NCBI GenBank assembly: GCA_017448685.1 | Contig: JAFSKY010000017.1 | Coordinates: 1 to 33,749, forward strand | Source of the DNA: Synergistaceae bacterium | Lineage (GTDB): Bacteria > Synergistota > Synergistia > Synergistales > Aminobacteriaceae | Direction: 5' to 3' | Length of the DNA stretch: 33,749 nucleotides | Part shown: positions 1-33,749 of the stretch, in pieces | Layout of the letters: the number at the start of each line of letters is the position of its first letter | Numbering within the stretch: position 1 is the stretch's first letter | Translations under genes and position numbers: made by a program | Notes under the pieces: generated by a model | The model's database searches: none | What the model was told of the DNA's origin: nothing | Seen by the model: only the letters and a program-made list of their open reading frames with translations

Positions 1-1056
1 CCGTACGTGAGGCTTGTTGCCGGGCCAAGGCATATAGGCTTCCTTCCAGACGCAATAGAACAGATATACTCACACCCGAAATCACGCGTGAACATTCTCG
101 ATGATGACCCGCAAGAATTTCACTCACTCGAATTTGACCCCGATAATGTCCCCATAAAACGCGCCAACAAGTACAAAGCCTACGTTACAATCGCTCATGG
201 TTGCGACAACTTTTGCACGTACTGTATTGTGCCATATGTGCGAGGGCGTTTTGTCTCACGAAGGCCGGAAGATGTCCTTGATGAATGCCGTATGCTGATT
301 GCTGACGGAGTGAAGGAGATTACGCTTTTGGGTCAGAACGTGAACAGTTACGGCAAAGATATAGGGTTGAATTTCGCGGGATTGCTGAGAGATGTTGCGA
401 GGCTTGACGGGATAAAGCGAGTGAGATTCGTTACGTCATTGCCGCAAGATTTTACGCCCGAAATCGCCGATGTCATGGCCGAAGAAGAAACCGTATGCCC
501 ATCGCTGAATCTTCCTGTGCAGGCAGGAAGCACGAGAATACTCCGCCTCATGAACCGCAAATACACGCGTGAGGAATATATCGACAAGGTGAGAATGATA
601 CGCGAAAAAGTGCCGGGATTGGGACTGACTACAGATTTGATTGTGGGATTTCCCGGTGAGACGGAGAATGACTTTGACGACTCAATGAGCCTTCTTGAGG
701 AGGTAAGGTTTGACCTCGTTCACAGCGCGGCATATTCAGAGCGTGAAGGGACTCCGGCGGCCAAAATGGAAGGAGCTTTACCCGTAAGCGTGAGGCTTGA
801 GAGACTGACACGGCTCAATGACCTTCAGGACGGTATCACACTGGCAATCAATGAGGCCATGACGGGAGAATGCGTTGAAGTCCTTGCGGATGATTACGCG
901 CCAAGGGGTGAAGGATTGTTGCAGGGGAGGACTCCAAGCGATAAGGTAGTGATATTTCCGGGAGGAAGCGAAATTTTGGGGCAGTTCGTGAGAGTCAGAA
1001 TCACGAGTGCTGAGGCATGGTGTCTTCACGGAGAAATTGAAGAAGGTGCGGAATGA
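1..1056 (+). CDS. miaB: tRNA-2-methylthio-N6-dimethylallyladenosine synthase MiaB, 5'-truncated by window edge
   Basis: Radical-SAM methylthiotransferase that adds a methylthio group to i6A37 of tRNAs. The frame is open from base 1 (first complete codon CCG), so the N-terminal UPF0004 domain lies outside the window; an internal GTG at base 7 is not the real start. The radical-SAM cysteine motif CxxxCxxC is visible in the stretch GCDNFCTYC at about 65-73 codons into the fragment, followed by the YVRGR segment typical of the family, and a C-terminal TRAM-like region after about residue 280. The close relatives RimO and MtaB are alternatives, but GCDNFCTYCIVPYVRG is the MiaB form. The stop TGA overlaps the ATG of the next gene (ATGA), so the two are probably translationally coupled. 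Confidence 0.93.
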   Translation, partial: PYVRLVAGPRHIGFLPDAIEQIYSHPKSRVNILDDDPQEFHSLEFDPDNVPIKRANKYKAYVTIAHGCDNFCTYCIVPYVRGRFVSRRPEDVLDECRMLIADGVKEITLLGQNVNSYGKDIGLNFAGLLRDVARLDGIKRVRFVTSLPQDFTPEIADVMAEEETVCPSLNLPVQAGSTRILRLMNRKYTREEYIDKVRMIREKVPGLGLTTDLIVGFPGETENDFDDSMSLLEEVRFDLVHSAAYSEREGTPAAKMEGALPVSVRLERLTRLNDLQDGITLAINEAMTGECVEVLADDYAPRGEGLLQGRTPSDKVVIFPGGSEILGQFVRVRITSAEAWCLHGEIEEGAE

Positions 1057-2051
1057 GAATAGGAATAACGAGTGCTGTAATTGAAACTGTGAGGCGGAGC
1101 GGAGTCAAAATGCAGGGGCTTATGTGGCATGAAGCACTTTCCTCAAGAGGCCATGACGTTACGTTGATTAATTACTGGGACGACATAGACTACTCAGAAT
1201 TTGACGCTGTAATAATCCTCAGATGGGGAACTGGCTTGAAGAATATAGCCAAGGAGCTCAGCTCATACAATATCCCGGTAATATCAGCACCGATATTTGA
1301 CCCTCATATGCCCATAACAGCATACAGGCTTGCGGCGAAATTCGGACATATTGACCGTCTTCACATGAGTTGCCCATCGCGTGAACTTTTCGAGTCCGTG
1401 AAACACATAACGATGTTCCTCGCCAGATCTGAATACGAGAGAGAATACCTCATGCAGTCATTCGAGATTCCCGCCGGAAAAATACGCATAGTGCCGCTCC
1501 CATTCAGGATAAAGCCCGCTGAAGTCATGCCGACAAAAGAAAATTTCTGCTTCCACGTCAGCAACCTCAACGCCCACAATAAGAACGTGCCAAGACTGAT
1601 TGAGGCCGCGAAGAAATACGGTTTCCGGCTCATATTGGGAGGATCTGTGCGCGGTGATGAGGGAAGGAAACAGCTTGAGGCTCTTATGGCTGGCAATGGG
1701 AACATAACATACACAGGTCAGCTAACGGATGAGGAACTGCGCTCGTATTACATGCGGGCAAAAGTTTTCGCCCTCCCAAGCCTGTGGGAGGGGGTCGGAA
1801 TGGTTGCTCTTGAGGCAGCTGCTTGTGGGTGCGGAATAGTCATGACGAATCACGGTGCGCCCAAAGAATATTACAGCGGTCTTGCGGAATTGGTGAACCC
1901 TAAATCATCTGACGACATCGGCAGAGCTGTGATGAAACTGCTTGACGCTCCAAATGACAGCAGACTTATGGAACATGTGAAGGCTAAGTATTCTGCGGAA
2001 AAATGCGCCCAGCTTCTTGATGAGGCTATAGCTTCATGCCTGAAATCTTGA
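1053..2051 (+). CDS. Glycosyltransferase family 4 (group 1) protein
   Basis: Predicted retaining glycosyltransferase of GT-B fold, 332 aa, probably cytoplasmic and using a nucleotide sugar; acceptor and sugar cannot be told. The C-terminal half has the group 1 signature: a segment FALPSLWEGVGMVALEAA near residue 235-252, with the glutamate pair (E of WEG and E of LEAA) that contacts the nucleotide sugar, followed by a GCGIVMTNHGAP loop. The N-terminal half is a Rossmann-like region starting MRIGITSAV. The start overlaps the miaB stop by 4 bases. The 3' end runs 26 bases into the convergent cobQ gene, so there is no room for an intergenic terminator between them. Confidence 0.88.
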   Translation: MRIGITSAVIETVRRSGVKMQGLMWHEALSSRGHDVTLINYWDDIDYSEFDAVIILRWGTGLKNIAKELSSYNIPVISAPIFDPHMPITAYRLAAKFGHIDRLHMSCPSRELFESVKHITMFLARSEYEREYLMQSFEIPAGKIRIVPLPFRIKPAEVMPTKENFCFHVSNLNAHNKNVPRLIEAAKKYGFRLILGGSVRGDEGRKQLEALMAGNGNITYTGQLTDEELRSYYMRAKVFALPSLWEGVGMVALEAAACGCGIVMTNHGAPKEYYSGLAELVNPKSSDDIGRAVMKLLDAPNDSRLMEHVKAKYSAEKCAQLLDEAIASCLKS

Positions 2052-3261
2052 GGATATAACTAACATCGAGGCTCTGAGACATTACGCGGGCAATCTCATC
2101 AAATGAGTCGTTATTCGCGGCGGGTGTGTCAATAATTCCATGCTCGCCGTAATTTTTTGTCCTCCGTAACCTATTGAGCCAGCTACTTCTTATATCATCG
2201 TTACGGAATATGCTGGTAACATTTGTACCTTCAATCCTCTTCCGGCGAATTGTCCTGAGAATTTCCATGCCGCCACCTATACCGAATAATGCCCCGCCGA
2301 AAATACGTATAACCTTGCCGAGTCCAGACTCATAAAGCCATTTCCGCGACTCTTTGATGTTGTTCGTGTGAGGGAAGATTACCACATCAAGCCGAAAGAA
2401 ATCACATACCGAAATATTGCCGTCAATATATCTCAATGACACGTCAGCTTCATGTGCGAATGCTGAGAGATCGCTGAAGTTTGCTATGTTAGGGAATCTC
2501 AGTACACCTATGCGAATTTGATTCGTTGATGTGCTGTGATAGTCCGTGATATTTAGGCTGTCTTCTGGGGCAATCCTCGCGCCTTCAATGAACGGAACAA
2601 CTCCCACGACTTTCACGCCGGTATAATTCTCAGTCCATTTCACAGCGTCATCGAACAGGCTCATATCCCCCCGGAACATGTTGTAGATTATTCCCTTCAC
2701 GCGTTTGCGGTCATCGCCGAGAAGGTCAAGAGTCCCTGCAACAGACGCTAGAGAACCTCCCTTGCCAACATCAGCCACGAGAATCACAGGCACGTCAGCT
2801 TCACGGGCTATTCTCATGTTGACGATTTCGGAGTCGTTAAGGTTGATTTCCGCCGGGCTGCCAGCTCCCTCAATGATTACGGCCTCAAAGTTTGCGGCTA
2901 TGTATGCTAGCGACTCACGTATTGCCTTCATGCCCTCGTTGAGCGCAAATTCACGGTAGTTTGATGTGTCATGCGCATATGTCCTGCCGTTGAGTATGAT
3001 TTCGGATGAGGTGTTATGACGGGGCTTTAGGAGTATTGGGTTCATGAAGCATTCAGGGGTTAGGCGGGCAGCTTGAGCTTGGGTAGCTTGGGCTGTACTG
3101 ATTTCGAGTCCGTCATGAGTAATATAGGCGTTGTTGCTCATGTTTTGGGATTTGAACGGGCATACCTTTATCCCCATGTCTGAAAGCAGTCGGCATAATC
3201 CCGTTACGATGAAACTTTTTCCCGCGCCGCTTGATGTGCCTTGAATCATTATTCCGTTCAT
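2026..3261 (-). CDS. cobQ: Cobyric acid synthase CobQ/CbiP-like, shortened, with glutaminase cysteine replaced by glycine
   Basis: Cobyric acid synthase amidates the b, d, e and g side chains of adenosylcobyrinic acid a,c-diamide using ATP and glutamine. The N-terminal synthetase domain (about 1-225) is well preserved: a P-loop-like GTSSGAGKS, the CPFKSQNMSNNA segment, an AQATQAQAA stretch, MNPILLKP and IEGAGSPAEINL. The C-terminal type I glutamine amidotransferase domain is degenerate. Where the family has GICGGYQML the protein reads GIGGGMEIL, so the nucleophilic Cys is Gly at residue 329 (codon GGT, bases 2275-2277). The PGSKNT loop reads PHTNNI, and the usual GYEIH block is missing. A C-terminal HG pair (EHGIID) remains. 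Length is 411 aa against roughly 480-510 usual. Start ATG at 3261 has a GGAGGG ribosome site and overlaps the upstream stop by ATGA. Confidence 0.85.
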   Translation of the reverse strand: MNGIMIQGTSSGAGKSFIVTGLCRLLSDMGIKVCPFKSQNMSNNAYITHDGLEISTAQATQAQAARLTPECFMNPILLKPRHNTSSEIILNGRTYAHDTSNYREFALNEGMKAIRESLAYIAANFEAVIIEGAGSPAEINLNDSEIVNMRIAREADVPVILVADVGKGGSLASVAGTLDLLGDDRKRVKGIIYNMFRGDMSLFDDAVKWTENYTGVKVVGVVPFIEGARIAPEDSLNITDYHSTSTNQIRIGVLRFPNIANFSDLSAFAHEADVSLRYIDGNISVCDFFRLDVVIFPHTNNIKESRKWLYESGLGKVIRIFGGALFGIGGGMEILRTIRRKRIEGTNVTSIFRNDDIRSSWLNRLRRTKNYGEHGIIDTPAANNDSFDEIARVMSQSLDVSYILKISGMKL

Positions 3262-3839
3262 CGTTTACCCTCCGTGTAAAATGGCGTGAACTGCCTTATA
3301 TTTTCCCGACGAAGCTCCCAGAATGTAGCCTGCGTTGTATCGCCGCGATTTGTCCAGCCGTTGTCGAAAATTGCAGTGTCAAATACACGCTCCCAATTTT
3401 TTGCGCGAAATTCATTTTTTTCTTCGGGGCTGAGAGATTCATAAACTGCGTCAAGCTCTTTGTCTTCCTGCTCAGTGTAAGAGAGAAGGCCATTATTCAG
3501 AATAATTCCCGCCCAGCTTTCAAAATCCGACAATAACACTTCAGAGTCGGGAATATCAACTTCAAGTCTGTAGAATTTATCGCCCTTCTGCCCCCAGTAC
3601 CAGCGAATTGCACGGAGATCCGGCCTCTTCTTTGTGCGACTCCATCTGTACCATGCCCAAACGGGATATGTTACGCTTTCAGGAGGAGGGCCTATGCGCT
3701 TTTTCATCTGTTCAACAAGCCAGTTATATTGAGATTCAGCAAAATTTTTCATTCCTGACTTGAAGAAATCGCATCTGTAAATGCCACGTTTATATATGAG
3801 CCTGAATACATGCTCAGGCTGTATCGTCCACAATATCAC
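3258..3839 (-). CDS. DUF3841 domain-containing protein
   Basis: 193 aa soluble protein that I match from memory to DUF3841: it begins ILWTIQPEHVF, has a YPVWAWYRW core near residues 58-66, a KRPDLR segment, and an aromatic-rich C-terminus (DNGWTNRGDTTQATFWEL). No catalytic residues can be assigned and no function is known to me. It starts at GTG, which overlaps the cobD stop by 4 bases (GTGA), and its own stop overlaps the cobQ ATG by 4 bases. It is therefore translated as part of the cobalamin gene block, although nothing in the protein suggests a cobalamin enzyme. No signal peptide or membrane segment is visible. Confidence 0.78.
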   Translation of the reverse strand: MILWTIQPEHVFRLIYKRGIYRCDFFKSGMKNFAESQYNWLVEQMKKRIGPPPESVTYPVWAWYRWSRTKKRPDLRAIRWYWGQKGDKFYRLEVDIPDSEVLLSDFESWAGIILNNGLLSYTEQEDKELDAVYESLSPEEKNEFRAKNWERVFDTAIFDNGWTNRGDTTQATFWELRRENIRQFTPFYTEGKR

Positions 3840-4816
3840 GCAATAACCTCCTTCATTGCCTCGATAAGTTTTGCGTTCTCGTCAGGCTGTCTTGTCGCAA
3901 CACGTATATATTCCCCGCATAAGCCCGGAAAATTCCGCGTATGTCTCACAACTATACCCCGCCTCAATAAATGCTTCACCGCCTCAATATCATTCTTGAC
4001 CCTCACCAGAAAATAATGAACGTCCGAATCCATGACATCAAAGCATGCCTCCCTCAGATCGTCCATAAAAGCAGGAGTATTTGCGCGGTAAAATTCTCTG
4101 GTCATTGCGTAAAATTCTCCGTCAGCAAGAAACCTTAACGCTAATTCCTGCGCAAAGGCATTCACACTCCATGATGGCAATAATTCCTTCATGGCCGAAA
4201 TGATATTTTCACTGGCGATAACGTAGCCAATTCTCGCGCCTGAAAGATGAAATATCTTCGTGAGGGAACGCAATATTATAACGTTGGGAAAATCGTACAG
4301 CCTCTCAGCTTTTGATCGCGTCAGGAAATCTATATACGCCTCGTCAATCATGAAAAGCGTATCAGGATTCGCGGCAATCGTCCGTGAAAGGTCGGGAATG
4401 AATATGCCTGTTGGGTTATTCGGGTTGCAGATTATAACGTGGCGGAATTTCCCTGCGTCATTGAGTGTGAATATGTCATGCGCTTTCCTGAATGCCCTCG
4501 CGTATTCTGTGTAGCATGGCTGTAATATCGCTGTACCCTCCGAGAACATTTGCGCAAGGATGAATATTGCCGAATTGATTCCGCTGGTGAAGATGACGCG
4601 TGAAGGTGATATGTTCTCGCGGGCTGAAATGATTTCGCGCAGGTGAGTGCATTCCGGGTCAGGGTAATTCGAGGCTAGTCGGCGAATGTCAAGATATATT
4701 TCCGGCCATGAAAGTATGTTTGTGTTTGTGCTGAAGTCGATGATGTTTTCCGGCATTGTGATTCCGAATGCGTGATAGAGGTTTTCGGGGTTTGCTCCGT
4801 GAATTATATCGTCCAT
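3836..4816 (-). CDS. cobD: Threonine-phosphate decarboxylase CobD-like (PLP-dependent class I/II aminotransferase fold)
   Basis: Predicted PLP enzyme making (R)-1-amino-2-propanol phosphate for the cobalamin nucleotide loop. Motifs, numbered from the chosen start: HGAN at residues 6-9, where CobD proteins have HGGN; CNPNNPTG at about 130-137; DEAYIDF at about 158; and the Schiff-base lysine in SLTK at about 187 with GARIGY after it. Histidinol-phosphate aminotransferase HisC has the same fold and is the main alternative; the HGAN start, the DFSTNTN segment and the adjacent cbiB and cobQ favour CobD. ATG at 4816 is preferred because it places HGAN near the N-terminus and overlaps cbiB by only 13 bases; a GTG at 4852 would add 12 residues. 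Neither has a strong Shine-Dalgarno, so coupling to cbiB is likely. Confidence 0.82.
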   Translation of the reverse strand: MDDIIHGANPENLYHAFGITMPENIIDFSTNTNILSWPEIYLDIRRLASNYPDPECTHLREIISARENISPSRVIFTSGINSAIFILAQMFSEGTAILQPCYTEYARAFRKAHDIFTLNDAGKFRHVIICNPNNPTGIFIPDLSRTIAANPDTLFMIDEAYIDFLTRSKAERLYDFPNVIILRSLTKIFHLSGARIGYVIASENIISAMKELLPSWSVNAFAQELALRFLADGEFYAMTREFYRANTPAFMDDLREACFDVMDSDVHYFLVRVKNDIEAVKHLLRRGIVVRHTRNFPGLCGEYIRVATRQPDENAKLIEAMKEVIA

Positions 4817-5745
4817 ATGAGGAATATTACCATGATTGCGGCCAATGAGCACGCCACATCAAAAACCTTCCACGCCCTTACAATGTCCAAGATTGCCGGG
4901 TCATTAGCATTCTCATTCAGGAACGGACGAGCCTCAAATTTTCCGCCGTAAAACGCTCCTCCTCCCAACCTCACGCCTAACACACCAGCAAATGCGCTTT
5001 CACCGTGTGCGCTGTTAGGGCTGTCATGATTGAGCCTGCACGACATGAATACCCTGCAAGCCTCCCGGAATTTTCCACCCAGCAAAGTCCCGGCCATGAT
5101 GATTATGATTCCTCCGAGCCTCGCGGGAATGAAGCCGAGTATGTCATCTAGCCTCGCTGAAGCCGTCCCGTAACGCCCGTATGACCTGTAACCGAGCATT
5201 GAATCGAGAGTATTTGCCGCCCTGAATACCCACACAGCAACGCACATTCCGCAATCATAATTCAGCACATGGCCTAATGCCGCGAAGAATATTACTGAGA
5301 TTGCGCCGTCAATGGAATTTTCGCCGATTGTCTCAATAACCGCCTTCGTTATTCCGGCCTCGTCAAGATTAGCCGTATCACGCCCCACAACGAACGACAA
5401 AGCTCTTCTTGCGCCGTTAATGTCGTGATTCATGAGCGCGAAAAATACGGGAGCTGTCTCATCCTTGAGGTCTCTCCACGCAAGAGCCGAGTACACTATA
5501 TACGCCTGAACAATGACATTCCCGCCTGAAACATGAATCACAGCACAAACAACAAGCCCCGCCGTGAATATGGTCATCACACACACAGCGAGGCCGCGTA
5601 AGAATGAGTCATTGCCCGTGAAGAGTATTTTGTGCCAGAACGTTATCACATGGCCGATGAATCTAACGGGATGGGGGAAATTCTGAGGGTCTCCAAATGC
5701 CGAGTCAAATATTACAGCTAGGCACAATATCAGCGCGAACTTCAA
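4804..5745 (-). CDS. cbiB: Adenosylcobinamide-phosphate synthase CbiB
   Basis: Integral membrane enzyme that attaches aminopropanol (or its phosphate, the CobD product) to adenosylcobyric acid. The 313 aa length fits the family. The N-terminus carries the family pattern FGDPQNFPHPVRFIGH after a first hydrophobic segment, and further conserved blocks are TKAVIETIGENSIDGAISV, a MLGYRSYGRYGTASARLDD stretch and several hydrophobic helices. The gene starts at TTG two bases after the stop of the SH3-like gene; no strong ribosome site is present, so translation is probably coupled. It directly precedes cobD, whose product supplies its substrate. Confidence 0.92.
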   Translation of the reverse strand: MKFALILCLAVIFDSAFGDPQNFPHPVRFIGHVITFWHKILFTGNDSFLRGLAVCVMTIFTAGLVVCAVIHVSGGNVIVQAYIVYSALAWRDLKDETAPVFFALMNHDINGARRALSFVVGRDTANLDEAGITKAVIETIGENSIDGAISVIFFAALGHVLNYDCGMCVAVWVFRAANTLDSMLGYRSYGRYGTASARLDDILGFIPARLGGIIIIMAGTLLGGKFREACRVFMSCRLNHDSPNSAHGESAFAGVLGVRLGGGAFYGGKFEARPFLNENANDPAILDIVRAWKVFDVACSLAAIMVIFLIWTI

Positions 5746-5747
5746 CG

Positions 5748-6494
5748 CTAATATTCCGGCTCTCCAGTTACACCCCTGTAAAGCTCAACGCGGTAAACAG
5801 TGCCATCCCTATCACCATCTAAGCGGCGTTCAAGGACTGAGAGAGTCATATTCCTGTCAGCAAGCTCAAATGAAAGTATGCTTATCTCTGGGGATTCATA
5901 TGGTGTTTCACGCATTGTTGGAGTACCGAGCTTTGAACGTACTTCAGGTTGCGACCAGTCTATGAGGTCAGCTCCGAGAAATTCGCGGCATATTCTGTAA
6001 TCGCTTGTGGTGAAGAATACATCCCTGACTCCATTCCGGCCTTCAATCACTTTGAATGATGCATCACCTGTTTTGCCGTCAGTCTGATACACCGTAACGC
6101 CGTCTTCAGTGTAGGAAGTCCATTTGTCCGGGTTATTCATGGCTTTTCTGCGGGCTTTGGCGTAATTCTTCGTGAGGTTGGCAACGAGCTTACTTTTTCC
6201 GCCCATTTTGAGACGTATTCCGTTTTGTGGCAGCCATCCTTCACGGCCATTGACTTTGACTTTGTACCACAAGTAATTGTCATCATCACGGACTGCGCTG
6301 GGTACGCTGATCCATTTTTGCGGCATGTCGATTTCCCTTGAGCGTGAAGAGGAGTCTGCTTTGTCGTAAAGGCGCAATGTTGATTCGAGTGGGAATGCCC
6401 ATTGACCTTTTGCGGGGGGATTGGGGATTGCGAATGATGATGAGGCGAATATTGCGATGAGAATCACCGCGAGGATTGATGCTTTTCGAGTCAT
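5748..6494 (-). CDS. Secreted SH3-like domain protein, function unknown
   Basis: 248 aa protein with a clear N-terminal signal peptide (basic MTRK, then a hydrophobic stretch, cleavage probably after SSSFA near residue 22). Residues about 35-95 look like a bacterial SH3-type domain (alternating short strands, WISVPSAV, LWYKVKVNGREGWLP). The C-terminal part has no family I recognise. Such domains often bind peptidoglycan or a protein partner in the envelope, but no catalytic motif is visible, so that role is inference. An AGGAAG ribosome site precedes the ATG. It lies 41 bases after the restriction endonuclease gene in the same direction and 2 bases before cbiB. Confidence 0.7.
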   Translation of the reverse strand: MTRKASILAVILIAIFASSSFAIPNPPAKGQWAFPLESTLRLYDKADSSSRSREIDMPQKWISVPSAVRDDDNYLWYKVKVNGREGWLPQNGIRLKMGGKSKLVANLTKNYAKARRKAMNNPDKWTSYTEDGVTVYQTDGKTGDASFKVIEGRNGVRDVFFTTSDYRICREFLGADLIDWSQPEVRSKLGTPTMRETPYESPEISILSFELADRNMTLSVLERRLDGDRDGTVYRVELYRGVTGEPEY

Positions 6495-6535
6495 GATATA
6501 TGCACTTCCTGTTGTGATTGGGATTTTGGGGGGAA

Positions 6536-7162
6536 TTATATTACGGCTGAAGGCTCAATGCCAATAAGGACGACAGGCACAGAAGGGTTTGACCTGCCTT
6601 CGCGCACGATATTGGCGAGTTCGTTTTCGTACCATGCCACGCCTGATGACATCTGCGACATCATTTTGTGGGTGGGTATGATTTCGACTCCAACGTCAAT
6701 ATCTCCGCGCTCATAGAAGAATGTGTGCTTGACGTGCAAATCATACTGGACGGAAAAATATTTGCCGAATTGGACTTCAACGGCTGCCCTGTCTTTCACG
6801 AAGTCAACCTGATTATACGTTCGGTAAGGAGTGAATCCCCGCTCCTGAATTACGCGCCTCTGCTCGTCTTTGTCCTGAAGGTGAATGATTGCCCGTGTTG
6901 TGTTCAAATCCTCGTTCACAAAATAATCATGCCTGACTTCATGCCATCCATAAGAATTGAATTGCGCCTGAAACATTTTGTTGAGCTTTGAGGGGGAATA
7001 TAGAATCTTTCCCGGCATTGTCTTTTCACGACTCACCTTGTCGAAGGCTAATTCTGCGTCAACATTCCGTATTACATCCTGCACTTCTTGCCATAAATCC
7101 GGCTTCCTCACGAGCATAAATTCCAGTCCGTTCAAGTGTGAATATACGTGAGCTATTTCCAT
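6536..7162 (-). CDS. BglII-like type II restriction endonuclease
   Basis: 208 aa, close to the length of BglII (223 aa). The core reads QVDFVKDRAAVEVQFGKY followed by a YDLHVKH segment and DIDVGVEIIP, then MSSGVAWYE. Asp120, Glu129 and Gln131 reproduce the spacing of the published BglII metal-binding and catalytic residues Asp84, Glu93 and Gln95 (nine residues, then two). This supports a PD-(D/E)xK-derived nuclease with Gln in place of Lys. The target may be AGATCT or a related hexamer, which is inference. The start ATG overlaps the end of the methyltransferase gene by 10 bases, so methylase and nuclease are co-translated, methylase first. No C-protein regulator is seen. Confidence 0.87.
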   Translation of the reverse strand: MEIAHVYSHLNGLEFMLVRKPDLWQEVQDVIRNVDAELAFDKVSREKTMPGKILYSPSKLNKMFQAQFNSYGWHEVRHDYFVNEDLNTTRAIIHLQDKDEQRRVIQERGFTPYRTYNQVDFVKDRAAVEVQFGKYFSVQYDLHVKHTFFYERGDIDVGVEIIPTHKMMSQMSSGVAWYENELANIVREGRSNPSVPVVLIGIEPSAVI

Positions 7163-8082
7163 TCTTCCGGCCTCTGTGCAATCTTATCATCCGGCGACGG
7201 CTCATATATTGCCCGGTAAATCGGCCTCGTGATTAACGTCCCTTCCCTGAGCCTGTCAATTCTCTCATTCCCCGCATCAACATATTCCTTCACACGCTCA
7301 CTTCCCAACGCCCTACGCTCATTCTTCAATGCCGCAACCAATGTTGACCCCACGCCCGCAAAAGGGTCATACACGCAGTCGCCTTTGTCGGTCAACGCAA
7401 GAACGCACCTTTCAGCCAGTTCAACGGGATATTGGCAGGGATGATTCATTTTTTCGGGATGGTTACTCTTTACGTTAGGGATGTCCCAGATTAGCGCGTC
7501 CCAATCATCAATGAGCCGTTCGCATGTCATTTCCCAGACATCTTCAGGATTCTTGCCTTTTGGGTTGCCACTCAATTCACCGCGCTTTGAACCCTTGAAG
7601 TGTTTTTTGCCGGGATATTTCGACGGTATGCGCACGTCGTCAAGGTTGAATGTGTAGCTGTCAGATTTCGTGAACCACAATATGACCTCATAGCGGCCGC
7701 TGAATCTCCGTGAGCAGTGCAGGCCATGCCCGAAATGCCATATGATTCTGTTGCGCAATTTCAGCCCGTGAGATTTGAATATGTGGTAGAAATATATATC
7801 CAGCGGGAAAATTTCACCGTCATCAACGAAATTCCCGACCTGCCAGCACAAAGAGCCGTCATCCCTAAGCACCCTCACTAGCTCAGAGATTAACGGCTCA
7901 AAGTCTGCAATATATTCTCCAATTTCCCGGCGTGTCTCGTAGGATTTCCCAATGTTGTAGGGCGGGGATGTCATGACCAGCTTCACGGATTCGCCCGGAA
8001 TTTTGCGGGAAAACTCTAACGCATCAGAGCATTCATACCTGCATTCGGGCAGCTCCTGAAGGTCGAGCGCAAGCTGTCTCAT
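7153..8082 (-). CDS. Type II DNA methyltransferase (TSPPY class, probably N4-cytosine), partner of the BglII-like nuclease
   Basis: 309 aa SAM-dependent amino-methyltransferase. Catalytic motif IV is TSPPYN at residues 38-43 and the SAM-binding motif I is DPFAGVGST at about 239-247. This is the order (IV first, I late) of the beta-type group, with a variable middle section serving as target recognition domain. TSPPY is typical of N4-cytosine enzymes, and the methylase of BglII is known to be of that kind, so N4-methylcytosine is the likely product; N6-adenine is the alternative. It protects the host from the nuclease encoded just downstream. Its ATG overlaps the stop of the nucleoside-kinase gene (ATGTATGA context), so the R-M pair has no obvious promoter of its own. 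Confidence 0.9.
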   Translation of the reverse strand: MRQLALDLQELPECRYECSDALEFSRKIPGESVKLVMTSPPYNIGKSYETRREIGEYIADFEPLISELVRVLRDDGSLCWQVGNFVDDGEIFPLDIYFYHIFKSHGLKLRNRIIWHFGHGLHCSRRFSGRYEVILWFTKSDSYTFNLDDVRIPSKYPGKKHFKGSKRGELSGNPKGKNPEDVWEMTCERLIDDWDALIWDIPNVKSNHPEKMNHPCQYPVELAERCVLALTDKGDCVYDPFAGVGSTLVAALKNERRALGSERVKEYVDAGNERIDRLREGTLITRPIYRAIYEPSPDDKIAQRPEEWK

Positions 8083-9758
8083 ACATCAAGGCAGCTCCCA
8101 CCGATAAATTCGCGTATTACTGAGTTGTTTGGGATCCCGTCATTGTTGAGGGCAGGAACGAAGCGCAATATATTCAGCAACCTCAAAGCCTCGCTGAACA
8201 CGCTCGAATTTTCATCAACTGTGTGCAATAACGGCTCAACATAAGGCTTCAGGACTCCCAATTCATATGGAAGCGATGAGTTGAATATAGCGTTGGCTCT
8301 GCTCCTGTAGGGGAATATGTATTTTTTCGCGCCCCTAATGACTTTCGGATATACCTCAAGAGTAACTTGCGCAGATTTCCCCCGCGTCCTGTAATCGCGT
8401 ATTATCCTCCGCAAAAGCCTGTTGTCGCTCGTACTTGTCCTGTTGTGTGGGTCAATGCATATCCCCGTGAGAGGTGAGACAAATACGCCGTAACGCCCCG
8501 ACTCAGGAATCATTGCGAGAATATGATCATTGAGGCCGTGTATACCTTCCATTATGAGAACGTCAGAAGGCTTCAACTTTATGACCTTGCCCGGCTCTTT
8601 TTTGCCCGTAATGAAATTGTAGACTGGAGTCGTAACTTCCTCGCCACCAAGTATGCGAGTCAGGTTATCCCCAAGCAAATCGAGGTCTAACGCGTCAAGG
8701 CGTTCATAGTCATATTCACCAGTCTCATCACGCGGGGAGTCTTCGCGCTCCTTGAAGTAGTTATCCAGCGGCAATGTTACGGGAGTTTTTCCGCATACCA
8801 TGAGCTGAACTTTCAGACGCTCGGAGAATGTTGTCTTGCCTGATCCTGAAGGCCCAGCAATCGTTACCACCTTAACCGGGCGTGAAGCTATATCCTCAGC
8901 GATGTTGCCTAGAGTCTGTGAATGGAACGCCTCTGCTATGAGGATTAATTCCTGTATTCGCCCCTCCGTTACTCTGTGATGTAGCTTGTTGAGGTAATTC
9001 AGGTCAAGAACTTGTAGCCAGTGAGCATAGTCGAAGAATACTTTTCCCATTGAGGGGTCTAATCTCAATTCGGGAACTTCATCGGGCTTGTCGGGATTTG
9101 GGAAGCGCAACAAGATTCCATGCTCATACAATACAACGTCAAACATTCTGAGCGCACCTGTTGAGGGGGCTAAAGAACCTCCGCAGAAATATCCATAACG
9201 TTCACCGCATCTGTACACTTCGACGGGGTCAAGGTTGGCGCGGACGAATAATTCTGCTATTTCCGGCTCTCCCTGGCGCTGAAAGACTCTGCGTGCTTTG
9301 TCGATTGTGAGAATCTCGCGGGTTATGGCTGAGTCGCGGCGTATTATGTCGTTCATTTCGGCCTTTATGCGGTCAACGTCTGACTGAGTCGCCGGGCCAT
9401 CATCAAATTCCCAGTAATGCGAGTCGGCTATTGAGTGCCTCAGTATAATTTTTCGCCCTAATACCCTAGCGCAGGCTAGAATCATCACAAAGCCCAATGT
9501 CCTCTTGTAGATTCTCTGACCTGTAGGAGAAGTTGACGTGATGAACTCCACTGTAGCATCTTCATCGACAACCCAATCAAGCGGGCGTGTGTAATTGTTC
9601 ACGAACCATGCTATGACTCTGCGTTGTGGCATGTCGTGCTTAGTGATCATCTCGTCCATAACGTCATGGCCTGTTACGGGAGTTTCACCTGCAATGTAGC
9701 TGGCTATGTATGTGTCTCTTTTTGTGGCTGCTGTCAGAACACAAACTGTGAATGCCAA
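8079..9758 (-). CDS. Nucleoside (uridine) kinase-like protein with N-terminal TGS/ThrRS-type second domain
   Basis: About 559 aa. The C-terminal half is a phosphoribulokinase/uridine kinase domain with a Walker A GPSGSGKTTF at about residues 302-311, a LDNYFKERED segment and LIMEGIHGLND. The N-terminal half resembles the TGS plus tRNA-synthetase second additional domain (RHSIADSHYWEF) found in the bacterial nucleoside kinase family of this size; it is probably a ribonucleoside kinase acting in the cytoplasm, substrate unproven. Start: TTG at 9758 is chosen because AAGGTG lies 9 bases before it; a longer frame from TTG at 9806 adds 16 residues without a good ribosome site. It is the first gene of the leftward unit that continues to cobQ. 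Confidence 0.85.
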   Translation of the reverse strand: MAFTVCVLTAATKRDTYIASYIAGETPVTGHDVMDEMITKHDMPQRRVIAWFVNNYTRPLDWVVDEDATVEFITSTSPTGQRIYKRTLGFVMILACARVLGRKIILRHSIADSHYWEFDDGPATQSDVDRIKAEMNDIIRRDSAITREILTIDKARRVFQRQGEPEIAELFVRANLDPVEVYRCGERYGYFCGGSLAPSTGALRMFDVVLYEHGILLRFPNPDKPDEVPELRLDPSMGKVFFDYAHWLQVLDLNYLNKLHHRVTEGRIQELILIAEAFHSQTLGNIAEDIASRPVKVVTIAGPSGSGKTTFSERLKVQLMVCGKTPVTLPLDNYFKEREDSPRDETGEYDYERLDALDLDLLGDNLTRILGGEEVTTPVYNFITGKKEPGKVIKLKPSDVLIMEGIHGLNDHILAMIPESGRYGVFVSPLTGICIDPHNRTSTSDNRLLRRIIRDYRTRGKSAQVTLEVYPKVIRGAKKYIFPYRSRANAIFNSSLPYELGVLKPYVEPLLHTVDENSSVFSEALRLLNILRFVPALNNDGIPNNSVIREFIGGSCLDV

Positions 9759-9833
9759 TCTGATTAACACCTTCCGTAAAAAATTTCTGCATATTATATC
9801 GCGCAATGCATTCGGGATTTTCTGTAGCCTACA

Positions 9834-9839
9834 AGTATA
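9834..9839 (-). promoter_or_regulatory. Candidate -10 box for the leftward nucleoside-kinase to cobQ unit
   Basis: On the minus strand the hexamer TATACT lies about 75 bases before the chosen kinase start. No convincing -35 box is found 16-18 bases upstream, so this is only a tentative promoter. It sits next to the rightward promoter of the small membrane protein, making this a short divergent control region. Confidence 0.3.
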
Positions 9840-9868
9840 TTGACATGGAGCAAATGCCAGTATAAATT
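9840..9868 (+). promoter_or_regulatory. Sigma70-type promoter of the small membrane protein gene
   Basis: A perfect TTGACA (9840-9845) is followed, 17 bases later, by TAAATT (9863-9868), with an overlapping TATAAA at 9861. The start codon is at 9941, leaving a leader of about 65 bases with a GAGGTG ribosome site. The region from 9807 to 9940 otherwise holds only the divergent start of the nucleoside-kinase unit. Confidence 0.6.
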
Positions 9869-9940
9869 ATGCGACAATTTTCCCACAGCACTTAAGGCAC
9901 ACAACATCTTCAACGATATTAAACATGAGGTGATCAATCA

Positions 9941-10129
9941 ATGGATAGCATATTGTACGAGCTTGCGAACAGCCAAGTAACATGGCAGCCAAAAGTTGAA
10001 TTTGCGATAAGAGCCGGAGTTGAGTCACTTCAGAGATTTGCTGATGAGAATCCTGAAATCGCGGTATTAGCTGGTGTTGTCGTAACCGCGTGTTTCATTC
10101 TGGGAAGAATTGTTGCCCGGAAGGATTAA
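9941..10129 (+). CDS. Small single-pass membrane protein, unknown
   Basis: 62 aa protein not matched to any family I know. Residues 1-38 are amphipathic and polar (several Glu, Gln, Arg), then one hydrophobic helix (about 39-57, IAVLAGVVVTACFILG) and a short basic tail RIVARKD. The gene is supported by a GAGGTG ribosome site 8 bases before the ATG, a strong promoter upstream and an intrinsic terminator just after it, so it looks like a genuine monocistronic gene. The topology resembles small membrane-anchored regulators, but no function can be assigned. Confidence 0.72.
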   Translation: MDSILYELANSQVTWQPKVEFAIRAGVESLQRFADENPEIAVLAGVVVTACFILGRIVARKD

Positions 10130-10145
10130 TGTCAGAGATTTAATG

Positions 10146-10179
10146 CCCGGAGGTGATGCGAGTCTCCGGGTATTTTTTT
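10146..10179 (+). terminator. Intrinsic terminator of the small membrane protein gene
   Basis: A perfect 7-bp stem CCCGGAG/CTCCGGG with an 11-base loop is followed by TATTTTTTT. It sits 17 bases after the stop codon at 10129 and between convergent genes; murJ ends at 10184 on the other strand. On the minus strand the same hairpin is not followed by a T run. Confidence 0.88.
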
Positions 10180-10183
10180 GCGT

Positions 10184-11740
10184 CTATTTCGTCCTGAATG
10201 CCTGCCCCAGCAATTTCCATTCCTCAAAGCCCTTCAGCACCGTAACACCTGCATATGCCCCAGCACTGACAGCTATCACTCCAACAACCCACAGCGAACG
10301 CATACCGATTCCCGCGCCAACGTCATACGGCCAGACGAATCTATACGCCAGCACAGCAATATCTATCACAGCAAGCGCAACAAGGTAATCCCCCGCAAGA
10401 CTCCATGTCATGATTCCTAGAGGACGACCCAACTTTTTGCGGACATACCACAGCCCTAACAGCCCCGATAACGTGAACGCTATACCCGGTGCGAGCGCAA
10501 GACCGTTATACCCCATAGGCAACACGAGAATTAGCGACAACACCGCAGTAGCTCCAACGCTGAACGCCGTAACCTTGAAGGCTTCACGGGGCATTGAGAG
10601 AGCGTAAAGAGCCCTCATTATGACGGTGGAGCAGGCCATGCCGGGAAGTCCCAACATGCTGAACGCGAGAGTCGATGACGTTGCAGACCATGCCCAACCG
10701 CCAAATTCACCTCGAACAAACACGAGGTGAACGAACTCGTCAGAAATCAGAATCACTCCCAATGATGCCGGAATAACCACAAATAGCGCAAACCTCACAG
10801 CCTGCCTCAACGTGTCAACAAATTCATCATCATCTTTTGCCCGTGCCAATTGTGGCAACACAGCCTGAGATATAGCTATCACGAACAATCCCAGCGGCAA
10901 TTGCAATATCCTGTTGGAGTAATTGAGGGCTGATATGCTGCCTTCCTGCAAGAATGAGCCAAGCATACGACTGATTACGGGGTTAACCTGATTCAATGAC
11001 AGCCCCGCGGCATATGGCAGAAATAGTTTCATTATGCGCCGTAAGTCAGGGTCTTTCATGTTTGGGCGTGTGGGATAAAGGACTGCTTTCATCTTGAAGC
11101 TGTAGAGCCATTGCGTAAGGAAATGCGCTAGTCCTCCGCAAAGAACTGACAATGCCAAGCCGTAAACGCCAAATTTCGCCGCGAAAAATGGTGCTGTAAC
11201 TATGAAAACGAGGTTGCTGAATGCTGGCGACAATGCCGGGACAAAGAATGAGCCTAAGCTGTTAAGTTCGCCCATCGTCAGAGCCTCAAGCGATATGAAT
11301 ATCAAGAAGGGGAACATCCATTGAGTCAGCCCAACCGCAAGTGAATGGCTTTCAGCGTCAAACCCAGGTGCCATTATCCTCACGAGTCCGGGCGCGAAAA
11401 ATATTCCCGCAATCACTACAGCAATCGTAACGCACAATAATACGGTCATAGTTCCTCGCGCAAGGGCAAGAGCTTTCTCCCTGCTTTTGGTGAGAGCCTG
11501 CGAGAACACTGGCACGAATGCCGCCGATAATGCACCCTCAGCGAGCAATTGACGCGCAAGATTCGAGAGGGTATATGCAACGTTGAAAGCGTCCATTGAT
11601 TTTGTTGCACCGAAAAACGCCGCTATAAGGACTTCACGAGCAAGCCCAAGTACACGGCTCAGGAGAGTCCCGGCCATCATGAAGACGGCATGACGAACCA
11701 TTGAAGGATTTTTGCCGGAAGGATTATTGTTATTCTGCAA
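10184..11740 (-). CDS. murJ: Lipid II flippase MurJ (MviN family)
   Basis: 518 aa multi-pass membrane protein (about 14 hydrophobic helices) of the MOP exporter superfamily, which flips lipid-linked peptidoglycan precursors across the inner membrane. The N-terminal signature is present: GTLLSRVLGLAREVLIAAFF, then DAFNVAYTLSNLARQLLAEG and AFVPVFS; these match MurJ rather than the polysaccharide flippase Wzx. The TTG start at 11740 is favoured because GGGTGA lies about 9 bases upstream; the next in-frame ATG (residue 14) has no ribosome site. It follows comF by 31 bases and is the last gene of the leftward unit. Confidence 0.95.
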   Translation of the reverse strand: MQNNNNPSGKNPSMVRHAVFMMAGTLLSRVLGLAREVLIAAFFGATKSMDAFNVAYTLSNLARQLLAEGALSAAFVPVFSQALTKSREKALALARGTMTVLLCVTIAVVIAGIFFAPGLVRIMAPGFDAESHSLAVGLTQWMFPFLIFISLEALTMGELNSLGSFFVPALSPAFSNLVFIVTAPFFAAKFGVYGLALSVLCGGLAHFLTQWLYSFKMKAVLYPTRPNMKDPDLRRIMKLFLPYAAGLSLNQVNPVISRMLGSFLQEGSISALNYSNRILQLPLGLFVIAISQAVLPQLARAKDDDEFVDTLRQAVRFALFVVIPASLGVILISDEFVHLVFVRGEFGGWAWSATSSTLAFSMLGLPGMACSTVIMRALYALSMPREAFKVTAFSVGATAVLSLILVLPMGYNGLALAPGIAFTLSGLLGLWYVRKKLGRPLGIMTWSLAGDYLVALAVIDIAVLAYRFVWPYDVGAGIGMRSLWVVGVIAVSAGAYAGVTVLKGFEEWKLLGQAFRTK

Positions 11741-11771
11741 AGTTTAATCACCCGGCAGAATTATACACAGT

Positions 11772-12509
11772 CTAAGTATTGTCTATTGTGCTTGAAGAAA
11801 GAGTGTAAGCGCAGATCACTTCAGCCCCTTCACGCCTGCAAGCCTCAGCGAATGCCATCAATGTATATCCCGTTGTGCATACATCATCGACAATCGCAAC
11901 CCTGAGTCCACGAATATCACTCGTGAACCTGAAATCATCAGGGGCAATGTTATTCCGTCTTTCATGCGCTTTGAGTCCCATTTGGTGAGGGCGCTCCCTT
12001 GTGCGTTCTGCAACATCAAGAAGGGGTATATGCCAATAACGGCACATTCCTTCAGCAAGCTCGCGGGTCTGGTTGTATCTTCGTTCGCTGTTCATTCTCA
12101 GGGGTGCGGGGATAATGCAATCAGCCTCAGTGTTACCGAATGACTTGGCCATGCACACACCTAAAGGCCGTCCCATGTCTTTGCGACCATCCTCCTTGAA
12201 GCGGTGAATGACTCTCTTCACGCTGTCATTGTGATATGGCAGGGCTGAATATACGGTTACGTTGTCGAGATGTCGCGTGATTATGTCGTCCGTGAATATC
12301 TTGTAGAATCCCTTGGCGTTTGAGTCTTCAATCTCCTTTTCGCGTATGAAGCTGACGCATGACTCACAGAGCTTTTCACCCGGCCTCCCACAAAGCTCAC
12401 AGCTCACAGGCCACAACATATGCAGGAAATACCGCCACAGCTTAACGCAAATTTCTCCGCGCAACCTGAACAAGCTCATCACACCTGTTATTCCGTTCAT
12501 CGTCAGCAT
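11772..12509 (-). CDS. comF: ComF-family amidophosphoribosyltransferase-like protein
   Basis: 245 aa. A zinc-finger-like N-terminus (CELC at 37-40, then C48 and C51) precedes a phosphoribosyltransferase fold whose PRPP loop is VAIVDDVCTTG at about 204-214. In competent bacteria ComFC helps imported single-stranded DNA reach recombination, which fits the comEA and comEC genes 4 kb away on the other strand, but ComF paralogues also occur in non-competent species. The start at 12509 lies inside rnhA; a GGGTGA ribosome site precedes it, and an in-frame ATG at 12497 is a possible shorter start. Confidence 0.9.
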   Translation of the reverse strand: MLTMNGITGVMSLFRLRGEICVKLWRYFLHMLWPVSCELCGRPGEKLCESCVSFIREKEIEDSNAKGFYKIFTDDIITRHLDNVTVYSALPYHNDSVKRVIHRFKEDGRKDMGRPLGVCMAKSFGNTEADCIIPAPLRMNSERRYNQTRELAEGMCRYWHIPLLDVAERTRERPHQMGLKAHERRNNIAPDDFRFTSDIRGLRVAIVDDVCTTGYTLMAFAEACRREGAEVICAYTLSSSTIDNT

Positions 12510-12888
12510 GTCCCTTCACCCAATGCCACGCAATATTATGCGTCCGTGAAAGCTCATACAGACGTTCCCATAAATCACGGTTGGGGATTTCATCAGTGCT
12601 TGATTTTCGCCAGCCGTTACGCTTCCAGTTGTAGATCCATCGTTTTGTGAAGGCGTTGCAGAGATATGAAGAGTCCGTGTGAAGGTCAACATCGCAGGGG
12701 TATTTGAGTGCCTCAAGGGCTTTTATCGCCGCTGTGAGTTCCATGCGGTTATTTGTCGTGTGATGTTCGCCGCCGGAAATTTCGCGCTCTATGTCATGTT
12801 CAGGGGAATATAGTATTGCCGCCCAGCCTCCGCGACCGGGATTCGGTGAAGCTCCTCCGTCTGTGTAGATTATGACATGGGGATTCAA
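12442..12888 (-). CDS. rnhA: Ribonuclease HI
   Basis: 148 aa, standard length. It cleaves RNA in RNA-DNA hybrids. The catalytic carboxylates are visible: D10 in YTDGGASPNPG, E50 in NNRMELTAA, D72 in HTDSSY and D137 in NNRCDELV, with a WVKGHADDE segment carrying the conserved His. The start is TTG at 12888, three bases after the stop of the DUF3084 gene, with a GAGGAATGA ribosome site. The 3' end overlaps the start of comF by 68 bases if the longest comF frame is used. Confidence 0.96.
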   Translation of the reverse strand: MNPHVIIYTDGGASPNPGRGGWAAILYSPEHDIEREISGGEHHTTNNRMELTAAIKALEALKYPCDVDLHTDSSYLCNAFTKRWIYNWKRNGWRKSSTDEIPNRDLWERLYELSRTHNIAWHWVKGHADDERNNRCDELVQVARRNLR

Positions 12889-12891
12889 GGC

Positions 12892-14004
12892 TCATTCCTC
12901 AAACTCTATGTCAATCACAACAGGCCCTTCCGTGTATATATCACCTGAAGCAATCGCCGAGATTATCACGGAGTCTTGTATTTTGCCGAGCCTGTCTACC
13001 GCGTTGAAGAATGACTCGCCGCCAAGAGTCCCAACGTTATTGGCTGATGGGTCTGGGAGTATTCCGTCATTGATGGCTTTAGTCCTCAGTTCGCGCAAGA
13101 ATGTGTGAAGTATGTCTTCCGGCGTTGATTTCGCTCCGTCAAGCCTGAAGAATTTTCGGTACACTGGCTCGCCATCATGGTATGTGAGAATGCTTGTGCC
13201 TGTTTCAAGCCGTATCATGACACGGAGATTTTCGCCGACCGTGTAATTTTCCCCCGATAATGCCCGGACATATTGACGTTCATCCGAAATGAGAAGCTCA
13301 TCGATTAACGCCTCTTCCGATTCTGCGTCAAACTCAACAGGAATATCAACGAGCCTCGCGAATGACTGCCCTGAAACACGCGCAAGAACATTCAGCCTCA
13401 CTCTTTGCTTCAATGCCGCAAGACCCTCTTTGATTTCATCGCGTGAGAGTCCCGGCTCAAATGCTGTTTGACCGAGTAATACGTTTGCGCTCAATGCAAT
13501 AGCCTCACTCCGCAACGCTCTCAATTCCTGCTTCAGCTGTGATGATTCCTCACGCATTACCCGCAATGCCGCTTCAAGCTCTAATTTCTGCTGTTCAAGT
13601 ATCAGCTTGTCGTTCCTCATCGTGTCAAGCTCAAACCCCGTAAGATCCAAGCTCGCAGAAGCCTCAGCTAGGGACGCTCTCATTTGGTCAGTTGTGCGTT
13701 CATTCTGAGACAGCTGGAATTGCAACTCGTTCATTTCCTGCTTCAACATCTTCATACCGAATAACGCCGTTCGCACATCTTGGGACAACACAGCCATAAC
13801 CGAGAGAATCCCCACAGCGATTAATGCTCCAGTTATGGCGGTGATTAACCTGCTGGCGTATTTCGGCCTCAGCTTGAAGACTGTAACGCGCTTTTTGCCG
13901 TATTTAGAGCCGATTGCGTCCCCAATTACTGACAATACCGCGCTGGCAATGATTAGCGACAATATCGGAAGCCAGTTTGTTTCTTCAATGAAGCGAATGA
14001 ACAT
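12892..14004 (-). CDS. DUF3084 domain-containing membrane-anchored coiled-coil protein
   Basis: 370 aa from the chosen start. The N-terminal part has two hydrophobic segments (about 10-28 and 53-75) flanking a GDAIGSKYGKKRVTVFKLRP motif that I associate with DUF3084. Then comes a long heptad-rich coiled coil (about 90-175, many Glu, Leu and Gln), and a C-terminal soluble domain. DUF3084 is known to me from cyanobacteria and Synergistota; its role is unknown. ATG at 14004 is chosen because it follows the EamA stop by 8 bases with a GGAAGTG ribosome site; a longer frame to 14079 would overlap the EamA gene and puts a polar stretch before the first helix. Confidence 0.8.
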   Translation of the reverse strand: MFIRFIEETNWLPILSLIIASAVLSVIGDAIGSKYGKKRVTVFKLRPKYASRLITAITGALIAVGILSVMAVLSQDVRTALFGMKMLKQEMNELQFQLSQNERTTDQMRASLAEASASLDLTGFELDTMRNDKLILEQQKLELEAALRVMREESSQLKQELRALRSEAIALSANVLLGQTAFEPGLSRDEIKEGLAALKQRVRLNVLARVSGQSFARLVDIPVEFDAESEEALIDELLISDERQYVRALSGENYTVGENLRVMIRLETGTSILTYHDGEPVYRKFFRLDGAKSTPEDILHTFLRELRTKAINDGILPDPSANNVGTLGGESFFNAVDRLGKIQDSVIISAIASGDIYTEGPVVIDIEFEE

Positions 14005-14012
14005 GGCCGAGT

Positions 14013-14867
14013 TCACTTCCTTTTGCGGATTATCGGCGACAATTCCGACACAAGCACAGCAATGAATATCATCGCACACCCTGTTAGCATTCTCAGTGAT
14101 ACAGACTCATTCAGGAATACCACGCTCGCAACAAGCCCGAAAACTGACTCCAAGCTCATTATGATTGTGGCGTGGGAAGGCTCAGCGTATTTCTGCGCGA
14201 TTATCTGCATCATGTAACATCCGAATGTGGCGAATATTATCGTGAACACAAGCTCAGGAAGACCGTTACAGCTGATATATTCGGCGGGCGACTCAAATAT
14301 CAATGACGACAACAGCGACATCAAAGCGAACGCAACGAACTCCACGAAGCTCAAAGCTACAGGGTCGCAATCATGAGCGTAACGGCTGATAGCTATCACC
14401 TGAACCGCAAACGTTAAGGCACATACCAGCGTCAGAATGTCGCCAGTGTTCACCGCGCCGGAAAGGTCATCCGCAAGAAGGTACATTCCAGCAACGCACA
14501 AACACGCCGCGAATATCGTCATCCATCCGGGGAATACACGCTCCAATGCCCAAAGCATGAACGGCACCATAAGAACATACGTTGCGGAAATGAAAGCCGA
14601 CCTGCCCCCGCCAATGTAACGAAGGCCGATTGTCTGAGTCGTTATCGCGATGTAAAGGAGAACGCCTATAATCACTCCACCTTTCAACACCTTGCGGAAT
14701 GACTCATTTATCCTCCTGTGAAAGAATGCGTATATCATCATTGCACCCGCAGAAAATCTCAGGAACAATAGCCAGCTGGTTGGGTATATTCCGACAAGTA
14801 TCTTCATCGTTGGGAAACTTAATCCCCAGAACAACGCGCAATATAACAGCCCCAAATCAGCAAGCAT
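14013..14867 (-). CDS. EamA/DMT-family transporter
   Basis: 284 aa with about ten hydrophobic helices arranged as two EamA repeats, typical of drug/metabolite transporters. The N-terminus ALFWGLSFPTMKIL and the second-repeat segment EPSHATIIMSLESVFGLVAS match the family (the usual form is P-x-x-A-x-x-x-x-L-E-P/S-V-F). Substrate cannot be predicted; amino acids or purine-type metabolites are common for relatives. The ATG shares its first base with the stop codon of the DUF1015 gene (TAATG). Confidence 0.92.
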   Translation of the reverse strand: MLADLGLLYCALFWGLSFPTMKILVGIYPTSWLLFLRFSAGAMMIYAFFHRRINESFRKVLKGGVIIGVLLYIAITTQTIGLRYIGGGRSAFISATYVLMVPFMLWALERVFPGWMTIFAACLCVAGMYLLADDLSGAVNTGDILTLVCALTFAVQVIAISRYAHDCDPVALSFVEFVAFALMSLLSSLIFESPAEYISCNGLPELVFTIIFATFGCYMMQIIAQKYAEPSHATIIMSLESVFGLVASVVFLNESVSLRMLTGCAMIFIAVLVSELSPIIRKRK

Positions 14868-16033
14868 TACTTTATCTTCCTCGCCTCAAGGTAATAACGT
14901 TTTTCCCGCGCATGTCCCATTGAGAATGTTTTGCGGGGAAGGACTCCAGACTCCGAAATCACGCGGAAAAATTCACGCTTTGCGCTCTCATCAAACGGAG
15001 GCATCTCAAATCCTATGCAACCTTCATCCTGTGCAAGCTCCCTCAAATCATTAGAGCCGTGAATGTAATCCACAGTGAAGCCGCCCTCATCAAGATACTT
15101 TTGCAGCACCACAAGAGCAGAAGCTCCCTTTGACCTGTCAATATATATTTCCCCTTCACCGCCGCCGGAATAATACTTTATCGGCCATGAAGCCCCAGCG
15201 TTATCGGTGCATATGTCATTCTTCAGGCTTGCGATGAATTTTACGGGAGTTACGCCCTTCACTAACCTGTGTATAGGCTCAAACTTCAACGCCTCATCGT
15301 GAATGTTCTCAAGCTCAACCATTGCATAGCGTGAGGTGAAGCCTTCCTCATAGCACGCTTTAGCCGCCGCAAGTGAGTGATTCCCATCCCCTACAGCAAA
15401 CACCAGCGACAAATCTATACTCTTGCGCTTTATGTATGAGGCTATGCGCATGTTCAAAGCTCGTGCGTGTTCTCCGCGTACAAGCCAGCCGCGTATATGC
15501 CCTCCCCCTAACATCAAATCGAAGTCGTACAGCTTGCGGAGTGTGTGCTTTGAGATTGTGAGAGGCTCTATGATTTGACGCTTCTCGTCATCGCATAGCA
15601 GTATCACGTGTGAGAGTTCTATGGGAGCGTTCTCGCGAATTGCTTTGCGTGGGGGAATGCGCTCTTTTACGGTCTCTTCTGTTGCACGGATGAGCGGTGA
15701 TGTGTCTGGCCTGTAATCATATTCCTCAAGGTCAATAACTCCCACGATTCCGCGTCGTATTGAGCCGTCAATCATCTCACGTTCTACATATATATACGAG
15801 TTCTTGTACTCAGTGAAGATGTTGCTGGCGAGGTATTCATTCATGGCCGAGTTTATGCGGGCGATTGATTCGGCGTTGTCGTCTGTGAGCATGGCTTCAG
15901 GGAGAATGAGATTATATGCTGATGGCGAATCCCCGGCGTAATCCCGTGCCTGTGTCCAGTAATCCGGCTGTGAGGTGAACTGATCACACGCGATAACCGC
16001 CCAGCGTGAGAGGTCATCAAGGTTAGGCAACAA
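14867..16033 (-). CDS. DUF1015 (COG4198) family protein, start codon uncertain
   Basis: 388 aa or slightly more. Conserved family blocks are WAVIACDQFTS near the N-terminus, LGGGHIRGW, FAVGDGNHSLAAAK at about 220 and PRKTFSMGHA at the C-terminus. Relatives are often next to serine-biosynthesis genes, but the activity is unknown to me. The annotated TTG at 16033 has no ribosome site. Reading upstream in the same frame gives I-I-F-R-P-A-S-F-L-L-P, which resembles the family N-terminus, back to a TGA at 16061-16063. The only good ribosome site, AAAGGA at 16065-16070, is 7 bases from an ATC codon (16057) and 10 from an ATA (16054), so a rare non-ATG start is likely. First gene of the leftward unit. 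Confidence 0.85.
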   Translation of the reverse strand: MLPNLDDLSRWAVIACDQFTSQPDYWTQARDYAGDSPSAYNLILPEAMLTDDNAESIARINSAMNEYLASNIFTEYKNSYIYVEREMIDGSIRRGIVGVIDLEEYDYRPDTSPLIRATEETVKERIPPRKAIRENAPIELSHVILLCDDEKRQIIEPLTISKHTLRKLYDFDLMLGGGHIRGWLVRGEHARALNMRIASYIKRKSIDLSLVFAVGDGNHSLAAAKACYEEGFTSRYAMVELENIHDEALKFEPIHRLVKGVTPVKFIASLKNDICTDNAGASWPIKYYSGGGEGEIYIDRSKGASALVVLQKYLDEGGFTVDYIHGSNDLRELAQDEGCIGFEMPPFDESAKREFFRVISESGVLPRKTFSMGHAREKRYYLEARKIK

Positions 16034-16088
16034 AAAGCTGGCTGGTCTGAATATGATATGTCAGTCCTTTCATGGTGAGATGAAAATT

Positions 16089-16117
16089 ATTTTATTCGTG
16101 GGATAAATGCGCGTCAA
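16089..16117 (-). promoter_or_regulatory. Sigma70-type promoter of the DUF1015 to murJ unit
   Basis: On the minus strand TTGACG (16117 to 16112) is separated by exactly 17 bases from TAAAAT (16094 to 16089), close to the ideal sigma70 form. The DUF1015 ribosome site begins about 19 bases downstream, giving a short leader. It lies in the 190-base divergent region shared with the comEA promoter. Confidence 0.72.
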
Positions 16118-16165
16118 TTCGTGCTGTTGCGCTATAAAATTACGGCCATTCCCGCATAATTCCCC

Positions 16166-16194
16166 GTGAACACACAAGCCCTACACGCTATAAT
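16166..16194 (+). promoter_or_regulatory. Promoter of comEA-comEC
   Basis: A consensus TATAAT at 16189-16194 stands 30 bases before the comEA ATG, with a weak -35 (GTGAAC, 16166-16171) at 17-base spacing. The ribosome site GGAG follows at 16211-16214. Confidence 0.6.
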
Positions 16195-16223
16195 CACCCA
16201 ATCACACACAGGAGACACATATA

Positions 16224-17171
16224 ATGCAGACCACATTTGACCGTTACCGCAAGGCCATAATCACCGGCGGAGGGGTATTGATATTCCTTTTTGCCGGGAT
16301 AATCACAATGTTGTTCCTTCCCTCAGAAAAACACGAAGCCAACTCGCGCAACTCATTCCAAACCTCACAGCCTCAACCACAGCCCCAGCAAACTCAAATC
16401 ACCTCAGCGCCCCCGAAAATCTGGTACGCATACATAACAGGCGAGGTAATGCGCCCGGGAGTCTACAAGCTCTCAGAGGATGCAAGAATATTCCAGCTCA
16501 TAGACGCAGCCGGAGGTTTCACGCCCAACGCTGACACAACATCAATCAACCTCGCAGAGCCATTAGCGGACGGCGTTCAAGTCCACGTAACAGCAAAAGA
16601 GCCGCTATACCTCCCATCACAACCACAAGCCACAATACCCGGCATTCCAGCACGGCAAAACGCAACGACAAACATACAGACTTCACGCCCAGCGCAAACT
16701 TCACGCCAGACTCAAACAGAACTCATTGACATTAACCGCGCAACAGCCAACGAACTCACAGCCATTCCCGGAATCGGCCCGGCAATAGCACAACGCATAA
16801 TCGAGTACAGGAACTCAAACGGGAATTTCACGCGCCCTGAAGACCTCATCAACGTACGCGGAATAGGGAAATCGAAGCTCGCACAGATTCTTCCACATGT
16901 TACGGCCATGAATACGGGAGGGGCAATACGGGCGGGAATACAGCCATCAACACGGCAATCATCAGCCAATTCAGGAGGGCAAATCGACATCAACCGGGCA
17001 ACGGCAAAAGAGCTTGAGAGCCTTCACGGAGTCGGCCCGGCAATCGCAAAACGCATAGTAGATTACAGGAACTCACACGGGAAATTCTCACGGCCTGAGG
17101 ATCTTTTGGGGGTGAGGGGAATAGGTCAATCGAAACTTAACCAGATGAAGGGGCAAATTGTGATTCGCTGA
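16224..17171 (+). CDS. comEA: ComEA-type competence DNA-binding protein with SLBB domain and two HhH units
   Basis: 315 aa. One N-terminal membrane anchor (about 11-31), a Gln/Pro-rich linker, an SLBB-like domain (about 66-125, YITGEVMRPGVYKL), a second polar linker, then two helix-hairpin-helix DNA-binding units at about 169-228 and 255-315. Each unit reads DINRAT then PGIGPAIA or HGVGPAIA, and ends RGIG(K/Q)SKL. ComEA binds double-stranded DNA on the outside of the membrane and passes it to ComEC, encoded immediately downstream. Most ComEA proteins carry one such unit; the tandem pair here looks like an internal duplication. Confidence 0.9.
   Translation: MQTTFDRYRKAIITGGGVLIFLFAGIITMLFLPSEKHEANSRNSFQTSQPQPQPQQTQITSAPPKIWYAYITGEVMRPGVYKLSEDARIFQLIDAAGGFTPNADTTSINLAEPLADGVQVHVTAKEPLYLPSQPQATIPGIPARQNATTNIQTSRPAQTSRQTQTELIDINRATANELTAIPGIGPAIAQRIIEYRNSNGNFTRPEDLINVRGIGKSKLAQILPHVTAMNTGGAIRAGIQPSTRQSSANSGGQIDINRATAKELESLHGVGPAIAKRIVDYRNSHGKFSRPEDLLGVRGIGQSKLNQMKGQIVIR
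16728..17147 (+). repeat. Diverged tandem duplication of the HhH-coding unit in comEA
   Basis: The stretch from 16728 to about 16889 and the stretch from 16986 to about 17147 are related direct repeats, 258 bases apart, aligned without gaps over about 160 bases and encoding the two HhH units. Shared blocks include GGCCCGGCAAT and TACAGGAACTCA. The two copies differ at many third positions, so the duplication is old and has been kept in frame. Confidence 0.75.
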
Positions 17172-18562
17172 TGGAGATTCTGAAGCGTTCCCCAATGCTC
17201 GCTGTGTTGTCGGCACTCGTAGCGGGATTAGCCATGTATGACCGCGCCGGGGGGCTTGCATTCGCCGTCATAACGCCTGCTGTTTTTGCCGGGTCAATGT
17301 TCCTGTCATATGAGCGCGAGTTGCCAGAGCAATGGAATATTTTTGCGTTCATGATGATATTCACGCTGTTATGCTCATGGAGAATGTATGCTGTGATTTC
17401 CTCGCCACCGCCGGAAAATCATGTATTCATCGCCGAAACAGCAACGGTATCAGACATAAGGCAATGGGGAAGAATTTACGCCGCTGAGATTGACACGGAC
17501 AAACGCGGAAAATATGTAACGTTTCTACATTTTGCGGAATTTTCGCGAGGCACAAGAATACGTTTTGACGGAGCAACAAGCACATTCCGACCTTCACGAG
17601 GAAATTTTGACGAGTCGCGATTCTGGCGGGCGCGTAATGTTCAGGGACGAATGACACTGCATAATCCTGAAGAATTGCCGCCAAGATTCAGCCTGTCATT
17701 GATGCGTCATAAGCTCTCACGAAAACTCAGCATATACACTCCCAATCTTACGGGAGCATATCTCAAAGCTGCCTGGCTTGGTGAAAGGGATCAGGAACTC
17801 ACGCGCAAACATCGTATGTGGGGAACAAGCCACCTTCTTGCGGTATCAGGCTTCCACGTTGGAATAGCTGTGATGTGTGCAATGTTATTCTTCGGCCATG
17901 ACGCTTTGTTGCTGTCATTCATCATGTGGGCATATATCCTTCTCACGGGTGCAGCTCCTTCTGCCATGCGGGCGGGATTAATGGTACAGGCCGGACTCCT
18001 CGCGAAAATCATCCGCCGCCCTGTGAACGCCGTCAACAGTGTGTGCCTTGCTGGAGTGATGTTGCTGATATGGTCGCCGTTTCTGTTCTGGGATATAGGT
18101 TGGAGGCTGTCAGTGATTTCTGCGCTGGTGATTTCGGCAATGTTTCAGGGTGGCTGCTCATGGATGATGATAAGCCCGGCTGTGTGGCTTGTAACATTTC
18201 CGCAGTCGGCATATACATTCGGGAGTGTTCCTGCTGTGGGGGTGTTGCTGAATCTTTTTGCGCCCGTGTATTTCTCGTTCGCGTTCTCGATTGCGTCATT
18301 CGGAGCTGTGCTGAGGCTTGTGGGATTCCCTCTGAGTCAATACTTCATGCTTGCGGTTGAAGGGATATTCATTTTGTGGGAGAGAGTTGCGGATATTGCT
18401 GCGGGATTGATTCCGTATTCTGTTGGCTGGAATTACGTTATGGCGTGGATTGGTTGCGGGACTCTGGTGTTCTTCGTGTGTAGGGAATTGGAGCTTGCCC
18501 CATTGAGGATTGCGGCGGCTGTGGGGGTTGTGGGATTTGTGGCGTTTATGGTGTTCCTGTGA
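17171..18562 (+). CDS. comEC: ComEC/Rec2-family DNA channel protein lacking the metallo-beta-lactamase domain
   Basis: 463 aa polytopic membrane protein. An N-terminal DUF4131-like section with two hydrophobic helices and a small beta-rich domain (about 80-170) precedes the Competence domain with the family motif HLLAVSGFHVGI at about 220, then about eight helices to the C-terminus. It should form the inner-membrane channel that imports single-stranded DNA. Full-length ComEC proteins are roughly 700-800 aa with a C-terminal metallo-beta-lactamase domain; this one ends straight after the membrane domain. The ATG shares one base with the comEA stop (TGATG), so the two are coupled. Confidence 0.9.
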   Translation: MEILKRSPMLAVLSALVAGLAMYDRAGGLAFAVITPAVFAGSMFLSYERELPEQWNIFAFMMIFTLLCSWRMYAVISSPPPENHVFIAETATVSDIRQWGRIYAAEIDTDKRGKYVTFLHFAEFSRGTRIRFDGATSTFRPSRGNFDESRFWRARNVQGRMTLHNPEELPPRFSLSLMRHKLSRKLSIYTPNLTGAYLKAAWLGERDQELTRKHRMWGTSHLLAVSGFHVGIAVMCAMLFFGHDALLLSFIMWAYILLTGAAPSAMRAGLMVQAGLLAKIIRRPVNAVNSVCLAGVMLLIWSPFLFWDIGWRLSVISALVISAMFQGGCSWMMISPAVWLVTFPQSAYTFGSVPAVGVLLNLFAPVYFSFAFSIASFGAVLRLVGFPLSQYFMLAVEGIFILWERVADIAAGLIPYSVGWNYVMAWIGCGTLVFFVCRELELAPLRIAAAVGVVGFVAFMVFL

Positions 18563-18608
18563 AATTCTGCGAGAAAGGCGGTTGACAAACCATGAATAAT
18601 ATAATAAT

Positions 18609-18650
18609 GGCAACAGGCAACAGGCAACAGGCAACAGGCAACAGGCAACG
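18609..18650 (+). repeat. Heptanucleotide simple-sequence repeat (GGCAACA)5 plus GGCAACG
   Basis: Six tandem 7-base units, the last with one substitution, occupy the 5' region of the acyltransferase gene. Because 7 is not a multiple of 3, gain or loss of one unit shifts the downstream reading frame by one base. The array is downstream of a candidate ATG at 18592 and upstream of the first transmembrane helix of the acyltransferase. Arrays of this kind are the usual substrate for slipped-strand phase variation. Confidence 0.95.
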
Positions 18651-18664
18651 GCTATAACTATGCG

Positions 18665-19630
18665 TTGAACGCGGTTAAGCTCTTAATGGCCGTGATAATT
18701 GTGATATATCATTACTATCTTGCGCGGCTTGGTTGGGACAGCGATTTTTATTTTCGTGGCGGTTATTTGTGTGTTGACGCGTTCTTTGTCATATCAGGCT
18801 TCCTTTTGGCGGGAATGATTCTCTCAATGCCTCGCAATACATCTTTCCTTTCATGGCTCAAACGCAGAATGAGAAGCATATATCCGTGTTACGTGGTGGC
18901 TCTGTTCTTCGCATTTGCTGTAAGGTCATATTTTGGTGGACTTCCTGACATGCACGAAATTGCCTCACTCATTGAGGAGATATTCATTATTCACGAATGG
19001 GGAATCGTTCAGAGTAACAAATACTACAACGGCGCAACGTGGTATATATCCGCGATGATGTTTGTTTCATGCGCGTATTTCATCCTCGCAAAGAGATTCA
19101 CGCCACAAAATCGTGAACGTATTATCGCAAGTGTGTCAGCTCTGTGCTTCTCCGTAATGATTATGTATTTCGGCAATATTCATGTTCACGGGATCGGCAA
19201 AGGATTTATCCCAAAAGGAATAATTCGCGGGTTCTCAGGAATGGGAATAGGTTGGCAACTTTTCGTCTTCAGGGACAAAATCAATCTCAAATATCCCGGT
19301 GCGTTGTTCGCATTATCGGTGATTATGATTACGGTGATATGTCTTTACGCAAAGGACTCATATTCTGACATTCTCATTTACCCGGCAACAGCTCTTGCAC
19401 TAGTCAGCTCACAGTATATTGCGGTGAAATCTCCAGCTGTGCAAAGGGCAATGATTTTCTCCGGCAGAATGAGCTATGCGCTATACCTGTGTCATATGAC
19501 GGTTCAAGCGATAATGACTCGCCTCCTTCATGAATATACGTTGATGATGTTCCTTGTTGCGAGTGTGGCGGGAGCATTTGTGCTTATGTGGGCTGTGTCT
19601 GTGATTGGGCGTGTGTTGGCGTGGCGTTAA
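18665..19630 (+). CDS. Acyltransferase family 3 membrane protein, probably phase-variable; present state out of frame with its ATG
   Basis: Integral membrane O-acyltransferase (321 aa from TTG 18665), probably modifying a surface polysaccharide or peptidoglycan. The first helix LNAVKLLMAVIIVIYHYY contains the family His; FRGGYLCVDAFFVISGFLLA and RRMRSIYPCYVV are also typical, and about ten helices are visible. No ATG with a ribosome site exists in this frame: it is open only back to 18608 and TTG 18665 has no Shine-Dalgarno. The nearest plausible start, ATG 18592 (GGCGG 10 bases upstream, 29 bases after comEC), is in another frame and stops at 18657 after 21 codons. Loss of one heptamer (or gain of two) joins ATG 18592 to this frame, giving an N-terminus that reads through ATGNRQQ-type repeats into NGYNYALNAVK. 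Confidence 0.85.
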   Translation: MNAVKLLMAVIIVIYHYYLARLGWDSDFYFRGGYLCVDAFFVISGFLLAGMILSMPRNTSFLSWLKRRMRSIYPCYVVALFFAFAVRSYFGGLPDMHEIASLIEEIFIIHEWGIVQSNKYYNGATWYISAMMFVSCAYFILAKRFTPQNRERIIASVSALCFSVMIMYFGNIHVHGIGKGFIPKGIIRGFSGMGIGWQLFVFRDKINLKYPGALFALSVIMITVICLYAKDSYSDILIYPATALALVSSQYIAVKSPAVQRAMIFSGRMSYALYLCHMTVQAIMTRLLHEYTLMMFLVASVAGAFVLMWAVSVIGRVLAWR

Positions 19631-19658
19631 TGTAAAATATCGCATGAGGTGATGAATC

Positions 19659-19892
19659 ATGAGCAGTGCAGTACTTGAGGAAACAGAATACACTGATGAC
19701 ATTGATTATGATTACGAGCTTGAAACATGGGGAGATGATTATCGCAGTCCAAAATTCCGCGCTGTGATGGATGAAATTCTTGCGGAGGAAAACGATATGG
19801 CCGAACACCCAGAAAAATACAAGGTCTATGATTCATTCAAGGATATGCTTGCGGATATGGGTCTTGATGTTGACGGCTTGCCGGATGATTAA
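19659..19892 (+). CDS. Putative type II antitoxin (acidic, partner of a YafQ-like toxin remnant)
   Basis: 77 aa, strongly acidic protein (many Asp and Glu), beginning MSSAVLEETEYTDD and ending EKYKVYDSFKDMLADMG followed by a short acidic tail. The C-terminal KVYDSFKDMLADM pattern resembles the toxin-wrapping tails of RelB/DinJ-type antitoxins; a DNA-binding domain is not obvious. The call rests mainly on the overlapping downstream frame, which resembles the N-terminal half of YafQ toxins. A GAGGTG ribosome site lies 8 bases before the ATG. It follows the acyltransferase by 28 bases. Confidence 0.6.
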   Translation: MSSAVLEETEYTDDIDYDYELETWGDDYRSPKFRAVMDEILAEENDMAEHPEKYKVYDSFKDMLADMGLDVDGLPDD

Positions 19893-20271
19893 GGCTATGG
19901 AGTATAAGTACCGGCTCTCAGAGTCCGTGAGGTTTAAGAGGGAGCTTATACGGGCGAAGAAACGTGGCCTCGATGTTGAAGAACTTGATTTTATTGTCCG
20001 CAAACTGAGAAGGGATGAGCCTCTTGACCCTAAATACAAAAATTCCCCCCACCATAACGACAGGGGGAATCATCCTCATCATTTTGTCCTTCTCACAGCA
20101 TCTTTCATCATAACGTCATGTGCTCCACCCTCAATAAGCGTAACAGGCGACACAAGAGTCAACCTAGCTTTTTCCCTCATCTCAGGTAGGGTCAATGCGC
20201 CACAGTTGCAGAACGTTGACTTTATCTTGCTGAGTGTTTCTGTAACATTATCGCGCAAACTCCCCGCGTAA
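19885..20271 (+). pseudogene. Truncated YafQ/RelE-family mRNA interferase toxin
   Basis: The frame starts at ATG 19885, overlapping the antitoxin by 8 bases as in type II toxin-antitoxin pairs. About 50 codons resemble the N-terminal half of YafQ toxins: KYRLSESVRFKRELIRAKKR, GLDVEELDFIVRKL, then EPLDPKYKN, where YafQ has Lp-x-x-YKDHPL. After about 20045 the similarity ends: the frame enters the guaB terminator and then reads antisense through the guaB 3' end to a stop at 20271. The catalytic C-terminal half (the His/Asp residues and the RTGTH-type end) is absent. The toxin is therefore very likely inactive, leaving an orphan antitoxin. Confidence 0.65.
20036..20070 (-). terminator. Intrinsic terminator of guaB
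   Basis: On the minus strand a perfect 8-bp stem ATTCCCCC/GGGGGAAT with a 13-base loop is followed by TTTTTGTATTT, 9 bases after the guaB stop. The T run lies inside the last homologous codons of the truncated toxin gene on the other strand. Confidence 0.85.
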
Positions 20272-21590
20272 GGCACATAGCTGTCGACTCCTTCCTCAAA
20301 TGACAGTTTAGCCTGTGTTGCATCGCCTGAGTCATATCTCTGCCAGTTACGCGCCCTTGATGAACCTTCGCCCCAATATTCTTTGACGTAATTCCCGTTG
20401 ATGAAGACTTTGTTTGTCGGACTCTCATCGAACCTAGCGAAATACCTTCCCAACATGCAGAAATCCGCACCCATCGCAAGAGCCAGCGTAATGTGATAGT
20501 CCATGACGATTCCGCCATCCGAGCATATCGGCACATAGACTCCAGTCTCAGCGAAATATTCATCCCTAGCCTTTGCGACCTCAATAACCGCTGTTGCCTG
20601 ACCACGCCCGATGCCTTTTGCCTCGCGGGTAATGCAGATTGAGCCGCCGCCTATGCCTACCTTCACGAAATCAGCTCCAGCCTCCGCAAGGAATCTGAAG
20701 CCGTCAGCGTCAACAACATTCCCTCCGCCAACCTTCACCGAGTCGCCGTATTTGTCGCGTATCCATCTGATAGTCCTTCTCTGCCATTCCGTGAAGCCCT
20801 CCGATGAATCTATGCACAGCACATCAGCCCCAGCTCCTACAAGCGCAGGGACTCTTGCCTCATAGTCGCGAGTGTTTATGCCTGCCCCTGTCATGTAGCG
20901 TTTCTGCGAGTCGAGAAGCTCAAGCGGATTCTCTTTGTGCATGTCGTAATCCTTCCTGAACACGAACGCAACCATGTTCCCATTGTCATCAACAATCGGT
21001 AGTGAGTTCAGCTTATGCTCCCACAAAATATCGTTTGCCTCAGTCAGGCTCAATCCATCATGCGCGGAAATGACCTTGTCGATTGGGGTCATGAAATCCC
21101 TGACTTTAGCGTCAATCGGTGTGCGGGTAACCCGGTAATCACGACTCGTTATGATGCCCAGTAATTTCCCCGTGAGGCTGCCGTCATGAGTTACAGCTAC
21201 TGTTGTATGTCCAGTTTGCTCTTTCAGCCTGAGTATGTCGGCTAATGTCTGATCAGGGCCTATTGAGGAATCATTTGCGACAAACCCAGCCTTGTAACGC
21301 TTTACCTTCGCGACCATTTCAGCTTGGCTTTCAACAGGCTGGGAGCAGTATATGAATGCTATTCCGCCTTCACGGGCTAGGGCTATGGCCATTTTATCGT
21401 CTGAAACCGACTGCATACACGCTGAAACGAGCGGAATGTTTATCGACATTGGGGACTCTTCGCCCTTCTTGAACTTGCACAGCGGAGTTCTGAGTGAGAC
21501 GTTTGAAGGTATGCAATGTTCGGATGAGTATGATGGTATGAGAAGATACTCGGAGAATGTGTGAGAAGGCTCTGTGTAGTAATACGCCAT
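20079..21590 (-). CDS. guaB: Inosine-5'-monophosphate dehydrogenase
   Basis: 503 aa, normal length. Oxidises IMP to XMP with NAD+, the committed step to GMP. The catalytic loop [20 protein letters not shown] has the active-site Cys at residue 319; the IMP-binding segment [12 protein letters not shown] and the flap [12 protein letters not shown] follow, and two CBS domains occupy about 110-220 (TVAVTHDG and SLPIVDDNG). The N-terminal YLLIPSYSS and LVSACMQSV segments form the first part of the barrel. A GGGAG ribosome site precedes the ATG. It is monocistronic: its own terminator lies downstream, and the ankyrin gene upstream in the same direction ends 72 bases before it. Confidence 0.96.
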
Positions 21591-21662
21591 GAAGTAATTT
21601 TCTCCCTTGCAAAAAATTTTGCGCCATATGATAGCACAATAAATACGCCGGAATTTTCCGAA

Positions 21663-22553
21663 CTAGTTGCGCGTTGCCTTTTTCAGTTTTTGATATGCGG
21701 GGGATTTCCTCAGCTTTGAGTCTTTAGGGAGGTGCTTGGCGTAATCAAATGCCGTCATGCCCTCGATACTACGTATATTCGCATCCGCCCCGTAATCAAG
21801 CAATATGTTCACAGCGTCAGGATTGTCATACAACACAGCATATATCAGCGGTGTGCATGATGATTCGGCACTGAGGATTCCTCCCCTTGAAAGCCTCAAG
21901 TCCCCAATGTTGAAGGGGTCTTCCGGGTTAATTTTGCCATCCGCTAATGTGAGAGAGTCATAACCGCCCGCTTTAAGGTCATCGATAAATTCTTGACGCT
22001 CCTCAGAGTCAAATTCCTCGTGGACATTGATATTACCGCCTGCCTTTGTGAGTGCCTCAATCATGAAGCGTATATCCGCGCTACTCTCAGTGATTAATGC
22101 CACGTCATGAAAAGCTGTTCCGCAGAAAAACCACACCATCGACCAATAATTCGGATCCGCCCCAGCCTCAAGGAGAACTTTTGCCGCCTTGTAGTTATCG
22201 TGCCACATCGCACACGATAATGGAGTACCTGATATGCCAAGTCCGTTTTCACCTTCTGCATTCACGTCAAGCCCCTGCGATATGAGAAATTTCACGCTGT
22301 CAGGATTATGGTTATACGCCGCCGCCAGATGAAGAGGAGTCTCGCCCCAGCTGAATAAGCTCTCTTCATCATTTTCCGCATCATCATTTGAGGCATCATA
22401 ATCCCTGCTCACATTGAAGACAGCTCCCGCCTTCAAAGCCTCCTTCAACTGTGAAGGAGTCCCACGCTTTGACAGCTCGAAAACGTCAACTTCACTTGCG
22501 CAACACAGAGACACGCACAGCAATGACAGCAATACGCCCGCAAAAATTTTCAT
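21663..22553 (-). CDS. Secreted ankyrin-repeat protein
   Basis: 296 aa with a signal peptide (MKIFAGVLLSLLCVSLCCAS, cleavage near residue 19-20; the Cys pair leaves a lipoprotein possible but no clear lipobox spacing is seen). Ankyrin units: GETPLHLAAAYNHNPDSVKF at about 70, TPLSCAMWHDNYKAAKVLL at about 109, and CTPLIYAVLYDNPDAVNILL at about 232 with DYGADANIRSIEGMTAFDYA after it; a partial unit begins after the signal peptide. Role unknown: such periplasmic or exported proteins mediate protein contacts. An AAGGAGG ribosome site precedes the ATG. It stands alone, divergent from tadA. Confidence 0.85.
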   Translation of the reverse strand: MKIFAGVLLSLLCVSLCCASEVDVFELSKRGTPSQLKEALKAGAVFNVSRDYDASNDDAENDEESLFSWGETPLHLAAAYNHNPDSVKFLISQGLDVNAEGENGLGISGTPLSCAMWHDNYKAAKVLLEAGADPNYWSMVWFFCGTAFHDVALITESSADIRFMIEALTKAGGNINVHEEFDSEERQEFIDDLKAGGYDSLTLADGKINPEDPFNIGDLRLSRGGILSAESSCTPLIYAVLYDNPDAVNILLDYGADANIRSIEGMTAFDYAKHLPKDSKLRKSPAYQKLKKATRN

Positions 22554-22660
22554 GGCATTGTTCCTCCTTCAATTAGCGCAAAATTATGCCAAGATTGACG
22601 GCGTGTATAATAACTCACAAACTTAAAATCCCGTATAAAAATGGAGATGGCTGAATTTTT

Positions 22661-23125
22661 ATGTCGGATGATTACAGCTACATGAAAGCAGCACTGTCTG
22701 AGGCGATGAAGTCTTCAGCGCGTGGTGATGTTCCTGTAGGCGCAGTTGTCGTGAAAGGGAACGAGATACTTTCCTCCGCAGGCGACGCAAAATATCATGA
22801 CCCCACAGAACACGCCGAGATACTCGCAATCCGTGAGGCTGCCGGGAAGTTATCGCGCTGGAATCTCACGGGCTGCACCCTGTATGTTACGCTTGAGCCG
22901 TGTCCTATGTGTGCTGGGGCATGTGTGAACGCGAGAGTCTCACGTGTGGTTTACGGCGCGAGGAATTACCGTTCAGGCGCGGGAGGGACTCTCTACAACA
23001 TTCTCCGCGACTCAAGGCTCAATCACATGTGCGAAGTTAGAGCTGGCGTAATGGAATCGGAATGCTTGAGGTTGCTTCAGGATTACTTCTTGCGGAGGCG
23101 AAAATCATGTTACCCACGTGCCTGA
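22661..23125 (+). CDS. tadA: tRNA-specific adenosine deaminase TadA
   Basis: 154 aa zinc enzyme converting A34 to inosine in tRNA-Arg(ACG). The zinc and catalytic motif HAE is at 51-53 and PCPMC at 80-84, with VPVGAVVV near residue 24-31, all as in TadA. Related CMP/dCMP and guanine deaminases share the fold, but the HAE plus LEPCPMCAGA form is TadA. ATG 22661 keeps the usual N-terminal helix; its ribosome site (GGAG, 14 bases upstream) is poorly spaced. An extended TATAAT-like box at 22606-22611 may be the promoter. First gene of the rightward tadA to mreD unit; overlaps recJ by 19 bases. Confidence 0.93.
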   Translation: MSDDYSYMKAALSEAMKSSARGDVPVGAVVVKGNEILSSAGDAKYHDPTEHAEILAIREAAGKLSRWNLTGCTLYVTLEPCPMCAGACVNARVSRVVYGARNYRSGAGGTLYNILRDSRLNHMCEVRAGVMESECLRLLQDYFLRRRKSCYPRA

Positions 23126-24795
23126 TTTCTGACCTCAAAATATACAGGCCGGGAGATTCCGCAAAGGCTCTTGCCTCGGAGCTGTCATGCCCGGAATTAG
23201 CCGCGGGCGTTCTCGAAATGCTCAAAGGCGGTGAGGACATTGACACCTTACGCGAATGGATACACCCGGATTTTTCGCGCCTCATGGACACGCTGAATCT
23301 TGGTGAGGCCAGCAAAGCCGCAAAAGATTTATGGGACTCCAAAAGCTCATTGGGCAATGTGTTAGTTTACGGGGATTATGACACTGACGGCATAAGTTCA
23401 ACGGTTCTGGCTATGGAAATCTTCAGGAACAAGGCCGCTCAGGTAAGGTACTTCATTCCCCGGCGAGATGTTCATGGTTACGGATTGAACGCGGGAGTCC
23501 TCGATAAGATTGCGGGTTCAGGGTGCAATACGTTTGTGGTAACTGACTGTGGCACGAATGACTCCGAAATGCTCGAAGAACTGCGCAAGGCTGGAATAAA
23601 CATTTTCGTGTTCGATCATCATTCACTCTCATCACCGATAACAATTCCCACAATCGTAAATCCCTGCATTAACATGGAAGCTGGCGACTATCAGAAAATA
23701 TGCGCGACTGCTGTATTGTGGTGCTGGGCGTGGAAGGAAAATATTGTGTCCCGGAAATTCCTTCAATATGAGATTGACCTAGTTACCCTTGCGACAATCG
23801 CCGACTGTATGCCACTGCACAACCTCAACCGCTCGCTTGTACGTTATGGGATGAAGCTCATGAGGACGAATCCTCGTCGCGGACTCGGAGCGTTGTTTGA
23901 CTGCCTCGGCTTGAACAGGTCTCAGCTTTCAGAGGAACATTTGTCCATGAGGGTAATACCCTGCCTCAATGCCCCCGGAAGAATCGCCACAGCTGACACA
24001 GGAGTCAGGGCTTTGCTTGGAGCTGGGAGCAACGATGCTGTATATTCCTGCGTGAATGAACTCATGCGAATCAACCGTAAGCGCCAGACATTAACGGAGA
24101 ATATAGCGAAGGACATCGAGGACGGAATAATCACGGGTCAGGCAACAGGGAATGTACTCTACAATGAGCAATGGCCTATAGGAGTCCTTAGCGGAGTCGC
24201 TAGCCGTGTATGCGCCCAGTACAACAGGCCAATAGTTTTGGCGGCTCCTGTAGGTGGGGGGCTTGTGCGTGGAACATTGAGAGTTCCTGAAGGTGGCGAT
24301 GCTGTTGGGATTCTGCGTGAGATTGCTCCGAAGCTCGATGCTTGGGGAGGCCACAAATACGCCGCGGGATTCTCTGTTCTCGCTGAAAATTGGAAGGAAG
24401 TACGCGCTGACCTTGAACGCATGTTAGATGATATTGTCATTGAGCCGGAAGAGGCCGTGCCTGTGATTGACATTGAGCCGTCAGACATAACCATATCAGA
24501 TTGGCGGGCAGTCTCTGAGCTTGGGCCTTTTGGGAACAGTAACCCTTCGCCGAAATTCTTTACCCCCGGCGGAATCAATATCTCAGAGATTAACCCACTC
24601 GGCAAAGACGGAAAACACTCCTTTGTTCGGGCGGGTAATGCTAGGCTTCTTGCGTTTAACACTCCTCCGCGTGATGTGGCGGAAATCATTGGCAGGGTAA
24701 AAGGTTGGATATATCATCCGCGTTTGGATTATTGGCGGAATGAAGAACAGTTGCAGTTCATACTTGACTGCGCAGTAACGGAAGGAGGGAACTAA
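23107..24795 (+). CDS. recJ: Single-stranded-DNA-specific exonuclease RecJ
   Basis: 562 aa DHH-superfamily 5'-3' exonuclease. DYDTDG (about 90-95), VTDCGTND (about 145-152) and FDHH (about 169-172) supply the metal-binding aspartates and histidines; the DHHA1 segment GGHKYAAGFS is near residue 415-424, and a C-terminal OB-like domain follows. ATG 23107 is chosen because GGAGG lies 8 bases upstream; a frame from 23062 would overlap tadA further without a ribosome site. The enzyme acts in recombination and mismatch repair and may process DNA taken up by the competence system. Confidence 0.95.
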   Translation: MLPTCLISDLKIYRPGDSAKALASELSCPELAAGVLEMLKGGEDIDTLREWIHPDFSRLMDTLNLGEASKAAKDLWDSKSSLGNVLVYGDYDTDGISSTVLAMEIFRNKAAQVRYFIPRRDVHGYGLNAGVLDKIAGSGCNTFVVTDCGTNDSEMLEELRKAGINIFVFDHHSLSSPITIPTIVNPCINMEAGDYQKICATAVLWCWAWKENIVSRKFLQYEIDLVTLATIADCMPLHNLNRSLVRYGMKLMRTNPRRGLGALFDCLGLNRSQLSEEHLSMRVIPCLNAPGRIATADTGVRALLGAGSNDAVYSCVNELMRINRKRQTLTENIAKDIEDGIITGQATGNVLYNEQWPIGVLSGVASRVCAQYNRPIVLAAPVGGGLVRGTLRVPEGGDAVGILREIAPKLDAWGGHKYAAGFSVLAENWKEVRADLERMLDDIVIEPEEAVPVIDIEPSDITISDWRAVSELGPFGNSNPSPKFFTPGGINISEINPLGKDGKHSFVRAGNARLLAFNTPPRDVAEIIGRVKGWIYHPRLDYWRNEEQLQFILDCAVTEGGN

Positions 24796-24800
24796 TCATC

Positions 24801-27128
24801 ATGGCCGAATCCCTTGACACTCTTGAAACTGGCCGCGAAACTTTTTCATCAATCATTAACTCCATACCATCAATTGACACATCAAGCAATTATCTGCGCG
24901 ATATGTACTCGCTTAGAGATGAGTTTTTCGCAAAGATACCCGAAGAATCACAGATTGAAATTGTCCGCTCAGTATGGCATGAGTTATGGGGAAAAGCCAT
25001 GCTAGCATTGAACCCTGAACAGCTGAACATGTTAGGCGAGGCGTTTGTGTTTGCGGCAATCGCCCACAAAGATCAGCGCAGGAGATCAGGAGACCCCTAT
25101 ATCATTCACACATTGAGTGCGGCTGTGATTCTCGCTGATATGAAATTGGACATGGCCACACTTCAAGCTGCATTGTTGCATGACGTGTTAGAGGACACGA
25201 AGGTTACGCCTGAAGAAATGCGCGAGAAATTCGGCAATGACGTTGAAATGCTCGTTGATGGTGTAACCAAGCTCGCAAAGACTGATGTCAAAGCTATCAT
25301 GTCCCGCGAAGATCTTACGGCTGAAAGTTTGCGCCATATGTTTATCGTTATGGCAAAAGATATACGCGTTGTGCTGATAAAACTCGCTGACCGTCTGCAC
25401 AACATGAGGACTCTTGATGTCATGAGGCCGGATCAGCAACAGAGAATAGCCAGTGAAACTATGGAGATTTACGCCCCATTAGCGCACAGGCTCGGCATAT
25501 ACAAAATCAAGAGTGAGCTTGAAGATTTATCGTTCATGTATCTTCACCCGGACATATACAGGGAAGTTGAACGACGCGTGAAAAAACGTATGCCACAGAT
25601 GGAGCAGATTATAACGAAGGCCAAATCTGTGCTTGAAGAGAAATTGCAGGCCGGTAACATACCATGCCGGATTAAAGGACGAGCAAAGCACTACTACAGC
25701 ATATACGAGAAAATGCAACGCAAGCATATCTCATTCGATGAGCTTTATGACATTCTCGCGGTTCGTGTGCTAGTGTCTGATGTTACAACCTGCTATTCAG
25801 TGCTTGGACTCGTTCATTCATTGTGGCCTCCTGTACCGGGACAGTTTGACGACTACATAGCCAACCCAAAAAGCAACATGTATCAGTCATTGCACACAAC
25901 GGTTATGGTGTCAGGAGTTCCGCTTGAGGTTCAAATACGAACGTATGAGATGAATCACTTTGCGGAGTTTGGGATTGCGGCTCATTGGGTATATAAAGAG
26001 GGCGGCAACAAGAAAATGCTCAAGGGACTCAATGAGAAACTTATGCTAGTTCGTCAGGTCATGGAAGCTGGCGAGGAAGGTGGCGAGGCAAAAGAGTTCG
26101 TTGACATCCTCAAGACAGATATACTTCTCACGAGCGAATTGTACGTTTTCACCCCTGACGGTAAACCCATGATTCTCCCAAACGGCTCAACAGTTCTCGA
26201 TTTCGCTTACGCCGTCCACACAGAAATCGGCAATCATTGCGCCGGGGCTATCGTGAATGGGCGAATGGTTCAGCTCAACACGCAACTACACAGCGGAGAC
26301 AGGGTGAAGATACTCACAGCCTCTCAAACATCACCGTCAAAAGACTGGCTGAATATCGTAAGCAGCGGAAAAACCAAGAGCAAAATACGCAGCTATTTCC
26401 GTCAGGCAGAAAAGGCAGAACGTGAAGAGAAATTAGAACGCGGATGGAAACTCATTGAACGCGAATTGCGCAGGAGAGGACTCACTGATGTTAAGCGTGA
26501 GGATTTCAGCAACATTGAAGAGCAATTGATAGCAGTCGGCTCTGGGACAATAGGAGCTAGCGAAACGGCTCAAAAATTGTCGTTGGCATGGCTTCAGCAT
26601 CATTCCCCCGCCCCACAGAATGAACCCGTCGAGTTTGTCAGCGAACCACCCGCCAAAAAGAAAGACAATAAGTCAGATGTCCTTGTTGAAGGTGAAGGAG
26701 GAGTCAGCGTTACATTTGCGAGTTGTTGCGACCCTGTGCCGGGTGATGACATAATCGGTTACGCTTCAGCCCGCCGTGGAATCACCGTTCACCGCGCCGA
26801 ATGTAGGAACATTGCCGGGGTTGACGCAAGCCGCAAAATCAAAGTGTCTTGGTCATTGCGTGATTTGTCGCCCACAGGGGGGAAGCCTCCAAGCATTTAC
26901 GCGGCAAGACTAAGGATTGAGTCTGAAGAGCGTCCTGACCTCATGGCCGATATAAGCAGGCTATTAGGGCTTGAAGGTACATCAATAACAAGTTTCAAGT
27001 CTATTGGCGCGGGCGGAGGTTTCTTGCGCATAAAAATGGAAGTTCGCGTGAGAGATTTAGAGCATCTGTATTCCTCAATGTCGCGAATAAATGAGGTTCG
27101 CGGAGTTATGAGCGTTGAAAGGGAGTAA
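24801..27128 (+). CDS. spoT: Bifunctional (p)ppGpp synthetase/hydrolase (RelA/SpoT family)
   Basis: 775 aa. Domain order is complete: an N-terminal extension of about 50 aa, HD hydrolase (HKDQRRRSGDPYIIHT at about 89-104 and ALLHDVLEDT with H127-D128), ppGpp synthetase (GRAKHYYSIYEKM, then YDILAVRVL and NMYQSLHTTV), TGS (LYVFTPDGKPMILPNGSTVLDFAY), a CC/zinc-finger-like region (SCCDPVPGDDIIGY) and a C-terminal ACT domain. The intact HD motif implies that it both makes and degrades the alarmone, so it may be the only long RSH of the genome. A GGAGGG ribosome site overlaps the recJ stop region. The symbol rel would be equally appropriate. Confidence 0.96.
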   Translation: MAESLDTLETGRETFSSIINSIPSIDTSSNYLRDMYSLRDEFFAKIPEESQIEIVRSVWHELWGKAMLALNPEQLNMLGEAFVFAAIAHKDQRRRSGDPYIIHTLSAAVILADMKLDMATLQAALLHDVLEDTKVTPEEMREKFGNDVEMLVDGVTKLAKTDVKAIMSREDLTAESLRHMFIVMAKDIRVVLIKLADRLHNMRTLDVMRPDQQQRIASETMEIYAPLAHRLGIYKIKSELEDLSFMYLHPDIYREVERRVKKRMPQMEQIITKAKSVLEEKLQAGNIPCRIKGRAKHYYSIYEKMQRKHISFDELYDILAVRVLVSDVTTCYSVLGLVHSLWPPVPGQFDDYIANPKSNMYQSLHTTVMVSGVPLEVQIRTYEMNHFAEFGIAAHWVYKEGGNKKMLKGLNEKLMLVRQVMEAGEEGGEAKEFVDILKTDILLTSELYVFTPDGKPMILPNGSTVLDFAYAVHTEIGNHCAGAIVNGRMVQLNTQLHSGDRVKILTASQTSPSKDWLNIVSSGKTKSKIRSYFRQAEKAEREEKLERGWKLIERELRRRGLTDVKREDFSNIEEQLIAVGSGTIGASETAQKLSLAWLQHHSPAPQNEPVEFVSEPPAKKKDNKSDVLVEGEGGVSVTFASCCDPVPGDDIIGYASARRGITVHRAECRNIAGVDASRKIKVSWSLRDLSPTGGKPPSIYAARLRIESEERPDLMADISRLLGLEGTSITSFKSIGAGGGFLRIKMEVRVRDLEHLYSSMSRINEVRGVMSVERE

Positions 27129-27133
27129 TATTT

Positions 27134-27577
27134 TTGCGTCTGCTTATACAGAGGGTAAAAAGAGCGTCAGTAACCATAAACGGCAAAGATAAGCGCGGAA
27201 TAAATCAGGGAATGTGCGTTTTCATAGGAGTAACTCACGGCGATAATGAGCAAAAAGCTGACTGGTTAGCGGAAAAAATGATCGGCCTGCGAATATTCGA
27301 GGACTCAGACGGCAAAATCAACCTGTCATTGAAGGACATCGGCGGCGAGGTGCTTTTAGTGTCGCAATTCTCGCTTTACGCCTCATGCGCTAAGGGAAGG
27401 AGGCCGGGTTTCTCTGACGCGGCAAAACCTGATGAGGCTGAACGTCTCTATGATTACTTCGTGGCAAGAGTGAAATCAATGGGGCTTGCTGATGTTAAAT
27501 GCGGTGAATTTGGCGCGGATATGGAAGTCGAGATAATCAATGACGGGCCATTAACGTTTATTGTTGACAGCATATAG
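27134..27577 (+). CDS. dtd: D-aminoacyl-tRNA deacylase Dtd
   Basis: 147 aa, normal length. Hydrolyses D-amino acids (and glycine on tRNA-Ala) from tRNA by RNA-mediated chemistry. The catalytic pocket motifs SQFSLYA (77-83; SQFTLYA in most homologues), KGRRPGF and the C-terminal GPLTF are all present. The start is TTG, 5 bases after the rel stop, with a GGGAG ribosome site at 8-base spacing. The rel-dtd-MBL gene order is common in bacteria. Confidence 0.95.
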   Translation: MRLLIQRVKRASVTINGKDKRGINQGMCVFIGVTHGDNEQKADWLAEKMIGLRIFEDSDGKINLSLKDIGGEVLLVSQFSLYASCAKGRRPGFSDAAKPDEAERLYDYFVARVKSMGLADVKCGEFGADMEVEIINDGPLTFIVDSI

Positions 27578-27593
27578 TAAGGAGGAATGTAGG

Positions 27594-28229
27594 TTGCACT
27601 GCAAGAGATTCCCTTTAGGGGCATTGTGGACAAACGGCTATTTGTTCTGGGATGATGAGACAAAAGAAGCGTTCTTCGTTGACCCTGGCGGAAATACTGA
27701 GGACGTTCAAGCATTCATGGCCGGGGAAGGTCTCGTGTTGAAGATGGTACTGCTGACTCATGGCCACATAGACCACATAGCCGGGATTCATGAGTTTGTG
27801 CCTTTTGTCGGGGACAATATATATATCGGCTCAAATGATGCTCACATGCTGAGGAAGCCTTCAAGACAGCTTCAGGCGTTGTTGGGCGTTCATTGCGAGG
27901 GGATAAGCACATTCCGCGAGGTGAATGACGGAAGAGTCATCGATTTTCCCGGCTACACGATAAAAGTTATTGAGACACCCGGACACACTGAAGGCAGCGT
28001 GTGTTTCCTTATCACCGATAAGGACGGCCATAAAGTTTTGGTGTCAGGCGATACACTTTTTGCGCAGAGCGTTGGACGCACAGACCTTGAAGGAGGCGAC
28101 AGCGTGAAACTTGACGAATCTTTGAGGAAGCTGGCTGAATTTGACGATGGGTTAGCGGTTCTGCCAGGACACGGCCCGGAAACCAACATAGGCAGTGAGC
28201 GCGAACTCAATCCCTATTGGCCACGCTGA
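27594..28229 (+). CDS. Metallo-beta-lactamase-fold hydrolase (glyoxalase II-like)
   Basis: 211 aa. The zinc motif THGHIDH (55-61) is followed by ETPGHTEGSVCF, SGDTLFAQSVGRTDL and a C-terminal PGHGPET, the set seen in small YcbL/GloB-like hydrolases. It is probably a thioester hydrolase in the cytoplasm; true glyoxalase II activity is not shown. Start TTG at 27594 is chosen because AAGGAGG lies 9 bases upstream; an in-frame ATG at 27561 lies inside dtd and lacks a ribosome site. Confidence 0.9.
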   Translation: MHCKRFPLGALWTNGYLFWDDETKEAFFVDPGGNTEDVQAFMAGEGLVLKMVLLTHGHIDHIAGIHEFVPFVGDNIYIGSNDAHMLRKPSRQLQALLGVHCEGISTFREVNDGRVIDFPGYTIKVIETPGHTEGSVCFLITDKDGHKVLVSGDTLFAQSVGRTDLEGGDSVKLDESLRKLAEFDDGLAVLPGHGPETNIGSERELNPYWPR

Positions 28230-28241
28230 GGAGGATTTAGC

Positions 28242-29297
28242 ATGTTCAACTTATTTTCGGGTATGCTTGGGCTTGATGTCGGAATAGATCTAGGCTCGTC
28301 AAATGTAGTCGTTTACGTCAAGGATAAGGGAATAATCCTCAGTGAACCTTCAGCCGTTGCAGTGAAGAAGCTCCCACGCGCAGAAGGGTATGAAGTCATC
28401 GCTGTAGGAGATGCGGCAAAAGCTATGTCCGGCAAAGTCCCTCACGGGATCGAAGCTATATGGCCTCTTGAAGGCGGCGTAATAGCGAATTTCGACATGA
28501 CACAGGAACTAATCAAATACGCATTGAAACGTGTCAGCTCCAATAATACATTCATGGTTCACCCCAGAGTCGTAATCTCAATCCCCGCAGAAGTTACAGA
28601 GGTTGAGCGTAAAGCCGTGATTGACGCTACGTTAGGGGCAGGCGCAAGCGAGGCATATGTTGTTGAAGAACCTATAAGCGCGGCTCTTGGCGTGGGATTG
28701 CCGATTGACCGCCCTTCAGGTTGCATGATTATTGACATTGGTGGAGGAACATCAGAAGTAAGCGTGATTTCACTCGGCGGAATCGTCGTAACCTCATCAC
28801 TACGCACAGCCGGCAAAATGATGGATAACGCAATAATCACAATGGTACGTCAGCGTTACGCGCTATTGATTGGCGAGACAACAGCCGAGGAAGTCAAGAA
28901 CACAATCGGCTCTGCCCTCCCATTAAACCCTGAGCTTGAAATGAGCGTTAAAGGCCGAGACCTTTCAGACGGACTCCCGAAAAGCGATATTGTCTCATCC
29001 GTTGAAGTCCGCGAGGCAATGGAGCCTATATTCACGGGTATTGAAGACATGGTGAAGGTTGCGTTGGAGAAAATGCCGCCCGAACTCGCAAAAGATGTTG
29101 TTGACAGAGGCATAATCCTTACTGGAGGAGTCGCCCTAATGCGGGGATTCTCTGAGAGACTCTCACGCGCCATAAATACCCCCGTGATTGTCGCAGAACA
29201 ACCGTTGAACTCCGTAGCTTTAGGCGTTGGGAAAATACTCGACAACCTCGGCACAATGCGCAGGGTATTGAGGTCAGTTCAGCGCGGCTCACGCTAA
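28242..29297 (+). CDS. mreB: Rod shape-determining protein MreB
   Basis: 351 aa actin-like ATPase that forms filaments under the inner membrane and positions the elongation machinery. The phosphate-1 loop DVGIDLGSSNVVVYVK (about 11-26), an IDIGGGTSEVSVISLGG phosphate-2 loop (about 163-179) and an ILTGGVALMRGF adenosine motif near residue 290 are all intact, and a short hydrophobic N-terminus MFNLFSGML may act as a membrane anchor. GAGGAGG precedes the ATG. It is followed by mreC without a gap. Confidence 0.96.
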   Translation: MFNLFSGMLGLDVGIDLGSSNVVVYVKDKGIILSEPSAVAVKKLPRAEGYEVIAVGDAAKAMSGKVPHGIEAIWPLEGGVIANFDMTQELIKYALKRVSSNNTFMVHPRVVISIPAEVTEVERKAVIDATLGAGASEAYVVEEPISAALGVGLPIDRPSGCMIIDIGGGTSEVSVISLGGIVVTSSLRTAGKMMDNAIITMVRQRYALLIGETTAEEVKNTIGSALPLNPELEMSVKGRDLSDGLPKSDIVSSVEVREAMEPIFTGIEDMVKVALEKMPPELAKDVVDRGIILTGGVALMRGFSERLSRAINTPVIVAEQPLNSVALGVGKILDNLGTMRRVLRSVQRGSR

Positions 29298-30068
29298 ATG
29301 GACAACAGACGAAGCTCAACCCGCGAATTTGTACACGGAATAACGGCATTGATTCTTGCGTTGTTCCTTCTCGGCGTAAGTTCAGGGCTTGGAGTCCTCA
29401 AGAGTATTGTCGATATTTGGGGCGCGATTCTCTTCATCCCTGAATACCCTGCTGTGATAATGCGAGAAATGTTCCTTGAGTGGCGTTCATGGTCAAGGGA
29501 CAAAGATTATCTCAGCGGTGAAGTTACTCGCCTACGCAATGAGAACGCTAATTTACGTCTTGAACTCGCCAAAATCGCAGGGGAAAAAATCTATTCCCCG
29601 GACAAAACACCCGAAGCACGTACAGCCCGCGTAACTCTTCGCGCTCCTATGTCATGGTGGAGTGAAATACGCATTGACCGCGGCGAACATGACAAAATCA
29701 CGCAAGGTCTTCCCATCTTCAGCAATGGCTATCTCATCGGGCGCGTAAGCACTGTGTCTCTCATATCGTCATGGGCGGAGCTGATTACGTCATCTTCGTT
29801 CATGATCCCTGCGGTGATTGAGGAAACTCGCGAGCTTGGAGTCGTTGAGGGTGATGGAAGTGGCTCTGTACTTCTGCGCTATATACCTGCCGGGCGTGGC
29901 GTTCGTTCAGGGATGAAGGTCAGTACGGCCATGATTGGCGAGCAATTGCCCCCCGGACTCCCAATAGGACAGATTGCGGGCGAGTTCACTCCCGGCTCTG
30001 ACGGCTACACTACATACAGGATTGAGCCGGGCGCGGATTTGTCGAGATTTTACACGGTGAATTACTGA
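29298..30068 (+). CDS. mreC: Rod shape-determining protein MreC
   Basis: 256 aa bitopic protein of the elongasome. One N-terminal membrane helix (about 15-35), a coiled coil (about 68-95, LSGEVTRLRNENANLRLELA), and the beta-rich periplasmic domain with NGYLIGRVSTVS and the RYIPAGRGVRSGMKVSTAMIGEQLPPGLPIGQI section typical of MreC. Its ATG directly abuts the mreB TAA and has no independent ribosome site, so its translation probably depends on mreB. Confidence 0.93.
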   Translation: MDNRRSSTREFVHGITALILALFLLGVSSGLGVLKSIVDIWGAILFIPEYPAVIMREMFLEWRSWSRDKDYLSGEVTRLRNENANLRLELAKIAGEKIYSPDKTPEARTARVTLRAPMSWWSEIRIDRGEHDKITQGLPIFSNGYLIGRVSTVSLISSWAELITSSSFMIPAVIEETRELGVVEGDGSGSVLLRYIPAGRGVRSGMKVSTAMIGEQLPPGLPIGQIAGEFTPGSDGYTTYRIEPGADLSRFYTVNY

Positions 30069-30069
30069 C

Positions 30070-30540
30070 ATGATTCTTGTGATATTGTGGCTGGTTCAAG
30101 ATTTGCTGACTGTTTTCACGGGCGGAGGAATGCAGATTCCCGGGCTTTTCATGCTTGGAGTAGCGTACAGGCTTCTCATAGATGACGGGAGCGGAGATGA
30201 AAGCCTTTGGGCAATATGGACAGCTTTTGCCGGGGGAGTTTTATGGGATATACGCTGGATAGGTATACCGGGATTCTTCACACTGGGATATGTTGTTGTG
30301 GTGCTGATTGTGATTCAGGTGTGGGGGATAATTCCTCCGCAAGGCCGCGTTTCAGGTACGGGGCTTATCGTGTTTGCACTCCTTGAAGCCTCGCAGATTA
30401 TTCCTCCTGCATTGCCTATTATTGTGCTTGGTGGCAATACTAGTTGGGGAGGATTCTTCATGCAGCAGGCGTATTCCCTTCCCGCTATACTGTTCACGAT
30501 GTATGTTTATTCCCGTAAGGTGAGAAGCTCAAGCGTTTAA
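30070..30540 (+). CDS. mreD: Rod shape-determining protein MreD-like
   Basis: 156 aa membrane protein with about five hydrophobic helices, a polar IDDGSGDES loop, and an FAGGVLWDIRWIGIPGFFTLGY segment matching the MreD F-x-x-G-L-x-x-D pattern. MreD sequences are poorly conserved, so the call relies partly on position directly after mreC (1-base gap) and before a terminator. The last codons (VRSSSV) and the following terminator are duplicated, diverged, about 190 bases downstream. Confidence 0.85.
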   Translation: MILVILWLVQDLLTVFTGGGMQIPGLFMLGVAYRLLIDDGSGDESLWAIWTAFAGGVLWDIRWIGIPGFFTLGYVVVVLIVIQVWGIIPPQGRVSGTGLIVFALLEASQIIPPALPIIVLGGNTSWGGFFMQQAYSLPAILFTMYVYSRKVRSSSV

Positions 30541-30596
30541 TGTAAGTTGATGGTGTGAATGATTCCCCCTGAATGTTAGGGGGATATTTTTTTGCG
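30520..30596 (+). repeat. Direct repeat copy 1: mreD 3' end plus terminator
   Basis: Begins GTGAGAAGCTCAAGCGTTTA, covering the last mreD codons, and ends in the T run and GCG after the terminator. It is similar over its whole length of about 77 bases to 30710-30787, which begins GTGAAAAGCTCAAGCGTTTA and ends in a T run and GCG. Confidence 0.75.
30562..30594 (+). terminator. Intrinsic terminator of the tadA to mreD unit
   Basis: Stem CCCCCT/AGGGGG (extended by flanking AT pairs) with a 7-base loop, then ATATTTTTTT. It lies 21 bases after the mreD stop and is the only strong terminator seen in the rightward series from tadA. Confidence 0.88.
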
Positions 30597-30709
30597 TCAT
30601 TGAAGCCCCACAAGCCTCAGAAAAATTCCCGGCCATGTCTCAATTCACCTTCCAATCTCACGAAGCCCAATACCCCCGCAATTGTATTTCCTGCGTTCAA
30701 GTCCTTAAT

Positions 30710-30787
30710 GTGAAAAGCTCAAGCGTTTAAGATATGTTGCTGTGGTGAGAATGTTTCCCACATTGTGTGCGGAGGATTTTTTTTGCG
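30710..30787 (+). repeat. Direct repeat copy 2: diverged duplicate of mreD tail and terminator
   Basis: Starts GTGAAAAGCTCAAGCGTTTA and would encode VKSSSV then stop, compared with VRSSSV then stop in mreD. The hairpin part has decayed (TTTCCCACATTGTGTGCGGA) but the T8 run and following GCG remain. Upstream of the shared codons the similarity to mreD is lost, so this is a remnant rather than a second mreD. Confidence 0.7.
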
Positions 30788-30800
30788 CGGGAATATGGCA

Positions 30801-30837
30801 CAAAGAAAAGCCCCTCCCGTTTTGCCGGAAGGAGCTT
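30801..30837 (-). terminator. Probable terminator of the DWIW gene pair
   Basis: On the minus strand AAGCTCCTTCCGG pairs imperfectly with CGGGAGGGGCTT around a short A-rich loop, followed by TTCTTTG. It lies about 50 bases beyond the stop of the second secreted-protein gene. Several mismatches make it weaker than the other terminators here. Confidence 0.6.
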
Positions 30838-30889
30838 GATTTTGCTTTGAGTATTGGCGGTGAAGATTGAGCGCGTTTTCAGTCCGTAT

Positions 30890-31189
30890 TTACCAAATCC
30901 AATCCACAATAATTGCAAAGATTAAGTCCCTAATTCCCTTTGGGCGTTCTCCGAAACAATAAGTTCTTGCACTGTAGAGCGTTTTAATGTTGCGGACATC
31001 GTACGAAACAGCCTGACCAACATCGCACGAAACAGCAAAGCCGATGGGAAAGCCGATGGGCATCTCACCGGGTGCTAAGCAACAGAACCCTGGCCACGCT
31101 GAAGCAGAATTACCCGCAAAGCACGCCCCTGAAGCACACAGCACCAATGCCAGAATCACAGCCGTTATTCTCTTCACGGCAATCACCAT
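30890..31189 (-). CDS. Small secreted Cys-containing protein ending in DWIW, unknown
   Basis: 99 aa, not matched to any family I know. A signal peptide (MVIAVKRITAVILALVLCAS, cleavage near ACFA at residue 25) precedes a short mature part of about 74 aa with five or so Cys (CC pair, SCDV, TYCF). Two internal tandem repeats are encoded: PIGF twice in a row, and AVSCDV/AVSYDV eight residues apart. The last residues IVDWIW echo the LIDWIW end of the neighbouring protein. ATG 31189 overlaps the upstream stop by 7 bases (ATGGTGA), no ribosome site is visible, so it is probably coupled; an earlier in-frame start at 31222 would lie inside the other gene. Confidence 0.62.
   Translation of the reverse strand: MVIAVKRITAVILALVLCASGACFAGNSASAWPGFCCLAPGEMPIGFPIGFAVSCDVGQAVSYDVRNIKTLYSARTYCFGERPKGIRDLIFAIIVDWIW
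30996..31060 (-). repeat. Short tandem repeats inside the second DWIW gene
   Basis: Two repeats lie side by side. ACATCGTACGAAACAGC (30996-31012) recurs with one mismatch at 31020-31036, period 24. AAAGCCGATGGG is perfectly doubled at 31037-31048 and 31049-31060, period 12. Both periods are multiples of 3, so copy changes would alter length without breaking the frame. Confidence 0.85.
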
Positions 31190-31722
31190 ATCCAGTCTAT
31201 GAGGCAGTGAACACCATAGCACACTCCAGCAGCAGCAACACCCACAACCGCAGCCCCTACAACAGCAGGAGCCGCCGCAATACCCAGCGCACTCGCTACA
31301 GGAGTCCCGATTGCCGCAAGAGTCGCATTCGTTGCCGCAACACCTGAAAGAGTCGCTATAGCCGTCCCAGTTTTTGCCGTCATTCCTGCCGCGCCAGCAA
31401 GATATACTGCCGTTGAAGTCGCGCCCGTTGTTATCGCTGTATCAGCCGCCGCCTTGATGGGTGCTTTCACTAAATCTTTTCCGGCCTCTTTAGCGACATC
31501 AATCGCAATGTCAAGACGCTCATCGTTATTCTTGGCGTTGTAGAAATCTGAGCCAGTCTTGTACACCTGATATACTGTATTGACAGTTTTCCCGACTTCA
31601 CCGAATTTTTCTGCCTGTCTCTTCACCTCCTCATTGCCTGACCATCCCGCAAACGCAGGCTGAACCGCCCCAATCACCATAACGCTGACCAACAACACCG
31701 CGATGAACCTTGAATGTTTCAT
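31183..31722 (-). CDS. Secreted Gly/Ala-rich protein ending in DWIW, unknown
   Basis: 179 aa. A clear signal peptide (MKHSRFIAVLLVSVMVIGAV, cleavage near QPAFA at residue 25), a polar, charged region (about 26-90, with KEAGKDLVKAPIKAAAD), then a long Ala/Gly/Thr-rich hydrophobic stretch (about 95-168) resembling a glycine-zipper membrane-inserting segment, and a C-terminal VCYGVHCLIDWIW with two Cys. No family is recognised. The shape (export signal, soluble part, zipper-like hydrophobic tail) is compatible with a membrane-active or surface-assembling protein, which is inference. An AGAAGGA ribosome site lies 8 bases before the ATG. First gene of a two-gene leftward unit. Confidence 0.72.
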   Translation of the reverse strand: MKHSRFIAVLLVSVMVIGAVQPAFAGWSGNEEVKRQAEKFGEVGKTVNTVYQVYKTGSDFYNAKNNDERLDIAIDVAKEAGKDLVKAPIKAAADTAITTGATSTAVYLAGAAGMTAKTGTAIATLSGVAATNATLAAIGTPVASALGIAAAPAVVGAAVVGVAAAGVCYGVHCLIDWIW

Positions 31723-31768
31723 GATATATTCCTTCTTTCTTGGGAATGAGGATCTTGAGGATAAATCA

Positions 31769-31797
31769 ATTATAGAATCAATCCCCCCCCCTAAAGA
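31769..31797 (-). promoter_or_regulatory. Promoter of the DWIW pair with a G9 tract in the spacer
   Basis: On the minus strand a consensus TATAAT (31774 to 31769) lies about 47 bases before the ATG at 31722. The 17 bases upstream of it consist of nine consecutive G (31791 to 31783) and ATTGATTC; the -35 position then falls on TCTTTA, a poor match. A homopolymer between a weak -35 and a good -10 means that gain or loss of a G would change the spacing and so the promoter strength. Confidence 0.65.
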
Positions 31798-31880
31798 GCA
31801 TAAATACTCACTTCATGATACGTGATTATATGTATGTGTGAAAAGTTCGTCGCAAGTGGAAGCCTTCCTGTACTCTTTGG

Positions 31881-31886
31881 TAAAAT
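31881..31886 (+). promoter_or_regulatory. Candidate -10 box upstream of mrdA
   Basis: TAAAAT lies 30 bases before the mrdA ATG. No good -35 box is present at 16-18 bases, so this is tentative. Confidence 0.3.
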
Positions 31887-31916
31887 TCATCCCATCAAAA
31901 ATTATGCAGGTGAAAC

Positions 31917-33629
31917 ATGGAAACATTAGACAGCAGGCTTAAATTAGTCATGGGCAGCATGATATTATCAGTGCTTGTTCTGATTGGCGGTCTATACTTC
32001 TGCCAAATCTACCAGGGCGACAAATATATACGCCTCGCACACAGCAACAGACTCAGGCTGATTCGATTCGCCGCCCCAAGAGGCGAAATCTTTGACCGCA
32101 ACGGAGTCCCTCTCGCCGTGAATGACACAACGTTTTGCATCATGGGCTACCCTCTCGACCTCAATACCCCCGAAAAGCTCGAACGACTCAGCAGAATTTT
32201 GATGAGGCACGGAATACCCTTCACAGTTTCAGACCTCGAAAAGACCATCAAGCAACAACGATTAGCCCCTTACCGCGTAATGAGAATCGTTCCCAACCTC
32301 ACAATGACACAAATGGCCGAGCTTGTTGCAGATTACGAGTTCCCTCACGAATTATTCCCGTTAAGCGTCTGGAGAAGAACTTATCCCGCAGGAACAACAG
32401 CAGCTAACATCATTGGCTATGTCGGCGAAATCTCAGAGGGAGAACTCAAACTCCGCGCTGAAGACGGCTATGCTGGAGGAGACCTCATCGGGAAATCTGG
32501 CATTGAACGCTCATATGAATCTGAATTGAGAGGCTCACCCGGTCAAGAAGCCTTAGAGGTTGACGCAAGAGGCAGAAGAGTCAGAGTCCTTGACGCAAGC
32601 CCGGCCGTTAAGGGGGAGGATATACGCCTAACCCTTGACATGGGAGCGCAGAAATTAGCCGTTGAGCTGCTCAAAAACTGGAAGGGTGCTGTTGTGGCTA
32701 TGGACGTTCACACAGGGGCGGTATTGGCTCTTGCGTCATCGCCAGTTTACGACAACAACCCGCTGTCTTGGGGCGTTTCTGGCCGTGAATGGAACGCAAT
32801 CATGAATGACCCTTCACGCCCAATGCTTAACCGCGCAATCGCAGGTGTGTACCCTCCCGCAAGCACGTTCAAGGCTTTCATGTCTATAGCATCGCTTGAG
32901 GAAGACACAATCACGCAAAGCACAATGGTTTCATGCCGAGGCGGACTCAGATTCGGTGCTCACCTGTTCAAGTGCTGGAAACATTCCGGGCATGGCTCAT
33001 TGAACGTAATCGGAGGGCTTCAACATTCGTGTGATGTATTCTTCTATCAGGTCGGACTCAGGACTGGAATCGAGAAACTCATCAAGTGGGGCAGGAAATT
33101 TCATCTTGGCGAGCCTACTGGGATTGACCTTCCCGGCGAAACTGGTGGCAACATTGCCGGGCCTGAATGGAAAATGCGACGCTTCAAATCAGCTTGGGCA
33201 GGTGGAGATACGGTGAACTACTCCATAGGGCAAGGCTACATGCTCATGACCCCTATACAAATCGCGAGGGTTTATGCCTGCATAGCTAACGGCGGGAAAA
33301 TGGTTACGCCACACCTCAACGCTAAAGGCTACAAGACTCCCGAAAATATCGGCCTCAATATGACGAAGCTCGAAATCGTAAGGCGAGGGCTTGAAGCTGT
33401 TGTGTCTCGTGGAACTGGCTCAAGGGCTGGGAGATTTGGCGTTCATGTCGCGGGCAAAACTGGAACGGCTCAAAACTCACACGGTGATGATCACGCACTT
33501 TTCGCGGGATATGCTCCGGCTGAAGCTCCGAGATATGTCGCAGTCGCTGTGATTGAGGGGGGCAAGCATGGTAGCAGTGTTGCAGGGCCTATTGTGGGTC
33601 AAATGCTTGCTCATTTATTGTCCCATTGA
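31917..33629 (+). CDS. mrdA: Penicillin-binding protein 2 (elongasome transpeptidase)
   Basis: 570 aa class B PBP that cross-links peptidoglycan during rod elongation with MreBCD and RodA. One N-terminal membrane helix (about 12-30), a dimerisation domain beginning AAPRGEIFDRNG at about 52-63, then the transpeptidase domain with STFK (catalytic S316, K319), SCD at 371-373 and a KTGTAQ motif near residue 503. The SCDVFFYQ context distinguishes PBP2 from PBP3/FtsI. An AGGTG ribosome site precedes the ATG. It is separated from mreD by the DWIW gene pair on the opposite strand, a break in the usual mreBCD-mrdA series. Confidence 0.94.
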   Translation: METLDSRLKLVMGSMILSVLVLIGGLYFCQIYQGDKYIRLAHSNRLRLIRFAAPRGEIFDRNGVPLAVNDTTFCIMGYPLDLNTPEKLERLSRILMRHGIPFTVSDLEKTIKQQRLAPYRVMRIVPNLTMTQMAELVADYEFPHELFPLSVWRRTYPAGTTAANIIGYVGEISEGELKLRAEDGYAGGDLIGKSGIERSYESELRGSPGQEALEVDARGRRVRVLDASPAVKGEDIRLTLDMGAQKLAVELLKNWKGAVVAMDVHTGAVLALASSPVYDNNPLSWGVSGREWNAIMNDPSRPMLNRAIAGVYPPASTFKAFMSIASLEEDTITQSTMVSCRGGLRFGAHLFKCWKHSGHGSLNVIGGLQHSCDVFFYQVGLRTGIEKLIKWGRKFHLGEPTGIDLPGETGGNIAGPEWKMRRFKSAWAGGDTVNYSIGQGYMLMTPIQIARVYACIANGGKMVTPHLNAKGYKTPENIGLNMTKLEIVRRGLEAVVSRGTGSRAGRFGVHVAGKTGTAQNSHGDDHALFAGYAPAEAPRYVAVAVIEGGKHGSSVAGPIVGQMLAHLLSH

Positions 33630-33639
33630 GGCAATACGT

Positions 33640-33667
33640 TTGTTATCTCGCTGATTGACAGTATAAT
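33640..33667 (+). promoter_or_regulatory. Candidate promoter after mrdA
   Basis: TTGTTA (33640-33645) is followed after 16 bases by a consensus TATAAT (33662-33667). It begins about 10 bases after the mrdA stop and points to the frame that is open at the right edge of the window. Confidence 0.5.
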
Positions 33668-33693
33668 ATTCACACACACAAAATTTTTCATTG

Positions 33694-33749
33694 ATGATGA
33701 TGATGAAGATACCAACATTTAATTTGCTGAAGAAGGCAAGACGGCCTGA
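33694..33749 (+). CDS. Possible start of a further gene, cut by window edge
   Basis: Four consecutive ATG codons (33694-33705) open a frame that continues to the window edge, reading KIPTFNLLKKARRP after the methionines. A promoter-like pair lies 27 bases upstream, but there is no clear Shine-Dalgarno before the ATG run, so the gene is only a suggestion and cannot be named from 18 residues. Confidence 0.35.
   Translation, partial: MMMMKIPTFNLLKKARRP

What the first reader, a model, noticed from the sequence alone, without database searches (positions are those of the whole stretch)
30890..31722. Adjacent, coupled small secreted proteins share a C-terminal (I/V)DWIW end
Two overlapping genes encode exported proteins with different bodies (a 179 aa Gly/Ala-rich zipper-like protein and a 99 aa Cys-containing protein), yet both end DWIW directly before the stop. 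The codons differ at synonymous positions (GAC TGG ATA TGG TGA against GAT TGG ATT TGG TAA), which suggests the tetrapeptide is kept by selection on the protein or is old, not a fresh DNA copy. I know no family with this end. A sorting, assembly or partner-recognition tag, or a two-component membrane-active system, are possibilities; all are inference.
Basis: partly seen in the sequence, partly recalled or inferred. Interest (0 to 1): 0.6.

Follow-up and report, generated by a model that had tools for sequence, protein, structure and literature searches.

The report
Switchable exported proteins sharing WIW tail
Two neighbouring genes in an uncultured Fretibacterium-type bacterium encode exported proteins that share a conserved tryptophan-rich end; they belong to a mobile, probably on/off-switching family confined to this genus, some members of which carry bacterial nuclease-toxin domains, so they look like membrane-active or weapon-like surface proteins of unknown exact function.

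Summary
Two adjacent genes encode proteins with signal-peptide-like N-termini (179 aa; 99 or 95 aa) that both end DWIW. In 43 genomes of the genus, DWIW-stop occurs six times and [IVM]-x-W-[IV]-W-stop nine times. Every hit is a small exported protein of this kind, and the reversed-pattern controls gave none. Both genes show purifying selection (dN/dS 0.12 and 0.33), so the second is translated. The start/stop overlap is not conserved.

The first gene belongs to a genus-restricted family with a shared leader and hydrophobic Gly/Ala-rich bodies, often in tandem arrays. Relatives end in Colicin-DNase/WHH or NS_2 nuclease domains. The pair is a mobile cassette: next to flhB in a relative, but inserted between mreD and mrdA here, a junction that is contiguous in relatives. 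Its promoter has nine Gs just upstream of TATAAT. Many tract promoters (TTGACA, 19-21 nt containing poly-C/G/T, TATAAT) precede family members and other mostly exported genes, which suggests phase variation.

Best guess: a phase-variable, membrane-active exported protein related to nuclease toxins, with WIW as a membrane-interface end. The tail's function and any two-component action are unproven. Gene 1 also occurs without gene 2, and no immunity gene is adjacent.

The parts
31183..31722 (-). Gene 1: exported 179-aa protein, signal-peptide-like leader MKHSRFIAVLLVSVMVIGAVQPAFA, small-residue-rich hydrophobic C-terminal half, tail LIDWIW
   Evidence: dN/dS 0.12 vs G030; PDC-M09A-like segment aa 78-165
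30890..31189 (-). Gene 2: exported Cys-containing protein ending IVDWIW (99 aa from ATG 31189; the start homologous to G030 is GTG at 31177, 95 aa)
   Evidence: dN/dS 0.33; last 11 codons identical in G030
31186..31200 (-). Codons for the IDWIW tail of gene 1
30893..30907 (-). Codons for the VDWIW tail of gene 2
31769..31774 (-). TATAAT -10 box of gene 1
31783..31791 (-). Homopolymer of nine Gs (gene strand) just upstream of the -10: candidate phase-variation tract
30808..30837 (-). Intrinsic terminator ending the cassette; conserved after gene 2 in G030
31834..31847 (-). AACTTTTCACACAT, also found directly after flhB in G030, G009 (variant) and G000: upstream edge of the cassette and a hint that it came from the flhB site
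30541..31916 (.). 1.38-kb insertion between mreD and mrdA, which lie 0-10 bp apart in G030, G028 and G034 (and contiguous in G009)
30513..30787 (+). Duplicated mreD 3' end: 30513-30596 and 30703-30787, 77% identical

Best explanation
The two genes form a mobile cassette belonging to a genus-restricted set of small Sec-exported proteins. Gene 1 carries a leader shared across the family and a small-residue-rich hydrophobic region. The family's expression is probably switched by slippage of homopolymer tracts in promoters. The [IV][DK]W[IV]W end caps the last helix: the carboxylate and acidic or basic residue face water and the two Trp lie at the membrane interface. The most likely role is membrane-active antagonism or surface defence: the protein is exported, inserts in or permeabilises a membrane, and in sister proteins the same kind of N-terminal part carries a nuclease. 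Shown: the conserved tail, selection on both genes, mobility of the cassette, the tract at the promoter, and nuclease-bearing relatives. Inferred: export, switching, membrane insertion, antagonism, and the role of the tail.
For: Tail confined to this set of exported proteins, 9 of 9 hits, control 0. Selection on both genes. Family leader in about 28 strong hits. Leader relatives fused to Endonuclea_NS_2 (E 5e-26) and Colicin-DNase/WHH (E 1e-13 and 3e-10; 2e-11 and 5e-10). P0001 segment matches the PDC-M09A membrane family. Final hydrophobic segment in gene 1 and FTDN types, KD19 1.75-2.5. Different insertion sites. Tract promoters: 10 of 19 strong promoters in 399 kb carry a tract, 9 of them directly before leader-type genes; genus-wide exact matches with runs of 8 or more precede mostly exported or surface-related genes. 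Precedents: two-protein glycine-zipper bacteriocin Cdz (PMC5380434) and glycine-zipper-dependent entry of the DNase effector Tde1 (PMC10240207).
Against: No adjacent immunity gene, ABC exporter or delivery apparatus was seen at any tail-bearing locus. Gene 2 and the KWIW protein have no TM-scoring segment near the tail. GxxxG content is low. Structure models are uninformative (pLDDT 40-42). The nuclease relatives are other subtypes and none ends in WIW. No tract-length variation within one strain was observed. The window promoter lacks a good -35 box.
Confidence: 0.4

Rival explanations
1. Phase-variable surface protein (antigen, phage-receptor mask or adhesin-like coat) without toxic function; the WIW end anchors it in the outer or inner membrane.
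For: Tract promoters also drive other exported proteins and a glycosyltransferase, the usual surface regulon of phase variation; no immunity genes; divergent bodies with conserved ends.
Against: Leader-sharing sister proteins carry colicin-type DNase domains; the P0001 core resembles a candidate defence membrane protein.
Confidence: 0.28
2. The [IV][DK]W[IV]W end is a C-terminal sorting or assembly signal read by a dedicated or general factor (for example an aromatic-ended outer-membrane signal: W at -1, W at -3, hydrophobic at -5).
For: Strict position at the extreme C-terminus in all nine proteins and presence on otherwise different bodies.
Against: Only a minority of leader-family proteins bear it; bodies are predicted helical rather than beta-barrel (low-confidence models); no partner gene co-occurs with it.
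Confidence: 0.2
3. The shared end of genes 1 and 2 is only ancestry or recombination: gene 2 acquired or kept the end of a tail-bearing gene and the tail has no common function.
For: Gene 1 and FTDN types may be homologous throughout (about 40% identity); gene 2 tail DNA is unusually conserved, last 11 codons identical despite dS about 1.
Against: Codons differ between the two genes in both species and across nine proteins while residues stay; bodies diverged greatly but the ends did not.
Confidence: 0.1
4. Gene 2 is not a real protein-coding gene.
For: Start codon differs between species and no strong ribosome site is visible.
Against: Frame, leader, Cys and tail kept in G030 with dN/dS 0.33 over 93 aligned codons despite in-frame length changes; shared terminator downstream.
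Confidence: 0.04

Closest known systems
Cdz contact-dependent glycine-zipper bacteriocin (CdzC/CdzD, Caulobacter; PMC5380434)
   Same: Two adjacent genes for small exported hydrophobic proteins; horizontally moving; sets of one to three
   Different: Cdz uses type I secretion and has CdzI immunity; here Sec-type leaders, no exporter or immunity gene adjacent, low GxxxG content, and a WIW end
Tde1-type effectors: glycine zipper plus DNase (PMC10240207)
   Same: Leader-family relatives combine a small-residue hydrophobic region with a C-terminal DNase
   Different: Tde1 is a T6SS cargo; the window proteins have no nuclease domain and have signal peptides
PDC-M09A (PADLOC candidate phage-defence membrane protein)
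   Same: P0001 aa 78-165 align with its central membrane segment, E 8.7e-7
   Different: PDC-M09A-type proteins here are about 330-370 aa without the leader or WIW tail (L008, L031)
Class IIb two-peptide bacteriocins (general knowledge)
   Same: Two adjacent small membrane-active peptides, Trp at the ends
   Different: Size, leader type, no immunity gene, diderm host; no Pfam bacteriocin match for P0001 or P0002
Homopolymer phase-variable promoters such as Neisseria porA (general knowledge)
   Same: Homopolymer between -35 and -10 boxes, off-optimal spacer lengths of 19-21
   Different: Found here across a Synergistota genus; switching not measured

Membership tests
Leader-sharing exported family of this genus (defined here) | Leader M[LK]KxS[KR]xxAxLxVxVMxFxxVxPAFA | tested here: met
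   Gene 1 E 8.2e-17 to profile A1, although it is one of the 16 rows; gene 2 not among strong hits
Leader-sharing exported family of this genus (defined here) | C-terminal [IVM]xW[IV]W end in the tail-bearing subset | tested here: met
   9 of 9 genus hits, both window genes
Cdz / class IIb two-peptide bacteriocin | Dedicated ABC/type I exporter nearby | tested here: not met
   Neighbours are mreBCD, mrdA; flhB, glyS or leuC in relatives
Cdz / class IIb two-peptide bacteriocin | Adjacent immunity gene | tested here: not met
   None in window, G030 or G009 loci
Cdz / class IIb two-peptide bacteriocin | Both components always present | tested here: not met
   Gene 1 without gene 2 in G009
Cdz / class IIb two-peptide bacteriocin | Repeated GxxxG motifs | tested here: not met
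   0-3 per protein
Polymorphic nuclease toxin | C-terminal toxin domain | tested here: not met
   No domain in P0001/P0002; present only in other leader-family members
Phase-variable promoter | Homopolymer between -35 and -10 | tested here: met
   G9 immediately upstream of TATAAT in window and G030; T11-T13 in FTDN types; the window -35 is poor
Phase-variable promoter | Tract length varies within a strain and changes expression | not testable with these tools
   Needs reads or culture
PDC-M09A | Full-length match to the family | tested here: not met
   Only aa 78-165 match, profile 133-222 of 330

The most novel reading that the evidence does not exclude
[IV][DK]W[IV]W-COOH is a previously undescribed C-terminal signal of a new class of phase-variable exported membrane-active proteins in Synergistota, in which one leader-plus-hydrophobic chassis is combined with interchangeable ends (WIW, nucleases, other tails) and moves between genomic sites as a cassette.
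Probability: 0.25. Interest if true: 0.75.

Novelty: new variant of a known kind. Interest (0 to 1): 0.52.

Why it matters
Little is known about competition or surface variation in Fretibacterium and other Synergistota. The data point to a testable, lineage-specific set of exported, mobile and probably phase-variable proteins, some with colicin-type DNase domains, and give a short diagnostic C-terminal motif for finding tail-bearing members. If the tail works as a membrane or recognition signal it would be a new C-terminal motif.

Tried and rejected
Conserved start-stop overlap: rejected, not kept in G030. Gene 2 untranslated: rejected by dN/dS and tail conservation. Tail as a repeated DNA element: the 33-nt gene 2 tail occurs only at the two orthologous genes. 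Phage or plasmid origin: no match for P0001 in either collection. Structure models of both proteins were too poor to use, so no fold search was run. Obligate two-component system: not supported, gene 1 alone in G009. Wider spread: an alignment search of 188 phylum genomes finds full-length tail-bearing members only in this genus. NCBIfam, Pfam: no meaningful match for either protein. No paper in the held library mentions Fretibacterium together with phase variation.

Full report
What is there. On the minus strand, gene 1 (31183-31722, 179 aa) and gene 2 (30890-31189, 99 aa) both start with what looks like a signal peptide and both end DWIW. No signal-peptide predictor was available, so export is read from the sequence: basic start, hydrophobic stretch, AFA or CFA cleavage-like end.

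Is the tail more than chance. Across 43 genomes of the same genus, the DNA for DWIW-stop was found six times, every time at the end of a small exported protein of this kind, and the reversed pattern was never found. The looser pattern for [IVM]-x-W-[IV]-W-stop gave nine hits, nine of nine in such proteins, control zero. They fall into four body types: gene 1 type (window, G030, G009), gene 2 type (window, G030), a 112-aa type starting FTDNT after the leader (G034, G028, G009), and a 94-aa protein in G029 ending KWIW. Codons vary while residues stay, so selection acts on the protein. A search of 188 genomes of the phylum with an alignment of the tail-bearing proteins found full-length matches only in this genus. 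Two matching contigs are named uncultured Fretibacterium.

Both genes are real. Against G030, gene 1 has dN/dS 0.12 with dS about 1, gene 2 0.33 with dS 1.1. Gene 2 diverged greatly in its body, with in-frame gaps, but keeps leader and tail. Its last 11 codons are identical even at synonymous sites, so some DNA-level constraint or recent exchange there cannot be excluded.

The family. A profile of the leader finds about 28 strong matches in the genus. The proteins share the leader and have mostly Gly/Ala-rich hydrophobic bodies, and several lie in tandem arrays of two or three with other exported small proteins that have their own conserved ends (SPIVY, GPAD). Three leader-family loci have C-terminal toxin-type nucleases: Endonuclea_NS_2 in G030 (E 5e-26), Colicin-DNase and WHH in G040 and G035 (the G035 frame is interrupted by masked bases). 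No immunity gene is visible beside them, so an extracellular nuclease role is also possible. The middle of P0001 matches PDC-M09A, a candidate phage-defence membrane protein (E 8.7e-7).

Mobility. In G030, G028 and G034 mreD and mrdA lie 0-10 bp apart, and in G009 mrdA also follows directly. In the window 1.38 kb is inserted between them and carries the cassette in antisense. In G030 the same pair, and in G009 gene 1 alone, sits just after flhB; the window genome has flhB without it. The cassette from upstream region to terminator is 76-86% identical between the two sites, and its upstream edge AACTTTTCACACAT is the sequence that follows flhB, including in the window genome's own empty flhB site. 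That suggests the cassette moved from an flhB site. The match is short and the mechanism unknown. The mreD 3' end is duplicated at 77% identity in the insert.

Switching. Directly upstream of TATAAT, gene 1 has nine Gs; G030 has nine, G009 an interrupted run. FTDN-type genes have TTGACA, 19-21 nt with T11-T13, TATAAT. Other leader-family genes have poly-C or poly-G there. In 399 kb of fetched loci, 10 of 19 strong promoters carry a tract, nine of them directly before leader-type genes; these loci were fetched because of the family, so the share is not genome-wide. Genus-wide, TTGACA/poly-S/TATAAT hits with runs of eight or more precede exported proteins, a lipoprotein-like protein, a glycosyltransferase and others. 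This is the known layout of promoter-spacer phase variation, but no length variation within one strain was seen.

How it may work. I favour an exported membrane-active protein whose final helix ends at the membrane interface with two Trp. Gene 1 and FTDN types have a clear hydrophobic segment before the tail; gene 2 and the KWIW protein do not, so the tail may instead be an amphipathic end or a recognition signal. Cdz (PMC5380434) and Tde1 (PMC10240207) show that small-residue-rich membrane segments can kill or carry a DNase across a membrane. The window proteins fail several defining tests of Cdz or class IIb bacteriocins: exporter, immunity gene, obligate pair and repeated GxxxG. So they are not filed there.

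Limits. All genomes are one per species, several are fragmented MAGs, and the window lies on one contig of a 249-contig assembly. Models were too poor to interpret. Function is inference.

Noticed in passing
Genus-wide; for example L181, L182, L189, L195, L200, L204, L205: Promoters with TTGACA, a spacer holding a poly-C or poly-G run of 8-15, and TATAAT recur across the genus ahead of mostly exported or surface-related genes, suggesting a phase-variable regulon.
   Followed up: partly
L091:4411-5436; L096:4803-5786; L099 about 5004-6000: Leader-family proteins ending in Endonuclea_NS_2 or Colicin-DNase/WHH domains, with no adjacent immunity gene.
   Followed up: partly
L094:2927-3968, L101:4497-5466, L093:4454-5830, L109:4214-5227: Tandem arrays of two or three small exported proteins, several with conserved ends of their own (SPIVY, GPAD); the GPAD type weakly matches Gly-zipper families.
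   Followed up: partly
L031:3746-4744, L008:1126-2235, L174:4020-5009: 330-370-aa membrane proteins; the first two match PADLOC PDC-M09A, and the third looks alike by eye. They share the SGAAATNATLA motif seen in P0001.
   Followed up: no
L178:1480-1840 (G028 after flhB): A 48-nt piece of the flhB 3' end is repeated downstream at 94% identity, similar to the mreD 3' duplication in the window; possibly a trace of cassette insertion.
   Followed up: no
window 30996-31036: Two near-identical 17-nt direct repeats (ACATCGYACGAAACAGC, spacing 24) inside gene 2, absent from the G030 version.
   Followed up: no

Follow-up and report, generated by a model that had tools for sequence, protein, structure and literature searches.

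A conserved promoter block with a nine-guanine spacer tract before two small exported proteins of Fretibacterium, and G/C-tract promoters across the genus

The window analysed here is a whole stretch of 33,749 nt from the draft genome of an uncultured Fretibacterium (Synergistota; 2.44 Mb, 89.7% complete), a genus assignment that follows two named relatives, of which L076 is identical with the G009 contig. Between mreD and mrdA it carries a pair of small minus-strand genes, both ending in DWIW, which are preceded by a putative promoter with nine guanines (G9) in its spacer (table 1). The full first gene was found in three species only, namely that of the window and those of L075 (= G057) and G009, whose orthologues share 80% and 66% identity with it. 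The second gene is also present in L075, again with the C-terminus VDWIW, and the pair is retained there. The DWIW proteins gave no significant family in Pfam, NCBIfam, and PHROGs, and no relatives of them were found in phages, plasmids, and IMG/VR. In addition, small exported proteins with a common signal peptide (MLKKSKVIAVL...) occur genus-wide (L127-L149); their bodies are varied and often Gly-rich, and several stand in tandem.

Table 1. Features of the two-gene unit and its promoter block (positions in the window)
Feature	Position	Strand	Evidence or remark
Terminator-like hairpin 3' of gene 2	30808..30837	-	
Gene 2, ~95 aa, MKRITAVILALVLCASGACFAG...VDWIW	30890..31177	-	GTG start at 31177 inferred from the L075 orthologue
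Gene 1, 179 aa	31183..31722	-	Signal peptide, Gly/Ala-rich C-terminal region, C-terminus CLIDWIW
-10 element TATAAT	31769..31774	-	Sequence; identical in all four copies (window, L075, G009, C194)
Remainder of the 17-nt spacer (ATTGATTC)	31775..31782	-	ATTGA kept in both orthologues
G9 tract in the promoter spacer	31783..31791	-	G9 in L075, GGGGGTGGG in G009, G8 in the C194 paralogue
-35-position hexamer TCTTTA	31792..31797	-	CTTTA kept in all copies
Upstream block TTTTCACACATAC...CACGTATCA...TGAGTATT	31798..31845	-	Conserved with L075 and G009; possible activator region

The initial annotation had placed a G9 run (C9 on the plus strand) in a promoter spacer, next to a perfect TATAAT and a poor -35 element, and all of this was confirmed in the sequence. 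The TATAAT lies ~46 nt from the ATG of gene 1 (31722), and the spacer consists of the G9 followed by ATTGATTC. The hexamer at the -35 position agrees with TTGACA in only 2 of 6 bases. The 17-nt spacing is therefore a matter of convention, and transcription may require an activator. No Rfam family was found in 30500-32000, so the unit is without a known structured leader.

The results of comparison with the relatives showed that the promoter block is conserved. The core promoter is identical to that of the window at 27 of 30 positions in L075 and at 26 of 30 in G009. In both relatives the block stands after flhB, and it is again in front of the exported-protein gene. The tract itself is G9 in L075 and GGGGGTGGG in G009, and the spacer measures 17 nt in all three species. 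Furthermore, a copy in the own genome (C194) shows 88% identity over 83 nt with a G8 tract. In this paralogue ATT replaces the ATG of gene 1, the promoter leads into a different open frame, and a remnant of the flhB end lies upstream. It is the only further copy in the own genome, and we rejected the idea that the promoter is a multi-copy element. Meanwhile, direct repeats of ~90 nt (L073 5634-5723 and 6586-6674, G000 C194) flank this degenerate G8 unit, which suggests a duplicated or mobile segment.

Thus all copies with an intact gene have the same tract length (9/9/9 between species, from three species with one genome each, and from assemblies that give only the commonest length), and the sole change, to G8, is in the degenerate paralogue that lacks the ATG start. 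These comparisons support the view that the block belongs to the two-gene signal-peptide unit and that the promoter is real as a conserved block. The G9 is unlikely to be an assembly artefact, because both block and tract are conserved in the relatives and in the paralogue.

The nine-base run had been described as standing out in the window. It is indeed the only homopolymer of at least 9 nt there (the next longest is T8, and other G/C runs reach at most 6), but it is only mildly surprising, since a G9 also arose in 10 of 100 dinucleotide-shuffled versions of the window. Its position, together with its conservation in three species and the paralogue, is not chance. A scan of the genome for other repeats had been proposed as a check in the initial annotation. 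In the genome there were 65 G tracts of exactly 7 nt, 7 of exactly 8, 3 of exactly 9, and 20 of at least 10 (10-22 nt), so that 23 tracts reach at least 9 nt and the longest has 22. The length distribution is bimodal, with the long class far above the trend, and the G9 of the window sits at the short edge of this class. Several G tracts lie at contig ends (C101, C202, and C207), as expected where tract length or sequence hampers assembly.

The genes affected by G tracts include those for LicD, glycosyltransferase 61, an FkbM methyltransferase, LuxE, and a short-chain dehydrogenase, and further sites lie inside genes at ATP-grasp C-termini and in DUF6625. For example, a G9 splits a LicD gene (L035 3136-4094, G000 C4) into two frames, with profile positions 1-55 upstream of the tract and 193-227 downstream in another frame. 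In a GT4-type glycosyltransferase, start and body are likewise in different frames at a G tract. Beside the split LicD gene, another LicD-like gene and one for glycosyltransferase 61 contain further tracts, G13 and G16. At another locus (L043 3899-7143, G000 C139), a lamin-tail-domain fragment is followed by G16 and then by a CotH-kinase-type secreted protein in another frame. A heptamer at 18609 had also been called slippage-prone, and this claim fares better than that for the G9. Five copies of GGCAACA (18609-18643) stand between an ATG at 18592 and an acyltransferase (PF01757) frame (18592-18665). The frame of this ATG ends just past the tract, and the acyltransferase is out of frame, that is, OFF in the assembly. 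Gain or loss of repeats would shift its frame.

G/C tracts in promoter spacers were then sought in 43 Fretibacterium genomes with the pattern TTGAC-N(1-9)-G8-N(2-14)-TANAAT and its C8 version, with the reversed patterns as controls. We found 17 matches for G8 and 40 for C8 (57 in total, with one G012 site counted twice), against 0 and 1 for the reversed controls. Among the loci examined, 24 of the 43 core cases have a spacer of 20 nt, 10 have one of 19, and 4 have one of 21, although their tracts range from 8 to 15. Furthermore, tract and flank lengths are negatively correlated (r = -0.79), and the variance of the total spacer (1.3, permutation mean 6.2) was as small in 0 of 10,000 permutations. 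Homologous promoter pairs show the same, with tracts of 10/9, 10/11, and 11/12 while the spacer stays at 19-20; for instance, C59 has G10 with flanks of 3+7 and G053 has G9 with flanks of 4+7, each giving 20. We know of no description of such a ~20-nt spacer with compensating flanks in Campylobacter or Helicobacter. Since scans with one mismatch per hexamer were swamped by coding noise, exact TTGACA/TATAAT pairs were used for comparison with ordinary promoters. Among these pairs, which are small in number and whose tract loci were retrieved by tract pattern and not by spacer, the spacers peak at 17-18 nt without a tract and at 20 nt with one.

By inspection of their sequences, many of the downstream genes encode exported, lipoprotein-like, Gly-zipper, or CHxIIH membrane proteins. 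Two genes with the same type of signal peptide as the DWIW proteins have a C10 promoter tract (L133) and an interrupted C6TC3 tract with a spacer still of 20 nt (L141). Two sites of the own genome (L036 2763-2794, G000 C39; L037 5074-5043, G000 C59) combine a perfect TTGACA, C11 or G10, and TAAAAT at 20 nt. The C59 promoter heads a gene cluster. One protein encoded there weakly resembles endonuclease VII, and another has a TGTAIATLSG...ATNATLA motif in common with the DWIW protein. In addition, six loci (L151, L152, L154, L158, L173, and L206) have the repeated motif TTCACATAATCCCTTGCCTTTGTGATATAAT, with several near-identical copies in G057; it looks like a repeated operator-promoter or a repeat element.

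The window promoter shares with this class a TANAAT -10 element and a spacer that contains a G/C homopolymer of 8 nt or more, and with many of its members an exported or membrane type of product. However, it has TCTTTA at 17 nt and no TTGAC at 19-21 nt, and its spacer lies outside the class range of 19-21 nt (mode 20). Membership in the TTGACA class was rejected on both counts, and comparison with that class is therefore indirect. What appears to be conserved in the class (20 nt) and in the window (17 nt) is the total spacer and not the tract length, as suggested by the comparisons above, and this fits promoters whose output depends on spacing. The class mode lies 2-3 nt above ordinary spacing, and either the assemblies show most of these promoters in a low state, or the best spacing is different when a G.C run is present. 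We tentatively suggest, as a reading that is possible but somewhat short of even odds, that a genus-wide promoter class on poly-C/poly-G spacers of ~20 nt controls families of exported Gly-zipper proteins and lipoproteins. Such promoters would mostly be in a low state and be turned on by slippage to 17-18 nt, or the G.C run would have a structural function in the spacer. On this reading, the promoter in the window would be related to the class but have a spacer of 17 nt.

Tract length in a promoter is known to matter in other bacteria. In porA of Neisseria meningitidis, expression is high with 11G, intermediate with 10G, and low with 9G (PMC3639595), and in tprL of Treponema pallidum the length of a promoter poly-G affects reporter activity (PMC7864442). 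The window promoter resembles porA in the G homopolymer in the spacer, the exported product, and a similar tract length (9-11) (PMC3639595). However, its tract keeps one length in the three species and is broken in one of them, and the protein is unrelated. The likeness to tprL lies in a poly-G of ~8-10 in the promoter of a putative surface protein and in a genome rich in poly-G (PMC7864442), whereas the length effect was shown by reporter for tprL and would be a prediction for the promoter studied here. By analogy, we infer that the spacing principle of porA and tprL may extend to it. Meanwhile, the poly-C/poly-G contingency loci of Campylobacter and Helicobacter also comprise genome-wide G/C tracts between and within genes, several of them for surface polysaccharide (PMC8355987, PMC2823697). 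The Fretibacterium class differs in keeping its spacer near 20 nt with compensating flanks. Searches on phase variation in Synergistetes or Fretibacterium and on simple sequence repeats in Synergistaceae found such a system in no title or abstract of the papers covered.

The reading that we prefer, at a probability of about 0.5, is that the promoter is sensitive to spacing and is kept at the length that works, with slippage possible. The G9 would form the central part of the spacer in a conserved sigma-70-type promoter of two small exported proteins. Spacer length would be decisive: nine G-rich bases bring it to 17 nt, a value in the 17-18 nt range of ordinary promoters of the genus, and selection apparently maintains this working state. 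One G lost or gained through slippage (8 or 10) would alter the spacing by 1 nt and probably reduce or adjust the output, so the site may be slippage-capable. In the lineages seen, the tract seems to be kept at its working length rather than switching freely. Promoter activity, a strength set by spacing, and slippage in cells are all predicted features of this model.

Active phase variation as in porA, in which the G9 would change length at high frequency and grade or switch both exported proteins, builds on the match with porA in the initial annotation and is rather unlikely in our judgement. The porA-like interpretation is partly supported, by its setting. The G tract does lie between the -35 and -10 positions, although the -35 element is poor; the promoter block is conserved in front of a signal-peptide gene pair; the genome has 20 G tracts of 10-22 nt and a LicD gene split by a G9; poly-G/poly-C promoters occur in the genus, including the C10 and C6TC3 promoters of genes with the same signal-peptide type; and the paralogue has G8. 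What has so far found no support is length variation at the locus itself. The 9-nt block and the 17-nt spacer are identical in three species, nine is the short end of the long-tract class of the genome, and the homopolymer, uninterrupted in L075, is broken in G009, where GGGGGTGGG should hardly slip at all. A tract of nine in every species, interrupted in one, is not what one would expect of a freely running switch.

The equal length of the interrupted tract in G009 also fits an ordinary promoter with a G-rich spacer, either a fixed sequence (for structure or regulator contact) or a chance loss of the T from GGGGGTGGG, with slippage playing no role. Conservation extends to most of the 17-nt spacer, with ATTGA among the conserved bases, a G9 arises in a tenth of the shuffled windows, and the wider class too has an interrupted tract at an unchanged spacer (L141). 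We consider this improbable, since the uninterrupted G9 is common to two species, the paralogue has altered its length, and the genome has few runs of exactly 8 or 9, while its longer ones fall in a contingency-like class. A role of the tract in the divergent promoter of mrdA (PBP2, 31917, plus strand), which has the tract ~125 bp upstream of it, is largely refuted and very improbable: there is no plus-strand promoter match at the site, and the orthologous blocks are located elsewhere in the genome, after flhB and away from mrdA, still before the exported-protein gene.

Taken alone, the window has a modest meaning, that of one conserved promoter with a spacer that may be capable of slippage under the spacing-sensitive reading. 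Of greater interest are the G/C-tract promoters found across the genus. If they switch by slippage, a genus of Synergistota would gain a contingency system of the kind present in Neisseria and Campylobacter. In that case, the tight 20-nt spacer with its compensating flanks would raise the question of whether the commonest length corresponds to the on or the off state, or of whether RNA polymerase has a different spacing optimum across a G.C homopolymer.
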